Below are positions 1 through 64,000 of a stretch of DNA of 64,000 bases, piece after piece. Within the stretch, counting starts at the first letter, position 1; every line of letters starts with the position of its first letter. The stretch is taken from assembly GCF_030388665.1 (NCBI RefSeq), contig NZ_CP128846.1, positions 8,900,001 to 8,964,000 of the forward strand, written 5' to 3'. The stretch comes from Streptomyces flavofungini. GTDB taxonomy: Bacteria > Actinomycetota > Actinomycetes > Streptomycetales > Streptomycetaceae. The notes under the pieces are model-generated. The model did not search any database, had not been told where the DNA came from, and saw only the letters and a program-made list of their open reading frames with translations. The position numbers were made by a program, and so were the translations under genes.

Positions 1-1248
1 TCCACCCACGGTGTCGGCCTGGGGGACCTGTTCGCGCTGGCCGACGCGATCGCGGCGGCGACGGGCGGGGCGACGGCGGTCGAGGATCCGCGCGGACGCA
101 TCCTGGCCTACTCCACCGTGCCCGGCCAGCCGGTCGACGAGGACCGCCGCCAGGGCATCCTGGGCCTTCAGGTGCCGGGCAGCCTGGACAACGCGGAACA
201 GGTCCGGCTGGTGTTCGCCGCGGACAGACCGGTGCGGCTGCCCCCGCTCACGGCCGGCGTCCTGCCGAGGCTCGCCACCGCCGTGCGGGCGGGCGGCGAG
301 GCGCTCGGCTCGGTCTGGGTGGTCGACGACGGCACGCTGGCCCCGGACGCCGAGCAGACCCTGGCCCAGGGCGCGTCCACGGCCGCGCTCCTGCTCCTGC
401 GCACCCGCGCGGCCCAGGAGCTGGCCCGGCACCAGAACACCGACCTGCTGCGCCGGCTGCTCGACGGCTCGGCGGACGCCTCGACGGCCGCGCACCGCCT
501 CGGCCTCGACGCCGTGCGCGTGGCCGCGTTCGTGCTGGACTCGGCGGCGAGCGTGCCGGACGCCGAGCGGACGTCGCTGCGCCTGCTCGACGTCGTACGC
601 CTGCAGTGCGAGGCGCGCTACGGACGGCACGCGTGCGTGCTCCTGGACGGGGTGGTGTACGCGCTGCTGCCCGCTTCGGGGGAGGCGGACGCGGGACGCG
701 CAGCGCAGGAACGGGCGGGCGGCGGGCGGCACCGGCGTCTCGCCGAGGACATCGTGCGCCGGGCCGGGCGGTCGCTGCGGGTGCCGGTACGGGCCGCGCT
801 CGGCGCGGTGGTGGCGGACCTCGGCGGGGTCGCGGACTCGCGCGCCGACGCGGATCTGGTCCTGCGGCTGGTGCACGACGCGCTGCCGGTCGCGACGGTC
901 GACGAGGTGCGCCCCCGGGTGACGCTGCTGCGGCTCTCCGAAGTGATGCGCGAGCGACGGGAGTTCAAGGAGGGTGCCTGGCGTCGGGTGCTCGCGGCGG
1001 ACGCCGAGCACGGCAGCGACTACGCCCGCACCCTGGTGGCCTGGTTCGACGCCGGATGCGACGTGGCGAGCGCGGCCAAGGCGCTCTCCGTCCACCCCAA
1101 CACCTGCCGCTACCGCCTCAAGCAGGCCGGCCGCCAGCTCGGCATCGACCTGGAGGACCCCGACGAACGCCTCGTCCTCTGGCTGCAGTTGAGGACCCTG
1201 GCCGGGATCGGCGGCGCCGGATCCGGGCCGGGCGACACGCCGGGGTGA
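1..1248 (+). CDS. PucR-family transcriptional regulator, 5' end outside window
   Basis: The reading frame is open from base 1, so the true start lies upstream of the window. The last 65 residues (about 1017-1200) form the PucR C-terminal helix-turn-helix, with the typical run VHPNTCRYRLKQ, after a long region resembling the GAF-like/CdaR middle domain. Members sense small molecules, often purine or amino-acid catabolites, and activate nearby genes. The next gene is convergent, so the target is unknown. A N-succinylamino-acid operon lies 1.5 kb downstream, but a regulatory link is only a guess. Confidence 0.88.
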   Translation, partial: STHGVGLGDLFALADAIAAATGGATAVEDPRGRILAYSTVPGQPVDEDRRQGILGLQVPGSLDNAEQVRLVFAADRPVRLPPLTAGVLPRLATAVRAGGEALGSVWVVDDGTLAPDAEQTLAQGASTAALLLLRTRAAQELARHQNTDLLRRLLDGSADASTAAHRLGLDAVRVAAFVLDSAASVPDAERTSLRLLDVVRLQCEARYGRHACVLLDGVVYALLPASGEADAGRAAQERAGGGRHRRLAEDIVRRAGRSLRVPVRAALGAVVADLGGVADSRADADLVLRLVHDALPVATVDEVRPRVTLLRLSEVMRERREFKEGAWRRVLAADAEHGSDYARTLVAWFDAGCDVASAAKALSVHPNTCRYRLKQAGRQLGIDLEDPDERLVLWLQLRTLAGIGGAGSGPGDTPG

Positions 1249-1329
1249 GGCACGCACCTGCCGGTCAGGGCGAATCCCGCCGGTCAGCGCGGACCGCGGA
1301 GACCGCGGAGACCGCGCAGGCCGCGCCGG

Positions 1330-2475
1330 TCAGCGCAGGTCGCGGATGAGTCGGCTGACGACGGCGTCCACCTTCTCCTCGTCGAAGGACTCCGAGCCGA
1401 TGAGGAGCGTCACGGCCCGCTCGCCGTCGTCGGTGACGGCGTTCCTGAGCTTGTGGCCGGTCTCCATGTAGCCGCTGTGTCCCCACGCGACGAGGCCCGG
1501 CCCCGGCTCGTAGCGCTCGACTCCCAGGCCGTAGCGCGAACCCGCGGAGTCATCGGGGATCGTCCGCTTCATCTCGGCGAGCTGTGCGGGGGCGAGCAGC
1601 TTGCCGGACATCAGCGCCGTCCAGAAGGCCGTCACGTCCGCACCGGAGGAGACCAGCGCCCCTGACGCGTCGGCCGCGGAGGTGTTCCACTCCGTCTTGT
1701 CCACGAGGGTGCCGTTGCGCTCCACGTAGCCGCGCAGGTCCGGCTTGCGGAGGGTGACGCGGTCGCCGGGCCAGTACGTCTCGCGCAGTCCGAGCCGCTT
1801 GATGATGCGCCGCTCGATCTCGGTGCCGATGCTCCGCCCCGTGACCTCCGTGACGATCAGCCCGGCCAGGTTGTAGTTCGTGTTGGAGTACGAGAAGCCG
1901 TCCCGGGTCCTGTCGTCGGGCGGCGGCAGCCTCAGCGCCTGCTCGACCGTCAGCAAGGGCTCGATGTGGTCCCAGCGGTGCTCCTCGTCGTCCTCCCAGA
2001 ACGGCGCTTCCAGGTAGTCGGGCAGGCCGCTGGTGTGCTGGAGCAGCTGACGGATCGTGATCTTGCGACCGTCGTAGTCCTTGGTGCGGATCAGCCCGGG
2101 CAGATGGTCCTCGACGGTGTCGTCCAGCCTGAGCTTGCCCTCGCCGACGAGCTGCAGCACGACCGTGGCGGTCCACGTCTTGGTGTTGCTGGCGATCCGG
2201 CTGTGCTCGTTGCCCATGGCCTTGCGGCCCGTCCTGAGGTCGGCGAGACCGACACCGCTCTTGCGCACGCCGCAGCGCGGACTCCGCACCGTCACGCTGA
2301 TCCCCGAGGCGCCGACACCGCTCAGCGCCTTCAACGCCGCCTGGACGGGCTTGACGTCGCACCGGGGCGAGGAAGCAGGTCCCCCGGACGAGTCCGTCGC
2401 GGCCGACGCGGCCGGGGCCGTCAGCACGGAGGCCGTGAACGCCAAGGTCACGGCAGCGCTTGTCCTGCGTCGCAT
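1330..2475 (-). CDS. Secreted serine hydrolase (beta-lactamase / D-Ala-D-Ala carboxypeptidase family)
   Basis: A 381-residue protein with a Sec signal peptide (MRRRTSAAV then a hydrophobic run ending near ASAA, about residue 26). It shows the three class C-type active-site motifs: SNTK with Ser96/Lys99, YSN at 196-198, and HSG at 333-335. The family hydrolyses or transfers D-alanyl peptides or esters outside the cell. The start is backed by AAGGAGA just upstream of ATG 2475. It is divergent from the dipeptidase operon across a 327-bp gap holding two dyads. Three relatives occur at 23194, 55488 (broken) and 56722. Substrate is unknown. Confidence 0.9.
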   Translation of the reverse strand: MRRRTSAAVTLAFTASVLTAPAASAATDSSGGPASSPRCDVKPVQAALKALSGVGASGISVTVRSPRCGVRKSGVGLADLRTGRKAMGNEHSRIASNTKTWTATVVLQLVGEGKLRLDDTVEDHLPGLIRTKDYDGRKITIRQLLQHTSGLPDYLEAPFWEDDEEHRWDHIEPLLTVEQALRLPPPDDRTRDGFSYSNTNYNLAGLIVTEVTGRSIGTEIERRIIKRLGLRETYWPGDRVTLRKPDLRGYVERNGTLVDKTEWNTSAADASGALVSSGADVTAFWTALMSGKLLAPAQLAEMKRTIPDDSAGSRYGLGVERYEPGPGLVAWGHSGYMETGHKLRNAVTDDGERAVTLLIGSESFDEEKVDAVVSRLIRDLR

Positions 2476-2802
2476 GAGTGTCTCCTTCTGCGTACGTGCG
2501 GTGTGACCGAAGAGGTCACGGGGGTAGCAGGGGGGTAGTGGTGCGCCACTCTAAGGACCGCGCCCCGCCCCGGATTTGTCCGTGCGTCCAAGCATCGGAC
2601 CGCTGGTTTGTCCCACCGGACCAAGATCCCGCGGGTTCGTCGTGCGTACGTTGGGTGCCGTACGCCCGCCTCGTTCCGACCCGGCCCCGCACCCGGACCG
2701 CGTCGGTCCGCCTGTCCGGCCTGCCCCCCACCCCTGCCATACCGCCCTTGGGCGCAGTGCCGCGGCGTCACCCCGCTTCCCCGCCACGCGAAAGGTTCCG
2801 TC
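2476..2802. promoter_or_regulatory. Divergent intergenic region with two inverted repeats
   Basis: No gene is seen in these 327 bases between the divergent serine hydrolase and dipeptidase genes. Two dyads are visible. GTGACC/GGTCAC with a 5-base spacer spans 2503-2519, close upstream of the serine hydrolase ribosome site. GCGTACG/CGTACGC with an 8-base spacer spans 2644-2665. Either could be an operator for the shared promoter region. No regulator can be assigned from sequence alone. Confidence 0.4.
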
Positions 2803-3825
2803 GTGTCTCTGGGCCTGCACCACCGCGCCGTCGTCGCCGACGCCCACAACGACCTCCTCATGGCCGTCTCCGCGCGCCCGCCGAAGCGGTGGGGAAGCTA
2901 CTTCCGGGAGCGGTGGCTGCCGCAACTGCGCGAGGGCGGCGTCGACATCCAGGTCCTGCCGGTGTTCATCGATGAGCAGTACCGCCCCGAAGGAGCGCTG
3001 CGGCAGACCCTCCGCATGATCGAGTGCGGCCACGCCATCGCCGAGGCCAACGCCGGACACGTCGCCCTGTGCCTCGACGGCGCGGACATCGACAGGGCCC
3101 TCGCCGACGACAAGATCGCCCTCGTGCTCGCCCTGGAGAGCGCCCCCGGCGTGGACGCCTCCGTCGAACTGTTCTCCACCCTGCACCGGCTCGGCGTACG
3201 CATCGCCTCGATCGCCCACTGGGGACGGACACCGCTCGCCGACGGCAGCCGGGAGAACGCCACCGGCAGCCGCCTGACCGCCCCCGGCGTCGAGGCACTG
3301 CGGGAGATGGAACGCCTCGGCATGCTCTTCGACATCTCCCACCTGGGCGACAGCGGCGTCGCCCACGTACTGGAGCTCGCTTCCCGCCCGCTCATCGCCA
3401 CCCACTCCTGCGCCCGCGCGCTGCGCGACCACCACCGTAACCTCACCGACGAACAGATCCGCGGCGTGGCCCGCACCGGCGGCGTGGTGTGTGTGAACTT
3501 CGTGGCGGACTTCCTGACCGACGACGAGTCGAAGGTGAGCGTCGAGCGGGTCGTCGACCACATCGAGCACGTCGTCTCGGTCGCCGGGATCGACCACGTC
3601 GGCCTCGGGGCGGACTTCCTCGACGAGATCATCGCGGACCTCACTCCGCCCTGCTGCGAGAACGCCGACGACGAGGACCCCCTGTTCCGCTTCCCCGGCC
3701 TGGAAGGCCCGGCCGACATGCCCCGGGTCACCGAGGCGATGGTCCGCCGGGGGCTGCCCGAGGAGGACATCCGCAAGATCCTGGGCGGGAACACCCGCCG
3801 CCTCATGAGCACGCACATGGGCTGA
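2803..3825 (+). CDS. Membrane dipeptidase (peptidase M19, renal dipeptidase family)
   Basis: The GTG at 2803 follows GAAAGG with good spacing and gives 340 residues beginning at the conserved fold; an upstream ATG at 2608 would add a low-complexity tail. Zinc ligand motifs are visible: DAHND near residue 13, ALES near 112, DISHLG near 179 and THS near 201. M19 enzymes cleave dipeptides and tolerate a D-amino acid at the C-terminal position. No signal peptide is present, so it probably acts in the cytoplasm. It leads an operon-like run with an M20 hydrolase, an acetyltransferase-fold protein and an enolase-superfamily racemase. In that setting it would release D-amino acids from L,D-dipeptides. 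Confidence 0.92.
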   Translation: MSLGLHHRAVVADAHNDLLMAVSARPPKRWGSYFRERWLPQLREGGVDIQVLPVFIDEQYRPEGALRQTLRMIECGHAIAEANAGHVALCLDGADIDRALADDKIALVLALESAPGVDASVELFSTLHRLGVRIASIAHWGRTPLADGSRENATGSRLTAPGVEALREMERLGMLFDISHLGDSGVAHVLELASRPLIATHSCARALRDHHRNLTDEQIRGVARTGGVVCVNFVADFLTDDESKVSVERVVDHIEHVVSVAGIDHVGLGADFLDEIIADLTPPCCENADDEDPLFRFPGLEGPADMPRVTEAMVRRGLPEEDIRKILGGNTRRLMSTHMG

Positions 3826-3860
3826 CGCCGACTCAAGCCGTCAGCTCACCCCCATGCGCG

Positions 3861-3914
3861 TCACCACATACGCCTCACCACATACGTCGCACCACATACG
3901 CCTCACCACGTACG
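3861..3914. repeat. Four direct repeats of CACCACATACG
   Basis: The 153-base gap between the M19 and M20 genes contains four near-identical copies of CACCACATACG (the last reads CACCACGTACG) spaced 13-15 bases apart. Direct repeats at this spacing resemble a multi-site regulator binding array or replication slippage. They lie upstream of the M20 start and could carry an internal promoter or control site of the operon. Confidence 0.6.
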
Positions 3915-3978
3915 CGGCTCGCTTCGCGTGTTCAGCCGTGTTCAGCGTCGTGGCCGAACCACCCTGGAGGACCCACCC

Positions 3979-5130
3979 GTGCCACACGACGAAAGCCGCT
4001 CCCCGCAGCCGGGCCGACCAGCGGGCCCGGCGCCGCGCCTCGACGCGATGCTCGCCGACCTCGAAGAACTCGTCACCTGCGAGTCCTACTCGGCCGACCA
4101 CGCCGCCGTGGCCCGCAGCGCCCAGGTGGTCGCGGCCCAGGGCCGCCGACTGCTCGGCGCCGCACCCCGAACCCTGGTCACCGCGGGCGTCACCCACGTG
4201 CGCTGGACCTTCGGCACGCCGCGCGTCCTGCTCCTCGGCCATCACGACACCGTGTGGCCGATGGGCTCCCTCGCCACCCACCCCTGGTCGGTGGAGCAGG
4301 GCATCGCCCGCGGCCCCGGGGTCTTCGACATGAAGGCGGGCCTCGTCCAGATGTTCCACGCCCTCGCCTCGCTGCCCTCCCTCGACGGCCTCTGCGTCCT
4401 CGTCACCGGGGACGAGGAGACGGGCTCGGACACCTCCCGCCGACTCATCGAGGACATCGCGCGCCAGTGCACGGCCACCTTCGTCCTGGAGGCCTCGGCG
4501 CCCGGCGGCGCCCTGAAGACGAGCCGCAAGGGCGTGTCCCTCTACGACATCACCGTCCACGGCCGCGCCGCCCACTCCGGCCTCGAACCGGCGAAGGGCG
4601 TCAACGCGGCCACCGAACTCGCCCACCAACTCCTCGCCCTGCAGAGCGTCGCCGACACCGTCACCGCCTCCACCGGGCCCGGCACGACCGTCACGCCCAC
4701 CGTGATGCGGGCGGGCAGCGCGAGCAACACCGTGCCCGCGCGGGCCGAGCTGAGCGTGGACGTCCGCGTACCCGACGCGGCGGCGCAGGAAGCGGTCGAC
4801 CGGCTCATCAGGAACCTGGAGCCGCGGAACCCCGCCGCCCGGCTGCAGATCGACGGCGGCCCCAACCGGCCGCCCCTCGCCCCCGACACCTCACGGAAAC
4901 TGTTCGCCCTGGCCGTCGAGGAAGCCGCCTGGCTCGGCCTCGGCCCGCTGTCGCAGACCGCGGTCGGCGGGGCCTCCGACGGCAACTACACCGCCGGCGT
5001 CGGCTGCCCCACGCTCGACGGCCTCGGCGCGGTCGGCGACGGCGCGCACGCCGACCACGAACACGTACTCACCGCCACGATGCCGGACCGGGCCCGGCTC
5101 CTGGCCCGCCTGATCGGAGCGGTGCGATGA
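3979..5130 (+). CDS. M20-family metallohydrolase, probable N-succinyl-L-amino acid desuccinylase
   Basis: GTG 3979 follows GGAGG and gives 383 residues. The M20 metal site is intact: HHDTVWP with the first His near residue 88, FDMKAG with Asp near 117, and DEETGSD near 146. The family includes acetylornithine/succinyl-diaminopimelate deacylases and glutamate carboxypeptidases. Its 3' end overlaps the next gene by ATGA, indicating translational coupling. Next to a GNAT and a N-succinylamino-acid racemase relative, the likely role is removing the acyl group from the L-isomer to complete D-to-L conversion. The exact acyl group is inferred from context. Confidence 0.85.
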   Translation: MPHDESRSPQPGRPAGPAPRLDAMLADLEELVTCESYSADHAAVARSAQVVAAQGRRLLGAAPRTLVTAGVTHVRWTFGTPRVLLLGHHDTVWPMGSLATHPWSVEQGIARGPGVFDMKAGLVQMFHALASLPSLDGLCVLVTGDEETGSDTSRRLIEDIARQCTATFVLEASAPGGALKTSRKGVSLYDITVHGRAAHSGLEPAKGVNAATELAHQLLALQSVADTVTASTGPGTTVTPTVMRAGSASNTVPARAELSVDVRVPDAAAQEAVDRLIRNLEPRNPAARLQIDGGPNRPPLAPDTSRKLFALAVEEAAWLGLGPLSQTAVGGASDGNYTAGVGCPTLDGLGAVGDGAHADHEHVLTATMPDRARLLARLIGAVR

Positions 5131-6002
5131 CCGGACGACCCCTGCCGAACGCATCGACCCTCCTGACGGACACCTCCGTGATGAACGAGTCGCCCGCCGC
5201 ACACGAGCCGCCCGCCGCGGACCCCTCGCCCGTCGTGAACGGACCGACCGTCCGGGAACTCCACACCATGGACGACTTCGAAGCGGTCAGCCTCCTCTAC
5301 GCCGACATCTGGGGCAGCGAACCCGGCCGCTCACCCCTCTCGGCCGAGGCCATGCGCGCCCTCTCCCACGCGGGCAACTACGTGGCCGGGGCGTACGAGG
5401 ACGGCCGCCTTGTGGGCGCGTCCGTCGCCTTCTTCGGCGCACCCATAGGCACCAGCCTGCACTCCCACATCACCGGCGCCGTCATGGGCCGCGGGGTGGG
5501 CCTCGCCCTCAAGAGGCACCAGCGGCAGTGGGCCCTCGCCCGCCGACTGACGCGCATCACCTGGACCTACGACCCGCTCATCCGCCGCAACGCCCACTTC
5601 AACCTCGTCAAACTCGGCGCGTGCCCGCGGGAGTACCTGACCTCCTTCTACGGGGCGATGGACGACGCCATCAACGGCGGCGACGAGTCGGACCGCGTCC
5701 TGGCCGCCTGGGACCTCACCGCCCCCGCTCCGCTCGCCGCGAGCGAGCTGCCCGCCGACGCCGCCCACGGACTGCGCGATCACGGAGGCCACCCGGAGAC
5801 CGTCGCGATCGACGCCGACACCGTCCTCGTCGACCTCCCGGACGACATCGAGGCCCTGCGCCGCACGGACCCCGGCGCCGCCCGGGCCTGGCGCCTCGCC
5901 CTGCGCCACACCCTCGGCGGGCTCCTCGCCGAAGGCGCCCGTGTCGTCGGCTTCCACGAACGCCGCCGCTACGTGGTCCGCCGCACCGCCCCCGATTCCT
6001 GA
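5127..6002 (+). CDS. GNAT-family acyltransferase, probable D-amino acid N-succinyltransferase
   Basis: The ATG at 5127 overlaps the upstream stop (ATGA) and gives 291 residues. After a 40-residue flexible leader rich in Pro and Ala, a GNAT-like fold follows (VRELHTMDDFEAV, YVAGAYEDGRLVGAS, GRGVGLALKRHQ, the last resembling the acyl-CoA pyrophosphate loop). It belongs to the long GNAT-like group found beside enolase-superfamily racemases. In the described Geobacillus route such a protein uses succinyl-CoA to acylate D-amino acids. The acyl donor here is inferred, not seen. Confidence 0.8.
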   Translation: MTGRPLPNASTLLTDTSVMNESPAAHEPPAADPSPVVNGPTVRELHTMDDFEAVSLLYADIWGSEPGRSPLSAEAMRALSHAGNYVAGAYEDGRLVGASVAFFGAPIGTSLHSHITGAVMGRGVGLALKRHQRQWALARRLTRITWTYDPLIRRNAHFNLVKLGACPREYLTSFYGAMDDAINGGDESDRVLAAWDLTAPAPLAASELPADAAHGLRDHGGHPETVAIDADTVLVDLPDDIEALRRTDPGAARAWRLALRHTLGGLLAEGARVVGFHERRRYVVRRTAPDS

Positions 6003-6064
6003 CCGCCACCCGAGACCACGACACCCCCGCACCCGAGACCCCGCCTGAAAGGGAGCCACCAGCC

Positions 6065-7174
6065 ATGAGGACCAAGATCTCCGGCGTCGAACTGCGCCGG
6101 ATCGCGATGCCGCTCGTCGCCCCGTTCCGCACCTCCTTCGGCGTGGAGACCAGCCGCGACGTGCTCCTGGTCCGCGTCGTCACCGCCGACGGCGAGGGCT
6201 GGGCCGAGTGCGCGGCCATGTCCGAGCCCCGCTACTGCTCCGAGTACGTCGACGGCGCCCAGCACGTCCTGCGCGAGTTCCTGATCCCCGCCCTGCCGAA
6301 GGACGGCCTGGACGCGCAGGCGGTCGGCCGGGTCCTGGACCCCTTCACCGGCCACCGCATGGCGAAGTCCGCGCTGGAGACCGCCCTCCTCGACGCCCGA
6401 CTGCGGGGCGCGGGCGAGTCGTTCGGGTCCTACCTGGGTGCCGCCAGGGACCGGGTTCCGTGCGGCGTCTCCGTCGGCATCATGGACTCCGTCCCCGAAC
6501 TCCTGGACGCCGTCGAGGCCTACATCGCCGAGGGCTACGTCCGGATCAAGCTGAAGATCGAACCCGGCTGGGACGTCGAGCCCGTGCGCGCCGTGCGCGA
6601 GCGCTTCGGCGACGAACTGCTCCTGCAGGTGGACGCCAACGCCGCCTACACCTTGGCGGACACCCAGCACCTCACCGCACTCGACGACTTCGGCCTGCTC
6701 CTGATCGAACAGCCCCTGGCGAACGACGACATGGTGCAGCACGCCGCACTCGCCAAGCGGCTGCGCACCCCGGTCTGCCTGGACGAGTCCATCGAGTCCG
6801 CCGCGCACGCGGCCGCGGCGATCACCCTCGGCGCCTGCTCCGTCATCAACGTCAAGCCCGCCCGGGTCGGCGGCTATCTCGAAGCCCGCCGCATCCACGA
6901 CATCGCGAGCGCCCACGGCGTCCCCGTCTGGTGCGGCGGCATGCTGGAGACCGGCATCGGCCGCGCCGCCAACGTCGCCCTCGCCGCCCTGCCCGGATTC
7001 ACCCTCCCCGGCGACACCTCCGGCTCCCACCGCTACTTCGCCACCGACATCACGGAGCCCTTCGTCCTCGCCGACGGCCACCTCGACGTCCCCACCGGCC
7101 CCGGCCTCGGCGTCCTGCCGCTGCCCGACGCCCTCGACGAAGTCACCACTTCCCGCGAGTGGATAGCCCTGTAA
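6065..7174 (+). CDS. Enolase-superfamily N-succinylamino acid racemase / o-succinylbenzoate synthase-like enzyme
   Basis: ATG 6065 gives 369 residues of the muconate-lactonizing subgroup. The acid-base lysines sit in RIKLKIEPG (K162, K164) and NVKPARVGG (K264). Metal ligands are D190 (VDAN), E215 (IEQPL) and D240 (DES). This family catalyses either menaquinone o-succinylbenzoate synthesis or N-acylamino-acid racemisation. No other men gene is nearby, while an M20 deacylase, a GNAT and a dipeptidase precede it, so racemisation of N-succinylamino acids is the better call. It is the last gene of the operon, 62 bases after the GNAT. Confidence 0.9.
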   Translation: MRTKISGVELRRIAMPLVAPFRTSFGVETSRDVLLVRVVTADGEGWAECAAMSEPRYCSEYVDGAQHVLREFLIPALPKDGLDAQAVGRVLDPFTGHRMAKSALETALLDARLRGAGESFGSYLGAARDRVPCGVSVGIMDSVPELLDAVEAYIAEGYVRIKLKIEPGWDVEPVRAVRERFGDELLLQVDANAAYTLADTQHLTALDDFGLLLIEQPLANDDMVQHAALAKRLRTPVCLDESIESAAHAAAAITLGACSVINVKPARVGGYLEARRIHDIASAHGVPVWCGGMLETGIGRAANVALAALPGFTLPGDTSGSHRYFATDITEPFVLADGHLDVPTGPGLGVLPLPDALDEVTTSREWIAL

Positions 7175-7245
7175 CCGGCCCTCCGCGCCCTCCCGCCTGC
7201 TGGGCGTCCGTGGGTGGCGGGGCAGGCCCGTCCTGTCCTGGGGCC

Positions 7246-7713
7246 ATGGATGCCGCAGCCGCGGGGGCGGCCGACCTCATGGCAGCGCTCAACGAAGCGG
7301 TGGTGGACTTCCAGTCCTACGGATACGACCAGTTCCTCGCCCACCAGAGCGCCGTCACGCCCCGCTACGGCGGCATCATGCCGCCCGCGGCCCAGGCCCA
7401 CGTCTCCGTCGGCGTCTCCTTCGACCTGGTGGGCGGGGCGCGGCCCGACGGCCGGCGCGAGGCCCGCGTTTCAGTGCAGGTGGGCTTGCGTGACGGGATG
7501 TTCGTCGTGGCGGGTGAGGCGGGCGTCGACGCCCCCGGCTACAGCGACGAACTCTGGGAACTGCTGCGGGAGCTGCCCGAGGTGGCGGTCCAGGACCTGG
7601 ACGAGTGCGTCGCGCTGATCCGCGACTACACCGCACGGCTGTGCGCGTACACCGATTTCCTGGACGGCATCGGAGTGCCCCGCACCTCCGAACGCCCCGG
7701 CCGCGCCTCCTGA
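7246..7713 (+). CDS. Hypothetical protein, 155 aa
   Basis: An intracellular, acidic protein with no signal peptide, membrane helix or recognised motif. The middle (about residues 45-85) has alternating hydrophobic residues suggestive of beta strands, flanked by helical ends. The ribosome site is weak, so the start is uncertain. It sits 71 bases after the racemase and might be read through from that operon, but nothing else ties it to the pathway. Confidence 0.55.
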   Translation: MDAAAAGAADLMAALNEAVVDFQSYGYDQFLAHQSAVTPRYGGIMPPAAQAHVSVGVSFDLVGGARPDGRREARVSVQVGLRDGMFVVAGEAGVDAPGYSDELWELLRELPEVAVQDLDECVALIRDYTARLCAYTDFLDGIGVPRTSERPGRAS

Positions 7714-7780
7714 GCCCCCGCTGCACCTGCCGTCGTCAACGCCCCTGTCGACGGCGGCATGTGGCTGTGCGAAGGTGCGG

Positions 7781-8125
7781 CTACGGTGCTCCGGTCCCGA
7801 ACCACACGCTGTTGGCCCGGTAGGTCCCCCAGGTCACGCCCGTCCCGGCCGGTACGACCTCCTTCGCGCCCTGGCAGCGGAGCGCGCCGGAGCCGGCGTA
7901 CACCGTGGCCTTGGTGTCGGTCTGGTTGTCGACGCCGAGCGAGGTCCTCGTGAGCTCGAGGCAGATGCCGTCGGTGGGATTGACCAGGAGGTTGTTGGAT
8001 CCGTCGGTGCCGGAGTAGTGGAACTTGCCGGTGGCGGCGTGGGCGCTGGTGGGCAGGGCGGTCGCAAGGGCCAGCGCGGCGCAGGCGGCGAGCAGGCTCC
8101 GGACCCTTCTCCTGTGTGCGGTCAT
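7781..8125 (-). CDS. Small secreted protein, 114 aa
   Basis: ATG 8125 follows GAGGAG at ideal spacing. A Sec signal peptide (RRR, then a hydrophobic run, cleavage near SAHAA) leaves a mature chain of about 83 residues with two Cys that may form a disulfide. The plan (signal, an F-Y pair just after cleavage, two Cys, many Thr/Asn/Gly) resembles the 114-residue secreted protein at 54337-54681. The family is not recognised. It is likely exported and folds as a small beta-rich domain. Confidence 0.7.
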   Translation of the reverse strand: MTAHRRRVRSLLAACAALALATALPTSAHAATGKFHYSGTDGSNNLLVNPTDGICLELTRTSLGVDNQTDTKATVYAGSGALRCQGAKEVVPAGTGVTWGTYRANSVWFGTGAP

Positions 8126-8400
8126 GGTGATGTCGCTCCTCGGTGATCCGGCCTCGCTGCTCCGCCAGGGAGGCATCCTGTGCTGCCGCTCCGCGAGAAG
8201 GGACGGGGGCAGCCTTCACGGCGAGGGTCCACCGTGGGCGGCACCCCCGGAAGAGCCCCTTCCGCAAACCGCCCGTTCGGTGTGTGTCGAGGTGAAGGGA
8301 GAGAGGGTCGGCGCCTCCCGGGCCGGTCCGTCCCCCTCCGCGTGTGCTCCGGCGCCCGGAGGAGCCGTCCGGCGCGACCTTCGGCCGGTGCGGGTGCCGC

Positions 8401-9333
8401 TCACGCCCACTTCTGGTGCGGCGTGGACGCGCAACGCATCGCCCGCAGTCCCGGACGGCTGTGGTCGGCCAGACACCTTCCCGTGACCGTGTTGCGCACC
8501 CCCACCGCCTCGTCGGGTCCCGCGACGAACAGCCACCGTTGAGACGCCGCGGCACCGCACGGCACCGTGCGCAGCCGCTTCGCGCCGTCGTCGAGGCACT
8601 TCCCCGTGGCGTGGTTGCGGAGCTGACGGCCGCCGTCGGCGGACCTGTTGACGGTCCACCACTGGTACGGCATCCCGTTGCACGCGTAGGAGCGCAGACC
8701 CTTGTCGAGGCTGTCGTCCAGGCAGTTGCCCGTGGCCCGGCTGACGAGGATCCGCGTCGCCTCCGGCGGCTTCGGCGCGTCGGCCGACGCCTCATCGGCC
8801 CGTACGCTCCCCTCCGCGACCGGCGCCTGCCCGGAGGGCGCGGTGGACGCTCCGGCACCGGCGGCGGGACGCGGCGGCGCGGACTGGAGCGTCAGCACCG
8901 CGACGACGACACCGGCGAGCAGTCCCGCCACGGCGCCCGCCGTCGCGAACGCCCAGCGGCTGGTGAGGAGGGCCCGCGCGGCGGCGATCCGGCCGGCAGC
9001 GGGGGCCGGCGGGTCGGCGGGCTCGGGCTCCGGAGCGGGTGGCGGCTCGGGTCGGCTGCGCTCGGCCGCCTCCCACAGCACCCGAAACTCGGTCGGGTCG
9101 CCGCCCAGGGCCCGGCACACGTCCCGCACCACCGGCCAGGGCGGCACGGTGTCGCCCCGGAAGTAGCGGGAGAGCGACGAGTCGCTGATCCGCAGCTGCT
9201 CCTCCAGGCTCCGCAACGTACGGCCCGAACGCTGCTGCAGAGCCCGCAAGGCCGCGCCCAACCGCCGTGCCGGGGCCGGGTGTTCACGTTCCCCGTGGGC
9301 CGGGGGCTGCTCACGGCCTCCGTGGTCGGTCAT
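8401..9333 (-). CDS. Membrane-anchored XRE-type HTH protein with extracellular ricin-type lectin domain
   Basis: ATG 9333 has AGGGGG upstream; 310 residues. Order: XRE-like helix-turn-helix (about 25-80, with LRISDSSLSRYFRG), Pro/Glu-rich linker, one transmembrane helix (about 130-155, FATAGAVAGLLAGVVVAVL), then about 130 residues with repeated CLDD/QxW-like elements (GNCLDDS, GKCLDDG, GRCLADH and WWTV, RWLF, QKWA) of a ricin B beta-trefoil. It probably couples carbohydrate binding outside to a DNA-binding or signalling head inside. This architecture recurs in actinomycetes; a partner is unknown. Confidence 0.82.
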   Translation of the reverse strand: MTDHGGREQPPAHGEREHPAPARRLGAALRALQQRSGRTLRSLEEQLRISDSSLSRYFRGDTVPPWPVVRDVCRALGGDPTEFRVLWEAAERSRPEPPPAPEPEPADPPAPAAGRIAAARALLTSRWAFATAGAVAGLLAGVVVAVLTLQSAPPRPAAGAGASTAPSGQAPVAEGSVRADEASADAPKPPEATRILVSRATGNCLDDSLDKGLRSYACNGMPYQWWTVNRSADGGRQLRNHATGKCLDDGAKRLRTVPCGAAASQRWLFVAGPDEAVGVRNTVTGRCLADHSRPGLRAMRCASTPHQKWA

Positions 9334-9675
9334 CGAGAACAGCCCCCTGGATGGCCGGCGACGGCGTCCTGCCCCCGCTGTCTCCTGTCCCGGGACGAGC
9401 ACGTCCCAGCAGGTCGGGAATGTATTTGTCCCGGGATGCCGGAAGCAAACGGGACGCCGTGGTGCGGGCCCGGCGACCCCCGCAGACTCAGGTCACCGCC
9501 CCGGCGAATCACCTCTGCGGGTGAGCGCTCACCGCTGCGGGTGACCGCGCCGGTCGACGGCCGGGGCGATCCCGCCGATCCCGCCGACCGTGCCGACCGT
9601 CTCGATCGTGTCGAGCGAGCCGCACCGGCGCGGCGCCGCCGGACGATCCCCACCCATCCCGAAGGGACTCACCTC
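9334..9675. promoter_or_regulatory. Intergenic region with a perfect 14-bp palindrome
   Basis: This 342-base gap between the lectin-tailed HTH gene and a tiny ORF holds no convincing gene. A perfect palindrome GGTGAGCGCTCACC lies at 9520-9533, flanked by direct copies of CTGCGGGTGA. Downstream (9565-9615) short CCGATC/CCGACC units repeat. The palindrome may be an operator, possibly for the HTH protein; this is inference. Confidence 0.35.
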
Positions 9676-9762
9676 ATGAACCGTGCACGCCTTGCCCTGC
9701 CCGCTCTCACGGCGGCCACCGCGACCGTCCTCGGCCTCGGTCTGACCCGCACCGACCGCTGA
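9676..9762 (+). CDS. Tiny signal-peptide-like ORF, 28 aa
   Basis: The ATG follows GAAGGGAC at workable spacing, and the peptide MNRARLALPALTAATATVLG is a textbook signal-sequence start, yet a stop comes at codon 29. It may be the surviving 5' end of a secreted-protein gene whose body was deleted, since the following 70 bases run straight into the end of a convergent GH43 gene. It could also be a real small peptide. Confidence 0.35.
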   Translation: MNRARLALPALTAATATVLGLGLTRTDR

Positions 9763-9832
9763 CCTGGGCCGAGAACTGACCCGGGTGCGGCGCCGGCCCG
9801 CAACGACCGCTGGCCGAACCTGTCGTGGGCGC

Positions 9833-10882
9833 TCACGGCACCTCGATGTCGCCCACGACCGGTCGGCCGTCCGTGAAGCTCAGACCGGCGAGGTACATGG
9901 CCCGCTGCGTGTAGTCGGCGTTCCAGCCGTGGAAGACGATCCGGTCACGGCCGTCCGGGGCCCTCACCACGTCCTGACCACCCGGCCCCCGGACGGCACC
10001 GGAGAACCCGCTCGTCGTCAGGAGCGGCCCGGACGCCTTCACGTACGGCCCGGTCAGCTTCTCCGCCACGGCGTACGCCGTCAGGTACGCGTCGCCGCGG
10101 TAGAAGTGCGCCGAGTAGAACAGCACATGCCTGCCGCCGCGCCGCACGAGCGTGGGCGCCTCCACGAGCGGGCCCTCCCACTCCTGGTCCCGCCCGAGCA
10201 GCGGGACGGGCTCCCCGGTGACGCGGGTGCCGTCCCAGGAGGTGGGCTGGAGGTACAGCCAGGTGTCGAGGCCACAGCAGTTGCCGTCGTTCTTCCACAG
10301 CACGTACCGCCGCCCGCCCTCGGTGTGACTGGAGGCGTCGATCGCCCCGCCCCGCGCCGCGGGACAGATCAGCGGCCCCTCGCCCACGGGCCGGAACGGC
10401 CCGTCCGGTGAGTCGGACAGCGCGACGCCGACGCACTGCTTGTCGCTCGCGCGGTCGCGGGCGGTGTAGTGCATCGTGTAGCCGCCGCCGTTGTCGTACA
10501 CCTCCGGAGCCCACACCAGGTCGCGCGCGGGCAGGGCCCACGCGCCGAGCTCCGGCAGCACGTCGGCGCTGTCGGCCCGCCAGTGCCTGAGGTCGGTCGA
10601 CGTGGCGTGCTGGATGTTCTGCGTGACGCCGTGGGTGGCGTACGCGTGGTACGTGCGGCCCGCCTTGAGGATGTCCGGGTCGGGGAAGTCCTGGTCGAGG
10701 ACGGGGGCGACGGCGGGTGCCGAGGGCGCGGGCGCCGCGGCGGGAGCGGGCCCCTGACCGAGGATCAGGGGGAGGGCAAGGGCGACGGACAGGAGCAGCG
10801 TGCGCCGGACCGGACGGCCGCGGAGCGGACGCTTGCCGACCGGATGCTTGCGGGCGGGGCGGCTGCGGGGATGAGCGCGCAT
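9833..10882 (-). CDS. Secreted GH43-family glycoside hydrolase
   Basis: A 349-residue protein with an Arg-rich N terminus and a signal peptide ending around residue 50. The GH43 five-bladed propeller hallmarks are present: DFPDPDI (base Asp near 68), ID at 181-182 (pKa modulator), and VEAP with Glu241 as probable general acid. GH43 enzymes act on arabinans, xylans or galactans. Length fits a catalytic domain without a binding module. It has its own promoter region with a 22-bp tandem duplication. A broken GH43 and a broken GH30-like enzyme lie at 37-39 kb, so plant arabinogalactan may be a shared substrate. Confidence 0.85.
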   Translation of the reverse strand: MRAHPRSRPARKHPVGKRPLRGRPVRRTLLLSVALALPLILGQGPAPAAAPAPSAPAVAPVLDQDFPDPDILKAGRTYHAYATHGVTQNIQHATSTDLRHWRADSADVLPELGAWALPARDLVWAPEVYDNGGGYTMHYTARDRASDKQCVGVALSDSPDGPFRPVGEGPLICPAARGGAIDASSHTEGGRRYVLWKNDGNCCGLDTWLYLQPTSWDGTRVTGEPVPLLGRDQEWEGPLVEAPTLVRRGGRHVLFYSAHFYRGDAYLTAYAVAEKLTGPYVKASGPLLTTSGFSGAVRGPGGQDVVRAPDGRDRIVFHGWNADYTQRAMYLAGLSFTDGRPVVGDIEVP

Positions 10883-10907
10883 GGTGCTTGGTCTCTCGTC
10901 TCTCGTC

Positions 10908-10951
10908 TCACGGGACCGGCAAGGTCACCTCACGGGACCGGCAAGGTCACC
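10908..10951. repeat. 22-bp tandem duplication upstream of GH43
   Basis: Two exact, adjacent copies of a 22-base unit (10908-10929 and 10930-10951, beginning TCACGGGACC and ending AAGGTCACC) lie 26 bases upstream of the GH43 start. They could double a regulator site or reflect slippage. Confidence 0.65.
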
Positions 10952-11009
10952 CGCCCAACGCCCGTAACGGCCCGCCGATACGGGCACGGTCGGAGAAGCA
11001 GCCCGAGAG

Positions 11010-11510
11010 TCAGCGGCCCGTCGAGCCGTCGACGAGTTCGCGGAGGATGTCCGCGTGGCCCGCGTGGCGTCCTGTCTCCTCGATCATGTGGGTGAGGGCC
11101 CAGCGGACGCTCGGGGCGGGCTTTCCCGGTCGTGGCCGGGGGACTGGCGCGCTGAGATCGCCGCAGCCGTCGAGGACGTCGTCGGCGCGCGCGACCGCTT
11201 CCCGGTAGCGGGCGACGACGTCGGCCACGCTGTCCGCCGGCGCGGCGTGGAACGTCGCCTGCCAGTCGGTGACCCGGTCCCCGAGGAAGAGGGCCCGTTC
11301 GACGTGGGTGAGGTGCTCCAGGAGGCCGAGCAGATTAGTGCCGGACGGCACTCCGGGGGTGCGGACCTGCGGTTCGGGAGCGCCTTCGACCTTCGTGGCC
11401 ATCGAGGTCCGCAGGTAGTCGAGGAAGCCGCGCAGGACGTCGGCCTCGCTGCTTCCGGTACGGGGCGGCGGGGTGTCGTCGCGGCGGGCGCGGCGGGAAG
11501 TGGCGGGCAT
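11010..11510 (-). CDS. DinB/DUF664-family protein
   Basis: A 166-residue four-helix protein of the mini-DinB type. The putative metal-binding His residues appear in LLEHLTHVE and in HMIEETGRHAGHAD near the C terminus. Members include bacillithiol/mycothiol-dependent enzymes, though most are uncharacterised. The ATG follows GGAGA. It is 33 bases downstream of a methyltransferase gene on the same strand and probably co-transcribed. Confidence 0.85.
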   Translation of the reverse strand: MPATSRRARRDDTPPPRTGSSEADVLRGFLDYLRTSMATKVEGAPEPQVRTPGVPSGTNLLGLLEHLTHVERALFLGDRVTDWQATFHAAPADSVADVVARYREAVARADDVLDGCGDLSAPVPRPRPGKPAPSVRWALTHMIEETGRHAGHADILRELVDGSTGR

Positions 11511-11543
11511 GGGGGTCTCCTTCGGGAGCAGGGGTACGTCGGG

Positions 11544-12194
11544 TCAGGCCGCGCGGCGGCGCTGGGCCGAGCCTGTGCGGCGGATGAGCAGGACGTGGTC
11601 GGTGACCTCGGCGGTGCGCCCGTCGGGTCCGGTCGCGGTCCTGCGCGGTGCGTCGGCCCGCTCGACCGTCCACGTGGCCGGGTCCAGGTCGATGCCCGCG
11701 GCGATGTCGTGCGCGGTCGGGAAGTGAGCGTCGGGGTCCTGGTTCCACGACCAGGGCGCGGCCGAGCCGTGGTCGACAACCAGCAGCCGTCCGCCCGGGC
11801 GGAGCGCGTGCGCGGCCCTGCGCAGGACCGTCGCCCGGTCGAGGGCGAAGGGCGTCTGGAGGTAGTGGGCGCAGACCAGGTCGTACCGGCCCGGTGGGAA
11901 GGACTGCTGCAGGTCGTGGCGCGCGGTGACGACCCGGTTGCCGAGGCCGCGTGCGCGGGCGAGGCCGGAGAGCCGCTCGACCGCCACGGCGGAGATGTCG
12001 ACGGCGGTGACCCGCCACCCCTCGCGGGCGAGCCACAGCGCGTCGCCGCCGTCACCGCAGCCCAGGTCCAGGGCATCACCGGGCGGAAAGCCCGGGACGA
12101 TCTCGGCGAGACGGTGGTTGGGCCGCGGGTCGGTGGCCGCCGCTCGGCCGCCGTACAGGTCTTCCCAGAAGGTGACCGCGTCGTTCGTGCTCAT
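11544..12194 (-). CDS. Class I SAM-dependent methyltransferase
   Basis: ATG 12194 gives 216 residues. Motif I is clear (ALDLGCGDGGDALWLA), followed by VTAVDIS at the end of strand 2 and YDLVCAHYLQTP at motif IV. The overall form is like TehB/thiopurine-type small methyltransferases. Its substrate cannot be read. It is divergent from an XRE-cupin regulator whose promoter bears a perfect dyad, and is followed by a DinB protein; such trios often serve detoxification, which is an inference. Confidence 0.88.
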   Translation of the reverse strand: MSTNDAVTFWEDLYGGRAAATDPRPNHRLAEIVPGFPPGDALDLGCGDGGDALWLAREGWRVTAVDISAVAVERLSGLARARGLGNRVVTARHDLQQSFPPGRYDLVCAHYLQTPFALDRATVLRRAAHALRPGGRLLVVDHGSAAPWSWNQDPDAHFPTAHDIAAGIDLDPATWTVERADAPRRTATGPDGRTAEVTDHVLLIRRTGSAQRRRAA

Positions 12195-12254
12195 GGAAGC
12201 TCCTCGGGTCGGAATGCGCCCAGTGTCGGCAGGCCCTGCGGAACCTGGCACGCA

Positions 12255-12275
12255 ATCTTGCGGTTCCGGCAAGAT
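12255..12275. promoter_or_regulatory. Perfect dyad operator between methyltransferase and XRE-cupin genes
   Basis: ATCTTGC and GCAAGAT form perfect 7-base arms around a 7-base spacer, ending 6 bases before the GTG of the XRE-cupin gene. It covers that gene's leader and lies in the 87-base divergent gap. Autoregulation by the XRE-cupin protein, and control of the methyltransferase, is the simplest reading. Confidence 0.6.
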
Positions 12276-12281
12276 GGTCGG

Positions 12282-12887
12282 GTGGACCGTGGAACCGAAG
12301 ACGTGCTCGACGCTGTGGGACCGAGGCTGCGCGCGCTGCGGCGTGAGCGCGGCATCACGCTCGCCGACCTGGCGGTGGCGACCGGCGTGTCCGAGAGCAC
12401 CCTGTCCCGGCTGGAGAGCGGGCAGCGCAGGGCGAGCCTGGAACTGCTGCTTCCGATGGCCCGCTTGTACGACGTCCCGCTGGACGACCTCGTCGGCGCC
12501 CCGCGCACGGGCGATCCGCGGATCCATCTGAAGCCGATCCACCGGTTCGGCATGGTCTTCCTGCCGCTGTCCCGGCGGCCGGGTGGCGTGCACGCCTTCA
12601 AAATGATCATCCCCGCCCGCCCCCAGCCCCTCGAACCGACTCCGCAGACCCACGAAGGCCACGAATGGCTCTACGTGCTCAGCGGCCGGCTGCGGCTGGT
12701 GCTCGGCGAGCGCGACCTGACGCTGCCGGCCGGTGAGGCGGCCGAGTTCGACACGGCCACGCCGCACTGGCTGGGCAGCGCGGACGGCGGCGCGGTCGAA
12801 CTGCTCGTCCTGTTCGGCCTGCAGGGGGTGCGGGCGCATGTCCGCCCGGGTCCACACCGGGGATCGGACGGCGCGGCCGGGGCGTGA
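12282..12887 (+). CDS. XRE-family transcriptional regulator with cupin sensor domain
   Basis: GTG 12282 gives 201 residues. The N-terminal HTH (about 12-65) has [20 protein letters not shown]. The C-terminal cupin (about 110-185) contains HEGHEWLYVLSGRL and a closing TPHW. Such proteins bind a small molecule in the cupin barrel and control adjacent genes. It is divergent from the methyltransferase, with a perfect 21-bp dyad at its own start. The 241 bases after it contain no convincing gene. Confidence 0.9.
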   Translation: MDRGTEDVLDAVGPRLRALRRERGITLADLAVATGVSESTLSRLESGQRRASLELLLPMARLYDVPLDDLVGAPRTGDPRIHLKPIHRFGMVFLPLSRRPGGVHAFKMIIPARPQPLEPTPQTHEGHEWLYVLSGRLRLVLGERDLTLPAGEAAEFDTATPHWLGSADGGAVELLVLFGLQGVRAHVRPGPHRGSDGAAGA

Positions 12888-13128
12888 GGGCGGTGCCCTC
12901 GACCGGTCAGGCGCGGTCCGTGTGTGCGGGGGAGGAGGATGTTCCTCGTCGTAGCGGCGCCGGTTGCGTGCCAGGGGTGACGGCACGCTGCTCCTGCCCG
13001 CCGGGGTCTCGAACACGGTCCCGGCTCTGTTCCCGGCCGGCGTCGGCATGGGGACGCGTGGCGGCCCTGACGGCGGGTAACCCGCCCTGGCGGTGGCAGA
13101 GTTGATCATCGCTGCTAGGTTCGTGGCC

Positions 13129-13878
13129 ATGCCCACGAAGACACTGCGGATACCCACCCCCGACGGACAGGCCGACGCGTTCGCCGCGTTCCCCGACGAC
13201 GGCGACCGGCACCCGGGCATACTGCTGTACATGGACGCCTTCGGCCTGCGGCCCGTCCTGGAGGGGATGGCCCGCGAACTGGCGGGGCACGGCTACTACG
13301 TGCTCGTCCCCAACGTCTACTACCGCCACGGCCCGACACCCGTCGTCGAACTGCCCGAGCACATCGGCGAGGAGGAAAGGCCCGGGCTCTTCGCCCAGCT
13401 GGTGCCCCTGGTCGAGGCACACACCACCGAACGCGTCCTGCGTGACGCGGACGCCTACCTCACGTTCCTCACCGATCAGCCCGAGGTGAGCCCGGGGCCG
13501 GTCGGCGTCATGGGCTACTGCCTGGGCGCCGTCCTCGCGATGCGCACCGCGACGGCCCACCCCGGCCGCGTGGCCGCCGTCGCCGGATTCCACCCCGGGG
13601 CCCTGGTCACCGAGGCGCCCGACAGCCCGCACCGCCGCATCCCCGAGCTCGCCGCCGAAGTCCACCTCGGCCTCGCCGAGGGCGACCTGACGCCCGAGGC
13701 CATCGGCGAGCTCAACGACGCGCTGGACGCCGCGGGCGTCGGGTACACCACCGAGATCTATCCCGGCACCGTCCACGGCTTCACCATGGCCGACACCTCG
13801 GCCTTCGACCCGGCGGCGCTGCGCCACCACTGGGACCGGCTGCTCCCGCTCCTCGGGCGCACCCTGAACGGCGGCTGA
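13129..13878 (+). CDS. Dienelactone hydrolase family protein
   Basis: ATG 13129 gives 249 residues, starting MPTKTLRIPTPDG as in relatives; an upstream start at 13093 is less likely. The alpha/beta-hydrolase fold shows the Cys nucleophile in GYCLGA (Cys131), a possible Asp in EGD (about 186) and His216 in GTVHGF. The family opens dienelactones in chlorocatechol breakdown, but most relatives are general carboxylic ester hydrolases. It stands alone, convergent with the PHP gene. Confidence 0.88.
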   Translation: MPTKTLRIPTPDGQADAFAAFPDDGDRHPGILLYMDAFGLRPVLEGMARELAGHGYYVLVPNVYYRHGPTPVVELPEHIGEEERPGLFAQLVPLVEAHTTERVLRDADAYLTFLTDQPEVSPGPVGVMGYCLGAVLAMRTATAHPGRVAAVAGFHPGALVTEAPDSPHRRIPELAAEVHLGLAEGDLTPEAIGELNDALDAAGVGYTTEIYPGTVHGFTMADTSAFDPAALRHHWDRLLPLLGRTLNGG

Positions 13879-13908
13879 GGCCCCGGCCGCAGAAGGACCC
13901 GCCGACCG

Positions 13909-14928
13909 CTACGCCGACCCCCCGCCCGTCCACGCAAGCAGGTCGTCCACGCCCCACGTGGTGACCACGCGCTCGGCCGGGACCTCGCACTCCTCGGCCC
14001 GGGCGCACCCGATGATCTGCCAGTCGAGCTGGCCGGGCGCGTGGGCGTCGGTGTCGACGGCGAACAGGGTGCCCGCGGCGACCGCCCGGCGCAGGAGCCG
14101 CCTCGGCGGATCCTTGCGCTCGGGCCTGCTGTTGATCTCCACGGCCGTCCTGGACTCGGCGCAGGCGGCGAACACCGCGTCGGCGTCGAAGGTCGACTCC
14201 GGGCGGCCCCGCCCACCGAGAAGGCGGCCGGTGCAGTGGCCGAGGATGTCGGCGTGCGGGTTGCGCACGGCCGTCAGCATGCGGCGGGTCATCGCGGCCG
14301 CGTCCATCCGCAGCTTGGAGTGGACGGAGACGACCACGACGTCGAGCCGGGCGAGGAGTTCGGGCTCCTGGTCGAGGCCGCCGTCCGGCAGGATGTCGCA
14401 CTCGATGCCGGTGAGCAGCCGGAACGGCGCCCACGTCGCGTTGAGTTCGGCCACCACGTCCAACTGTCGGCGCAGCCGGTCGGGCGAGAGCCCGCGTGCG
14501 ATCGTCAGGCGCGGTGAGTGGTCGGTGAGGACGGCCCACTCGTGGCCGAGGGCGGCGGCGGTCCGGCCCATCTCCTCGATGCCGCTGCCGCCGTCGGACC
14601 AGTCGGAGTGCAGATGGCAGTCCCCGCGCAGCAGGGAACGCAGCCGCGTGCCGCCGTCGGCCACCAGCGGCTTCTGGGACGCCTCCTCCAAGTCGGCCAG
14701 ATAGGCGGGCACGTCACCGGCGAGGGCCTCCCGCACCACCTGCCCCGTCTTCGGCCCGACGCCCTTCAGCGCCTCAAGAGTCCCCGACCGCACCCGTTCG
14801 GCCAGCTCGTCCGGCGACAGCGCGGCGACGGCGGCCGCGGCCGTGCGGAAGGCGCGCACCCGGTAGGTGGGGGACCGGGCGCGTTCGAGGAGGAAGGCGA
14901 TCCTGCTCAGCGCCTCGACGGGTTCCAT
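13909..14928 (-). CDS. PHP-domain phosphoesterase with N-terminal helix-hairpin-helix
   Basis: ATG 14928 has GAGG at good spacing; 339 residues. The N-terminal 90 residues resemble the polymerase-beta 8-kDa/HhH region (ALKGVGPKTGQVV). The PHP domain follows with metal motifs CHLHSDWSDG, LTDHS, GIECDIL, VVSVHSK, ILGHC and DTDAH. This is the organisation of the C-terminal part of bacterial family X DNA polymerases without the polymerase palm, so it may be a DNA-repair exonuclease or 3'-phosphatase. It overlaps no neighbour; the aldehyde dehydrogenase ends 28 bases upstream of its start. Confidence 0.85.
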   Translation of the reverse strand: MEPVEALSRIAFLLERARSPTYRVRAFRTAAAAVAALSPDELAERVRSGTLEALKGVGPKTGQVVREALAGDVPAYLADLEEASQKPLVADGGTRLRSLLRGDCHLHSDWSDGGSGIEEMGRTAAALGHEWAVLTDHSPRLTIARGLSPDRLRRQLDVVAELNATWAPFRLLTGIECDILPDGGLDQEPELLARLDVVVVSVHSKLRMDAAAMTRRMLTAVRNPHADILGHCTGRLLGGRGRPESTFDADAVFAACAESRTAVEINSRPERKDPPRRLLRRAVAAGTLFAVDTDAHAPGQLDWQIIGCARAEECEVPAERVVTTWGVDDLLAWTGGGSA

Positions 14929-14956
14929 CCGCGCCACCTCCCGACCGCCGCGTGCC

Positions 14957-16360
14957 TCAGGCGCCGAACCACACTGTGGTGGCGTTGCAGAACTCCTTGA
15001 TGCCGTGGCCCGCCAGCTCGCGGCCGTACCCGGAACGCTTGACGCCGCCGAACGGGAACGCCGGGTGCGAGGCGGTCATGCCGTTGAAGAAGACACCGCC
15101 CGCCTGGAGGTCGCGCACGAAACGCTGCACGTCGCCGTCGTCGCGGGTCCATACGTTGGAACTCAGCCCGAAGGACGTATCGTTGGCGACGGACACCGCC
15201 TCGTCCAGGTCGGCGACCCGGTAGACGGTGGCCACGGGGCCGAAGGTCTCCTCGGCGTGGATGCGCATCTCAGGGGTGATGCCGGACAGCACCGTCGGCT
15301 CGTAGAAGAAGCCCTCGCTCAGTCGCTGGTCGAGCCCTTTGGGCCGCTGCCCGCCGCAGTGCGTGACGGCGCCGCGGCGCACGGCGTCCTCGACCAGTTC
15401 CTCCAGGTCGGCCCGGCCCCGCGCGCTGGACAGCGGGCCCACGTCGGTGCCCTCGGCCATCGGGTCGCCGACGGTCAGGTCCGCCATGCGCGCGCTGAAC
15501 CGCTCCAGGAAGGCGTCGTAGACCTCGGTGTGCACGATGAACCGCTTGGCGGCGATGCAGGACTGGCCCGCGTTCTGCACACGGGCGGTGACGGCGGTAC
15601 GCGTGGCGGCTTCCACGTCGGCCGACGGCATCACGACGAACGGATCGCTGCCGCCCAGCTCGAGGACGGTCTTCTTGATCTCGTCCCCGGCCACGGAGGC
15701 GATCGCCCGCCCCGCGCCCTCGCTGCCGGTCAGCGTGGCGGCGGCGACGCGTGGATCGCGCAGGACGCCCTCGACGGCGCCGGACCCGATGAGCAGCGTC
15801 TGGAAGCACCCCTCGTCGAGGCCCGCGCGCCGGAAGAGGTCTCCCAGGTACAGGGCGGTCTGCGGCACGTTCGAGGCGTGCTTGAGCAGCCCGACGTTGC
15901 CTGCCATCAGGGCGGGCGCCGCGAACCGCACCACCTGCCAGAGCGGGAAGTTCCACGGCATCACGGCGAGGACCACGCCGACCGGCCGGTAGTGCACGCG
16001 CACCCTGCTCGCGCCGGAGTCGCGCACGTCATCGTCGGCGGGGTACTCGTCGGCCAGCAGTTCCGCGGCGTGGTCGGCGTACCAGCGCATGGTCTTGACG
16101 CACTTGCCGGCCTCCGCGCGGGCGGCGGCCAGCGGCTTGCCCATCTCCGCGGTGATGGTGCGCGCGACGGCGTCCGTCTCCTCTTCGAGGAGGGCGGCGG
16201 CGCGGCGCAGGTGGGCGGCGCGCTCGGTGAACGAGGTGGTGCGGTAGCGCTCGAAGGCCGCCGCTGCCCGGGCCAGGCACTCCTCGACCTCCTCGGCTCC
16301 CTGCGGCTCGAAGGTCCGCTCGGTCTCGCCGGTCGCCGGATTCACCGTCGCGATGGGCAT
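14957..16360 (-). CDS. NAD(P)-dependent succinate-semialdehyde dehydrogenase-like aldehyde dehydrogenase
   Basis: ATG 16360 follows AGGAGGG; 467 residues. Catalytic residues are Glu234 (TVLELGG) and Cys268 (NAGQSC), with MPWNFPLWQV in the cofactor region. Sequence style (AATVNPATGE start, HASNVPQTA, FNGMTASHPAFPFGG) is that of the NADP-type succinate-semialdehyde dehydrogenase group that feeds 4-aminobutyrate carbon into the TCA cycle. No aminotransferase is adjacent. It may share a transcript with the PHP gene downstream. Confidence 0.88.
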   Translation of the reverse strand: MPIATVNPATGETERTFEPQGAEEVEECLARAAAAFERYRTTSFTERAAHLRRAAALLEEETDAVARTITAEMGKPLAAARAEAGKCVKTMRWYADHAAELLADEYPADDDVRDSGASRVRVHYRPVGVVLAVMPWNFPLWQVVRFAAPALMAGNVGLLKHASNVPQTALYLGDLFRRAGLDEGCFQTLLIGSGAVEGVLRDPRVAAATLTGSEGAGRAIASVAGDEIKKTVLELGGSDPFVVMPSADVEAATRTAVTARVQNAGQSCIAAKRFIVHTEVYDAFLERFSARMADLTVGDPMAEGTDVGPLSSARGRADLEELVEDAVRRGAVTHCGGQRPKGLDQRLSEGFFYEPTVLSGITPEMRIHAEETFGPVATVYRVADLDEAVSVANDTSFGLSSNVWTRDDGDVQRFVRDLQAGGVFFNGMTASHPAFPFGGVKRSGYGRELAGHGIKEFCNATTVWFGA

Positions 16361-16534
16361 GCGCCCGCCCTCCTGGTAGGTCTCAGCCGATGCTTCGACC
16401 TTGTCGCGTCGGGCGTGCGGGCGCAACGCGGAGAGTGGTGCGGGGCCGGGACGCCGAGGGGCCGTGCGCGAGCTGACCCGGAGGGGTTTCCGCGGTCCGT
16501 GCCGCATCGGCCAGGAGGAGGGCGGCTGAGGGCT

Positions 16535-17128
16535 TCAGGATTCCCTGGCAGCGGTGGCCGGTGCGAGCAGCCGCAGCAGCCCGGAGTGCAGGGCGGCCGT
16601 GGCGTCGGCGGCGGGCATGCGGCCGGCCCCGATCTCCTCCGCCGTGGCGTGGCTCAGGGCGATCACGGCCGCCACCTGCCAGGAGAGCGCGGGTACCGGG
16701 TCGAACTCCCCGCCGTCACGGCCGCGTCGCAGGACGCGCGCGATGCGGTCGGCGATCGGCCGGTGGCGGGAGCGGTCCTCCTCGGGCGGCGCGGGGCGGG
16801 CCCCGAGCCGGGCCAGGGCCGGGTACGCCCCGGCGGTGCGCCAGGCCGCGTCGAGCAGCCGCAGGAGCGCGTCCGGCGCCGGGCCCTCGTCGGCGTCCGC
16901 GGCGTCCATCGCCTCCGCCACCGTCTCCGTCACGCGCTCGACGACCGCCGTGAGCAGGTCGTCCCGCGAGGAGAAGTGGGCGTAGACGGTCTGCCGGGTG
17001 ACCCCGGCCGCGGTCGCGACGGCCGCCATGCCCGCGTCGGGGCGCTCGCCGAGGAGTCGGACGGCCGCGTCGAGGACGGCGGTACGGCTGCGTTCGGCGT
17101 CGGCGCGACGCCGTGGAGGAGAGGTCAA
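16535..17128 (-). CDS. TetR-family transcriptional repressor
   Basis: A TTG start at 17128 is the only workable one before an upstream in-frame stop, with AAGGTG six bases ahead; 197 residues. The TetR HTH lies at about 15-60 (VATAAGVTRQTVYAHFSSRDDLL). The rest is a helical ligand domain. It is divergent from a SnoaL-like gene, and two similar operator dyads occupy the gap, the first overlapping its own ribosome site. Autorepression and repression of the divergent gene are likely. Confidence 0.88.
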   Translation of the reverse strand: MTSPPRRRADAERSRTAVLDAAVRLLGERPDAGMAAVATAAGVTRQTVYAHFSSRDDLLTAVVERVTETVAEAMDAADADEGPAPDALLRLLDAAWRTAGAYPALARLGARPAPPEEDRSRHRPIADRIARVLRRGRDGGEFDPVPALSWQVAAVIALSHATAEEIGAGRMPAADATAALHSGLLRLLAPATAARES

Positions 17129-17184
17129 CTCTTACACCTTGTCAAAGTTGTCGGGCGCTTCATATCTTACAGGCTGTAAGAGTT
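17127..17184. promoter_or_regulatory. Pair of TetR-type operators
   Basis: Two 23-base dyads share the half-site AACTCTTACA. The first is 17127-17149 (AACTCTTACA, CCT, TGTCAAAGTT). The second is 17162-17184 (ATATCTTACA, GGC, TGTAAGAGTT), whose inner 17 bases are perfectly symmetric apart from the centre. Centres are 35 bases apart. The first covers the TetR start codon region, the second the promoter of the divergent gene. Confidence 0.75.
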
Positions 17185-17239
17185 AGTGCGGGCGGTGGCA
17201 CGCGGACCGCTCCGCTTCGCCGCGCCCGGAGGGAGCACC

Positions 17240-17674
17240 ATGAGACCGCTGGCCCAGAGCACGCCCGAGCAGTTCATCACCGACTTCTTCACCACCTTCC
17301 ACGAGCAGGTCGTACGGGGCGACCACGACCCCGCCCCGGCCATGGCCCGCTTCTACACGCCCGACATCCTGATGGTCAGCGACGGCATCCCCCTCGACTG
17401 GGACAAGCTCCTCGCCCACATCCGCCCCGTCCGCAAGAACCTGGCGCCGGACGACGAGGCCCGGTTCGAGGTGCACGAGGCCATCGCGGACGGCGACCGG
17501 ATCGCGGCACGCCTCACGATCCACGCGGCCACCCGCAAGAAGCGCGTCACGACGGAGGTCGTGGCCTTCTACACCTTCACACCGGACGGCCGCATGGCCG
17601 AGTCCCACGGCTGCACCCGGATCGTCACCGAGGCGTCGACGACTCCGGAGGCGGAGTCGGAGCGGCGGGAGTAG
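17240..17674 (+). CDS. SnoaL-like / NTF2-fold protein
   Basis: ATG 17240 follows GGAGGGAG; 144 residues. The pattern (ITDFFTTFHEQVVRGD, MARFYTPDI, VHEAIADGDRIAARLTIHA, VVAFYTFTPDGRMAESHGCTRI) is that of an NTF2/SnoaL cone fold, used by small isomerases, cyclases and hydrolases or as a plain binding domain. It is divergent from the TetR gene and under the paired operators, so it is the repressor's most likely target. Confidence 0.8.
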   Translation: MRPLAQSTPEQFITDFFTTFHEQVVRGDHDPAPAMARFYTPDILMVSDGIPLDWDKLLAHIRPVRKNLAPDDEARFEVHEAIADGDRIAARLTIHAATRKKRVTTEVVAFYTFTPDGRMAESHGCTRIVTEASTTPEAESERRE

Positions 17675-17723
17675 CGGGGGCGCCGGGCGCCCCGGCTCCT
17701 CTGCCCGCGAAGGCGCGGCCTCC

Positions 17724-18335
17724 CTACGTGCCCTGCCGCGCCCACTTCGAGGAGTCCCGCCAGCTGTACGAGGGGCGGCCCTCGCGGCTGCTGGCGCGGA
17801 ACGGCTTGCCCTGGTCGTCGACGCGCAGCACGCTGTGCCGCTTGCCGCTGGACCACTCGATCTCCACGTACCACCGCACGTCGTGCAGTTCGGTGGACGC
17901 CCTGACGCGGAAGACCTCGGCGTCGTCCTGACTGACCTTGTACGGGAAGTCGCGTTGGCCCGCCCCGGGTGTGACGCGGGGCGCCGGGTCGTCGAGGTCG
18001 ACGGCGAAGGACTTGGTGGGCGCCCTGCCCTCGCGGCCGGACCCCGACTGGAAGCTGTTCCAGGCCAGCGGCGCGCCGGTGCTCTGCACCCGGACGCTCA
18101 TGTCCCGCAGGGCGACGGTTTCCCGGCCCGTGCCCCGCACGGTGACCTCGACGTACTGGTCGCCGGCCGCGACCGCCCCGAGGTCGCCCACCCGGCCCGG
18201 CGTGTCCTGCGCGGCGGGCGGCTCCGGCACCTCGTCCGGCTTCCGGTTCACCAGGAAGCCGCGCCCGCAGCCGTCCTCGTACGCGTACGGCCCGGCGTCG
18301 CGCCGGTGCTTGTCGTCGTCACCGCCGCCGTTCAT
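17724..18335 (-). CDS. C-terminal half of a split membrane-anchored regulator (extracellular domain)
   Basis: This 203-residue frame begins at an ATG inside the 3' end of the HTH gene (17-base overlap), with no ribosome site. Its start (MNGGGDDDKHRRDAG) continues the residues expected just after the transmembrane helix of that gene, which itself stops in a run of Arg codons. The body is a beta-rich domain with no membrane helix and no signal of its own. The simplest reading is one gene broken by a one-base shift near 18320-18335; translational coupling of two proteins is the alternative. Confidence 0.6.
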   Translation of the reverse strand: MNGGGDDDKHRRDAGPYAYEDGCGRGFLVNRKPDEVPEPPAAQDTPGRVGDLGAVAAGDQYVEVTVRGTGRETVALRDMSVRVQSTGAPLAWNSFQSGSGREGRAPTKSFAVDLDDPAPRVTPGAGQRDFPYKVSQDDAEVFRVRASTELHDVRWYVEIEWSSGKRHSVLRVDDQGKPFRASSREGRPSYSWRDSSKWARQGT

Positions 18336-18789
18336 TGGCGAGGGCGACGGAGCCGACGGCGAGGACCGCGGCGACGGAGGCCGCGAGAACGAGGTTGCGG
18401 CGCCTGCGGGAGGGAGGCGGCGGTGCCGAGGCGGTCACGGGCTCCGGGCCGGGGGCGGCTTCGGGGTCCGATTCGGGTTCGGGCTGCGGAGCGGGCTCGC
18501 GCTGTGGCGTCGGCTCCCTCTTCGGCGTGCGGGCCGGGGCGCCGACGGCCGGGGGCTCCGTCTTCCGCCCCCGGTCCGTGTCCGCCAGGATCCACCGCCG
18601 ATGGACCTCCACCAACTCCTCCGGCGTCGCCCCGCAGAGCCGGGCGAACCGCTCCACCGGACGGAAGTCGGCGGGCACCGCGTCCCCGTTGCAGTACCGG
18701 TGCAGCGTGGACGTACTCATGTGGAGCCGCTTGGCGAGCACCCCAGGTTCCGGATGCCGGGACGCCGAGAGGATCGACCGGGGTTCCAT
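18319..18789 (-). CDS. N-terminal half of a split XRE-type HTH / transmembrane regulator
   Basis: A 156-residue frame with an XRE-like HTH (LAKRLHMSTSTLHRYCNG, about 20-60), a Pro/Glu-rich linker, and a transmembrane helix (about 130-150, RRRRNLVLAASVAAVLAVGS). It then terminates as NERRR, immediately where an extracellular domain should begin; that domain continues in another frame at 17724-18335. HTH-membrane-ectodomain proteins of this kind are common in Streptomyces. The first helix of the HTH is also poorly preserved. Likely a frameshifted gene unless base calling is wrong. Confidence 0.6.
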   Translation of the reverse strand: MEPRSILSASRHPEPGVLAKRLHMSTSTLHRYCNGDAVPADFRPVERFARLCGATPEELVEVHRRWILADTDRGRKTEPPAVGAPARTPKREPTPQREPAPQPEPESDPEAAPGPEPVTASAPPPPSRRRRNLVLAASVAAVLAVGSVALANERRR

Positions 18790-18945
18790 TCGTGTTCGAA
18801 TCCAGTCGGGGTGGACGTCCCGTGACCGCCGACCGTCATCACGGCCGACGGTCCTTCACTACAACCGGTCTGCTGTGCGCGACAGCCCGCGAGGGCGCCG
18901 CAATCGGCCGTACAGTCGCAGCAGTTGACGGGAAGGGCGCATCGC

Positions 18946-19422
18946 ATGATCCATGACATGGGTGAACTCGGCCGCGTGGGCAGGGCGCTGAACGAGGTCC
19001 TGGGGCTGTTCGAGGGCGAGCGGAGACGGCTGGAGGAAGTGCACGGCCCGGCGCCGTACGGGGACAGCTCCGCGGGCAGCCCCATGCAGACGATGCACGG
19101 GATCGGTGAACTCTCCCGCGGCGTGCAGGACGCGCTCAAGTACCTCGCCCTGGGTGCCGGATACATCTCGTTCGGCCTGGACAAGCGGGCCGACCACGCG
19201 GTGTCGATGGCGCGGCGGAAGCCGGTGGGCGTCCCCTCCGGCGTGGACCGCATGGCGCGCCCCCTCGGCGAGGACACCGTGCGGGGCCTCGAGATGATCC
19301 GCGACCTCGACGACTTCTTCTCCGACGACATCGGGCTCGCCGTGGACGTGGCCCTCTCCGCCCCGGAAGCCACGTATCCGCCGAGCGACTGGTCGGTGTA
19401 CCACCGCGAGGGCCCGTCCTGA
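18946..19422 (+). CDS. Hypothetical protein, 158 aa
   Basis: ATG 18946 follows GGAAGGG. The chain is largely helical and soluble: an N-terminal amphipathic helix (LGRVGRALNEVLGLFEGERR), a Gly/Ser turn, and several further helices, with an acidic stretch RDLDDFFSDD. No domain is recognised. It has no signal peptide. It stands alone between the split regulator and a degraded acetyltransferase gene. Confidence 0.6.
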   Translation: MIHDMGELGRVGRALNEVLGLFEGERRRLEEVHGPAPYGDSSAGSPMQTMHGIGELSRGVQDALKYLALGAGYISFGLDKRADHAVSMARRKPVGVPSGVDRMARPLGEDTVRGLEMIRDLDDFFSDDIGLAVDVALSAPEATYPPSDWSVYHREGPS

Positions 19423-19584
19423 CCGGACCGGCGCGGACCGCGTGCGGCGGGCGACCGCGCGCCCGCGACGCGCACGCCCGTACGCCACCCGCTCGTTGGT
19501 CGATCGACCTGGCCCCGGGGCGCCGTTGCACTGGGGCGCGACACCACGAGCCGTGGTGCGCGTACCCCGGGAGGCCACCGCAGT

Positions 19585-20345
19585 ATGGACATCCGCCCCA
19601 CGATCGACCAGGATTTCGACGCCTTCGTCGACACCATGCTTGCCGCGTTCGGACGGTTCCTGGACGCGCCGACCAACGGCGGCGGGCCGAGTGCGGGGAC
19701 ACCCTCGCAGAGATCTACGACCGCTACCGCCGCGCACAGCCCGGCGCCCTGTCCCGGCCGCCCCGCCGGTGGGCCCTGGGCGCGGGACAGCCCCCGGTCT
19801 CGCGGGCGCCGCGCTACGTCGCCGTCCACCGCGACGCCGACGGCGCACCGGACGGCTACGCCGGCTACACGCTCGTCGACCCCGGCCCCGACTCGACGGT
19901 CGACGAGACCGTCGCCGTCGACGACGCCGTGTCCACCGCCCCGGCCCGGTGCGACCTGGGACAGACCTCGTCAGCCATCGTGTTCGAGCGCTTCCCTCGC
20001 GAGGACCCGCTGCGCCGACAGCTCGCGGACTTCCGGCCGGGCAGGTCAGCGACGACACCGACGGGCTCTGGCTACGGCTCCTGGACATCCCGCGCGCACT
20101 CACCCCTCGCGGCTGGTTCCTGGACGGCGAGCTCGTCCTCGACGCGACGCCCCCTTCCTCGGCGAGCGCGGCCGCCATCTGCTGACCGGCGAGGACGGCA
20201 AGGCCGACTGCGTCCCGGCGGACCGCGAGCCCGACCTGTCCGCCGACCTGCGGAGCTGGGCGCCGCTGGTCGCGCTGCAGAGACGGCCTGGAGGTGGAAG
20301 CCCGCCGCTGACACTCGGTCGGCTCCTGGGCGGCCACACGGAGGC
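19585..20345 (+). pseudogene. Degraded Eis-type GNAT acetyltransferase
   Basis: The start is intact (MDIRPTIDQDFDAFVDTMLA after GGGAGG), but the frame is lost after about 35 codons. Homologous pieces then appear in other frames: LAEIYDRYRRAQPGALSRPP and YVAVHRDADGAPDGYAGYTL, then VFERFPREDPLRRQLADF, then DTDGLWLRLLDIPRALT, then LLTGEDGKADCVPADREPDL. These are successive blocks of the enhanced-intracellular-survival acetyltransferase family, normally about 400 residues. At least three frameshifts and a deletion of the central acetyl-CoA part are needed. Confidence 0.75.
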
Positions 20346-20371
20346 CGTGGTGCCGTACCCCCCAAAGGCAA

Positions 20372-20406
20372 CGCCCCGCGGGCCGCACGACGCGGCCCGC
20401 GGGGCG
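20372..20406 (-). terminator. Rho-independent-type terminator of the rodlin gene
   Basis: Perfect 15-base arms (20372-20386 and 20392-20406) flank a 5-base loop, starting 6 bases after the rodlin stop. On the minus strand the stem is followed by TTGCCTTTGG, a weak T tract typical of Streptomyces terminators. Confidence 0.8.
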
Positions 20407-20412
20407 CTCGGC

Positions 20413-20820
20413 TCAGTGGTTGTCGACGCCGTTGCCGGAGAGCGCGGAGATGTCGTCAAGGATGTGCGAGCCGGGCTCGTCGCCCTTCGCCTGCGTGGAG
20501 CCCTCGGCGCACTGCTGGTTCTGCGGGGCCGAGAGGACCGGGATGTCCTGGACCGCGACCGGGACGAGGAGGCCGACGATGGCGCCCGCGTTCGCCTTCA
20601 CGGGCACGCCGAGGCAGAGCTTGTTCAACGAGCCCTGGACCGCGGCCCCCTGCGCACTCAGGTTCCCCTCGGTGGTGCTGTTGCCGAACGCCTGCTCGGC
20701 GCCGTTGCCACTGAGGCTGGAGGTGCTCTCGTCGTCGCCGATGGCGGCGGCGCTCCCGGTGGCCCCGGTGAGGGCGAGGGCGGCGACGCTGACGGCGTAG
20801 GGGAGGTTACGGATGTGCAT
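20413..20820 (-). CDS. Rodlin, secreted surface-layer protein of aerial hyphae
   Basis: ATG 20820 with GGAG upstream; 135 residues. A signal peptide (ending near GSAAA, residue 26) precedes a Gly/Asn/Ser-rich chain with the rodlin-type SLSGNGAEQAFGNS start, a central hydrophobic segment and a near-repeat SALSGNG at the C terminus; one internal Cys pair is seen. Rodlins with chaplins form the rodlet layer on spores and aerial filaments in Streptomyces. Usually two rodlin genes are adjacent and divergent; here only one is seen. A strong terminator follows. Confidence 0.85.
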   Translation of the reverse strand: MHIRNLPYAVSVAALALTGATGSAAAIGDDESTSSLSGNGAEQAFGNSTTEGNLSAQGAAVQGSLNKLCLGVPVKANAGAIVGLLVPVAVQDIPVLSAPQNQQCAEGSTQAKGDEPGSHILDDISALSGNGVDNH

Positions 20821-21059
20821 GTCACTCCAGTGCAGAGCATTGGTCAGGGAGACATGAATCAATACATCCTCCAATGCCCCGAGTCGGTGGATATTCGCCC
20901 ATTGGCGGGGTGTCGGCGGGCCGGGGCTGACGGAAGTCACCCCATGAGATGAGGCCGAACGGCTGAGACGCCGTGTGGAGGTGGGGAAGAGCGTGGGCGG
21001 GGCCGGCGACGCCTGCCGGATCGGTCCCGGCACGGGCGGGTGCGGCTCACACCAGCGGC

Positions 21060-21093
21060 GTGAAGCGCGCCAGGCGTCCCTGGCGCGCTTCAC
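21060..21093 (-). terminator. Strong hairpin terminator
   Basis: Perfect 15-base arms (21060-21074, 21079-21093) around CGTC, 25 bases after the stop of the secreted protein at 21118. On the plus strand the stem is followed by CTTTTCC, so it could act in both directions. The 297-base gap 20821-21117 otherwise shows only the rodlin promoter region. Confidence 0.75.
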
Positions 21094-21117
21094 CTTTTCC
21101 CCCGGCAGTGGATCTGC

Positions 21118-21591
21118 CTACTCACGGAAGCAGTGCTTGCCGGTGCAGCCCTTCTGGGACCCGTTGTTCCAGCCGCACACCGGGAAGTAGGCCTTTTCGT
21201 CGTTCGGGGTCTTCTTCCGGATCGTTTTGCTGTTGCCGTAGGCGCGGACCTTCTCGTACAGGTCGCCATCGCTCTTGTAGACCCGCGGCTCCGACGAGCG
21301 GCCGTCGAGGGGCCTGTCGTCGAGGGTGAGACTGTCCACGTCCGCACCGCCGGAGGTGTAGTCGTTCCAGATCACATGGGCGTAGCGGTGGTTCTGGATG
21401 TACGCCTTCCAGGCGTAGCCGTCCGGAGTGTCGTTCGCTATCGTCCTCGGCTGGGCGGTGGTGGCCGTGCCCGCTGCCCGGGACCCGGGATCGGCGGCGA
21501 GCGCTGACGGCGCACCGACTGCGCCGGCCGACAGCAGGACTGCCGCGCCGGAGGCGACGAGCGTTCGTTTGAACGCGTGTGACCTTGCCAT
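21118..21591 (-). CDS. Secreted hypothetical protein, 157 aa
   Basis: A clear Sec signal peptide (MARSHAFKRTL, hydrophobic run, cleavage near ALAA, residue 33) is followed by about 125 residues with no recognised domain. The C-terminal third carries three Cys (VCGWN, KGCTGKHC), suggesting a disulfide-bonded end. The many Tyr, Asp and Lys residues suggest a folded extracellular protein. It has its own terminator and sits between the rodlin and a VOC-family gene. Confidence 0.7.
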   Translation of the reverse strand: MARSHAFKRTLVASGAAVLLSAGAVGAPSALAADPGSRAAGTATTAQPRTIANDTPDGYAWKAYIQNHRYAHVIWNDYTSGGADVDSLTLDDRPLDGRSSEPRVYKSDGDLYEKVRAYGNSKTIRKKTPNDEKAYFPVCGWNNGSQKGCTGKHCFRE

Positions 21592-21835
21592 GTGTCATCC
21601 CCGTCGCTGTTGTCGGTCGTCGGCGCCGGGTGTGGCGCCGACGTGGGAATGAGCATGCTGGGGACCGGTCGACGGAATCCATGTGTTTCGGACCGGACCG
21701 AAGGACGCTCGGAACTCGGCAGCCTGCGGATGTCGAGAACGGGTCACCGGCTCCGTCCCAGGGGTGTCAGAGGCTGCCACCGGCCGCACGGGACACGAGG
21801 GCCACGAGGAACACGAGGAAGAAGGAGAAGCCGCC

Positions 21836-22276
21836 ATGGCGATTCAGCGGATGGACAACGTCGGTATCGTCGTCGAGGACCTGGACGCCGCCATCGCGTT
21901 CTTCGTGGAACTCGGTATGGAACTGGAGGGCAGGGCGGTGGCCGAGGGGCCCTTCGCCGACCAGTGCACCGGACTCGACGGTGTCCGCTGTGACATCGCG
22001 ATGGTCCGGACCCCCGACGGTCACGGCCGGCTCGAATTGGCGAAGTACCTCAGCCCCGAGGCGATCAGCGCGGGACCGCGCGACAAGCCGCACCACATCC
22101 TCGGCACGCACCGCGTGATGTTCGCCGTCGACGACCTCAAGGACACCGTCGCCCGGCTGCGCCCTCACGGTGGCGAACTCCTCGGCGAGATCGCCCGGTT
22201 CGAGGACAGCTACCTGCTCTGCTACGTCCGTGGCCCGGAAGGCATCATCGTCGGTCTGGCCGAGCAACTGCGCTGA
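21836..22276 (+). CDS. VOC-superfamily (glyoxalase/bleomycin-resistance-like) protein
   Basis: ATG 21836 follows GAAGGAG; 146 residues. Two babab modules are visible: NVGIVVEDLDAAIAFFVELGMEL and RVMFAVDDLKDTVARLRPHG, ending YVRGPEGIIVGLAEQL with the Glu that usually binds metal. Family members isomerise or cleave small substrates or bind drugs. The function here is not readable. Its 3' end is 8 bases from the end of the truncated MFS gene on the other strand. Confidence 0.88.
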   Translation: MAIQRMDNVGIVVEDLDAAIAFFVELGMELEGRAVAEGPFADQCTGLDGVRCDIAMVRTPDGHGRLELAKYLSPEAISAGPRDKPHHILGTHRVMFAVDDLKDTVARLRPHGGELLGEIARFEDSYLLCYVRGPEGIIVGLAEQLR

Positions 22277-22284
22277 GGGGATGG

Positions 22285-22794
22285 TCAGGCCTGCGGGGAA
22301 GGGGCGGTGAGGCTCTGGGGTTCGGGCTCGGTCCGACGAGGCCCGCGGGTGTTGGCCAGGGCGACGAGGAGGCCCAGGGCGGTGACCGCGGCCGCCGGTA
22401 TGCCGAGCCACTCGGGGGCGACCGACTGCTGGGCGAGGCCGCCGAGCGCGCCCCCCAGGGCCACGCCGACGTAGATCGCCGAGGCGTTGAGGCCGAGGAG
22501 CACCGGTATGGCCGCCGGGGCGTGGGCGATGAGGCGTTGCTGCTGCGGGACAACCGGGAGGCCCGCGCACAGGCCGAGCGCCGCCGTCCACACGAACGCG
22601 GTCCCGAGGGCCTCCGCGGCCACGCGGCCGGTGGCGAGCACGACGACGGCGGCGGCGAGGCTCCAGAGCAGCACCCGCTCGGGCCGGTGGCGGTCGGAGA
22701 GTCGCCCTGCCAGCAGGTTCCCGCCCAGGACCCCGAGCCCGAACACGAACAGCACGGCCGTGAGCGTGGCCTCGGATCCGTCCGTCACCCCGGT
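22285..22794 (-). pseudogene. C-terminal half of an MFS transporter
   Basis: About 170 residues make up the second six-helix half of a major facilitator (LTAVLFVFGLGVLGGNLLAGRLSDRHRP and the following helices). Upstream of 22794 homology stops and the frame runs antisense through the ArsR gene, so the first six helices and the start are gone. A GTG near 22788 could start a remnant protein. The adjacent divergent ArsR regulator commonly pairs with such efflux pumps, so the pump was probably its target before the deletion. Confidence 0.75.
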
Positions 22795-22833
22795 CTTTAG
22801 CCTGGCCGCTGTGAAGCTACGGACAGGTCGGTC

Positions 22834-23148
22834 ATGCGAGCAGTGACGCAACCAGCGAAGGACGAGATCAAGCTCGTCGAGGTCCTCCACGCGCTGGCGG
22901 ATCCGGTCCGGCTCGCCATCCTCGCGAGGCTCGCCGACAGCGGCCGCGAGAGCTGCTCGGGCATCAGCGAGACCATCGACGTCCACCAGACGACGATGTC
23001 CCACCACTACCGCGTGCTCCGCGAGGCCGGACTCACCTGGACCACCGTGGAGGGCCGTTCACGATTCGTCAGCCTGCGTCGCGACGATGTGGACGACCGC
23101 TTCCCCGGCCTCCTCGACGCCGTGCTCACCCAACTCCGGTCGGATTGA
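22834..23148 (+). CDS. ArsR-family transcriptional regulator
   Basis: 104 residues of winged-helix fold: LHALADPVRLAILARLAD, then a recognition helix in ETIDVHQTTMSHHYRVL, and the wing (TTVEGRSRFVSLR). No metal-binding CxC motif is visible; the single Cys is in ESCSGIS. It belongs to the non-metal ArsR group often placed next to MFS pumps. Its divergent partner now lacks its N-terminal half, leaving only 39 bases of shared promoter. Confidence 0.9.
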   Translation: MRAVTQPAKDEIKLVEVLHALADPVRLAILARLADSGRESCSGISETIDVHQTTMSHHYRVLREAGLTWTTVEGRSRFVSLRRDDVDDRFPGLLDAVLTQLRSD

Positions 23149-23193
23149 GCCCCTGCCGGGCCCGCGCCTTCGGTCCGGGTGACCGGCGGCGGC

Positions 23194-24396
23194 TCACTCG
23201 CAGAGCGCCGTCCGGACAGCCGCCTTCATGTCGTCGCTCTGCGCGTCCGTACCGCCGGGGTCGACGTTCACCATGACCGTCGCCTGCCTGCCGCCGACCC
23301 TGGCCCCGGCGACCGTCTCGTAGCCGAACATGTCGCCGCTGTGCCCCCAGTAGAGGCCGCCGCAGGGCAGGGGCCTGCTCTCCAGGCCGAGGCCGTACGC
23401 CCGGCCGTCCGGATTGCCGGTCGGGCGGGTCCGCTTCATCTCGCGGAGCTGGGCCGGGCGGAGCAGCCTGCCGCCCAGGAGCGCGTCCAGGAACCGGTTG
23501 ACGTCGGCGCCGCTGGAGATCATCTCGCCGCCCGCGCCCGCGACCGACGGGTTGATCGCGGTGAGGTCCACGAGCGGCGCGTTCTCGCCCGGCCGCACGT
23601 ACCCGCGCGGATGCGGCCCGGGGATCCTCGACGCGTCCCCCGGCACGAACGTCTCGCGCAGGCCCAGCGGCTCGATGACGCGGCGCCGGATCTCGTCGCC
23701 GTACGGACGCCCTGTGACCCGCTCTATGATCATGCCTGCCAGGAGGTAGCCCGTGCTGGAGTAGCGCCAGCCCTTGCCCGGCGCGAACGTCGGGGGGTGG
23801 GCGAGCGCGATGTTCACGAGATCACGCGTGTCGCGGTGGGCGAGGGGGTCCTTGAGGATCTCCTGCGGCTTCAAGTGGTCGAGGATGTCGGGCACGCCGC
23901 TGGTGTGCTGGAGGATCTGACGGACCGTCATGCGGCGGCCGTCGTTGCCGTTCCCGCGTACGACACCGGGCAGGTAGCGCTCCACCGGCGCGTCGAGGAC
24001 GACGCGCCGCTCCCCGACCAGCTGGAGCACGACCGTGGCCACGAACATCTTGGTCATGCTGCCGATCCGGAACCTGCTGTCGCCGCGCACCGGAGCCTGG
24101 CTCCGCACGTCCGCGACCCCGCTGGTGAGCACCGTGCCGCCCCGCCGGTCCCGCACCGCGACGAGCGCCCCCGGCCCGCCGTCGACCGTGGTGAGCCGTC
24201 GCAGGAGCGCACGCAGCCGGGCGTGTTCGGTGGCAGAGGCGGTGTCGGCGGTGTCGGCGGTGGCGGCCGACGCGGCGGCGGCCGGTGCGGAGGCGTGCCG
24301 CCGCGGCAGGTCGGCGGCCGTCAGCGTGCCCATCGCGACACCGACCACCACGGTCAGGGCGATGGGGCCACGCAACGCTCCTCTGTGCTCAGTCAC
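23194..24396 (-). CDS. Secreted serine hydrolase (beta-lactamase family)
   Basis: GTG 24396 follows AAGGGAG; 400 residues. An N-terminal membrane or signal segment (IALTVVVGVAMGTL) leads to a linker with TAD repeats, then the catalytic domain: SMTK with Ser113/Lys116, YSS at 212-214 and HSG at 352-354. It resembles the D-Ala-D-Ala carboxypeptidase/esterase class C fold of the proteins at 1330 and 56722. The second motif reads YSS in place of YSN. Substrate unknown. Confidence 0.88.
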   Translation of the reverse strand: MTEHRGALRGPIALTVVVGVAMGTLTAADLPRRHASAPAAAASAATADTADTASATEHARLRALLRRLTTVDGGPGALVAVRDRRGGTVLTSGVADVRSQAPVRGDSRFRIGSMTKMFVATVVLQLVGERRVVLDAPVERYLPGVVRGNGNDGRRMTVRQILQHTSGVPDILDHLKPQEILKDPLAHRDTRDLVNIALAHPPTFAPGKGWRYSSTGYLLAGMIIERVTGRPYGDEIRRRVIEPLGLRETFVPGDASRIPGPHPRGYVRPGENAPLVDLTAINPSVAGAGGEMISSGADVNRFLDALLGGRLLRPAQLREMKRTRPTGNPDGRAYGLGLESRPLPCGGLYWGHSGDMFGYETVAGARVGGRQATVMVNVDPGGTDAQSDDMKAAVRTALCE

Positions 24397-24533
24397 TTGT
24401 GCTCCCTTGGTCGTCGCGAGGGCTGGCCGCCACGGAGGGGCCGAGGTGGCTGCGCTCCATGTGCCCGCCGTCGCACGATGTCCCCGGCGGGGGAGCCGGC
24501 GCGATGAGGCGACCGTCCGGATCGGTGCGGGGG

Positions 24534-25451
24534 TTAACCCCCGTGCGCGGGCCCGGAACCGCGCGCCTCCTCGCGGAGCGCCTCGACGAACGCCGTGACA
24601 TGGGGGCGGTCGTGCCCGCGCTCGATCGTGGCGACGCCGATGTGCCGGGTCGGCGCCGGTGGCCGCACCGGGACGGCACGCAGACCCGGCACCATCGGGG
24701 TGAGCGCGATGGCGGGGATCAGGGAGATGCCCACGCCCGCGGCGACGAGCGAGCGGGCGAAGAAGTAGTCGGTGGTGCTGCCGCGCACGTCCGGTTCGAA
24801 GCCCGCCTGCTCGGCGTAGCGGCGCAGGTGCGCCTCCGTCTTGAGGCAGCCGAGCACCCAGGGCTCCGCCGCGAGCTCACCGATGTCGAGCGCCGCGCGG
24901 TCGGCGAAGCGGTGCCGTTCGGGCACCACGACGTGCAGAGGATCCTCCAGGAGCGGCGTCCACCGCAGGCTCGCCGGGCTCGGCCCGACGGGCAGCGGCC
25001 CCTCGAAGTGGTAGGCGAGCGCGACGTCGACGGCGCCTTGGCGGACCAGCGGCAGGGTGGCCTCGGGCTCGCCCTCCCTGATGTGGAGCTGGGTGTTGGG
25101 ATGGGCCGCCATCAGCCGGGGGAGCGCGCCGGGCAGCAGGTGCTTGCCGCCGCTCGTGAAGGTGGCGACGGTGAGCTGGACGCGGCCCGTGCTGAGCCGC
25201 TCGACCTGCCGCCTGGCCTGTTCGAGCGCGGCCGCGACGGACTCGGCGGCCCCGACCATGACCTGGCCCGCCGCAGTGAGGGTCACGCCGCGCGTGCTGC
25301 GCGCCACGACCTGGGCGCCGAGGCTGCGTTCGAGGACCGCCACGTGCTGGGACACGGCGGACGGAGTGAGGCGGAGTGCCACGGCCGCCCTGCTGAAGCT
25401 GCCGTGGTCCGCCACCGCCCGCAGGACGCGGAGCCGCTGCACATCGATCAA
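24534..25451 (-). CDS. LysR-family transcriptional regulator
   Basis: A TTG at 25451 after AAGGAAA gives 305 residues starting IDVQRLRVLRAVADHGSF, the usual LysR start. The winged HTH covers residues 1-60 (LRLTPSAVSQHVAVLERSLG), followed by the two-lobed effector domain with DVALAYHFEG. It is divergent from an epimerase/aldo-keto reductase pair and probably controls it; a TTA-N12-TAA-type dyad lies in the 70-base gap. Confidence 0.92.
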   Translation of the reverse strand: MIDVQRLRVLRAVADHGSFSRAAVALRLTPSAVSQHVAVLERSLGAQVVARSTRGVTLTAAGQVMVGAAESVAAALEQARRQVERLSTGRVQLTVATFTSGGKHLLPGALPRLMAAHPNTQLHIREGEPEATLPLVRQGAVDVALAYHFEGPLPVGPSPASLRWTPLLEDPLHVVVPERHRFADRAALDIGELAAEPWVLGCLKTEAHLRRYAEQAGFEPDVRGSTTDYFFARSLVAAGVGISLIPAIALTPMVPGLRAVPVRPPAPTRHIGVATIERGHDRPHVTAFVEALREEARGSGPAHGG

Positions 25452-25459
25452 CAGTTTTC

Positions 25460-25479
25460 CTTAAAGCGTTTCCAGTAAG
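25460..25479. promoter_or_regulatory. Candidate LysR binding site
   Basis: CTTA and TAAG bound a 20-base interrupted dyad in the LysR/epimerase gap, next to the LysR ribosome site. LysR sites usually follow T-N11-A symmetry; this one is close but short, so it is only suggestive. Confidence 0.3.
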
Positions 25480-25521
25480 CCACCACTTCTGCTGAAGACA
25501 GTAGGTGTCCAGAGTGGACGC

Positions 25522-26463
25522 ATGCAACGGATCTGTGTCATCGGCGGAAGCCGCTACTTCGGAAAGCTCCTGGTCGAGCGCCTGCTCGCGGGCGGCCATC
25601 ACGTCACCGTGATCAACCGCGGCACCACCCGGCCGCCCGTCGGCGTCGAGCACCTCGTCGCCGACCGCGACGACGAGGCGGCCCTCGTCGCCGCCCTCGG
25701 CCCCCGCACCTTCGACGCGGTCGTCGACCAGGTCTGCTACACCCCTGTGCAGGCCGCGATCGCCGCCCGCGCCTTCGCCGACCGCACCCGGCGCTACGTC
25801 ATGACCTCCACGATCGAGGTGTACGACCCCGCGACCGCCGCCCTGCCGACGGTGCCGGCGGGCACCCAGGTCCGCGAGACGCACGTCGACCCGCGGGCCT
25901 GGCAGGTCGCCATGGACCTGCCCTGGCACGACGAGGGCTATCTGGCGGCCCACTACGCCGAGGGCAAACGCCAGGCGGAAGCCGTCCTCACCCGGGCGCG
26001 CGGCTTCGCGTTCACCGCGGTGCGCAGCGCGCACGTACTGGGCGGCGGCAGCCAGGAGTTCACCGGCCGACTGGCGCACTACACCGAGCGCGTCGCCCGG
26101 GGCGAGGCGATCGCCGTGCACGCCGACGCGCTGCCGACGGTGTTCATCCACCACGAGGAACTGGCGGACCTGCTCCTGTGGGCGGCCACCGCCACCGCTT
26201 TCACCGGTCCGGTCAACGCCTGCTCCGACGGCCTGCTCGATGTGCGCGACCTGACCGCGATCGTCGCGGCGTGGACCGGCCGCGAGCCCGTCCACGAGAC
26301 CGTCGCGGCGGGCGAGGCGGCCTCACCGTTCTCCTACGACCGCCACTACGCCATGAGCAACTCCCGCGCGAAACAGCTGGGCTTCGCCTTCTCCCGTACG
26401 ACCGACTGGCTGCCCCGCGCCGTCGCCGAAGCCCTCGCCGCGTCCACTGCCCCCACTGCCTGA
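25522..26463 (+). CDS. NAD-dependent epimerase/dehydratase family (extended SDR) protein
   Basis: 313 residues. The N-terminal Rossmann motif is ICVIGGSRYFGKLLVERLL, a variant of GxxGxxG, with NRG for cofactor binding at the end of strand 2. The catalytic Tyr-x3-Lys is likely YAEGK near residue 150. It resembles atypical, nucleotide-sugar-epimerase-like reductases. It heads a two-gene operon with an aldo-keto reductase 16 bases downstream, divergent from a LysR gene. Confidence 0.88.
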   Translation: MQRICVIGGSRYFGKLLVERLLAGGHHVTVINRGTTRPPVGVEHLVADRDDEAALVAALGPRTFDAVVDQVCYTPVQAAIAARAFADRTRRYVMTSTIEVYDPATAALPTVPAGTQVRETHVDPRAWQVAMDLPWHDEGYLAAHYAEGKRQAEAVLTRARGFAFTAVRSAHVLGGGSQEFTGRLAHYTERVARGEAIAVHADALPTVFIHHEELADLLLWAATATAFTGPVNACSDGLLDVRDLTAIVAAWTGREPVHETVAAGEAASPFSYDRHYAMSNSRAKQLGFAFSRTTDWLPRAVAEALAASTAPTA

Positions 26464-26478
26464 GGAGCCCCGACCACC

Positions 26479-27381
26479 ATGCGACACCGCTTCATCGGAG
26501 ACACCGCCGTCAGCGCCGTCGGCCTGGGAGCCATGCCCCTGTCCATCGAGCACCGCCCCGACGAGGCACGCGCCATCGCCACCGTCCACGCCGCGCTCGA
26601 CGCAGGCGTCACGTTCATCGACACCGCCGACAGCTACCACTGGCACGCCGACGAGGCGGGCCACAACGAACTCCTGATCGCCCGCGCCCTGGCCCGCTAC
26701 GGCGGCGACACCTCCGCCGTCCTCATCGGTACGAAGGGCGGCCGTGGGCGTCCCGGTGACGGCAGCTGGACCGTGACCGGCACCCCGGCGCACCTCAAGC
26801 GCGCCGCCGAGGCCTCCGCCAAGCGTCTCGGCGTCGACGCGATCGGCCTGTACCAGCTCCACAAGCCGGACCCCGCCGTGCCGTGGGCGGAGTCCGTCGG
26901 CGCCCTGCGCGACCTGCTCGACGCCGGGACCATCCGTGCCGCCGGGATCTCCAACGTGACCGTCGACCAGATCCGCGTGGCGCACCAGATCCTCGGCGAC
27001 CGACTCGTCTCCGTACAGAACCAGTACTCACCCGCCGTGCGGGACAGCGAGCCCGAACTGGAGCTGAGCGCGGAGCTCGGCCTGGCGTTCCTGCCGTGGA
27101 GCCCTCTCGGCGGCATCTCCCGCAGCTCCCTGGACGGCCCGTCCGGCGCGTCCGGCTCGTCTGGATCTCCGAGTGGCGGCACCGCCTTCCACCACGTCGC
27201 GGCCGAGCACGGCGTCAGCCCGCAGCAGATCGCCCTCGCCTGGCTCCTGAGCCGGTCCCCGGCGGTGATCCCGGTGCCCGGAGCCAGCCGTCCGGCCTCC
27301 ATCGCCGACTCGGCGCGGGCCACGGAACTCGTCCTGAGCCCGGGGGAGCTGGCGCGGTTGGGGGAGGTCCTGCCGGGCTGA
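26479..27381 (+). CDS. Aldo/keto reductase
   Basis: 300 residues, (beta/alpha)8 NADPH-dependent reductase. The catalytic tetrad is visible: Asp48 (FIDTADSY), Tyr53, Lys86 (IGTKGG) and His128 (YQLHKPD). Late NADP-binding residues are in VIPVPGASRPASI. A Ser/Gly-rich insertion (SGASGSSGSPSGG, about 220) may be a slipped repeat in a surface loop. It follows the epimerase gene and is probably controlled by the divergent LysR protein. The substrate is an unknown aldehyde or ketone. Confidence 0.92.
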   Translation: MRHRFIGDTAVSAVGLGAMPLSIEHRPDEARAIATVHAALDAGVTFIDTADSYHWHADEAGHNELLIARALARYGGDTSAVLIGTKGGRGRPGDGSWTVTGTPAHLKRAAEASAKRLGVDAIGLYQLHKPDPAVPWAESVGALRDLLDAGTIRAAGISNVTVDQIRVAHQILGDRLVSVQNQYSPAVRDSEPELELSAELGLAFLPWSPLGGISRSSLDGPSGASGSSGSPSGGTAFHHVAAEHGVSPQQIALAWLLSRSPAVIPVPGASRPASIADSARATELVLSPGELARLGEVLPG

Positions 27382-27435
27382 CGTGCGGTGCGGAGCCGAA
27401 GGGGCGTGCCCGGTCGGCTGCGCCCCCCGGTCTCC

Positions 27436-28173
27436 TCACTTCGGCATCGGACCCCGCCCCATCAGGTCCCGCGCGACCTCGCCCGACGACACCCGCCGCG
27501 CACGGTCGACGGCCGTACTGACGGCCTTCAGGCCGGCGCGGACCTGCTCGTCCTTCGCCCCGGCCCGCTCGGCGAGGTCACCGAGGAGGGCGAGCCCCTG
27601 ATCGGCGTCCTCGTCGCTCACCATGAGCTTCTCGTCCGCGACCAGCCTCCCCGCGCGTTCGATCATCGCGGCGGCCCGGACATCAAGCCGCTCGTCGGCC
27701 AACAGTACGGCGGCGACGGGCAGTTCGACCCGCTCGACGAGGGTGACCCACTCCCGTCCCGCCTCCGAGGTCGCGAGCTGTTCGTCGCGGACCCGGCGCA
27801 GCGCGTTTCCGTCACGCCCCACACGAAGTCCGCGTTGCGGTTCAGGTCGACGCCGTCGCACGTGGTCCCCGGGTTGTCGCGGAGGTTGCCGCGCCACATG
27901 TCGTCGACGGTCATCACACGCTGGCGCCCGTCGGGGTTGGCGCAGGGCACGATCCACACGTCCACCGGCGCGTGCAGCCGGACTTCGTAGCCACTCTCCA
28001 GCAGTCGAGGGCACGCGTCCGAGGTGACGAGCACCCGGACCGCGCCCTCCGGGTCGGGGATCCGGTCCGGGTCCAGATCGGCGACGCCCCGCAGATCGCG
28101 GTGTGCCGTTCCGGGGCCGCCGTCGTCGTTGTGCCTGGGCGGCCCCGGAGGGAGGTCGTTGGTGGTTTTCCAA
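27436..28173 (-). pseudogene. Remnant of an M14 zinc carboxypeptidase fused to another tail
   Basis: In one frame (about 27820-28090) the text reads LLESGYEVRLH, DVWIVPCANPDGRQ and CDGVDLNRNADFVWG, which are middle blocks of M14 carboxypeptidases. The first zinc motif (HxxE) and the C-terminal His and Glu are absent, and the propeptide-like lead joins the catalytic core directly, so a deletion has occurred. After 27820 the frame changes and an unrecognised helical Ala/Asp/Glu-rich C terminus (ending GRGPMPK) follows. Two fragments seem to be joined. Confidence 0.6.
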
Positions 28174-28182
28174 GAGTGCGCC

Positions 28183-29343
28183 TCAGGTGCGGAAGGGCCC
28201 CGTCACCTCGTAGGTGATGCCGCCCGACGAGCTCCCGGAGGTGCCGCGCTGGCTGGAGAAGTACAACCGGGACCCGTCGGGCGAGAAGGCCGGGCCGGTG
28301 ATCTCCGAGCCGGACTGGCCGCTGATCCGCAGGAAGGGCGCGACGATGTCGTCCGGGGTGATGAGGCAGATCTCCATGTTGCCGCCGTCCTCGGCGACGA
28401 ACAGGTCGCCGGAGGAGGAGCCGGTGACGTTGTCGACGCCGGTCAGCGGGGCGGGGCCGGGGTTGACCAGGTTGTCGTCGTACGCCAGCTCGTAGGTGCT
28501 GTTCGTGAGGTTGAGCTGCCAGAGGCGGTTGTCGCCCTTGGTGGTGAACCAGACGGTGTCGCCCGCGTAGTGGCAGCCCTCGCCGCCGTTGAAGCGCTTG
28601 GCGCCGGAGACCTGGTTGCGGGTCGCGGTGGGGGACCCGTCCGGGTCCGGCACGTTCGCCCAGGTGAAGGAGCCGGAGGTGCCGCTGCCCGCCACGAGCA
28701 CCTGGAGGGTGCCCGCGGACAGGTTGCCCCAGGTGGTCGGCCGGAAGCGGTAGAAGCAGCCGTCGCCCTCGTCCTCGGTGAGGTAGATCGCCTGACGGCC
28801 CGGGTCGGCGGCCGCGGCCTCGTGTTTGAAGCGGCCCATGGCGTCGCGCCGGGTGGCGGCGTTCACGCCCCACGGGTCGGTCTCGTAGACGTAGCCGAGG
28901 GAGACCTCCTCGCAGGAGAGCCAGGTGTTCCACGGGGTGGCGCCGCCCGCGCAGTTCTGCCGGGTGTTGGAGAGGACGCGGTGGGCGCCGGTGACGGTGC
29001 CCGAGGAGTCGAACTTCACGGCGCTCGCGCCGCCGCCTGGGTTGATCTCCGAGTTGGACACGTAGATCCAGCCGGTGCCGTCGGCGAAACACGCGCCGCC
29101 GTCGGGGGCGTTGTGCCAGGTGTAGGACGTGCCGGGGACGACCTGGGTGGAGCGGGCGATGACACGGCTGGTGAAGCCGCTGGGCAGTCGGATGCCGTTG
29201 GCGTCGGCGGCGCCGAGCGCGCCGTACGGGCCGGGGCCGTTCTGGGCCGGGGCCGCGTAGGCGGCGCCCCGCATCAGGGTGCCGCCGAAAGCGGCGGCCG
29301 AGGTCCCGATGACGGCTCCGCGCAGGAAGGTACGACGTTCCAC
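28183..29343 (-). CDS. Tat-exported PhoX-type alkaline phosphatase (DUF839)
   Basis: 386 residues with a Tat signal (ERRTFLRGAVIGTSAAAFGG). The PhoX propeller blocks are present: NAPDGGACF, IYVSNSEIN, TPWNTWLSCEE, TEDEGDGCFYRF, NGGEGCHYAGDTVWFTTKGD and DNVTGSSSGDLFVAEDGG. PhoX enzymes are extracellular, calcium/iron-dependent phosphomonoesterases used under phosphate shortage. The length is somewhat shorter than classic PhoX, matching the compact actinobacterial form. No PhoP box was identified upstream. Confidence 0.85.
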   Translation of the reverse strand: MERRTFLRGAVIGTSAAAFGGTLMRGAAYAAPAQNGPGPYGALGAADANGIRLPSGFTSRVIARSTQVVPGTSYTWHNAPDGGACFADGTGWIYVSNSEINPGGGASAVKFDSSGTVTGAHRVLSNTRQNCAGGATPWNTWLSCEEVSLGYVYETDPWGVNAATRRDAMGRFKHEAAAADPGRQAIYLTEDEGDGCFYRFRPTTWGNLSAGTLQVLVAGSGTSGSFTWANVPDPDGSPTATRNQVSGAKRFNGGEGCHYAGDTVWFTTKGDNRLWQLNLTNSTYELAYDDNLVNPGPAPLTGVDNVTGSSSGDLFVAEDGGNMEICLITPDDIVAPFLRISGQSGSEITGPAFSPDGSRLYFSSQRGTSGSSSGGITYEVTGPFRT

Positions 29344-29596
29344 ATGTGCTCCTTCGTCGAGGAAGGGCGGACAACGAGGGGTTGAGCACCGTGCCGACTG
29401 GTCATCGAGGAGAACCTAGAGGCCGCCGCACCGGTCGATGAGGACCCCGCAGACGAACTCTTTCTGGCCGGCGGGTGAGCGGGACTCTGCGCCCAGGGGC
29501 CGGCGGGTGCGCCTCAGGAGCCCTCGGCCGGGGAGGACCCGGCCGGTGGGTGACCTCGGCCGGGGAGCCCTCGGCCGGTGGGCGACCTCGGTAAAT

Positions 29597-29610
29597 CTCG
29601 CCCAGGCGAG
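29597..29610 (-). terminator. Weak hairpin after the GntR gene
   Basis: CTCGCC/GGCGAG arms with a 2-base loop, directly after the GntR stop and followed on the minus strand by ATTTACC. The upstream 80 bases (about 29517-29590) hold imperfect repeats of CCCTCGGCCGG and GGTGGGTGACCTCGG with no gene; 29344-29612 is otherwise empty. Confidence 0.4.
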
Positions 29611-29612
29611 CC

Positions 29613-30332
29613 TCAGTGGCCCTCGGCCAGCCGCTCGCGGAGCCACTGCTCGACCTCGCCGACGTGCGCCGCGGCTGCGACCCGGGCGGCTTCCGGGTCC
29701 CGGGCGACCAACGCCCGGTGGATGCGGGCGTGTTCGTGGCGCGTGCGCTCGATGGCGCCCTCTTCCTGGTGGCCGCGCCGGACCCGGGTGCGGAAGGTGC
29801 GGGAGGAGAGTCCGTCCAGGACGGCGGCCATGGTGTCGTTGCCCGCGGCTTCGTTGATCGCCCGGTGGAAGGCGACGTCGTGGGCGAGGATCTCCTCGGT
29901 GTCGTCGGTGGCGTCCATGGCCCTCAGGTGCCGCTCGACCTCGGTGAGCTGGTCGGCGTCGATGCGGGCCGCCGCCAAGGCCGCCGTGGTGGATTCCAAC
30001 ACCTTGCGGATCTCCAGAAGTTCGACCATCTGCGGGCCTCGGGAGAGGTCGGCGACGACGCCGAAGGACTCCAGGAGGTCACCGGCGGCGAGCTGGGTGA
30101 CGTACACCCCGGATCCGTGCCGTGCCTCCAGGGCGCCCATGAAGGTCAGCGCGCGCACGGCCTCGCGCATGGAGCTGCGCGACACTCCGAGCTGGACCGC
30201 CAAGTCCCGTTCCGTGGGAAGGCGTTGGCCGGGATCGAGCAGCCCGTCGGCGATCATCGCCTTGATCTGGTCGATGGCGCGCTGTGTCACAGTGCCCTTC
30301 TGCGGGGCGGTGCGCACGTCCAGATCCTCCAC
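29613..30332 (-). CDS. GntR-family (FadR/FCD) transcriptional regulator
   Basis: GTG 30332 follows GGAGGG; 239 residues. The winged HTH (about 15-75) reads LPTERDLAVQLGVSRSSMREAVRAL and GSGVYV. The C-terminal FCD domain has the metal-type residues D and H in LAHDVAFHRAINEAAGN, and HEHARIHRAL. It is divergent from a sugar-type substrate-binding lipoprotein gene and likely controls it. FCD regulators usually sense organic or sugar acids. Confidence 0.92.
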   Translation of the reverse strand: MEDLDVRTAPQKGTVTQRAIDQIKAMIADGLLDPGQRLPTERDLAVQLGVSRSSMREAVRALTFMGALEARHGSGVYVTQLAAGDLLESFGVVADLSRGPQMVELLEIRKVLESTTAALAAARIDADQLTEVERHLRAMDATDDTEEILAHDVAFHRAINEAAGNDTMAAVLDGLSSRTFRTRVRRGHQEEGAIERTRHEHARIHRALVARDPEAARVAAAAHVGEVEQWLRERLAEGH

Positions 30333-30536
30333 TGCCTGCCCTCCAAGTTACCTCTCGCTCAAGCCCGTTGCGCCTGAGTCTAACCATGGGAGTGATCAGA
30401 CCAATGTGGGGGAGTCCGGTGAAGATCAGTCCCTCTGAGCCATTGACTCCGCCGAGTGATCTGATGAACATTCGGAGCCACTGACGGCAGGACGTCGGAA
30501 CCCCTCACTCTCACCACTCTTGTATGGAGCCGATAC

Positions 30537-31595
30537 GTGGCCAGAACAACCCTCGGGATCAGAGCACGGGCAGTGCGCGTGGCGGCAGTTGGCGCCAGTG
30601 CCACCCTGGTGCTCTCGGCCTGTGGCAGCACGAATGACACCGCGGGATCCGGTGGCGGGGGCGGTGGTGAAGGCAAGGTCGGCGTGATTCTGCCGCTGCT
30701 GACCTCGCCGTTCTGGCAGTCGTACAACGACTACGTGCCGAAGATGGCGAAGTCCGAGGACGTCGACGCGCTGAAGACCGTGAACTCCAACAGTGATCCG
30801 GCGAAGCAGATAACGGACATCAACAGCCAGCTCGACCAGGGAGTGAAGGGCCTGATCGTCGCCCCCATCGACAGCGCCGCGATCTCGGCGGGCCTGGACC
30901 AGGCGGAGCGCAAGGGCGTGCCGGTGGTCGCCGTCGACGTGGCGCCGGAGAAGGGCAAGGTCGCGATGGTCGTGCGCGCGAACAACCGCGCGTACGGGCA
31001 GAAGGCCTGCGACTACCTCGGCGACGAGATCAAGAGCGGAAAGGTCGTCCAGATCATGGGCGACCTGGCCTCCGTGAACGGCCGGGACCGGTCCAAGGCC
31101 TTCCGCCAGTGCATGAAGGACAAGTACCCGAAGGTCAAGGTCCTGGAGATTCCCGCGAAGTGGGAGTCGGACGCCGCCGCGTCCAAGCTGGACACGCTCC
31201 TGAACAGCAACCCCGACATCAAGGGCATCTACATGCAGGCGGGCGGCGTCTACCTCGCGCCGACGCTGCAGACCCTCAAGAAGAAGGGGATGCTGAAGAA
31301 GGCGGGCACGAAGGGCCACATCACGATCGTGTCGAACGACGGCATCCCGCAGGAGTTCGAGGCGATCAGCAAGGGCGAGATCGACGCGACCGTCTCCCAG
31401 CCCGCCGACGCGTACGCGAAGTACGGCATGTTCTACATCAAGGCGGCGATGAACGGGGAGAAGTTCAAGCCCGGACCCACCGATCACGGCTCGACGATCG
31501 TGCGGCTGCCCAACGGCATGCTGGAGGACCAGCTCTCCGCGCCGCTGGTGACCAAGGAGAACGTGGGGCTGTTCCACGAGGGTGCTGATCAGTGA
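30537..31595 (+). CDS. Sugar ABC transporter substrate-binding lipoprotein, orphan
   Basis: GTG 30537, 352 residues. The lipobox LSAC (Cys29) indicates membrane anchoring. The periplasmic-binding-protein type 1 (ribose-binding-like) fold is clear: VGVILPLLTSPFWQSYNDYV, GVKGLIVAPIDSAA, GVPVVAVDVAP, ITIVSNDGIPQEFEAI. Such genes are normally followed by an ATPase and a permease. Here the gene is followed by repeats and an ECF sigma gene, so its transporter partners are missing locally. Confidence 0.9.
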   Translation: MARTTLGIRARAVRVAAVGASATLVLSACGSTNDTAGSGGGGGGEGKVGVILPLLTSPFWQSYNDYVPKMAKSEDVDALKTVNSNSDPAKQITDINSQLDQGVKGLIVAPIDSAAISAGLDQAERKGVPVVAVDVAPEKGKVAMVVRANNRAYGQKACDYLGDEIKSGKVVQIMGDLASVNGRDRSKAFRQCMKDKYPKVKVLEIPAKWESDAAASKLDTLLNSNPDIKGIYMQAGGVYLAPTLQTLKKKGMLKKAGTKGHITIVSNDGIPQEFEAISKGEIDATVSQPADAYAKYGMFYIKAAMNGEKFKPGPTDHGSTIVRLPNGMLEDQLSAPLVTKENVGLFHEGADQ

Positions 31596-31650
31596 CCGTG
31601 ATCACCACTCGATGATCGCCGGTCTGTGATCGCCGGTCTGTGATCACTGG

Positions 31651-31699
31651 CTGGTGACTGGTGACTGGTGACTGGTGACTGGTGACTGGTGACTGGTGA
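31651..31699. repeat. Seven tandem copies of CTGGTGA
   Basis: An exact heptanucleotide array (7 x 7 = 49 bases) 56 bases after the binding-protein stop. It is bounded by TGATCAC (31641-31647) and GTGATCAC (31697-31704), and preceded by two copies of a 14-base TGATCGCCGGTCTG unit. It lies upstream of the sigma-CAP gene. Copy number could vary by slippage. Confidence 0.85.
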
Positions 31700-31845
31700 T
31701 CACTGATCCGCGACCGGTTGTGGTCGAGTCCGTCCCGTCCGCTGCTCGTTCTTTGTCACTCCTGTTTCTGTTATCTCGCCCCCGGCCTCGGGTCTCCCTA
31801 GTGTCGGACGGAAAATGCGGGGGACAGGAAAGGACGTGGGCGGCT

Positions 31846-33735
31846 GTGACAGCGACTGAGGAGCACCGTGCCGCGGTGGTCGAGGCGGCGCGGCAGGGTG
31901 CCCTGTGGGCGCAGGACGAGCTGGTCACCGAGTATCTGCCGCTGGTGTACAACATCGTGGGCCGGGCGCTGAACGGGCACGCGGACGTCGACGACGTGGT
32001 GCAGGAGACGATGATCCGCGCGCTCGGCTCGCTCGGCTCGCTCCAGGACCCGCGCAGCTTCCGGTCCTGGCTGGTCGCGATCGCGATGAACCAGATCCGC
32101 GGGCACTGGCGCAAGCAGCAGGCCGCACCCGTGGGCTCCGGGCTCCAGGACGCGTACGACGTGGCCGACCCGGGCGCCGACTTCGTGGACCTGACGATCC
32201 TGCGCCTTGGCCTTGAGGGGCAGCGGCGGGAGGCGGCCGAGGCCACCCGCTGGCTGGACACCGACGACCGCGCGCTGCTTTCGCTGTGGTGGCTGGAGGC
32301 GGCGGGCGAGCTGAGCCGTGCCGACGTCGCCACCGCCATGTGTCTGTCGCCGCAGCACACGGCTGTGCGTGTGCAACGCATGAAGGCGCAGCTTGAGACC
32401 GCTCGCCTGGTCGTGCGGGCGCTGTCCGCGCAGCCGTCGTGCGCGGGGCTCGCCTCGGTGCTCGGAGTCTGGGACGGCCATCCGTCCGGGCTGTGGCGCA
32501 AGCGCATCGCCCGGCATGTGCGGGACTGCACGGCCTGCTCCGGGTACGAGGCGGGTCTGGTCCCGGCCGAGGGGCTGCTGGTGGGCCTCGGTCTTGTGCC
32601 GGTGGCGCTTGCCGGGCTCGCGGGGCTTGCCGCGCTGGGGCGTGGCGGGGCTCCGGGCATGGGACTCGGCCATGGTGGCGATGTCGCATACGGTGCGGAA
32701 TCGGGCCATGGGTCGGACTTCGTCCAGGCGGCGGACCTGGCCCAGGGTGCTGGCTCGGCCTATGGCGCGGACTCGGCTCAGGGTTGGGGTCCGGTCCATG
32801 GCGCGGACTCGGCGCACAGCGTGGGCTCGGTCTACGGCGCGGAGTCGGCTCACGGCGTGGGCTCGGTCTACGGCGCGGAGTCGGCTCACGGCGTGGGCTC
32901 GGTCTACGGCGCGGAGTCGACTCAGGGCGTGGGCTCGGCTTACGGCGCCGACGTGCCCGCCGACGCCACCTCCGTCCTCGCCACCGTCGGCGAGGCCCCG
33001 CCCCCCGGCCCTCGCAGCCACCGCCGCGAGGGCCGAATAGCCAAGCGGCGGCGCGCCACCGTCCTCGCTGCCGCCGCCGTCGTACTCGTCACCGGAGGGA
33101 CGATGGCGACCCTGAACCTGCTGCCGGGCGACGGTGAGGACGACAAGGCGACCTCCGCGGCCGACAAGGAGCCCGAGGCGTCCACCGCCCCCGAGAAGTC
33201 GCCCACCCCCACCCCCACCCCGTCCTCCCCGTCGCGCAAGCCGAAGGCGAAGCCGAGCAAGTCCGAGGCGCCCGAGCCCAAGCCCTCGCGCACGAAGAAG
33301 CCCGCCCCGAAACCGCCCAGGACCGAGGCGCCGAAGCCCAGGACCACCCCGCCCGCGGCCCCCGCGAACACCACGGCCGAGAAGGTCCTGGCCCTGGTCA
33401 ACACCGAGCGGGCGGAGGCTGGTTGCCGTCCCGTGAAGCTGGACAGCAGGCTGTCGCGGGCCGCCCAGCTCCACAGCGAGGACATGTCCGAGAACGGCTA
33501 CTTCGACCACACCGGCCAGGACGGCCGCTCGTTCGCCGACCGGGCCACGGCCCAGGGCTATCCGTCGCCCGGCGCCGAGAACATCGCCCGCGGCCAGAAC
33601 TCCCCCGACTCCGTGATGCAGTCGTGGATGAACTCGCAGGGACACCGCGAGAACATCCTCAACTGCGACCTCACCACGATGGGCGTCGGCGTGGTCGAGA
33701 AGGACTGGACGTGGACCCAGGTGTTCGGGCGGTAG
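31846..33735 (+). CDS. ECF-type sigma factor fused to a membrane segment and extracellular CAP (SCP/PR-1) domain
   Basis: GTG 31846 gives 629 residues; GTG 31801 is an alternative. Order: sigma region 2 (about 26-85, DVDDVVQETMIRAL), region 4 (about 138-185, SRADVATAMCLSPQHTAVRV), an HxxxCxxC motif (HVRDCTAC) as in zinc-binding anti-sigma domains, a hydrophobic stretch (about 241-264), five and a half 12-residue repeats (301-369), a Lys/Arg-flanked transmembrane helix (about 402-424), a long Pro/Lys/Glu linker, and a C-terminal CAP domain with LHSEDM, AENIA and GHREN. It would link a surface domain to transcription in one chain. The CAP role is unknown. Confidence 0.85.
   Translation: MTATEEHRAAVVEAARQGALWAQDELVTEYLPLVYNIVGRALNGHADVDDVVQETMIRALGSLGSLQDPRSFRSWLVAIAMNQIRGHWRKQQAAPVGSGLQDAYDVADPGADFVDLTILRLGLEGQRREAAEATRWLDTDDRALLSLWWLEAAGELSRADVATAMCLSPQHTAVRVQRMKAQLETARLVVRALSAQPSCAGLASVLGVWDGHPSGLWRKRIARHVRDCTACSGYEAGLVPAEGLLVGLGLVPVALAGLAGLAALGRGGAPGMGLGHGGDVAYGAESGHGSDFVQAADLAQGAGSAYGADSAQGWGPVHGADSAHSVGSVYGAESAHGVGSVYGAESAHGVGSVYGAESTQGVGSAYGADVPADATSVLATVGEAPPPGPRSHRREGRIAKRRRATVLAAAAVVLVTGGTMATLNLLPGDGEDDKATSAADKEPEASTAPEKSPTPTPTPSSPSRKPKAKPSKSEAPEPKPSRTKKPAPKPPRTEAPKPRTTPPAAPANTTAEKVLALVNTERAEAGCRPVKLDSRLSRAAQLHSEDMSENGYFDHTGQDGRSFADRATAQGYPSPGAENIARGQNSPDSVMQSWMNSQGHRENILNCDLTTMGVGVVEKDWTWTQVFGR
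32749..32952 (+). repeat. 36-bp in-frame repeats in the sigma-CAP gene
   Basis: Units encode VGSVYGAESAHG and variants (AGSAYGADSAQG, WGPVHGADSAHS). Copies 32821-32856 and 32857-32892 are identical at DNA level, and the third differs in a few bases. The repeated linker separates the sigma part from the transmembrane helix; unit number may vary among strains. Confidence 0.85.
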
Positions 33736-33793
33736 CGGGCCAGAGTGCTGAGGGTCCGGCCGTGGGTGGGGAGAGCTGAACGCGCAGAGAGGC

Positions 33794-33847
33794 GGATCAG
33801 AGCACTGAGGTGGATCAGCGCACTGAGGTGGATCAGAGCACTCTGAG
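33794..33847. repeat. Three 18-bp tandem repeats
   Basis: Units of GGATCAGAGCACTGAGGT, the second with one change and the third slightly degenerate, sit between the sigma-CAP stop and the broken ArsR gene. No coding role is seen. Confidence 0.7.
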
Positions 33848-33867
33848 ATATTCCTTGCCGAGAATAT
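33848..33867. promoter_or_regulatory. ArsR-type operator relic
   Basis: ATATTC and GAATAT form 6-base arms around an 8-base spacer, 24 bases before the start of a frameshifted ArsR gene. Position and AT-rich arms fit a self-operator of that regulator, now probably without function. Confidence 0.45.
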
Positions 33868-33891
33868 GCGTCAAGGTAAGTACCGCCTCTC

Positions 33892-34180
33892 ATGGACGCA
33901 GCCGCACTCCTCACCGCTCTTGCCGCCCCGGCCCGCTGGCGGCTCGTGACCCCCTGGCCGAGCGGCCCCGCCCGGTCGGCGTGCTCGCGCAGCCCGCCGA
34001 GGCGTGCCAGCCGCAGGCGACCAAGCATCCGCAGCACCTCGAGCGCGCCGGTGTCGTCACGTCGCAGCGCACCGGCCAGCGCCGCGTCTACGCCCTCCGG
34101 TCCGCCCCCCTGCGGGATCTGGCGGCCGTGCTCGACGGGCTCGCCGAGACCGCGGACCGGGCCGGGGGGGCGGACACGGC
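33892..34180 (+). pseudogene. Frameshifted ArsR-family regulator
   Basis: The start MDAAALLTALAAPARWRLVT is in one frame. After about 22 codons the homologous text moves to another frame: RPVGVLAQPAEACQPQATKH, LERAGVVTSQRTGQRRVYAL and PLRDLAAVLDGLAETADRAG. Together they make a complete ArsR winged helix of about 95 residues broken by one shift near 33955. It heads a trio of broken genes that in intact form is common in Streptomyces (ArsR, SRPBCC, dihydrofolate-reductase-like). Confidence 0.8.
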
Positions 34181-34372
34181 GAGGGCGTCGTGGAGGACGC
34201 ACGCCCCGGTGAACGCCTCGCGTACCGGCTCTCTCCGCAACCGCCCGACGGCAGACCCGCCTTCACCGCCCCCGCCGACCTCGGCGCGATCGTCCGCTAC
34301 GTGACCACCGACGCCGCCCGCGACCACCTCACCCGCATCCGGGACGGCGCGACGACGGCCCTCCTTGGGTGA
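34181..34372 (+). pseudogene. Probable remnant of an SRPBCC/AHSA1-domain gene
   Basis: About 60 codons read EGVVEDARPGERLAYRLSPQ and end RYVTTDAARDHLTRIRDGAT. The first block fits the central strand of AHSA1-type lipid-binding domains, and the location just after an ArsR gene fits the usual pair. No start or N-terminal half is present. The assignment is tentative. Confidence 0.4.
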
Positions 34373-34394
34373 CGCGACGCCGAGGGTTCCTGGG

Positions 34395-34660
34395 CTACTG
34401 ACCGACCGTCGCCGAGGACGGGAGCGCCGACCCGCGCGACCGGGGCTGTGCCAAGTGGCTGCTCGACACGGAGAAGGTGGTCCTGTCGACCACCTTGACC
34501 GAAGCCCCGCGGGAACGCGCCCGCGTCGTGAACGCCCCGGCCGCCGACGTCGTCGCCGATCTCAAGGCCGACGGCGAGGGCGACATCCTCGTCACAGCAG
34601 CGCGAGCGTCATCAAGGCCCTGCTCGCCGCCGCTCCGCTGAGGCGTCGGGCACCCGACAC
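34395..34660 (+). pseudogene. Remnant of a dihydrofolate-reductase-like (RibD C-terminal) gene
   Basis: Text such as KVVLSTTLTEAPRERARVVN, APAADVVADLKADGEGDILV and then, in another frame, SSASVIKALLAAAPL matches the middle of small RibD/DHFR-like reductases, which are normally about 190 residues. The N-terminal third and the C terminus are missing and one frameshift lies near 34600. Confidence 0.65.
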
Positions 34661-34683
34661 GGTGCACGGGGCACTCGCCCCTC

Positions 34684-34737
34684 GAAGCCGAAGCCGAAGC
34701 CGAAGCCGAAGCCGTTGGCGTTGGCCTTGGCCTTGGC
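34684..34737. repeat. Hexanucleotide repeats at the 3' end of the enolase gene
   Basis: Five GAAGCC units (34684-34713) run directly into four GTTGGC/CTTGGC units (34714-34737), ending at the enolase stop. The array separates the broken-gene stretch from the enolase gene. A terminator role is possible but no stable stem was found. Confidence 0.75.
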
Positions 34738-34738
34738 G

Positions 34739-36061
<1,323 letters not shown>

Positions 36062-36082
36062 TTAAGTTTCAAGCAGAAACAA

Positions 36083-36107
36083 AGTGGGTCCCGAAAAGGA
36101 ACCTACT
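36083..36107. promoter_or_regulatory. Candidate HxlR operator
   Basis: AGTGGGTCCC and GGAACCTACT are 8/10 symmetric arms around GAAAA in the 93-base gap between the enolase and the HxlR fusion. It covers the AAGGA ribosome site of the latter. A second small dyad, GTTTC/GAAAC, lies at 36066-36080. HxlR regulators usually bind such dyads to control themselves and the divergent gene. Confidence 0.55.
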
Positions 36108-36119
36108 ATGGGTCCATGA
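36108..36119 (+). other. Three-codon leader ORF overlapping the HxlR-fusion start
   Basis: AAGGA is well placed for ATG 36108, which encodes Met-Gly-Pro then TGA. That stop overlaps the ATG at 36116 (ATGA). The main gene's own start is too far from the ribosome site, so it may be translated by re-initiation after this mini-ORF. Confidence 0.4.
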
Positions 36120-36985
36120 GGATGCACAACGCTGACGAGACCTGCGGCATCGCCCAGGCGGCCCTGGTCCTTGGGGACTGGTGGAACGTGCTGGTGCTGC
36201 GCGAGGTCGCCCGCGGCCACGTCCGCTTCGACGCGCTCGCCGCCGAGCTCGGACTGTCCCGCAAGGTCCTCACTGAGCGGCTCGGCCGCCTCGTCGCCCA
36301 GGGAGTGCTGCGCCGCAGTCTCTACCAACGGCGTCCCGTGCGTTACGAGTACGTCCTCACCGACGCCGGAGCCGCGCTGCTCCCGCTCCTCGTCGCCATG
36401 CAGGACTGGGGCGACCGGTGGGTGCTCGGCGACGGCAGCCTCACCGGCACGACCGAGACGGACAGCGCCGAGCACGCCCGCGTCCACGCCCTCGCCGGGA
36501 CCCGCCTGCCCGAGGGCCTCGTCCTTCCCGGCTCGCAGGGCGCCGAGATGCCCGTGATCTCGCCGGACGCCGCCGCGACCGTCCTGTTCACCTACCCCGG
36601 CACAGGCATCCAGTGGGGCGAGCCGCCGATCCCCGGCGCGGTCGGCTGCACCCTGGAGAACCGGCTCTTCCGCGACGCCTGGACCGACTTCCGCGCGGCG
36701 GGCGTGGACGTACGCGGCATCAGCACCCAACTCCTGCACGAGCAGGCCGAGTTCGCCCGCGCCGAGCAGCTCCCCTACCCGCTCCTCTCCGACGCCGCCC
36801 ACCACCTGTCGGCCGCCCTGCGGTTGCCCACCTTCCGCGGCGCGGGCAGGCTGCGCCACAAGCGCCTGATCCTGATCGTCGACGCCGAACGGACCGTGCG
36901 CCACACGCTGTTCCCGGTCGTCGACATCCCGCACGCGGTCGACGAGAGCCTGCGCCTGGCTGCGGGGTGCGCCACCTCCCCGTGA
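36116..36985 (+). CDS. HxlR-type regulator fused to a peroxiredoxin-like domain
   Basis: 289 residues. The N-terminal winged helix (about 1-105) is HxlR-like, with the conserved Cys10 (ADETCGIAQ) that senses electrophiles or oxidants in some members, and AAELGLSRKVLTERLGRLV. The C-terminal half (about 135-285) is a thioredoxin-fold redoxin: LPGSQGAEMP, TVLFTYPGTGI, GCTLENRLFRD with the peroxidatic-position Cys178, and a closing strand KRLILIVDAERTV. It could sense peroxide or alkyl hydroperoxide through either Cys and control the divergent enolase gene and itself. Fusion of both modules is unusual. Confidence 0.85.
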   Translation: MRMHNADETCGIAQAALVLGDWWNVLVLREVARGHVRFDALAAELGLSRKVLTERLGRLVAQGVLRRSLYQRRPVRYEYVLTDAGAALLPLLVAMQDWGDRWVLGDGSLTGTTETDSAEHARVHALAGTRLPEGLVLPGSQGAEMPVISPDAAATVLFTYPGTGIQWGEPPIPGAVGCTLENRLFRDAWTDFRAAGVDVRGISTQLLHEQAEFARAEQLPYPLLSDAAHHLSAALRLPTFRGAGRLRHKRLILIVDAERTVRHTLFPVVDIPHAVDESLRLAAGCATSP

Positions 36986-36992
36986 GCGCACG

Positions 36993-37034
36993 CCCTGGTG
37001 CCCGGCGCGGACGCCGCCCCGCCGGGCACCAGGG
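36993..37034 (+). terminator. Hairpin terminator after the HxlR fusion
   Basis: Perfect 15-base arms (36993-37007, 37020-37034) with a 12-base loop begin 8 bases after the stop. No clear T tract follows, as is common in high-GC genomes. Confidence 0.75.
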
Positions 37035-37099
37035 GTGAGAAGTCCGGCCTGCTCGGGCCCCGGGTCGCCGGAACTGCTGGTCGGCGCTGTGACCTTCGG

Positions 37100-37383
37100 G
37101 TACCTCGGCAGCGTCAGCCGGGTCCGGGCCGGGAACGGCAGCGGCAGCCGGACGTACTGCGAGTCGTTGACCGCAGGTCGGTGGAGCCGTGGACGGGCAC
37201 GGCCTTGACGTTGCTGCCGCCGTCGCGGTTCTCGCCGGACCAGTAGGAGGCGGAGCCGACCTTGATGACCCCGCCGCCGTGGGCGTGGACCGGGGCCCCG
37301 CTCGTCTCGCTGAACTGCGTCCCGTTGGTGACCGTGACCGGGGCGGCCTGTGTGCGAGGCGCAGTTGTGGGGCGCGACGCCAT
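37100..37383 (-). pseudogene. Remnant of a GH43 exo-galactanase-type gene
   Basis: From ATG 37383 the frame reads VTVTNGTQFSETSGAPVHAH, GGGVIKVGSASYWSGENRD and VHGSTDLRS, the first propeller blade of GH43 enzymes of the galactan 1,3-beta-galactosidase type. It then loses homology; another frame reads NDSQYVRLPLPF, resembling the C-terminal strand of the same protein. Most of the gene is therefore deleted. The next gene holds a broken GH30-like enzyme, pointing to a lost arabinogalactan-degrading locus. Confidence 0.6.
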
Positions 37384-37441
37384 GTCGCGGGATCCGGGGC
37401 GCTCCTAGGGTGACCGGCACCTCACTGGCCCGGGAGTCCCC

Positions 37442-39031
37442 ATGACCTTCGAGACCGCCGAACTACCCACCCAGGAAGGCCAGGTGGCCCGACGAGCGAA
37501 AGGGCGCAGGCGTTCACCTCGCAGAATCGGCACGCTTCTCTCAGCCCTCGCGCTCGCCTCGGGCGCGGGCCTGTCCGCCCCCGCCCCCGAGGCGCGCGCG
37601 GCGGTCGCCCTGGAGCGCGTGAGCGACTTCGGAGCCAACCCCGGGGCCCTGAACATGTACGTGTACCGGCCGACGTCCCCTGTCCGCCGATCCGGCCGTG
37701 GTGGTGGCCCTGCACGGCTGCACCCAGAACGCCCAGCTCTACGCCGACAACTCCGGCCTGACGAAGTTCGCCGACCAGAACGGGTTCCTGCTGGTCTTCG
37801 CCGAGACCACGGCCGCGAACAACCTCAACAAGTGCTTCAACTGGTTCCAGAGCGCCGACACCCGGCGCGGGCAGGGCGAGGTCGCCTCGGTCCGGCAGAT
37901 GGTCGCCAAGGCGGTCTCCGCGTACGGCGCCGACCCCACCCGTACGTATGGTTCATGACGAAGAGCGGCTACGTCTCCGGGGGCTTCGACGCCAACGAGG
38001 ATCAGCTGAGGCCGGACTCCGTGGACGACTTCACCGCCTACCTCGCGGGCGCGACACGGCGCCTGGAGAAGGCGCACGGCATCAGGGTGAAGACGCTCGA
38101 TCCCTTCAACGAGCCCAACACCGACTACTGGAGCACCGTGCTCGGCCCCGACGGGCAGCCCACAGGCGGTCGCCAGGAGGGCGCGCACATGGGCCCCGGG
38201 CTGCAGAGCGACGTCATCCGCTCGCTGGCCACGGCGCTCAGGAAGTCCAAGACCCGCGCGAAGATCTCCGCGATGGACGAGACCAACCCCACGAAATTCG
38301 CCGAGAACTGGAATTCCTACCCGCAGGAGGTGCGGCGCCTGGTCGACCAACTCAACGTCCACACCTACGGCACCGCGGGCCGCACCACGGTGCGCGACCT
38401 GGCGAAGGCGGCGGGCAAGCCACTGTGGATGAGCGAGGTCGAGGGGGAGTGGGACCCGGACGGGCAGGACTTCGAGGACATGAGGTCGGGCCTCGGCCTG
38501 GCCCAGCACATGATCGACGACCTGCGTGAACTGGAGCCCAGGGCCTGGGTGTTCTGGCAGCCCGTCGAGGACTACAACAACATGAGGCCCGGCGGTGAGA
38601 GCGCCAAGGGCGGCAACTGGGGCAGCATCCAGCTCCCCTTCGACTGCACGGCCGACGACACCCTGAAGACCTGCCCCATCAGGACCAACACCAAGTTCGA
38701 CACCGCCCGCAACTTCACCCACCACATCCGTCCGGGAGACCGTCTGATCACGGTGGACGAAGCCTCCAGCGCGGCGGCGCTCGACGCGGACGGCGAGGGC
38801 GCGACGGTCGTCCACGTCAACTCCACCGGGGCGGAGCGGGCGGTGACGGTGGACCTGTCGAAGTTCGGGTCCGTCAGCCCGAACGCGACCGTGACGCCGG
38901 TCGTGACCAGCGCGGACGGCGCACTCGAACGCCAGGACCCGGTCCCGGTCGCCGCCGGGCGCGCCACGGTGACAGTCCCCGCCCAGTCGGTCACCAGCTT
39001 CGTCGTGGACGGAGTCTCCGGCCGTAGTTGA
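37442..39031 (+). pseudogene. Chimera of a PHB-depolymerase/feruloyl-esterase start and a GH30-type galactanase end
   Basis: The open frame of 529 codons is a patchwork. Codons 1-80 give a signal peptide and the esterase start (FGANPGALNMYVYRPTS). A one-base shift near 37680 moves the esterase text (VVVALHGCTQNAQLYADNSG, FNWFQSADTRRGQGE) to another frame, where it ends at 37950 before the catalytic GLSAGG. From about 37950 the first frame carries a GH30-like enzyme: WFMTKSGYVSGG, DPFNEPNTDYW (acid/base Glu), MSEVEGEWDP (nucleophile Glu) and a C-terminal beta-sandwich. About 150 N-terminal residues of that enzyme are lost. The chimera might still be translated, but the barrel is incomplete. 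Confidence 0.75.
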
Positions 39032-39066
39032 GACCCGGGGTCCTGACCTCCCGACCAAGATCTGTA

Positions 39067-39085
39067 TTAGGTTAGCCTTGCCTGA
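39067..39085. promoter_or_regulatory. Iron box (DmdR/IdeR-type operator)
   Basis: TTAGGTTAGCCTTGCCTGA matches the 19-base actinobacterial iron-box consensus TTAGGTTAGGCTAACCTAA at 15 positions. It lies just upstream of the siderophore-uptake operon, so the operon should be repressed by an iron-loaded DtxR-family regulator. Confidence 0.88.
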
Positions 39086-39110
39086 GTTTCGCATCAGGGG
39101 AGGGGATTCC

Positions 39111-39251
39111 ATGCTGACTTGGAACACGGAGGCGGGACGGGCTCGGTCGCCCTGGCCGCCAGGGCGACCGAAGTCCCGCCGGAGCCGCGCACGGGCCGAA
39201 CGGCCCGAGACCGTGCGCCGCACGGCGCCGCCGTGGGGCGGTGCCGCATGA
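39111..39251 (+). CDS. Small leader ORF, 46 aa, overlapping the siderophore-interacting protein start
   Basis: ATG 39111 has an excellent AGGGGAGGGG ribosome site, and its TGA overlaps the next gene's ATG (ATGA). The product is basic (Arg/Pro-rich, MLTWNTEAGRARSPW...) with no known motif. A 13-bp perfect hairpin lies inside it. The downstream gene has no strong site of its own, so this may be a translated leader that couples or gates expression of the operon. Confidence 0.5.
   Translation: MLTWNTEAGRARSPWPPGRPKSRRSRARAERPETVRRTAPPWGGAA
39143..39171 (+). promoter_or_regulatory. Perfect 13-bp hairpin inside the iron-operon leader
   Basis: Arms TCGGTCGCCCTGG and CCAGGGCGACCGA around CCG, lying after the iron box and within the leader ORF. 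No T tract follows, so it is more likely an RNA structure affecting translation or decay than a simple terminator. Confidence 0.55.
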
Positions 39252-40135
39252 GCCTCATCGACCACCGGCACCGGCACCTGGAGCGGATCGCCGAAGTCAG
39301 AGCGGGCCGGCATGCCGAGAAGGTGGGCTACCCGATCCGCATCCGGGAGACCGAGGTCGTGCGCACCGCCATGGTCGGCACCGGCCTGCTGCGGGTGACC
39401 CTGGGCGGTCCCGGCACCGAGGGGTTCGAGGCCCACGCGCCCGACGAACACGTCAAGTTGCTGTTCCCGGAGCCCGACGGCACGCTGCGGCTGCCCGAGC
39501 CGAACGGGAACATGCTGCGCTGGCCGCGCCCCGCGCCCACCTCGCGCGAGTACACCGTGCGCCGCTACGACCCCGCCACCGGCGAGATCGACATCGACAT
39601 CGCCCTGCACGACGGCGGCCTCGCCTCGCAATGGGCCCACGGCGTCCACGTGGGCTGCGTCCTGGACGTCGCCGGGCCGCCCGGCGGACTGATCGTCCCG
39701 CACGTCCACGACCGCTACCTCCTCGCGGGCGACCTCACGGCGCTGCCCGCCATCGCGCGCTGGCTGGAGGAACTGCCGAGGAACGCCAAGGGCTGGGCCT
39801 TCGTCGAAGTCGCCGACGCCACCCAGGAGATCGAGCTGTCCGCGCCCGAGGGCGTCGAGGTGCGCTGGCTGCACCGCGGCGACCGCCCGCCGGGCACCGG
39901 CGACGCCCTCGCGCGCGCCGTGACCGCGGTGACCGTGCCCGAGGGCGAGCGGCTCTACGTATGGGCCGCGGGCGAGGCGGGACAGCTCAAGCCGCTGCGC
40001 CGCTGGGTCCGCGACGACCTGCGGCTCGACAAGGCCGACCACGACATCACCGGCTACTGGAAGCGCGGCGTCGCCGACTTCGACGACGAGCACGAGCACG
40101 GCCATGACCACGGCCACGAGCACGTCCACCACTGA
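39248..40135 (+). CDS. Siderophore-interacting protein (FAD-dependent ferric-siderophore reductase)
   Basis: ATG 39248 gives 295 residues. The FAD-binding part carries SREYTVRRYDP (the RxYT flavin motif) and IDIALHDGGLASQWA; the NAD(P)H part has YLLAGDLTALPAIARWLEEL and LYVWAAGEAGQLKPLRRW. It reduces ferric siderophores in the cytoplasm to release iron. A His-rich tail (EHEHGHDHGHEHVHH) may bind metal. It is the first gene after the iron box and is followed 73 bases later by the cognate uptake system. Confidence 0.92.
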   Translation: MSLIDHRHRHLERIAEVRAGRHAEKVGYPIRIRETEVVRTAMVGTGLLRVTLGGPGTEGFEAHAPDEHVKLLFPEPDGTLRLPEPNGNMLRWPRPAPTSREYTVRRYDPATGEIDIDIALHDGGLASQWAHGVHVGCVLDVAGPPGGLIVPHVHDRYLLAGDLTALPAIARWLEELPRNAKGWAFVEVADATQEIELSAPEGVEVRWLHRGDRPPGTGDALARAVTAVTVPEGERLYVWAAGEAGQLKPLRRWVRDDLRLDKADHDITGYWKRGVADFDDEHEHGHDHGHEHVHH

Positions 40136-40208
40136 CCGGACAGCCGAACGGGGGCGGGACAACGCCGCCGGACCAGGCGCGCCCTCCCGCACGAGCAAGG
40201 AGCAACGC

Positions 40209-41204
40209 ATGTCCCTCCGCAGATCGTCGACCCTGGTCGGCGCCGTGGCGCTGGCCCTGGTCGTGACCGGGTGCGGGTCGTCCAAGAACGACTCGGACTC
40301 CGGCGGCAAGGGCGAGACCCGGGTGTTCGCCGCGGACAACGGCAGGATCACCATCCCGGCCCGCCCCGAGCGCGTGGTGGCGACGGGCTACGCCGTGCCC
40401 GCCATGATCGAGGCCGACGCGTCACTGGTCGGCATCTCCTCGTGGAAGCGCGGGGAGCCGCTGATGAGCGAGAAGGACCTCGCCACGTACAAGAAGCTCC
40501 CCAAGGTGGCGGGCGAGCTGGCGAAGGAGACCAACTACGAGGCCATCGCCGAGGCCGAACCCGACCTCATCGTCATCGGTGTGCCCGCCCCGGTCCTCGG
40601 CGACATCGACGTCAAACGCCTGGAGTCCATCGCCCCGGTGGTGGCGATCGGCCCGACCGTGCCGTCCGCGTGGCGCGAGCTGACCCGCAAGCAGTCCGAC
40701 GCCGCGGGCTCCCTGAAGAAGTTCGACGCCGTGCAGAAGCTGTACGAGGCCAAGGCCGCGAAGCTCGCCAAGAAGTACGAAGGCGTGCTGCCCGAGCTCG
40801 ACCTGGGCCACGTCGGGGCGTACGGCGAGGTCGCCAAGGGCACCTTCCAGCGCGAGTTCGGCAGCTCGTGGGGCACGAACATCGCCGAGGACATCGGCGC
40901 GAAGTACTACGGCAAGGTCAAGAAGCCCGGCCCCGGTTCGCACGCGGTCAGCGAGTACCCGTCCATCGAGGAACTGCCCGCCTCGCTCCGCGACGCCGAC
41001 GCGATCACGTACTCGGTGCAGGCCGACGGCAGCGTCCCCAAGGCGGTGCGCTACGTCATGGACTCGAAGCTGTGGAAGAACCTGCCCGCCGTCAAGGCCG
41101 GGAAGACCTTCCCGCTGCGCTGCACCGAGGCCGCGACCTACGGGCAGGCCATGAAGACCCTGGACGCGATCGACAAGTCGTTCGCTCCGCTCCTGAAGCG
41201 GTGA
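40209..41204 (+). CDS. Iron-siderophore ABC transporter substrate-binding lipoprotein
   Basis: ATG 40209 follows AAGGAG; 331 residues. Lipobox VTGCGSS puts Cys near residue 22. It has the FepB/BtuF-type fold: ARPERVVATGYAVPAMIEAD, YEAIAEAEPDLIVIG, SIAPVVAIGPT, a long connecting helix (SLKKFDAVQKLYEAKAAKLA), and DADAITYSV. It captures ferric siderophores outside the membrane and delivers them to the two permeases that follow. Its stop overlaps the next start (GTGA). Confidence 0.93.
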   Translation: MSLRRSSTLVGAVALALVVTGCGSSKNDSDSGGKGETRVFAADNGRITIPARPERVVATGYAVPAMIEADASLVGISSWKRGEPLMSEKDLATYKKLPKVAGELAKETNYEAIAEAEPDLIVIGVPAPVLGDIDVKRLESIAPVVAIGPTVPSAWRELTRKQSDAAGSLKKFDAVQKLYEAKAAKLAKKYEGVLPELDLGHVGAYGEVAKGTFQREFGSSWGTNIAEDIGAKYYGKVKKPGPGSHAVSEYPSIEELPASLRDADAITYSVQADGSVPKAVRYVMDSKLWKNLPAVKAGKTFPLRCTEAATYGQAMKTLDAIDKSFAPLLKR

Positions 41205-42280
41205 CGGCACCGGGCCGCGCGTCCCGGGCGACGGCACCGGGCCGCGCGTCCGGGACGACGGAACCAGGAGGCGGCGTGCCCGGCGCGAAGGCGCCGGGGC
41301 GTGGCACCTCACGCGTCGCCCTGCTCGCCGGCGGTCTCGTGCTCCTCGCGGTCGTCGCCGTGGTCGGCGTCGGCGTCGGCGCCCGCTCGGTGCCGCCCGC
41401 CGAAGTCCTCCGCGCGTTCTACGACTTCCGGGGCACCGACGACCACCTGATCGTGCGGGACGTCCGGGCGCCGCGCGCGCTCCTCGCCGTCGCCGTGGGA
41501 GCCGCGCTCGCCGTGGCGGGCGCCCTCATCCAGACGCTGGCCCGCAACCCGCTGGCCGAGCCCGGCATCCTCGGGGTCACCGCGGGCGCCGGGTTCGCCA
41601 TCACGCTCGGCTCGGCGCTCGGCCTGACCGGCGGTCAGGCAGGCGAACTGGGCTTCGCCGTCGTCGGGTCCGTGCTCGCGGCGCTGCTCGTCGCCGCGGT
41701 CGGGCGCCGCTCGCCGCTGCGCCTGGTGCTCACCGGCGTGGCCCTGACCGCGGTCCTCGGCGGCGTCGCCATGGGCCTGCGGCTGATGCTCCCGGACGTC
41801 TTCGACTCCTACCGCTTCTGGTCGATCGGCTCCCTCGCGGCCCGCGAACAGGCGCCGCTCGCCCTGCCGTTGACGGCGATCGGGGTGTGCCTGGCCGGCG
41901 CGCTGCTGCTGAGCCGCGCCCTGAACGTCCTGTCGCTCGGCGAGAGCGTTGCCCACACGCTGGGCGCGGGCGTGGGCCGCGTGCGCTTCGCCGCGCTGGC
42001 CCTGATCACCGTGCTCAGCGGCGCGGCGACGGCCGTGGCCGGGCCGATCCTGTTCGTCGGCCTGATCGTGCCGCACCTGGTGCGCAGGCCCGCGGGGGGC
42101 TCGGTGCCGTGGCTGATCCTCCACTCGATGGTCGTCGGCCCGATCCTGCTGCTCGTCGCCGACATGGGATCCAGGGTGCTGCTGCCCACCGGCGAGGTGC
42201 CGGTCGCCGTCGTGACCGCGTTCCTCGGCGGCCCCATGCTGATCTGGGCCGTCCGCCGCCACGGGGCGGGGGCGCTGTGA
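41201..42280 (+). CDS. FecCD-family iron-siderophore ABC permease (first)
   Basis: The GTG at 41201 overlaps the upstream stop; GTG 41276, in frame with AGGAGG ahead, is an equally good start that would drop a 25-residue leader made of a duplicated TAPGRAS segment. From the GTG 41201 start it has 359 residues with about nine to ten membrane helices. Family blocks: VRAPRALLAVAVGAALAVAG, TLARNPLAEPGILGVTAGAG, and GPILFVGLIVPHLVR contacting the ATPase. It forms the channel with the second permease. Confidence 0.92.
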   Translation: MTAPGRASRATAPGRASGTTEPGGGVPGAKAPGRGTSRVALLAGGLVLLAVVAVVGVGVGARSVPPAEVLRAFYDFRGTDDHLIVRDVRAPRALLAVAVGAALAVAGALIQTLARNPLAEPGILGVTAGAGFAITLGSALGLTGGQAGELGFAVVGSVLAALLVAAVGRRSPLRLVLTGVALTAVLGGVAMGLRLMLPDVFDSYRFWSIGSLAAREQAPLALPLTAIGVCLAGALLLSRALNVLSLGESVAHTLGAGVGRVRFAALALITVLSGAATAVAGPILFVGLIVPHLVRRPAGGSVPWLILHSMVVGPILLLVADMGSRVLLPTGEVPVAVVTAFLGGPMLIWAVRRHGAGAL

Positions 42281-43317
42281 CCGTGCCCAAGGCCGTCGCT
42301 CCCACGCGGCGTCCGGGTGCCCTGGCCGGGCTCGGACTGCGCCCCGAACGCCGCACGGTGATCCTGGTCGCCGTGCTCACCGCCCTGATCCTCGGCCTCG
42401 GCCTGCTCGGGCTCTGCTACGGCGCGTCCTGGAAGAGCCCCGGCGAGGTCCTGGCCGCACTGAGCGGGGCGGAGCCCTCCGTCGTGATCCAGGACTGGCG
42501 GCTGCCCCGCGTGCTCGCGGCCCTGGTCTTCGGCGCCGCCCTCGGCGTGTCCGGTGCCCTGTTCCAGAACCTCACCCGCAACCCCATGGGCAGCCCGGAT
42601 GTCATCGGCCTCGACGCCGGTGCCTACACCGGCGCCCTGGTCGCCCTGACCGTCCTGTCGGGCACGTCCGCGCAACTGGCCCTGGGCTCCGTGCTCGGCG
42701 GGCTCGTCGTCGCGGCCGTGATCTACGTCCTCGCCTACGACCGGGGGTTCTCCGGGCTGCGTCTGGTGGTCATCGGTGTCGCCGTCAACGCGATGGTGAC
42801 CGCGCTCAACTCGTGGATCGTGCTGCGCGCCGAACTGGAGGTCGCCATCGCGGCGGTCGGCTGGAACGCGGGCTCGCTCAACGGCGTGGGCTGGGGCGAC
42901 CTCGGCATCCCGTTCACCGTCATCGGTGTGCTCCTCGCCCTGATGGCGGCCCGCGCGCACGCCATGCACCAGGCGGCACTCGGCGACGCGGTCGCGGTGA
43001 CCACCGGCGTCAGCCTCGACCGGCTGCGCCTGGTCATGGTCCTCGTCGGTGTCGGCTGCACGGCCACGGTCACCGCGGTCGCCGGACCGATCGCGTTCAT
43101 CGCGCTCGCCGCCCCGCAGATCGGCCGCAGGCTCGCGGGTGCGCCCGGGGTGCCGCTGCTCCCCGCCGCGCTCACCGGGGCGGTCCTGCTCCAAGGCGCC
43201 GACCTGATCGCGCAGATGCTCCTCGCCCCCGTCGCCCTGCCCGTCGGAGTGGTGAGCACCGCGATCGGCGGCTGCTACCTGATCTGGCTGCTCACCAAGG
43301 AGGTGGCGCGCGCGTGA
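42277..43317 (+). CDS. FecCD-family iron-siderophore ABC permease (second)
   Basis: GTG 42277 overlaps the previous stop (GTGA). 346 residues, about ten membrane helices. Blocks: DWRLPRVLAALVFGAALGVSG, NLTRNPMGSPDVIGLDAGAY and GPIAFIALAAPQIGRRLAG, the last being the ATPase-coupling helix. With the preceding gene it makes the heterodimeric channel for ferric siderophore import. Confidence 0.92.
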   Translation: MTVPKAVAPTRRPGALAGLGLRPERRTVILVAVLTALILGLGLLGLCYGASWKSPGEVLAALSGAEPSVVIQDWRLPRVLAALVFGAALGVSGALFQNLTRNPMGSPDVIGLDAGAYTGALVALTVLSGTSAQLALGSVLGGLVVAAVIYVLAYDRGFSGLRLVVIGVAVNAMVTALNSWIVLRAELEVAIAAVGWNAGSLNGVGWGDLGIPFTVIGVLLALMAARAHAMHQAALGDAVAVTTGVSLDRLRLVMVLVGVGCTATVTAVAGPIAFIALAAPQIGRRLAGAPGVPLLPAALTGAVLLQGADLIAQMLLAPVALPVGVVSTAIGGCYLIWLLTKEVARA

Positions 43318-44135
43318 CCGCACGCCTGACCGCGCGGGACATCACCCTGCGCTACGGGGACCGGGTGGTGTCCACCCACCTGAGCCTCGACGTACCCGAC
43401 GGCGCCTTCACCGCCATCGTCGGCCCCAACGCCTGCGGTAAGTCCACCCTGTTGCGCGCCCTCGTCCGGCTGCTGCGGCCCGCCGCGGGGGAGGTGTGCC
43501 TGGACGGCCGTGACGTCGGCGGCTACGCCACCAAGGCGCTGGCCAAGCAGCTCGGGTTCCTGCCGCAGGACCCCCTCGCCCCGGACGACATCAAGGTTCG
43601 CCAACTCGTCGGCCGCGGCCGCTTCCCGCACCAGTCGCTCCTGGCCCTGTGGTCCCAGCGGGACGAGGACGCCGTCGTCGCGGCGATGGCCGCCGCCGGG
43701 GTCGAGGACCTGGCCGACCGGCCGGTGCAGGAGCTGTCCGGCGGTCAGCGCCAGCGGGTCTGGATGGCCATGGTCCTCGCCCAGGAGACGCCCTGTCTGC
43801 TCCTCGACGAACCGACGTCGTTCCTGGACATCACGCACCAGTACCAACTCCTCGGCCTCCTCGCGGGGTTGCGCGACGAGGGCCGCACGGTGATCGCCGT
43901 GCTGCACGACATCAACCAGGCCTGCCGGTTCGCCGACCATCTGATCGCCATGAAGGGCGGCTGCGTGGTCGCCGAGGGCGACCCCGGCGCGATCGTCGAC
44001 GCCGCCCTGATCAAGGACGTCTTCGACCTGCCGAGCGTCATCGTCCCGGACCCGGTGACGGACACGCCGATGGTGGTGCCGACGCTGCGAGGGACGCCCC
44101 GGGCCGTGAGGAGCGCGCCGCGCGAGCCCCGGTGA
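43314..44135 (+). CDS. Iron-siderophore ABC transporter ATP-binding protein
   Basis: GTG 43314 overlaps the permease stop. 273 residues with a full ATPase set: Walker A GPNACGKST (37-45), Q-loop LPQD, signature LSGGQRQRVWMAM, Walker B CLLLDEPTSFLD and the switch His in AVLHDINQA. It powers the two permeases. It ends the operon (leader, SIP, binding protein, two permeases, ATPase), all downstream of one iron box. Confidence 0.95.
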   Translation: MTARLTARDITLRYGDRVVSTHLSLDVPDGAFTAIVGPNACGKSTLLRALVRLLRPAAGEVCLDGRDVGGYATKALAKQLGFLPQDPLAPDDIKVRQLVGRGRFPHQSLLALWSQRDEDAVVAAMAAAGVEDLADRPVQELSGGQRQRVWMAMVLAQETPCLLLDEPTSFLDITHQYQLLGLLAGLRDEGRTVIAVLHDINQACRFADHLIAMKGGCVVAEGDPGAIVDAALIKDVFDLPSVIVPDPVTDTPMVVPTLRGTPRAVRSAPREPR

Positions 44136-44211
44136 CCGGCCGGACCGACCCTGTGGGTGACGTGCGGCGCTGCCGCGTTCGGCTCGTTCCTGAGCGGTCG
44201 TACCCGGGCGG

Positions 44212-45313
44212 TCAGCCGGTGAAGAAGCGGATCATTTCCTGGGGCGTCGGGTCGTGGGTGACCGCGGAGGCGGCCGCGGCACCGCGGGGGAACAGATCTC
44301 GCTCGTACGCCGTGAGGGTGGTCTCGACGTCGTCGGGATGCGCGACGAGGGCCCGGCCGAGTTCGGCCCCGTCGAGCATGGCCACGTCGGCGCCCTCGCC
44401 GTTGGGCGTGGCGAGGTGGGCGGCGTCGCCGAGCAGGGTCGCTCCCGGCACCCGGTCCCAGTGGTGCCCGACCGGCAGGGCGGGCAGCAGGCGCAGGACG
44501 GGCGGGGTCTCGCAGGCCGTGATCAGGGCGGTGAGTTCCGGTGCCCGACCGGCGTCTCCTCGGCGATCCGCGCCGTGGCCGCGGCGACATCGGTGAAGTC
44601 GACGGTGGCGAACCAGTCCTGAGGCTTGGTCAGGGTGATGTGGGCGCGGAGCGTCCCGCCCTTCTCCCGGTGGGCCACGAACCACTTCCCCTGCTCGTGC
44701 GGGTCCAGGGCGACGAGCGTCCCGCCGCCGACGGCCTTCGCGGTGGCGGGATGCCGCGTCTCGGCGTCGTACAGGCAGGTCTCGACGAAGGCCCGGCCGA
44801 CGTGCGCGGGCGTGGTCTCGGACAGCAGCGGCCGGACGCGTGACCAGGCGCCGTCCGCGCCGACCAGCAGCTGTGTGACGGTGGTGCTGCCGTCCGCGAA
44901 GGTCACCTCGTGGCGGCCTCCGCCGAGCGCGCGGACGCCGGTGGCCTTGTGGCCCCAGCGGACGGTGCCGTCGGGGAGCGCGTCGAGCAGGAGCTGACGC
45001 AGCTCGCCGCGCTGCACCTCGGGGCTGGTGCCCGTGCCGTCGTCGGACCTGTCGAACAGGACGGTTCCGTCACGGTCCCCGAGCCGTGTCGCTTGGCGGC
45101 CCTCCAGGACGAGCCCGCGGAACCCGTCCGTGGCCCCGGCCGCTTCGAGGGCGAGCCGGCCGTTGTGCCCGTGGATGTCGAGCATCCCGCCCTGCGCGCG
45201 GTCGGGGATGACTCCGCCTCGTGGATCGCGACCGGGACGCCGTGGAGGTGCAGGACGCGGGCCAGTAAGAGGCCGCCGAGTCCGGCGCCGATGACCGTGA
45301 CGGGCGTGTGCAT
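44212..45313 (-). pseudogene. FAD-dependent monooxygenase (TetX-like), two frameshifts
   Basis: The start [20 protein letters not shown] (dinucleotide-binding motif) is in one frame. Near 45200 the text moves to a second frame ([41 protein letters not shown]). Near 44545 it moves to a third frame (LRLLPALPVGHHWDRVPG, LLGDAAHLATPNGEGADVAM). All family blocks remain, including GADGAWS and GDAAH, so only two small indels separate it from a full-length enzyme of about 365 residues. It is therefore a recent pseudogene, or the sequence has errors. Confidence 0.8.
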
Positions 45314-45499
45314 GGGGCTCCTTGTGTGCCGTACGGGTGCCGGGTGGGCGCCGGCGGGATCGGGGGAGGGGGCGGGATCAAGGGAGGGGAGCAGGTGCTG
45401 GAAGGAGGGCCCTGCCCGGCCGCGCGCCGGGTCAGGGCCCTTGAAGCGGACGGCTCGGACGACTCGGAGGGCTCAAGCAGCTCAGAAGGCTCAGTCAGC

Positions 45500-46393
45500 T
45501 CAGACGATGACGACCCGCCGCCCCCGCGTGTGCCCGGCCTGGCTGTCGATGTGGGCCGCCGCGGCCTCGGCGAGTGCGTACGTCCTCTCGACCGGGATGC
45601 TGAGCCTGCCCCGGGCGATGAGGTCGCAGGCCTCGGCGAGCGCGGCGGGCACGTCCCCGGTCACGCCGGAGAACCGGGCACCGTGCTCCGGCGCGCCGAG
45701 GTCGGCGATGGAGACCACGGTCCGCGGGTCCCCGGTCAGTTCGACCAGCTCGCGGATCACGCCCGCGCCCGCCAGGTCGAGCGCCGCGTCGACCCGGCCG
45801 AGCCCCCGCACCCGCTCGACCCAGCCGTCTCCGTACGTCGTGGCGAGGGCGCCGAGGCCGCGCACGTACTCCTGGTTCGCGGCCCCCGCCGTGGCGATCA
45901 CCGTGATGCCGCGGTCGCGGGCGATCTGCAGGACCGCCGAACCGACGCCCCCGGAAGCACCGCTGACCAGCAGGGTCTGTCCGGGCCGCACACCGGACTG
46001 GCCGATGACGCGCAGCGCGGTCTCCACCACGGAGGGGTATCCGGCCGCCTCCTCGAACGTCAGCCCCTCGGGGATCGGGGCCCAGGCCGAAAGGACGGCG
46101 AACTCGGCATAGGTGCCCGAGCCGCGCCCGAACACGAGGTCGCCGACCTCGACCCCCGAGACGCCCGCGCCGACCTCGTCCACCACCCCGGCGGCGTCCT
46201 GGCCGACCCCGGCGGGCAGCACGACCGGGCGGACGTGCTGGAACTGGCCTTCCCTGATGCGCCAGTCGACGGGATTCACCCCTGCCGCCCGCACGGCGAC
46301 GCGTATCCGGCCGGGGCCCGGGTCGGGCACCTCGGCGTCGGTGAGTCGGAGAACGTCGGGACCGCCGAACTCGGCGAAGCTCACTCTCTTCAT
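45500..46393 (-). CDS. NADP-dependent quinone-oxidoreductase-like MDR enzyme
   Basis: ATG 46393, 297 residues, zinc-free MDR type. GroES-like part: MKRVSFAEFGGPDVLRLTDA, AAGVNPVDWRIREG, PAGVGQDAAGVVDEVG. Cofactor part: GQTLLVSGASGGVGSAVLQIARDRG. It reduces quinones or alpha,beta-unsaturated carbonyls with NADPH. It is divergent from a TetR gene and a perfect 19-bp operator sits 12 bases from its start, so it is under that repressor. Confidence 0.92.
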   Translation of the reverse strand: MKRVSFAEFGGPDVLRLTDAEVPDPGPGRIRVAVRAAGVNPVDWRIREGQFQHVRPVVLPAGVGQDAAGVVDEVGAGVSGVEVGDLVFGRGSGTYAEFAVLSAWAPIPEGLTFEEAAGYPSVVETALRVIGQSGVRPGQTLLVSGASGGVGSAVLQIARDRGITVIATAGAANQEYVRGLGALATTYGDGWVERVRGLGRVDAALDLAGAGVIRELVELTGDPRTVVSIADLGAPEHGARFSGVTGDVPAALAEACDLIARGRLSIPVERTYALAEAAAAHIDSQAGHTRGRRVVIV

Positions 46394-46405
46394 GCCGCCG
46401 ACCGT

Positions 46406-46424
46406 AACACTAACGGTTAGTGTT
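46406..46424. promoter_or_regulatory. Perfect TetR operator
   Basis: AACACTAAC and GTTAGTGTT are perfect 9-base arms about a single central G, located between the divergent oxidoreductase and TetR genes. An outer pair CCGTAAC (46402-46408) and GTTACGG (46433-46439) adds symmetry. The site would block both promoters. Confidence 0.85.
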
Positions 46425-46463
46425 TTGTAACCGTTACGGATGCGCACCTGATAGCGTCACTTC

Positions 46464-47033
46464 ATGACCACGCCGACCGGACGCCGTGAGCGCAAGAAGG
46501 CCGCGACGCGCCAGAAGATCGCCGACACCGCCCTGCGGCTCTTCCTCGACCGCGGGTACGACGCGGTGGGGATCCGGGACGTCGCCGCCGAGGCCGACGT
46601 GGCCGTCACCACGCTCTTCTCCCACTTCGCCTCGAAGGAGGCCCTGGTCTTCGAGCGGGACGGCGACTTCGAGCAGCGCCTCACGCGGGCGGTCACCGAC
46701 CGGGCCCCGGACGACCCGTTCGTCCCCGCGCTGCGCCGCGAGATCCACGCCATGGTCCGGCACTGCACGGCCGACGGCGCCGCCCCGGTCTACCGCATGA
46801 TCGACGAGTCGCGTGCCCTGCGGGAGTACGAGGAGTCGATGAGGCTGCGGCACGCGGAGTCGCTGGCCGCGGCCCTCATCGCCGATCCCGGTCTGACGCG
46901 GAGCGACACGGCCTGCCGGACCCTCGCGAGGTTCGTGATCGCCGCCTACGCGCTGGCCCGGGACGCGGCCGACCCGGAGGCCGCCGTGGACGAGATCTTC
47001 GAGATGATCGAGGCGGCCTGGGCGGTGGCCTGA
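46464..47033 (+). CDS. TetR-family transcriptional repressor
   Basis: 189 residues. HTH at about 12-58 (AATRQKIADTALRLFLDRGY, RDVAAEADVAVTTLFSHFASKEAL). The C-terminal domain is helical with DESRALREYEESMRLRH. It is divergent from the quinone oxidoreductase gene across 70 bases holding a perfect 19-bp dyad, so the pair is a typical electrophile-response unit. The ligand is unknown. Confidence 0.92.
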   Translation: MTTPTGRRERKKAATRQKIADTALRLFLDRGYDAVGIRDVAAEADVAVTTLFSHFASKEALVFERDGDFEQRLTRAVTDRAPDDPFVPALRREIHAMVRHCTADGAAPVYRMIDESRALREYEESMRLRHAESLAAALIADPGLTRSDTACRTLARFVIAAYALARDAADPEAAVDEIFEMIEAAWAVA

Positions 47034-47279
47034 CGTCCTGTCAGGAGCCGGCCGGACCTGTGATCGGCCATGGGCCCGGCGGGGGGCGAGGGCCGCGACC
47101 GGTGGCGGGTGAGGGGCGCGGGGCAGGGGCGGGCGAGAGGAGCCACTACCGCGCGGAACGTGAAGCGCGGCAGCCCCTGCTCGGGATCCAGCGCGGGCCG
47201 CGTACGCGCGGACGTCCGCGTCGGGATCGGGCGACGCCTCGGCGAGGGCGGGGACGGCCGGGTCGGCCAGCCCGTGCCG

Positions 47280-47486
47280 CCGGGCGTGACCTCGGCGTGC
47301 CCCAGGGGCCCGCCGGTCAGCGCCTCCAGGGGCCGGAACACGTCCGTGTTCTCCAGGTCGCGGCCGAGAAGTTCACCACCCACGTTCAGGAGCAGACAGG
47401 GCAGGTCCAGGGAGAGCGGAAGCCCGTTGAGGTGCCGCAGTCGCTCGATACAGAGCACGTCGGTGGGCACCACGTTGACCTGGCAC
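47280..47486 (-). pseudogene. UTRA-domain fragment of a GntR/HutC-type regulator
   Basis: The text VVPTDVLCIERLRHLNGLPL, SLDLPCLLLNVGGELLGRDL and ENTDVFRPLEAL, then GPLGHAEV, matches the ligand-binding UTRA domain. No HTH precedes it; instead the frame continues directly from a GNAT fragment at 47487. After 47280 the homology dissolves. The piece is a remnant brought in contact with the GNAT by deletion. Confidence 0.6.
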
Positions 47487-47744
47487 ATGCCGACGAGCGT
47501 GCCGTCCTGGGCGATGGCGTAGTGGTACCCCTCGCCGCTCGCCCACTTCGACTCCGACCGCGTGAGGAAGTCCCGGGCGGGCTGCTCACTGTGCTCGGCG
47601 ACCCACGGCTCCCACGGGCGCAGATGGCTCAGGGACTCCTCGACCAGCGCGAACGCGGCAGCGAAGTCGCGCTGCCCCCGGCCAGCGGCGCAGGGTGAAG
47701 TCGCCGCACTCGATGAGGGGGCTCGGTCGTCGTACGACGGCCAT
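47487..47744 (-). pseudogene. N-terminal GNAT acetyltransferase fragment, frameshifted
   Basis: ATG 47744 begins MAVVRRPSPLIECGDFTLRRW. A shift near 47680 moves the text to another frame: ALVEESLSHLRPWEPWVAEH, WASGEGYHYAIAQDGTLVGM. This is the RimJ-like N-terminal half; the acetyl-CoA-binding half is absent and a UTRA fragment follows in frame at GMCQVN/VVPTD. Confidence 0.7.
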
Positions 47745-47864
47745 GACTGTTGCGAAGGACCCTTCACCGCAACGGAGTTCGAGCCCGCGCGGCCGAGAAA
47801 ACGGTTCGCGTCGGCGTCGGGCGAATGGGACGATCCGCGAGGTTCCTTCCGAGAGGTAGCTGTG

Positions 47865-49409
47865 ATGTCCGTTGCCGCGTCCCAGTCGTCCGAGTCCGCC
47901 TCCGCTCCGGTCGTCCGCACGGCTGCCGGTGCGGTGCGTGGCAGCCGGGAGGAGGGCGTGGCCGTGTTCCGGGGCGTCCCGTTCGCCGAACCACCCGTCG
48001 GAGAGCTGCGGTTCGCCGCACCCCGGGCGGTGCGCGAGTGGGACGGGGAGCGGGAGGCCGTCGCGTACGGGCCGCCACCGCCCCAGGCCGGAGTGTTCGG
48101 GATGGACGCGCTGTCGCAGGCGGCACCCGGGGACGACTGGCTGACGGCGAACGTCTGGTCGCCCGATCCGGGCGCGGGTGCGGGGCTGCCGGTGATGGTG
48201 TGGATCCAGGGCGGCGCCTATGTGATCGGCATGTCCGGGCTGCCCGAGTACGACGGCGGCCGTCTCGCGCGCGAGGGCGGCGTCGTCGTCGTGACGTTCA
48301 ACTACCGCGTCGGGATCGAGGGGTTCGCGCAGATCGACGGGGCACCGGCCAACCGGGGCCTGCTCGACCAGGTCGCCGCGCTGGAGTGGGTGCGCGACAA
48401 CATCCGGGCGTTCGGCGGGGACCCGGACCGGGTCACCGTCTTCGGCCAGTCGGCGGGCGGCGGATCGGTCGCCGCGCTCTTGGTGATGGACCGGGCGCGG
48501 GGGCTGTTCCGGCGGGCCGTCGCGCAGAGCGTCCAGGGCACGTACTTCTCCCCGGAGCTCGCCGCCGACGTGACGGTCGCCTGCGCCGCCGAGCTGGCGC
48601 TGCGGCCCACGGCAGCGGACCTGGCCACCGTCGACCCGGTCCGGCTCGCCGCCACCGGCGACGCCGTCACCGCGAAGATCTCCCAGTGGGCGGAGCGCTG
48701 GGGCCGCCCCGCCCACCGGACGATCCCGTTCGCCGCCGTCGTCGACGGCGACGTCCTGCCCACCACGCCCTGGGAGGCGCTGGCCGCGGGGTCCGCCCGG
48801 GACATCGAGCTGATCGCCGGCCACGCGCGCGACGAGCACCGGCTGTTCGGCGCGATCGACGGCACGCTGGGCCAGGTCACCGAGGAGCAGGCCGAGGCGG
48901 CGCTGAGGATCCTCGCCCCCGCCCCCGACGGCCCCCGGCGCTACCGCGACGCGCTCCCCGACGCCGGACCGGACGAGCTGTACGAACGCGTCCACGCGGA
49001 CTGGCTGTTCCGCATGCCCTCCCTGCGTCTCGCCGAGGCTCAGATCCAGGGCGGAGGCCGCGCCCACGTCTACGAACTGACCTGGTCCGCACCGGGCATG
49101 GGTGGCGTCCTCGGGGCCTGCCACGGCCTCGACGTGCCGCTCGTGTTCGGCAACCTGACCCACGGGCAGACCGCAGGGCTGCTCGGCGAAGGCCCCTCAG
49201 CGCAGGCCGAGTCGCTGTCGGCGCACATCCGGGGCGCGTGGACGGCGTTCGCCACCCACGGCGACCCGGGCTGGCCCGCGTACGACAGCGCACGGCGCCT
49301 GACCCGGCTCTTCGACACCCACCCGACCGTCGCCCCCGACCCGGAGAAGACTTCCCGCCTGCTGTGGCAGGACCACACCTTCGCGGCCCTGCCGCTGTTC
49401 GGCCAGTAG
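47865..49409 (+). CDS. Type-B carboxylesterase
   Basis: ATG 47865 after AGAGG gives 514 residues, usual for the family. Features: VAVFRGVPFAEPPVGELRF at the start, oxyanion region WIQGGAYVIG, nucleophile Ser196 in FGQSAGGGS, and the catalytic His in GACHGLDVPLVFGN near residue 427. No signal peptide, so it is probably cytoplasmic. It hydrolyses carboxylic esters of unknown identity. It stands alone between gene fragments. Confidence 0.92.
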   Translation: MSVAASQSSESASAPVVRTAAGAVRGSREEGVAVFRGVPFAEPPVGELRFAAPRAVREWDGEREAVAYGPPPPQAGVFGMDALSQAAPGDDWLTANVWSPDPGAGAGLPVMVWIQGGAYVIGMSGLPEYDGGRLAREGGVVVVTFNYRVGIEGFAQIDGAPANRGLLDQVAALEWVRDNIRAFGGDPDRVTVFGQSAGGGSVAALLVMDRARGLFRRAVAQSVQGTYFSPELAADVTVACAAELALRPTAADLATVDPVRLAATGDAVTAKISQWAERWGRPAHRTIPFAAVVDGDVLPTTPWEALAAGSARDIELIAGHARDEHRLFGAIDGTLGQVTEEQAEAALRILAPAPDGPRRYRDALPDAGPDELYERVHADWLFRMPSLRLAEAQIQGGGRAHVYELTWSAPGMGGVLGACHGLDVPLVFGNLTHGQTAGLLGEGPSAQAESLSAHIRGAWTAFATHGDPGWPAYDSARRLTRLFDTHPTVAPDPEKTSRLLWQDHTFAALPLFGQ

Positions 49410-49415
49410 CGGCAT

Positions 49416-49680
49416 GTGGACGCCGTGACGCGGCTCGTGGCGCGGCGGGTGAGTGATCCGCACACCGTCGCGGATCTGACCGCCGACGTCTTCCTCGCGG
49501 TGGGCGACTCCGCGGACGGATACCGTCCCGGGCTCGGCAGCGAGGCGGCCTGGCTGGTCGGGATCGGCCACAGCATCGTCCGCGCCGAGTACCGGCGCAG
49601 TTCGCGGCAGGCCGGACCCGGGGCCCGGATCGCGGGGCGGCGACTGCTCGACGACGACATCGCGCGGCTCGAGGAGACAA
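49416..49680 (+). pseudogene. ECF sigma factor fragment
   Basis: About 88 codons read VARRVSDPHTVADLTADVFL, SEAAWLVGIGHSIVRAEYRR and ARIAGRRLLDDDIARLEE, the end of region 2 and the linker of an ECF sigma factor. Region 4 and the true start are missing. It begins 6 bases after the carboxylesterase stop and is cut at about 49680, where an oppositely oriented acetyltransferase fragment begins. Confidence 0.65.
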
Positions 49681-49845
49681 GGCCGCACCCTGCGACCCGA
49701 TCCCGCGCACACACCCGCCCCAGACTGCGCCGACGCACCTGCGCCGGCCCGTCGGCGGACAGCACGGCGTGCTCGAACGCCTCGGCGTGGAGGACATTGA
49801 CGTCCGCGTCGGCGAACGCACCGCGCCACTCGTACGTGATCGTCA
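49681..49845 (-). pseudogene. N-terminal GNAT fragment
   Basis: From ATG 49845 the frame reads MTITYEWRGAFADADVNVLH, AEAFEHAVLSADGPAQVRRR and SLGRVCARD, the start of a small GNAT family. Homology ends near 49680, exactly where the sigma-factor fragment of the other strand ends. The two 3' ends were lost in a single deletion. Confidence 0.6.
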
Positions 49846-49898
49846 TGGGCGCGGCGCAGGCCGACGGCAGGAAGGAGCGGACTCCGTAGGATTCCCGG

Positions 49899-50429
49899 AT
49901 GCCAAGCACCGAACACCGCCTGCAGGGCCCGCGCGTCGCCATACGGCGCGTCCGCCGTGAGGACTACGCCGAGATCGCGGCGCTGACGCGGGCCAGCGCC
50001 GACATGCTCGATCGCTGGTTGGGCGCGCGCGAGAACACCGCGGCCGCCTTCGAGCAGCGCCTCGCCCGGTTCGAAGAGCCCACCCACGAGGGCTTCGTGG
50101 TCTGTCTGCGCGCCACCGGGGAGATCGTGGGCGGCGTCAATGTGAACAACATCGTCCGGGGCAGCCTCCAGAGCGGCACTCTCGGATACACCGCCTACGC
50201 GTCCACGACCGGCCACGGCTATATGACGGAAGGCCTCGGGCTCGTCGTCCGGATCGCCTTCGGCCCGATGGAACTGCACCGTCTCGAGGCGAACATCCAG
50301 CCCGACAACACCGCCTCCTTGAACCTCGTCCGACGCCTGGGCTTCCGACGCGAGGGCTACTCGGCCGCGTTCCAGTTCGTCAACGGTGCATGGCGGGACC
50401 ACGAGCGCTGGGCCCTCACCGCCAGATGA
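49899..50429 (+). CDS. GNAT N-acetyltransferase, RimJ/RimL type
   Basis: 176 residues. Typical layout: GPRVAIRRVRREDYAEIAAL, EIVGGVNVNNIVRGSLQSGT, YTAYASTTGHGYMTEGLGLV with the acetyl-CoA loop, and MELHRLEANIQPDNTASLNL then LGFRREGYS. RimJ-like enzymes acetylate protein N termini or small amines. The gene appears intact and stands between fragments. Its own role is not readable from context. Confidence 0.9.
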   Translation: MPSTEHRLQGPRVAIRRVRREDYAEIAALTRASADMLDRWLGARENTAAAFEQRLARFEEPTHEGFVVCLRATGEIVGGVNVNNIVRGSLQSGTLGYTAYASTTGHGYMTEGLGLVVRIAFGPMELHRLEANIQPDNTASLNLVRRLGFRREGYSAAFQFVNGAWRDHERWALTAR

Positions 50430-50430
50430 C

Positions 50431-50820
50431 CTACGACGCGGCGGTGACGGCGCGCCGGTACGCGCGCGGCGGGACGCCCCGGCGGCGTACGAACTGTTCG
50501 CAGAGGACGGCCGCGCTGCCGTAGCCCACGCGGTGGGCGAAGGAGCGTTTGCTCATCGTGGCGCGGCGGGCCGGTTCCGCGACGGGGAGCGGCTCGTGGA
50601 GGTTCGCGCGGGACCAGGCGAGGATGTCGGCGCTCGACACCGAGCCGCACGTTCGCGTCCGTCGCCAGCGGCCCCAGCCGGTCGGCGCGCGGGCGAAGTC
50701 GAAACCGGGGAAGGCCGCCCCGCGAGGGGTGAACACCTCGCACACGACACCGACGGCGAGCATGCGGACTCCGGGCGGGGCCCACGCGGCGATGGACCTG
50801 AAGGGCGGCACGGGCGCGAT
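50431..50820 (-). pseudogene. GlxA-type AraC regulator with internal deletion
   Basis: The N-terminal bit (LAVGVVCEVFTPRGAAFPGF) is from a DJ-1/PfpI-like domain. The text then jumps to the AraC HTH start (DILAWSRANLHEPLPVAEPA, MSKRSFAHR) and again to the second HTH helix (VGYGSAAVLCEQFVRRRGVP, PRAYRR). Most of the sensor domain and the linker of the HTH are missing while the frame is largely kept. A full member is about 320 residues; about 125 codons remain. Confidence 0.7.
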
Positions 50821-50901
50821 GTGGCGCGCGGGGCGGTGATCCCGGGGCCGCAGGCAGCCCTGCCCCTCGGGACGTGCGGGCCCGCACCGGGGGCGATACA
50901 C

Positions 50902-51906
50902 CTAGTGGCCGTCGCGCATCCGGAGGACGTACGCGGCGGTCAGCGCGACGGTCCGGTCCTCGTCCTCGGTCAGGTCCGTGAGGGCGCGTGCCGCCTCGGC
51001 CCCCGGGATCTCCGCGAGTGCCTGGGTGAGGCGCAGTCGCGCGGGCGCGTCCACGGCGTCGTCGGCGAGCAGGTCGACGAGCCTGGCCGTGATCCGCTCG
51101 GCAGACGCGGGCCCGCTCGCCAGCGCGCTGAGGGCGTCGGCCGCGTCGACGTCGTTCGCCTGCGCGACGACCATGTCGACGAGCGTCGGCACCGCGTCGG
51201 CGACCCCGCGGGCCCCGAGCGCCAGCGCCGCGCACCTGCGGACCACGAGGTCGGCGCTCGCGAGGGCGTCCCGTAGCACCGCGGTCGCCTCGGCGTGCGG
51301 GATCTCGGCGATGGACTGGACGGCACGCTCGCGCACGTCGGCGACCGGTGAACCGAGAGCCTGAGCCAGGAGCGGCAGGCCGCCGTCGGCCGATTGCGCC
51401 AGCGCCCAACGGAGAGCCCCGGCGACGCTCGGGTCCGACTCGCGCAGCACCGCCTCGACCAGGGCCTCCACGGGCACCGGAACCCCGTCGACCGAGGACA
51501 GGGCGGCGCGCTGACGCTGCCCCGGGCTCTGCGACCCCAAGGCCTGGAGGAGCGCCACGGTCTGCAGGACGTCCCCCCAGCCGGCGGGCTCCGCGGCACC
51601 GATCCGCCGGAGCCGCGTGAGCAGCGCCGTCTCCTGCGCGATGCGTTCGCGCGTCCGGTGCACGAGGTCGGCGATGAGGGAGGCGGGCGTGAAGCAGGGG
51701 TCGTCGAGCGCGGACCCGACCTCACGCAGCGAAAGCCCCAGCGCCCGCAGGCTCTCGATGTGGAAGATGCGCCGGATGTCCTCGGCCGCGTACTCCCGAT
51801 AGCCGCCGCCGGTGCGCCCCGTCGGCCGCAGCAGGCCCAACGACTCGTAGTGCCTGAGCATGCGGGCGCTGACCCCCGACCGCCGGGCCACCTCACCGAT
51901 CAGCAC
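50902..51906 (-). CDS. MerR-family regulator with C-terminal HEAT-like repeats
   Basis: GTG 51906, 334 residues. The MerR HTH is at the N terminus (MLIGEVARRSGVSARMLRHY, GGYREYAAEDIRRI), followed by the coiled-coil dimerisation helix. From about residue 140 the chain consists of five or so HEAT/armadillo-like helical repeats (for example DVRERAVQSIAEIPHAEATA). It lies 20 bases after a separate HEAT-repeat gene and both probably share the promoter at 52640-52662, whose dyad suits MerR control. Confidence 0.88.
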   Translation of the reverse strand: MLIGEVARRSGVSARMLRHYESLGLLRPTGRTGGGYREYAAEDIRRIFHIESLRALGLSLREVGSALDDPCFTPASLIADLVHRTRERIAQETALLTRLRRIGAAEPAGWGDVLQTVALLQALGSQSPGQRQRAALSSVDGVPVPVEALVEAVLRESDPSVAGALRWALAQSADGGLPLLAQALGSPVADVRERAVQSIAEIPHAEATAVLRDALASADLVVRRCAALALGARGVADAVPTLVDMVVAQANDVDAADALSALASGPASAERITARLVDLLADDAVDAPARLRLTQALAEIPGAEAARALTDLTEDEDRTVALTAAYVLRMRDGH

Positions 51907-51926
51907 TGCGCCTCACCCCTCACGTC

Positions 51927-52595
51927 TCACTCCTCCTGAATCGCCGTGCCGAGAACCATGACGCGCTTCGCCTCTTCGAGCGCGAACGCGAAACCGGCGT
52001 CCGGATCGCGAGCCAGCCGCTCCGTGGCGATCGCGTGCTCGCGCACGCGCGGGTCGGGAGCCGTCGTCGCGGCGCGCAGAGTCGGCGCAGCCGCATCACC
52101 GAGCGCGATCAACGCCCGGCTGAGACTCAGCTGCGTCTCGTGTCCGCCGCGCCCCAGCTGCGTCGCGAGCACCGTGGCCAGCCCGGCCTCCGCGCCTTCC
52201 GGTACGAGCACGACGGCCGCCCGCCAAGCGCTCCGCGCCACCTCGTCGTCGGCGTCGGACAGGAGCGCCCGCGTGAGCGCGGGCCAGGCCCGCCCGTCGC
52301 CGATCTTGGACAGGGTGTGCAGCGCCTGGCTCCGTGCCTGCGCGCGCTCCGAGCGGAGTTGCAGGAGCAGTGCCGGAACCGTCAGGGACGCCGCGTGGCG
52401 GGTGAGGGCCCACGTCAGCATTTCGCGTACGGAGAAATCGGGCTCGATCCCGCACCGCTCGACGAGCTTGTCCAGGAAACGCGGGTCGGGGTTCGTGCCG
52501 ACCGCGAGCGCCGCCCGCAGCCGCAGGGACGAGTCGCAGTCCTCAAGGCCCCTGAGGGCTCGCGTCGCATCCGTGTCCTGTGTCGGCAGGGTCAT
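51927..52595 (-). CDS. HEAT-repeat protein
   Basis: ATG 52595 has AAGGAGG upstream; 222 residues. Nearly the whole chain is HEAT-like repeats: LRLRAALAVGTNPDPRFLDK, EMLTWALTRHAA, ARSQALHTLSKIGDGRAWPA, VARSAWRAAVVLVPEG and QLSLSRALIALGD. Such proteins are scaffolds or, as in alkylpurine glycosylases, DNA binders; no catalytic residue stands out. It is the first gene of an operon with a MerR protein that itself bears HEAT repeats, so the two may bind each other. Confidence 0.85.
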   Translation of the reverse strand: MTLPTQDTDATRALRGLEDCDSSLRLRAALAVGTNPDPRFLDKLVERCGIEPDFSVREMLTWALTRHAASLTVPALLLQLRSERAQARSQALHTLSKIGDGRAWPALTRALLSDADDEVARSAWRAAVVLVPEGAEAGLATVLATQLGRGGHETQLSLSRALIALGDAAAPTLRAATTAPDPRVREHAIATERLARDPDAGFAFALEEAKRVMVLGTAIQEE

Positions 52596-52639
52596 CGGGA
52601 CCACCTCCTTGGCGCAGTGATGACCTTGACCGCAGTGAA

Positions 52640-52662
52640 GACCTTGTCACGGTGTCAAGGTC
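52640..52662 (-). promoter_or_regulatory. MerR-type promoter/operator for the HEAT operon
   Basis: GACCTTGTCAC and GTGTCAAGGTC, around one base, form a 23-base dyad with a single mismatched pair. On the minus strand a TTGACC lies at its edge and TTCACT follows 19 bases later, giving the long spacer that MerR proteins twist to activate. A further GACCTTG copy is at 52622. Confidence 0.65.
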
Positions 52663-52973
52663 AAGCGCGCCGCGGCTGAGCTCCGCTCGCGAAGGCGAGT
52701 AGGTGCGGCACCGCCTCGCGCAGGCTCCCGACGTGGCGGTGCGCGCCGGCCACCGCGAAGGGAGCGTTGACGCCCCACACGGTCATCCCGGCCCGGAGCC
52801 GGGCCTTGACTCCGGCCGGCGGCCACCTCGTGGACGGTGGCGGGGGCGAGGCCGTAGCGCGCGGCCCACGCCTTCCGGGCCTGGCGCTGGTTCGCGACGG
52901 CGTCGATCAACGTGCCGTCGACGTCGAACAGCCCGTACGCAGCGGAACGGGGCTGTGCGAGGTCGCTGGTCAC
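52661..52973 (-). pseudogene. HAD-type phosphatase remnant
   Basis: GTG 52973 starts a frame with the HAD nucleophile motif (YGLFDVDGTLIDAV) and a helical cap start (KAWAARYGLAPATVHEVA). The rest of the cap and core are lost; about 20 codons on, another frame carries a C-terminal piece (AGMTVWGVNAPFAVAGAHRH, SLREAVPHLLAFASG). A full enzyme is about 210 residues; about 100 codons remain. Its end overlaps the HEAT operon promoter. Confidence 0.7.
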
Positions 52974-53248
52974 GGGTCGATCATGCCATCAGCCCGCGGG
53001 GCGGCAGGCTCCCGCCCGTTGAGCCGTCGCCCGCCCGTCGGACTCCTCGGACCTCAGGCTCCCGCCTTGTCGTCCTGTCGGCGCACCGGCTCGTTCACCG
53101 CGCGCGTCCTGGCGCCATCGAGCTCGGCCGGCTCGGCCGTCACCTCGGCGACTGTCCTTTTGTCCGTCGTCCCGGCCACGCCGGCCTCCTGTCCGTCCTG
53201 GGCGGGTTCACCCCAGTGCGGAAGTCGGCGCGGTCGTCCTCGGGAGAG
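52974..53248. other. Intergenic stretch with no convincing gene
   Basis: Nothing was recognised here. A minus-strand frame (about 53060-53230) has an acidic/Thr-rich look (TTDKRTVAEVTAEPAELDG) and ends DDKAGA before a stop, which could be the tail of a lost gene. The phrase GACTCCTCGGACCTCAGGCTCCCGC partly repeats GCGGCAGGCTCCCGCCCGTT at 53001. Confidence 0.3.
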
Positions 53249-54193
53249 TCAGGAGAAGTCGAGGACCAGCCTGCCCCGCAGCCCGCCGGACTCCAGCATG
53301 CGGTGGGCCTTGGCCGCCTCGTCGGCGGGCAGCACCTCGGCCACGCGCAGCGTCAGGGTGCCGTCCTCGGCCTGGCGGCGCAGCGTGTCGAGGCGCTCGG
53401 TGTCGGTGAGGGCGTCGGCCACCATCACCGGATGCACCCGGATGCCGCGCGCGGCCGGTCCGGACCAGCCCCGCAGCTCGGCCAGCGCCCCGCCGTCGGC
53501 GACGGCGGGCACCGTGTCGGTGGTCTGCAGGGAACCGTCCACGAGGCCGGGGACACCGTCGGGGGCCAGTGCGCGGATGCGGTCGGCGACCCCGGAGCCG
53601 CGCTCGACGACGTGGTCGGCGCCGAAGCCGCGCACCGCCTCGACGTCGTGGCGGGCGGCGTCCGCGATCACGGTCAGGCCGTCGGCCTTCGCCAGCTCGA
53701 CCGCGTACCCGCCGACGGCACCCGCGGCACCTGTCACGGCGACGGTCCCGCCGTGCGGCAAGGCCAGCGCGTCCAGGGCGAGGCGCGCGGTCATGGCGTT
53801 CATGAGGAGGGTGGCCGCGGCGGGGAAGTCCGCGCCCTCGGGTGCCGGAACCACGGACGCTGCCGGGACGACGATCCGCTCGGCGTAGGCCCCGCCGCGC
53901 GGGCCGGTGAACAGGACCAGGGCGACGACCCGTTGACCCACGCGGAGCCGGTCGTCAGCCCCGGGGCCGACCTGGTCGATCACTCCGGCGGCGTCCATGC
54001 CGGGCACGAACGGGGGCCGCCGGTCGGGCATGCGGACGGCGTGGCCTCCGGTACGCAGCATCACGTCCGTGGGGTTGACGGCGGCCGCGTGCACGCGGAT
54101 GCGGACCTCGCCGGGGCCCGCCTGCGGTTCGGGCAGATCCAGGACCCGCAGTGCTTCCGGGCCGCCGTAGTCATGGACACCTATGGCTCTCAT
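53249..54193 (-). CDS. NADP-dependent quinone-oxidoreductase-like MDR enzyme
   Basis: ATG 54193, 314 residues. MDR start MRAIGVHDYGGPEALRVLDL, AAAVNPTDVMLRTGG, PGMDAAGVIDQVGPG and the nucleotide-binding TVAVTGAAGAVGGYAVELAK. Zinc-free, NADPH-using reductase of quinones or enones. It resembles the oxidoreductase at 45500 in size and family but is not close in detail. No adjacent regulator is seen. Confidence 0.92.
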   Translation of the reverse strand: MRAIGVHDYGGPEALRVLDLPEPQAGPGEVRIRVHAAAVNPTDVMLRTGGHAVRMPDRRPPFVPGMDAAGVIDQVGPGADDRLRVGQRVVALVLFTGPRGGAYAERIVVPAASVVPAPEGADFPAAATLLMNAMTARLALDALALPHGGTVAVTGAAGAVGGYAVELAKADGLTVIADAARHDVEAVRGFGADHVVERGSGVADRIRALAPDGVPGLVDGSLQTTDTVPAVADGGALAELRGWSGPAARGIRVHPVMVADALTDTERLDTLRRQAEDGTLTLRVAEVLPADEAAKAHRMLESGGLRGRLVLDFS

Positions 54194-54282
54194 GCCGCCC
54201 TGCAACTCCGGGTGTCCGGACGGTATTCCGCGCGGGTCGACCAGGGCCTGTCCGACGGGTCGAGTGTCCTCCGGGCGCGGGA

Positions 54283-54319
54283 CCGCCCCGGTACGGGGGC
54301 GTACGCCGTACCGGGGCGG
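54283..54319 (-). terminator. Hairpin terminator of the small secreted protein gene
   Basis: Perfect 14-base arms (54283-54296, 54306-54319) with a 9-base loop, 17 bases after the stop at 54337. Confidence 0.75.
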
Positions 54320-54336
54320 GAAGGATCAGGTCTTTA

Positions 54337-54681
54337 CTACGGCCAGTACACCGACTTGAACAGGCGCAGCGGCCCGTCCTGGGAGCCCGCGACCATTTTT
54401 GTGTAGGGGCCGTCGCACCCGTCTTCCGTGAAGAGCCACACCGTCTGCACGGTGCTGTTGATGGGACTGAAGGCGTTCAGCAGTGGCTTGTCTTCGACCT
54501 GGGGGATCTGGTGGCAGACCTCCGTCTTAGGGCTGACGATCTCTCCGTAGTTCGTTTGGCCGGGGAGACCCCACTGGTACTTGAAGATGCCGGCGGCGTC
54601 GGCGTGGGCCGCCGAGGTGGGGATCGTGACGGCGAGGGCGAGGGCGCCGAGAGCGGCGCCGACGGTATGGCGAAGACGCAT
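54337..54681 (-). CDS. Small secreted protein, 114 aa
   Basis: ATG 54681; Sec signal peptide (MRLRHTVGAALGALALAVTI, cleavage near AAHA). The mature chain of about 86 residues starts with an FKY stretch, has two Cys (EVCHQI, DGCDGP) and ends KSVYWP. Size and layout echo the secreted protein at 7781-8125, suggesting one divergent family. No known domain. A strong terminator follows, so it is a single-gene unit. Confidence 0.68.
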   Translation of the reverse strand: MRLRHTVGAALGALALAVTIPTSAAHADAAGIFKYQWGLPGQTNYGEIVSPKTEVCHQIPQVEDKPLLNAFSPINSTVQTVWLFTEDGCDGPYTKMVAGSQDGPLRLFKSVYWP

Positions 54682-54878
54682 GGGGGATTCCCTTGCTTGG
54701 CGGACGTTGACCGGCGGCCAACCATCCAGTGGGAATCTTGTCCCCTGGCCGGGCACCTGTTGAGTGATCGTTTCAGCGCAAAGGAGTGATCCCGGGGCGT
54801 GCGGAGGTGTCATCTGCAGAAGGAGTGCAGGGTTGGGCGCTCCGCCATCCGAGTCACCTCCCGATGCGCGCCGGTGGG

Positions 54879-55487
54879 TCAGGAGTGCAGCCACAGGTAG
54901 AGGGCGGCGACGGTGGCGTGAAAGACGTACGCCCTCTTGTCGAAGCGCATGGCCACGGCCCGGTGGATCTTCAACCGGTTGATCATCCGTTCGACTTCGT
55001 GCCTGCGCGTGTAGCGTGCCGCATCGAATCCGGTGGGCCTGCCCCCGTTGCTGCCCGGGCGTTGCCGGTGGGCCCGTTGGTCGCGGCGTTCGGGCATGGT
55101 GTGCTTGGTCTGCCGACGCCGCAGATACCGGCGGTTGCGGCGGGAGCTGTACGCCTTGTCACCGGCGAGATGGTCCGGCCGGGTGCGGGGGCGACCACCG
55201 GCCGGGCGGAGCACGCGAATGCGCTCCAGGACCGGGATCATCTGCGGGGCATCGCCCCACTGCCCTGGCGTGAGCAGCATCGCCAACGGCCGCAGCGCGC
55301 CCTCACCGACCGGGTGGATCTTCGTCGTCAAGCCGCCGCGTGAGCGGCCGAGGGCTTCGTCGGGCCGGTGCTGGGCAGGCCGGGTTCGTTTGCCGGGCTT
55401 GTGCGGTGCCTGTCGGCGGGCACCGGCCGCGTGCTGGTGAGCGCGGCACACGGTCGAGTCCACGCTCACCGACGACCAGTCGATACG
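54879..55487 (-). mobile_element. IS5-family transposase remnant
   Basis: The minus-strand frame reads SVDSTVCRAHQHAAGARR (a DDE Asp), GEGALRPLAMLLTPGQWGDA, HLAGDKAYSSRRNRRYLRRR (second Asp), RYTRRHEVERMINRLKIHRA (DDE Glu in a YxRRxxVER-like helix) and the usual end ATVAALYLWLHS. The first 100 or so residues and the corresponding IS end are missing: at about 55487 the sequence switches to a serine hydrolase on the other strand. Terminal inverted repeats were not identified. Confidence 0.8.
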
Positions 55488-56096
55488 TACTCCGGCGTCG
55501 GCTACTTGCTGCTCGGCATGGACATCGAGAAGGCCACCGGCCGCACCTGGCACGTCGAGGTGCGCGAGCGGCTCCTGAAGCCGCTCGGGCTGCGGCACAC
55601 GTACCACCCGGACGACTCGGCCCGCATCAGGACGCCGCACGCCCGCGGCTACCAGCGCTTCGCCACCGAGCCCGAGCTGGTGGACGTCACCCTCCTGAAG
55701 GGCGCCAACGCCTCGGGCGGCCTGGTCGGTACCACCGCCGACCTGAACCGCTGCTTCCACGCCCTGCTCGCAGGCAAGGTCCTGAAACCCGCTCAGCTCA
55801 AGGAGATGGAGCGCACCGTCCCACTGAACAAGGAGTTCCAAGTGCCCTACCCCGGGGCGCGCTACGGCCTCGGACTCCTGAAGGGCAGGCTGCCGTGCGG
55901 GGGCTGGTACTGGAGCCACGGCGGGGACGAACTCGGCTATACGAGCCGCGACGCCGTCAGTGACGACGGGAGCGTCGCCGTCACCGCCTCGATGTCCACC
56001 GAGTGGAGCACGTCGGCCGCGGACACCCTGCCCCAGCACCGGGCCGTGACGCGCATGGTCACACGGGCGCTGTGCGACCGGCGCAACTTGCCATAG
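55488..56096 (+). pseudogene. 3' part of a secreted serine hydrolase gene cut by the IS remnant
   Basis: From 55488 the text is YSGVGYLLLGMDIEKATGRT, HTYHPDDSARIRTPHARGYQ, FHALLAGKVLKPAQLKEMER and YWSHGGDELGY, i.e. the second half of a class C-type serine hydrolase from the YxN-like motif through the HGG motif to the stop. The signal peptide and SxxK nucleophile are gone. It lies 600 bases upstream of an intact relative (56722), so these were once a local pair. Confidence 0.82.
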
Positions 56097-56183
56097 CAGC
56101 AACATTAGTTGTCGATCTGGCGCTCGTCGTCACAACCTGATGTCCGGCCGACGGGCCCTCGTACACCATCAGGAGGACAGGCG

Positions 56184-56630
56184 ATGAACACCCGCGAAGA
56201 CGTCGCAACGGCACCGGTCACGGGCGGCGACGCGCCGCTCAACAACCGTGTCCACCACGTCCGCTCCGACGAGTTGGACGGCTACGCAGCCATCAGCGGC
56301 GGCACGGTCGGCTCCAGGAGGCTGTGGATGGGGCGGGTCGAGAACCCGCCGCTGAGCGCGACGGACAACCATCACCACGGCGCGTCGGAGGCGGGGATCT
56401 ACGTGGTCAGCGGCCACCCCGTGTTCGTCTTCCACGACGGTACGCAGGAGGTGCGGATCACCGCGGACCCCGGCGACTTCGTGCTCGTGCCGCCGTTCGT
56501 CCCGCACCGTGAGGAGAACCCCGACCCGGACGAGCCCGTGGTCGTCGTGATCGCGCGGACCACGCAGGAACCGATCAAGGTCTCGGTGCCCGAGCTGTAC
56601 CAGCACACCGGCGCGGAAGCACAGCCGTAG
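56184..56630 (+). CDS. Cupin-domain protein
   Basis: ATG 56184 follows AGGAGGACA; 148 residues. A single cupin barrel with motif 1 NHHHGASEAGIYVVSGHPVF and motif 2 PGDFVLVPPFVPHREEN, both with metal-binding His. It could be an isomerase/dioxygenase or a small-molecule sensor. It sits between the broken and the intact serine hydrolase genes and has its own hairpin terminator. Confidence 0.88.
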   Translation: MNTREDVATAPVTGGDAPLNNRVHHVRSDELDGYAAISGGTVGSRRLWMGRVENPPLSATDNHHHGASEAGIYVVSGHPVFVFHDGTQEVRITADPGDFVLVPPFVPHREENPDPDEPVVVVIARTTQEPIKVSVPELYQHTGAEAQP

Positions 56631-56647
56631 CCCCGAGCCGCGGTGTC

Positions 56648-56688
56648 CATCCGGCCTGCCCCCGTTCTCGAAGGGGGCCGGCCGGATG
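56648..56688 (+). terminator. Hairpin terminator after the cupin gene
   Basis: CATCCGGCC-T-GCCCCC pairs with GGGGGC-C-GGCCGGATG around a 9-base loop (15 pairs with one mismatch), 18 bases after the stop. Confidence 0.75.
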
Positions 56689-56721
56689 GGCCGTTGCCTG
56701 CGGTGTTCCTAGCCTCGGGGC

Positions 56722-57951
56722 ATGATCATTCGTCGATTGTTGTGGTCAGTCGGCGCGTTGGCGCTCGCTGCTTCGGCGCTGCCGTCCGCGGTGGCATCGG
56801 CACTGCCCCGCCCCGCCGCCGAGGGCCGGCCCGCGCAAGGCGACGCCGGACAGCGCGAAGCCCCGCACCCCGGGCAGCGCGAAGCCCTGCAACGGGACGC
56901 CGACGCCCTGCGCGACGCGGGCGTCACGGGCGTGGCCGTGCGCCTCGAAACCCCGCGCGGCTCCTTCGAGGCCCGGTCCGGAGTGCGCGACCTGAAGACC
57001 GGGCGACCGGTCCCGCGGGACGGCTACCTGCGGCTCGGCAGCATCACGAAGACGTACGTCGCCACCGTCGTGATGCAACTCGTGGGCGAGCGGCGGCTTT
57101 CCCTCGACCAGTCGGTGGACGAGATCCTTCCCGGTGTCGTCTCCGGCTCCGGGAACGACGGGCGCGCCCTCACCGTCCGCGATCTGCTGCGGCACACCAG
57201 CGGTCTGTACGACTACACGCGCGACGTCTTCCCCGACCCCAGCGCCCGGACCTACTTCGCCAAGCGTCGGCAGACCTACCGGCCCGAGCAGTTGGTGGCC
57301 CTGGCCGTGCGTCACGAGCCGGAGTTCGCCGCGGGCAAGGGCTGGGCCTACTCCAACACCAACTACGTGCTCGCCGGAATGATCATCGAGAAGCTGACCG
57401 GCCGGACCTGGGAACGGGAGGTCGAGGACCGCGTGCTGCGCCCCCTCGGGCTGCGGCGGACGGACACCGGCACGTCGCCGTTCCTGCCGGGCCCGCACAC
57501 GGTGAACTACCAGCAGTTCGCCGCGGGCGGCCCGAGGATCGACACCACGTACCCCTACCGCCCCTTCGACAGCGGCGCCGACGGCTCGATGACCGGCACG
57601 GCACACGAGGCGAACCGCTTCTTCTCCGCCCTCGCCGCAGGACGCCTCCTCGGGCCCGCCGAGCTGGCCGCCATGCGGACCACCGTCCCGGTGCCGCCGG
57701 ACAGCGGCCACCCGGCGGGGACCGAGGACGGCCTCGGCCTCTTCTCCACCCCGCTGTCCTGCGGCGGGAGCTACCTCGGGCACGGGGGCAGCGGCTTCGG
57801 CTACGTCATGCGGACCGCCACCACCCCGGACGGCAGGCGCACCGTCACCGTCTCCGCGCACAGCCGCTCGGCGGAGCCGAAGGCCGCGGCCCGGCAGGAG
57901 GACGTCCTGCGTGAGCTGGTCGACAACGCTCTGTGCCGCAGCGCGGGGTGA
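56722..57951 (+). CDS. Secreted serine hydrolase (beta-lactamase / D-Ala-D-Ala carboxypeptidase family)
   Basis: 409 residues with a signal peptide (MIIRRLLWSVGALALAASAL). Short QREA-type repeats follow (GQREAPHP, GQREALQ). Active site: SITK with Ser107/Lys110, YSN at 210-212 and HGG in LGHGGSGFGY. It matches the proteins at 1330 and 23194 in length and layout, and the fragment at 55488. The family acts on D-alanyl peptides, esters or beta-lactams outside the membrane. Confidence 0.9.
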   Translation: MIIRRLLWSVGALALAASALPSAVASALPRPAAEGRPAQGDAGQREAPHPGQREALQRDADALRDAGVTGVAVRLETPRGSFEARSGVRDLKTGRPVPRDGYLRLGSITKTYVATVVMQLVGERRLSLDQSVDEILPGVVSGSGNDGRALTVRDLLRHTSGLYDYTRDVFPDPSARTYFAKRRQTYRPEQLVALAVRHEPEFAAGKGWAYSNTNYVLAGMIIEKLTGRTWEREVEDRVLRPLGLRRTDTGTSPFLPGPHTVNYQQFAAGGPRIDTTYPYRPFDSGADGSMTGTAHEANRFFSALAAGRLLGPAELAAMRTTVPVPPDSGHPAGTEDGLGLFSTPLSCGGSYLGHGGSGFGYVMRTATTPDGRRTVTVSAHSRSAEPKAAARQEDVLRELVDNALCRSAG

Positions 57952-57975
57952 CGGGCCGCGCGGGCCCCAGCCGTG

Positions 57976-58827
57976 TCACGGGAACGTGAGGGTCCCGTCC
58001 TTCGGGATCACCAGGTACCAGCGCAGCGACGTGTCGTCGTACGGGCCGCAGGCCAGCACACGGACGTCGACGGGGTCCGGTGCGAGCAGCGGGAAGTACA
58101 TCGGGCGCACGTCGTCCTCCGGGGCCGGCTCCGTCGGCGCGGGTGCCGGGGCGTCCCAGAACGCCGCGACGCCCGGAGCGGCGCGCACCGTCCCGACGAC
58201 CTCGTCGAGGCGGGTGTTGTCCGGCCAGCGCTGCCAGGCCAGGCGCAGCCGGGTGAGCAGCGGCACGGCCCAGCTGCTGTCCCAGTCCCGCAGCTGGTAG
58301 CGGGCCTCCTGCGAGAACGCCCAGGTCATGACGTTCGCGCCGGGGCGCACCAGCCAGGGGCAGTGGCGGGCGGCGACGGTGTTGGCGTCGACCACGTCCC
58401 AGGCCTGGTCGCAGAGGAAGCTGACGTGGCGCTGCTCGCGCATGAGCTGGACGAGCGCGGGGTCGAGCGCGCCGCCCGATCCGGTCCCTGGCCCCGCGCC
58501 TTCCTCCGTCCCCGCGGGTGCCGTGTCGGGGCGGCGCGCCGGGGGCTCGTGGCCCGTGCCCCGGTGCAGTGCGGCCGTCTGGCGCGGGGACAGATCCAGG
58601 ATCCGGGCGATCCCGGCGATCATCTCGCGGCCGTACCTGCGGTCCTCGCCCTTCTCCAGCGCCCGGTACCAGCGCTCGGAGACGCCGAGCAGCAGCGCGA
58701 TGTCGAGCTGTGTGAGGTAGCTGCGGTGGCCGCGCGCGGGTGCGATGCCGGGCACCCGTGCGGGGTCACGGGCCATGCGCCAGGAGCGGAGCATGCGGCC
58801 GAGGTCCTCGCGTCGCGCGTTCGTCAA
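57976..58827 (-). CDS. XRE-family regulator with MmyB-like ligand domain
   Basis: A TTG start at 58827 with GAGG ahead gives 283 residues. The HTH (about 35-80) reads LTQLDIALLLGVSERWYRAL. The C-terminal half has the MmyB-like pattern (VSFLCDQAWDVVDANTVAAR, HCPWLVRPGANVMTWAFS), a PAS-related pocket that binds lipids or other small molecules in relatives. It is convergent with the serine hydrolase and divergent from dihydroxyacetone kinase, which it might regulate. Confidence 0.85.
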   Translation of the reverse strand: MTNARREDLGRMLRSWRMARDPARVPGIAPARGHRSYLTQLDIALLLGVSERWYRALEKGEDRRYGREMIAGIARILDLSPRQTAALHRGTGHEPPARRPDTAPAGTEEGAGPGTGSGGALDPALVQLMREQRHVSFLCDQAWDVVDANTVAARHCPWLVRPGANVMTWAFSQEARYQLRDWDSSWAVPLLTRLRLAWQRWPDNTRLDEVVGTVRAAPGVAAFWDAPAPAPTEPAPEDDVRPMYFPLLAPDPVDVRVLACGPYDDTSLRWYLVIPKDGTLTFP

Positions 58828-59077
58828 GGGTAAAGACCTCGCAAAGATGATGGGGCTGATCAGGGGTTTTTCGGTACGGGCGGTGGATTCGCGGCCTTTC
58901 GGCGCAGGTGGCAGGATCGCATGCCGGACTCCCTCACCGGAACCTCATGGTTCCGGAACGCCACCGTTCCGATCTTGGGCGCGGTACGACGTCCAGGGTG
59001 GGCCCGGTCGGCACGGCCGGCGGCGCCAACGACGCTCCGCCACCGACCCCGCGCCCTGACCTACGGAGAAACGACCG

Positions 59078-60820
59078 ATGACCTACTTCCTGCCGGAAAC
59101 CGACCCCGTCCTGACCGCAGCGCGCGGTCTCGCCCTCGTCCACCCCGACAAGGTCGAGGTCAACGCCGCGCCGCTGTTCCTGCGGGCCCGCGCCCCGCAC
59201 CCCGACCGGCGGGTGGCGCTGGTGTCCGGCGGCGGCTCGGGGCACGAGCCGCTGCACACCGGTCTGCTCGGACGCGGCGGTCTGGACGCGGTGTGCCCCG
59301 GTGAGGTGTTCGCCTCCCCGCACAACCGGCAGATCTACGAGGCCGGTGTCGCCGCCGCCAGGAGCGAGGGCGTCCTCCTGATCGTCAAGAACTACACGGG
59401 CGACGTGATCAACTTCCAGATCGCGGCCGAGCGTCTGCGGCACGACGGCATCCCGGTCGCCACCGTCCTCGTCGACGACGACCTGGCCACCGACGCCGCC
59501 GACAGCGCCACCGGCCGCCGCGGCACCGCCGCGACCGTGGTCGTGGAGAAGCTGCTCGGCGCCGCCGCCGACCGGGGCGCGTCCCTGGTGGAACTCCAGG
59601 AGCTCGGCACCCGCGTCGTGGCCCGGTCCCGCAGCATCGCCGTCGCGGCCCGCGCCCAGACCTCGCCCACGACGTCGGCGCCCGCCTTCACCCTGGACGC
59701 CGGAGTCCTGGACTACGGCGTCGGCATCCACGGCGAGCGCGGCACCCGCACCATCGCGAGGCCCCCGGTCGACGACCTCGTCCGGCGGATGGCCGACGAC
59801 CTGCTCGACGCGCTTCCGGCGGGCCCCGACGAGGTCCTTGCCCTGGTCAACGGCCTCGGCGCCACCACCGACCTCGAACTGCACGCCGTGAGCGTCCTGC
59901 TGACCGAGCGGCTCGCCGAGCGCGGCCTGCGCCCCGTCCTCACCGTCGCGGGGACCTACACCTCCGCCCTGGACATGTCCGGGTTCTCGCTCACCCTCAC
60001 CCGCCTCGACGAGGGCTGGGCGGACCTGTGGACGGCACCGGCCGAAACGCCCCTCACCCTGCCCCGTCCCCTGGGCGCCGACAGTGCCGCCACGGCACCG
60101 GAGCGGTCCGCGACCACCACCTCGGTCGCCGAGCCCGCGCCCGCCCTCGCCGCCGGCAGCCGCGAAGTGCTCGACCGCTACGCGGACATCGTGGCCCAGG
60201 TCCGCGACAACCTCACCAAGCTCGACCAGCTCGTCGGCGACGGCGACTTCGGCGACAACCTCTCCGGCGGCGTCCGGCGCGCGGTGAAGCTCGCCGACGA
60301 GTCGGGCGCCGACGGCGTGGCCGCGCTCGCCGAGGCGTTCCTCAACGACGTCGGCGGCACCAGCGGCCCCCTGTTCGGCCTGCTCTTCCAGCACCTGGCG
60401 GCCGCCGAGCCCGGCGCCGGGCGGGCGCCGTCCGTCGCGGCCCTCGCCGAGGCCACGGCGGGCGCGCAGGCCGCGATCCACCGCGTGGGCGGGGCGCAGG
60501 TGGGCGACTGCACCATCGTCGACGCGCTGGCGCCCGCCGCCGAGTCCCTGGCCGCCGCGGCCGAGGGCGGGCCCGCGGACGGTTCGGAGAACGCGCAGGC
60601 GCCGCTGACCACCGCCGCGCAGGCCGCGATCCGCGGCGCCCTCTCCACCGCTTCGCTGCGTCCCCGGCGCGGCCGCGCGAGCTACGTCGGCGACCACGCG
60701 CTCGGCGTGCCGGACCCGGGCGCGCTCGCCGTCGCCCTGCTCTTCGTCGCGCTCGCCGACATCCACGAGCCCACGATGGCCACCCGTCTCCCCGCCCCCG
60801 GGTACGTGACCGTGCTCTGA
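59078..60820 (+). CDS. Dihydroxyacetone kinase, ATP-dependent DhaK-DhaL fusion
   Basis: 580 residues, the size of the single-chain ATP-dependent enzyme. DhaK half (1-340): SGGGSGHEPLHTGLL, NYTGDVINF, and His218 in GIHGERG, which binds the substrate covalently as a hemiaminal. DhaL half (about 360-580): LDQLVGDGDFGDNLSGGV with Mg-binding Asp residues, GGTSGPLFGLLF, and RPRRGRASYVGDHALGVPDP. It phosphorylates dihydroxyacetone to the glycolytic phosphate. No PTS partner (DhaM) is near, consistent with ATP use. Confidence 0.94.
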   Translation: MTYFLPETDPVLTAARGLALVHPDKVEVNAAPLFLRARAPHPDRRVALVSGGGSGHEPLHTGLLGRGGLDAVCPGEVFASPHNRQIYEAGVAAARSEGVLLIVKNYTGDVINFQIAAERLRHDGIPVATVLVDDDLATDAADSATGRRGTAATVVVEKLLGAAADRGASLVELQELGTRVVARSRSIAVAARAQTSPTTSAPAFTLDAGVLDYGVGIHGERGTRTIARPPVDDLVRRMADDLLDALPAGPDEVLALVNGLGATTDLELHAVSVLLTERLAERGLRPVLTVAGTYTSALDMSGFSLTLTRLDEGWADLWTAPAETPLTLPRPLGADSAATAPERSATTTSVAEPAPALAAGSREVLDRYADIVAQVRDNLTKLDQLVGDGDFGDNLSGGVRRAVKLADESGADGVAALAEAFLNDVGGTSGPLFGLLFQHLAAAEPGAGRAPSVAALAEATAGAQAAIHRVGGAQVGDCTIVDALAPAAESLAAAAEGGPADGSENAQAPLTTAAQAAIRGALSTASLRPRRGRASYVGDHALGVPDPGALAVALLFVALADIHEPTMATRLPAPGYVTVL

Positions 60821-60839
60821 CCCGGCCCGGCCGGATACC

Positions 60840-60877
60840 GCCCTGCCCAGGTGAGCCGTGTCTCACCTGGGCAGGGC
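60840..60877 (+). terminator. Strong hairpin terminator after dihydroxyacetone kinase
   Basis: Perfect 16-base arms (60840-60855, 60862-60877) with a 6-base loop, 20 bases after the stop and just before the PadR promoter. Confidence 0.85.
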
Positions 60878-60884
60878 CACTTGT

Positions 60885-60904
60885 CTATGCAACGAGTTGC
60901 ATAG
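60885..60904. promoter_or_regulatory. PadR-type operator
   Basis: CTATGCAAC and GTTGCATAG are perfect 9-base arms around GA, ending 12 bases before the PadR ATG and next to its AAGGA site. The inner ATGC/GCAT symmetry fits PadR-family sites. Autorepression is likely, with control of the downstream acyl-CoA dehydrogenase. Confidence 0.82.
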
Positions 60905-60916
60905 AAGGATTCGGGC

Positions 60917-61492
60917 ATGGCGCTCGAGCACGCGATCCTCGTCTCCCTCCTTGAGAAGCCGGGCTCCGGTTATGAGTTGGCCCGGCGCTTCGACCGGTCC
61001 ATCGGCTACTTCTGGGCCGCGACCCACCAGCAGATCTACCGCGTCCTCAAGCGCATGGAGAACGACGGCTGGGTCGACGTCCGCGAGGTGGCGCAGCCGG
61101 ACCGGCCGGACAAGAAGGAGTACTCCGTCGCCGCGGCAGGGCGGACGGCGCTCTCCCGGTGGCTGCACGAGCCGATCGAGCCGGAGAGCGTCCGGCACGA
61201 GCTGGCCGTGAAGATCCGCGGCGCCGCCTTCGACGACCCGGCCGCCCTGATCGACGAGGTGGAGCGCCACCGCCGAGCGCACGCCGACCGGCTCGCGCAC
61301 TACCTCGCGGGTCAGCGGCGCGACTTCACCGGCCCCGAGGCCCCAGAGGCGCGCGACGCCGGTCAGGAGCTTCAGCACGTCGTCCTGCGCGGCGGCATCG
61401 CGTACGAACGCATGACGCTCGCCTGGCTCGACGACGTGATCACGACCCTGCGACGACTCGGCGAACTCGGCCGCCCCGGCCCCGAGCGCTGA
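60917..61492 (+). CDS. PadR-family transcriptional regulator
   Basis: 191 residues. Winged HTH at the N terminus (LEHAILVSLLEKPGSGYELA, YFWAATHQQIYRVLKRMEND) with the typical wing KKEYSVAAAG, then the long C-terminal helical domain of the Vinculin-like AphA subgroup. It lies 79 bases upstream of an acyl-CoA dehydrogenase gene and has a perfect 20-bp dyad at its own promoter. PadR proteins often sense phenolic or fatty ligands. Confidence 0.93.
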   Translation: MALEHAILVSLLEKPGSGYELARRFDRSIGYFWAATHQQIYRVLKRMENDGWVDVREVAQPDRPDKKEYSVAAAGRTALSRWLHEPIEPESVRHELAVKIRGAAFDDPAALIDEVERHRRAHADRLAHYLAGQRRDFTGPEAPEARDAGQELQHVVLRGGIAYERMTLAWLDDVITTLRRLGELGRPGPER

Positions 61493-61571
61493 ACCGGGCG
61501 CGAGCGCCCTTGCCCGAAGTTCCTCTCCCCGAAGCCCTCCCTCAACTCCCGAGCCGGAAAGGCGAACCGCC

Positions 61572-63296
61572 ATGGCCGACCAGCTGCTGTTCAACCCGCG
61601 CACGTACGACCCGACCCACTTCGACGCCGAGACGCGCAGGCTCCTTCGCGCGACCGTCGACTGGTTCGAGGCGCGCGGCAAGCGCAAGCTGATCGAGGAC
61701 TACCGCTCCCGCGCCTGGCTGGCGGACTTCCTCGCCTTCTCCGCGAAGGAAGGTCTGTTCGCGACCTTCCTCACCCCGGCGGCGGACGCCCAGGAAGGCC
61801 ACGGCGACAAGCGCTGGGACACCGCCCGGATCGCCGCCCTCAATGAGATCTTCGGCTTCTACGGCCTCGACTACTGGTACGCCTGGCAGGTGACCATCCT
61901 CGGCCTCGGCCCGGTCTGGCAGAGCGACAACGCCGCCGCCCGCGCCCGCGCCGCCGAACTCCTCAGCCAGGGCGAGGTGTTCGCCTTCGGCCTGTCCGAG
62001 AAGACCCACGGCGCCGACATCTACTCCACCGACATGCTCCTGGAGCCCGACGGCCAGGGCGGGTTCCGGGCCAGCGGCTCCAAGTACTACATCGGCAACG
62101 GCAACGCCGCCGGTCTCGTCTCCGTCTTCGGCCGCCGCACCGACGTCGAGGGCCCCGACGGCTACGTCTTCTTCGCCGCCGACAGCCGCCACGAGGCGTA
62201 CCACCTGGTCAAGAACGTCGTCGACTCCTCCAAGTACGTCAGCGAGTTCCGCCTGGAGGACTACCCGGTCGCGGCCGCCGACGTCCTGCACACCGGCCGT
62301 GCCGCCTTCGACGCCGCCCTCAACACCGTCAACGTCGGCAAGTTCAACCTCTGCACCGGCGCGATCGGCATCTGCGAGCACGCGATGTACGAGGCCGTCA
62401 CGCACGCCCACAACCGCATCCTGTACGGCCGTCCCGTCACCGCCTTCCCGCACGTGCGCCGGGAGCTGACCGACGCCTACGTCCGCCTCGTCGGCATGAA
62501 GCTGTTCAGTGACCGCGCCGTGGACTACTTCCGCTCCGCGGGCCCCGACGACCGCCGCTACCTCCTCTTCAACCCGATGACGAAGATGAAGGTGACCACG
62601 GAGGGCGAGAAGGTCATCGACCTGATGTGGGACGTCATCGCGGCCAAGGGCTTCGAGAAGGACACCTACTTCGCCCAGGCCGCGACCGAGATCCGCGGCC
62701 TGCCGAAGCTGGAGGGCACGGTCCACGTCAACCTCGCCCTGATCCTGAAGTTCATGGGCAACCACCTCCTGAACCCGGCCGAGTACGCGCCCGTGCCCAC
62801 CCGCCTGGACGCGACCGACGACGACTTCCTGTTCCGGCAGGGCCCCGCCCGCGGCCTCGGCGCCATCCGCTTCCACGACTGGCGCACCGCCTTCGACGCC
62901 TACGCCGAGGTGCCGAACGTCGCCCGCTTCCGCGAACAGGCCGACGCGCTCTGCGAGTTCGTCACCACCGCGGCCCCCGACGAGAAGCAGAGCCGCGACC
63001 TCGACCTGCTGCTCGCCGTCGGCCAGCTGTTCGCGCTCGTCGTGCACGGCCAGCTGATCCTGGAGCAGGCCCGCCTGACCGGCCTGGAGCAGGACGTGCT
63101 CGACGAGCTGTTCGCCGTGCTCGTCCGGGACTTCTCCGCGTACGCCGTCGAGCTGCACGGCAAGGACTCCGCCACCGGGGCGCAGCAGGCCTGGGCGCTC
63201 GGCGCGGTCCGTCGCCCGGTCGTCGACGAGGCGCGCTCGGCGCGGGTCTGGGAGCGGGTCGAGGCGCTGGCCGGGGCCTACGAGATGGCGCCCTAG
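61572..63296 (+). CDS. Acyl-CoA dehydrogenase family protein (long form, 574 aa)
   Basis: The long N-terminal and C-terminal extensions around the acyl-CoA dehydrogenase core make 574 residues. FAD-binding features are visible: FAFGLSEKTHGADIYSTDM, GFRASGSKYYIGNGNAAGLV, and HVRRELTDAYVRLVGMKLFS. It belongs to the group seen beside PadR regulators in Streptomyces and resembles long-chain oxidase-like members. It probably oxidises an acyl-CoA with electron transfer to ETF; the chain length is unknown. The upstream PadR gene is probably its regulator. Confidence 0.9.
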   Translation: MADQLLFNPRTYDPTHFDAETRRLLRATVDWFEARGKRKLIEDYRSRAWLADFLAFSAKEGLFATFLTPAADAQEGHGDKRWDTARIAALNEIFGFYGLDYWYAWQVTILGLGPVWQSDNAAARARAAELLSQGEVFAFGLSEKTHGADIYSTDMLLEPDGQGGFRASGSKYYIGNGNAAGLVSVFGRRTDVEGPDGYVFFAADSRHEAYHLVKNVVDSSKYVSEFRLEDYPVAAADVLHTGRAAFDAALNTVNVGKFNLCTGAIGICEHAMYEAVTHAHNRILYGRPVTAFPHVRRELTDAYVRLVGMKLFSDRAVDYFRSAGPDDRRYLLFNPMTKMKVTTEGEKVIDLMWDVIAAKGFEKDTYFAQAATEIRGLPKLEGTVHVNLALILKFMGNHLLNPAEYAPVPTRLDATDDDFLFRQGPARGLGAIRFHDWRTAFDAYAEVPNVARFREQADALCEFVTTAAPDEKQSRDLDLLLAVGQLFALVVHGQLILEQARLTGLEQDVLDELFAVLVRDFSAYAVELHGKDSATGAQQAWALGAVRRPVVDEARSARVWERVEALAGAYEMAP

Positions 63297-63315
63297 CCCT
63301 GCGGGCCGACGGCGA

Positions 63316-63349
63316 GGTGCCTGGCCGCGTGGGGTCGCGGCCAGGCACC
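63316..63349. terminator. Bidirectional hairpin terminator between convergent genes
   Basis: Perfect 14-base arms (63316-63329, 63336-63349) around TGGGGT, placed between the convergent acyl-CoA dehydrogenase and metalloprotease genes, 19 bases after one stop and 53 after the other. Confidence 0.8.
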
Positions 63350-63402
63350 GTGGCGCTGTGACAGTGCGGGGTGCTACGGACGTTTGCGCGCGGGGGAGGT
63401 GA

Positions 63403-63984
63403 CTACCGCGCGTCGACCAGGGTGCGGCCGTCGGTCGGGAAGCGCGCTGCGGCGCCGTTGCGGTAGGCCGCCTCGACGCGGGCCTGCTCGGCCGCGTCGG
63501 GGACCGCGTTCTTGCAGCTGGTACCGGCGCTGGAGCCCGACATCAGCTGGGAGCACGGGCCGGGCTTGGTGTCCGGCAGGCCCAGATTGTGGCCGAGCTC
63601 GTGGGCGGCGATGCGGGTCTTGTCGTGCCCGTCCGTGACCGCCTGCTGGCCGAGTTGGACCTGGGCCCTGCCGCCGGGGCGGACCGGGCCGAGGGTGGCC
63701 TGCGGCCAGCCGCTGGTGGCCACGATCTGGATCTCGGCGCGGGTGCCGGGCGGGGCCTCGACGAGCTTGACGTTGTCGACGTTGGAGTTCCACGAGGCGA
63801 CTCCGGCCGCGATGGCCGCCTCCCAGCCGGCGGCGCGGCTGTCGTCATAGCGGAGCGTCACGACGGCCGACGCCTTCTTCGCCGCGTCCGGTTCGGGCGC
63901 GGACAGGGCGTTCGCGGCGGGCGCCAGGGTCAGGGCGACCGCCGCGGCGGTGCCGGCTATTCCTAGCCGTATGTAGTGCACCAT
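63403..63984 (-). CDS. Snapalysin-type (peptidase M7) secreted zinc metalloprotease
   Basis: 193 residues with a signal peptide (cleavage near ANALSA, residue 28). The zinc site is HELGHNLGLPD (His128, Glu129, His132, Asp138), the short HExxHxxGxxD form typical of Streptomyces small neutral proteases. Two Cys (PCSQLM, SCKN) may form a disulfide. It is complete; only 16 bases of its upstream region are in the window, so a divergent LysR regulator, common for this family, cannot be checked. Confidence 0.88.
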   Translation of the reverse strand: MVHYIRLGIAGTAAAVALTLAPAANALSAPEPDAAKKASAVVTLRYDDSRAAGWEAAIAAGVASWNSNVDNVKLVEAPPGTRAEIQIVATSGWPQATLGPVRPGGRAQVQLGQQAVTDGHDKTRIAAHELGHNLGLPDTKPGPCSQLMSGSSAGTSCKNAVPDAAEQARVEAAYRNGAAARFPTDGRTLVDAR

Positions 63985-64000
63985 TGCTTTCCCTTCACTT

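Follow-up and report, generated by a model that had tools for sequence, protein, structure and literature searches.

A sigma factor fused to a CAP/PR-1 domain

On the forward strand of the window, the whole 64,000-nucleotide stretch of Streptomyces flavofungini DNA that was analysed, a single open reading frame at 31846..33735, with a GTG start and its stop codon at 33733-33735, encodes a 629-aa protein that runs from an ECF sigma factor through a zinc-type anti-sigma segment, a membrane helix and a proline-rich stalk to a CAP/PR-1 domain. Region 2 of an ECF (group IV) sigma-70 factor occupies residues 26-92 (31921..32121), matching PF04542 with 60.6 bits against a cut-off of 24 (E 1.3e-16). 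The region 4 helices at about residues 112-194 (32179..32427) were identified from TIGR02937, which scored above its cut-off over residues 22-185, from the helices of the structure model and from a sigmaE fold match over residues 4-189, with the Pfam model for region 4 giving no match at E<=1 in the window protein. Downstream lie a zinc anti-sigma-like segment, C199-X24-H224-X3-C228-X2-C231 (32440..32538), a near-invariant hydrophobic stretch, LVPAEGLLVGLGLVPVALAGL (32557..32619), a linker encoded by a 36-bp tandem repeat (32752..32952) and a membrane helix at residues 405-423 (33058..33114), placed by hydropathy and positive-inside bias and with RREGRIAKRRR just before it. Beyond the helix, direct reading of the sequence gives a Pro/Lys/Ser-rich stalk at about residues 430-505 (33133..33360), followed by the CAP/PR-1 (SCP) domain at residues 515-626 (33388..33723), which carries C527 and C607 and matches PF00188 with 89.7 bits against a cut-off of 21.1 (E 3.1e-25).

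The fusion of sigma factor, membrane helix and CAP domain that an earlier note on this DNA had proposed is real, being encoded by one frame and kept in the family, with both domains present in 119 of 120 proteins among the matches listed (the window's own counted). Among the 119 aligned members from these matches, high conservation is seen in the two sigma regions, in the zinc segment and over PAEGLLVGLGLVPV, and the repeat linker and the stalk are variable or gapped. The repeat linker was rejected as a functional part, being mostly gap across the family alignment, and the weight that the note had placed on it was not borne out. Translation from a GTG at 31801 was also rejected because this codon lies only 4 nt after the -10 box of the predicted promoter (see below), where the transcript would be expected to start or upstream of that point; homologues among the matches listed mostly begin at the equivalent of 31846 rather than 31801.

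For a wider search, residues 1-258, the part referred to here as the chassis, were aligned from five sequences and compared with one genome per species, and the best 80 of 204 loci were taken. Among the 58 proteins drawn from these 80 loci, C199, H224, C228 and C231 are invariant (58/58), with C199 kept at no less than 90% in another alignment (n=35), and the segment is modelled with a pLDDT of about 92-97. HX3CX2C with an upstream ligand, which we take to be the zinc anti-sigma (ZAS) motif, is present in the window protein. The Pfam family zf-HC2 (PF13490) fell below its cut-off in three of eight pieces (E 0.04-0.11) and was not reported for the window's own piece, and most VIA fold-match rows for the segment end near residue 189-199. 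The segment would hold the fused ECF sigma factor inactive, presumably in a zinc-dependent manner.

The two hydrophobic stretches are equal in mean hydropathy (2.05 each) and differ in their flanks. Around residues 405-423 the mean charge is +7.0 before and -2.1 after, a bias of the same sign in 119/119 members among the matches listed, and therefore the sigma factor is placed inside the cell and the CAP domain outside. The first stretch has flanking mean charges of -1.1 and -1.0, without bias, and is modelled at low pLDDT without a long helix; on these grounds it was assigned to the anti-sigma region, of which it is probably a part, rather than to a second spanning helix. Were both stretches to cross the membrane, as their matching hydropathy would allow, the CAP domain would lie in the cytoplasm. 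This arrangement is very unlikely, as a segment with a strong positive charge (net +5 to +10) would then sit outside in all 119 listed members, and in the window protein one proline, P252, falls within the first stretch and another, P240, immediately precedes it. CAP domains are, moreover, usually secreted, and the cysteine pair of the domain is kept as a pair: both cysteines are present in 22 and both absent in 4 of 26 CAP tails from the best 80 of 204 loci, as expected of an extracytoplasmic disulphide.

Interchangeable tails on a common chassis

Tails were counted in 57 complete relatives and the window protein. Left out of the count were loci at a contig end (L004, L010, L017, L019-L021, L040), those with a broken or short tail (L024, L051, L052, L057, L066) and short matches (L070-L080); L043, L058, L065 and L067 were omitted from alignment A4 alone. 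Among these 58 proteins from the best 80 of 204 loci, Pfam identified 26 CAP, 12 Glyco_hydro_cc (PF11790, presumably CAZy GH128), 10 AbfB and four right-handed beta-helix tails, and the remaining six share one unnamed tail for which the structure model reached a mean pLDDT of 48.9. The beta-helix tails are pectate-lyase-like and are found at L065, L053, L055 and L067, with a further one at L177. Hosts among the best 80 loci include Streptomyces, Kitasatospora, Actinoplanes, Actinomadura, Nonomuraea, Micromonospora and Lentzea. By sequence comparison, then, the sigma/zinc part is a chassis for at least five kinds of tail, and the lone CAP-tailed protein of the earlier note gives way to a modular family of at least five tail kinds with a shared promoter and candidate target genes. 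Two further loci, L299 and L242, carry tails unmatched by the five tail profiles; that of L299 starts AAFYYPWYPENF and may be a glycosidase.

On a tree of the sigma and zinc parts of the same 58 proteins, tail kind changes seven times, the least possible being four and shuffled tails giving 29.0, and tails therefore go largely by lineage. Counted by kind, the changes are CAP 1, Glyco_hydro_cc 2, AbfB 3, unnamed 2 and beta-helix 3. A second CAP type, marked by PPNDGHR and without the two cysteines, was seen on the chassis at L003, L030, L034 and L060. Since L003 and L030 nest within the other CAP type on this tree, one of the two types appears to have been exchanged for the other.

The conserved site of CAP domains is His/Glu/His, and it is present in the window protein. 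Across the 26 CAP tails from the best 80 of 204 loci, the five scored positions (H, H, E, N, H) are each kept in 24, with His or Glu lost at L005, L016, L022 and L049. Because at least two of the scored residues are missing from the tails of L005, L022 and L049, the comparison suggests that the CAP tail needs binding more than catalysis. The general retention of the site would also suit a protein in which CAP does the work, as an enzyme or binder at the cell surface, and the sigma factor is a vestigial anchor. That reading is hardly credible given the unrelated tails found on the same sigma chassis, a linker and stalk less conserved than the sigma regions and zinc segment, a promoter motif that tracks the chassis across genomes (see below) and the degraded CAP sites of L005, L022 and L049, in which the chassis zinc ligands are kept.

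A shared upstream motif and its candidate targets

The motif TGTTATC-N16/17-GTCTCC was first noticed by reading the regions upstream of the sigma genes and then scored with one mismatch allowed per half within 400 bp. The predicted promoter of the window gene lies at 31769..31797 on the forward strand, with TGTTATC at 31769-31775, a 16-nt spacer and GTCTCC at 31792-31797. The motif was found upstream of 36 of the 58 sigma genes from the best 80 of 204 loci, 62-253 nt before the start codon, compared with an average of 0.2 (maximum 1) for first-order shuffles and three for the reverse strand, and at nine of the 13 box positions a single base occurs in 35 or 36 of the 36 sites. Its distribution by tail in this set was CAP 20/26, Glyco_hydro_cc 10/12, unnamed 6/6, AbfB 0/10 and beta-helix 0/4. 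The beta-helix loci L065, L053, L055 and L067 have no common motif within 400 bp upstream, and L177 has the exact motif. Seven perfect copies of CTGGTGA were noted at 31651-31699 of the window, some 70 bp ahead of the -35 box.

In the 9,362,490 bases of the window's own genome, the exact motif with a 14-18 nt spacing occurs once, at 31769-31797 of the window, and there is a single copy of the chassis (E 1e-153; next match 1e-10). Since the only exact motif thus precedes the sole chassis gene, positive autoregulation of the sigma gene would be the simplest reading, and by motif search the one confident candidate target in this genome is the gene itself. A relaxed scan with 15- and 16-nt spacers gave one further site, with a 15-nt spacer. 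A one-mismatch site was considered as a target and rejected, since it stands at apparent metabolic genes and was judged to be there by chance. Three separate CAP genes were located in the genome (C1:1352562-1353314, 289183 and 2694229), and only that at 289183 has a two-mismatch site, about 345 nt before its start.

The scan was extended to 150 genomes of the same family, of which 123 hold the chassis at E<=1e-30. The exact motif is present in 61 of these 123 and in none of the 27 chassis-free genomes (Fisher p 1.3e-7), with the motif read backwards giving one match in all 150. It could be argued that the two boxes are a site for another regulator of the sigma and secreted-protein genes and not a promoter of this sigma factor, given that an exact copy is missing from 62 of the 123 chassis genomes. 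Such a regulator would, however, have to account for two boxes held 16-17 nt apart, which 36 sigma genes have at the stated distance from their start codons, and for the lack of any exact form in the 27 chassis-free genomes, and is considered unlikely. The promoter reading is followed here.

The exact motif occurs at 110 places in total, of which 104 were typed first and five afterwards, with G114:C11:185113 excluded. Behind the 104 lie 46 chassis, 14 secreted-CAP, 12 thaumatin and nine alginate-lyase genes, seven of a kind termed 'ADVLADR', three ricin-lectin/reprolysin-like genes and 13 untyped ones, the Pfam names being taken from representatives; the five further places precede two chassis genes (the window's own and that of G131) and three CAP genes. 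The label 'secreted' denotes a prediction from N-terminal hydrophobic segments. Proteins of the 'ADVLADR' kind are of secreted type, with ADVLADRDVTL and a weak PATR match, and one untyped target (L166) is a pectinesterase and GH28 protein.

Exported alginate-lyase-like proteins with the motif upstream are encoded at L113, L115, L135, L174, L179, L181, L185 and L189, mostly in genomes with an unnamed-tail sigma factor, and a further one at L100 looks broken. At L171, L176, L178, L184, L190 and L192 there is an exported-looking family of about 700 aa (ADVLADRDVTLTGDT...) with a C-terminal hydrophobic segment and a basic end, in which 5-6 nt separate the -10 box from the start codon as drawn, like the spacing of leaderless messages; the one member scanned gave a weak PATR match.

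The kind of secreted target tends to match the kind of tail, as judged from two sequence comparisons. For the first, tails were typed in 103 of the 123 chassis genomes (135 chassis loci), picked partly for having targets, giving 98 genomes with a typed tail. Among these 98, secreted-CAP targets occur only with CAP tails (10/10, p 0.018; 13/13, p 0.0047 on adding G073, G126 and G137), thaumatin targets only with Glyco_hydro_cc tails (8/8, p 1.5e-4) and alginate-lyase or ADVLADR targets with the unnamed tail in 9/12 genomes (p 1.4e-9). The exceptions with alginate-lyase or ADVLADR targets are G027 and G052, with a CAP tail only, and G083, with an AbfB tail only; G021, whose untyped tail places it outside the 98, also has a target of this sort, and in the thaumatin-target genomes G063 and G130 the tail is lost at a contig end. 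Because the CAP and thaumatin associations follow genus, with thaumatin targets confined to genus g7 and CAP targets found mostly in g14, both may be due in part to shared ancestry. The association of alginate-lyase or ADVLADR targets with the unnamed tail holds within one genus, that of the window, in which the unnamed tail is present in 7/9 genomes with such targets and in 0/17 without (p 5.5e-5). The CAP test in the window's own genus comprised one CAP-target genome (p 0.88), and 54 of the 67 typed CAP-tailed genomes have no secreted-CAP gene bearing the exact motif.

The second comparison used the named loci from the best 80 of 204, chosen without regard to the motif, and about 6 kb around each sigma gene. 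A separate CAP gene was present near 7/25 CAP-tailed loci and 0/32 others (p 0.0018), and a thaumatin gene near 3/12 Glyco_hydro_cc loci and 0/45 others (p 0.0075). Eleven of the 16 matching neighbour genes have the motif at up to two mismatches (shuffles 0.1, reversed pattern 0), with no motif even at two mismatches for the other five. At L039 an exact motif lies between the unnamed-tail sigma gene and an alginate-lyase gene, and at L025 an AbfB-tailed sigma gene and an AbfB gene that diverges from it are separated by a region with a one-mismatch site.

A putative one-protein switch, its relatives and its setting

Taken together, the protein is probably a self-regulating transmembrane switch in one chain, in which CAP senses a signal outside, a cut frees the sigma factor and secreted proteins of the matching kind are induced. 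The ECF sigma factor would be anchored by a single membrane helix, with CAP/PR-1 held outside on the proline-rich stalk. On meeting its extracellular target, CAP would prompt cleavage within or close to the membrane helix and loss of the anti-sigma part, both the release and the identity of the ligand being presumed at this step. The freed sigma factor would then transcribe from TGTTATC-N16/17-GTCTCC promoters, its own gene first, so amplifying its own production, and in relatives would also transcribe secreted-protein genes of the tail's kind. Any targets beyond its own gene in the window's genome are inferred. Computed support comes from the architecture, the topology signal, conservation, the swapped tails, the self-directed promoter motif, the co-occurrence of motif and chassis and the tail-target association. 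The earlier note had suggested a surface signal directly holding or releasing the sigma factor, an idea in keeping with the positive-inside topology, the invariant zinc ligands, the paired CAP cysteines and the self-directed promoter; the release step itself is drawn by analogy from models put forward for comparable fusions and from one such protein described in the literature (PMC8999054; PMC5826349).

A switch of this kind might also work uncut, with a CAP ligand or a zinc or redox change at C199/H224/C228/C231 loosening the anti-sigma part and the sigma factor acting while still bound to the membrane. With sigma and anti-sigma in one chain, cutting is not strictly required, and invariant zinc ligands recall RsrA and ChrR, which are redox-sensing anti-sigma factors. 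This version is possible but rather improbable, as the 33-188 residues that separate the two hydrophobic segments in family members among the matches listed would relay shape changes poorly, and the models described for ECF48, ECF52 and ECF53 proteins invoke proteolysis, with IutY shown to be cut (PMC8999054). Release by cutting is thus retained as the preferred reading.

Sigma/anti-sigma/membrane fusions with carbohydrate-binding or glycosyl hydrolase tails are already known as ECF52 and ECF53 (PMC8999054; PMC5826349; PMC10766802), and ECF48, ECF52 and ECF53 are described as expected to be freed by proteolysis (PMC8999054). For ECF52, represented by SCO4117 of Streptomyces coelicolor, proteolytic release and positive autoregulation have been proposed (PMC5826349). 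Like ECF52 as described, the window protein comes from an actinobacterial host and combines in a single chain an ECF sigma domain with a zinc finger, a membrane helix, a stalk rich in proline and a recognition domain outside the cell. It differs in its tail, which is CAP/PR-1 here and a carbohydrate-binding module (smart00776) in ECF52, no such family being among the Pfam matches of the window protein, and in its promoter, TGTTATC-N16/17-GTCTCC as against CSGYN-17bps-SRHA, with SCO4117 compared by description and not by sequence. A search of the window's genome for an SCO4117 orthologue found HX3CX2C in none of the 12 weaker sigma matches, which does not imply that an orthologue is absent. The fused anti-sigma and membrane part and the zinc finger are common to the ECF53 and ECF48 proteins as described (PMC8999054; PMC10766802), and the predicted glycosyl hydrolase and carbohydrate-binding domains reported for some ECF52/53 proteins resemble the Glyco_hydro_cc and AbfB tails of the chassis relatives (PMC10766802). 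The ECF53 and ECF48 descriptions in these sources hold no CAP tail, no promoter of this sequence and no tail-matched targets (PMC8999054; PMC10766802). In IutY of Pseudomonas putida (ECF243) the sigma factor is likewise fused to a membrane anti-sigma part and its proteolytic release by Prc and RseP has been shown, although it belongs to iron/siderophore cell-surface signalling in a Gram-negative host and no CAP-like domain is given in that description (PMC8999054).

By analogy, the closest functional parallel is the SigI/RsgI system of Clostridium thermocellum. Sigma and anti-sigma are there separate proteins of other families, the anti-sigma protein having an RsgI-type cytoplasmic domain, unlike the sigma and zinc-type anti-sigma parts joined in one chain here, and the RsgI model gave no match among the window protein's Pfam results at E<=1. 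According to the abstracts, which make no mention of CAP tails, the system responds to polysaccharides, with RsgI factors sensing different substrates and being cut by RseP and then ClpXP, and SigI activates predicted promoters of its own gene and of secreted enzymes (PMC4711584; PMC12203970).

Among the papers listed, the literature search found no CAP-tailed sigma factor, no TGTTATC-N16/17-GTCTCC promoter and no tail-matched targets, a CAP tail perhaps figuring in the classifications of Huang 2015 and Casas-Pastor 2021. New here are the swapped-tail chassis, the shared promoter and the co-occurrence of motif and chassis with tail-matched targets. If the reading is true, this would be to our knowledge the first CAP/PR-1 domain with a receptor role in the control of bacterial genes. 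Few streptomycete ECF sigma factors have a known role, with four of the 51 of S. coelicolor described as characterised (PMC5826349). A protein of this kind would place sensor, membrane link, lock and sigma factor in one chain, and its self-directed promoter would provide a direct reporter. With tail and target matched, the extracellular domain of a member would predict its regulon, and binding assays with the tail would therefore be a way to look for ligands; such proteins, if confirmed, would offer synthetic biology natural, swappable outside-in switches.

More tentatively, and with the balance somewhat against it, the family as a whole may pair a swappable outer sensor with secreted proteins that mirror it, CAP tails inducing PR-1-like and Glyco_hydro_cc tails thaumatin-like proteins. 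CAP, the glucanase-like Glyco_hydro_cc and thaumatin-like proteins are taken by us to represent the plant PR-1, PR-2 and PR-5 classes, so that the family could be a bacterial counterpart of that plant response, perhaps directed to fungal or plant walls, a link that is itself presumed.

The neighbours of the window gene have homologues at no more than three of 57 related loci from the best 80 of 204. Upstream, a gene read by eye as a sugar-type ABC substrate-binding lipoprotein (30537-31595) ends about 170 bp before the promoter and is itself preceded by a divergent GntR/FadR-like regulator, also named by eye (29613-30332); no homologue of either was found near the 57 related sigma genes. Downstream, a secreted-looking ORF at 37442-39031 appears by eye to have a depolymerase/esterase-like start and a GH30-like glycosidase over the rest, with apparent frame changes.
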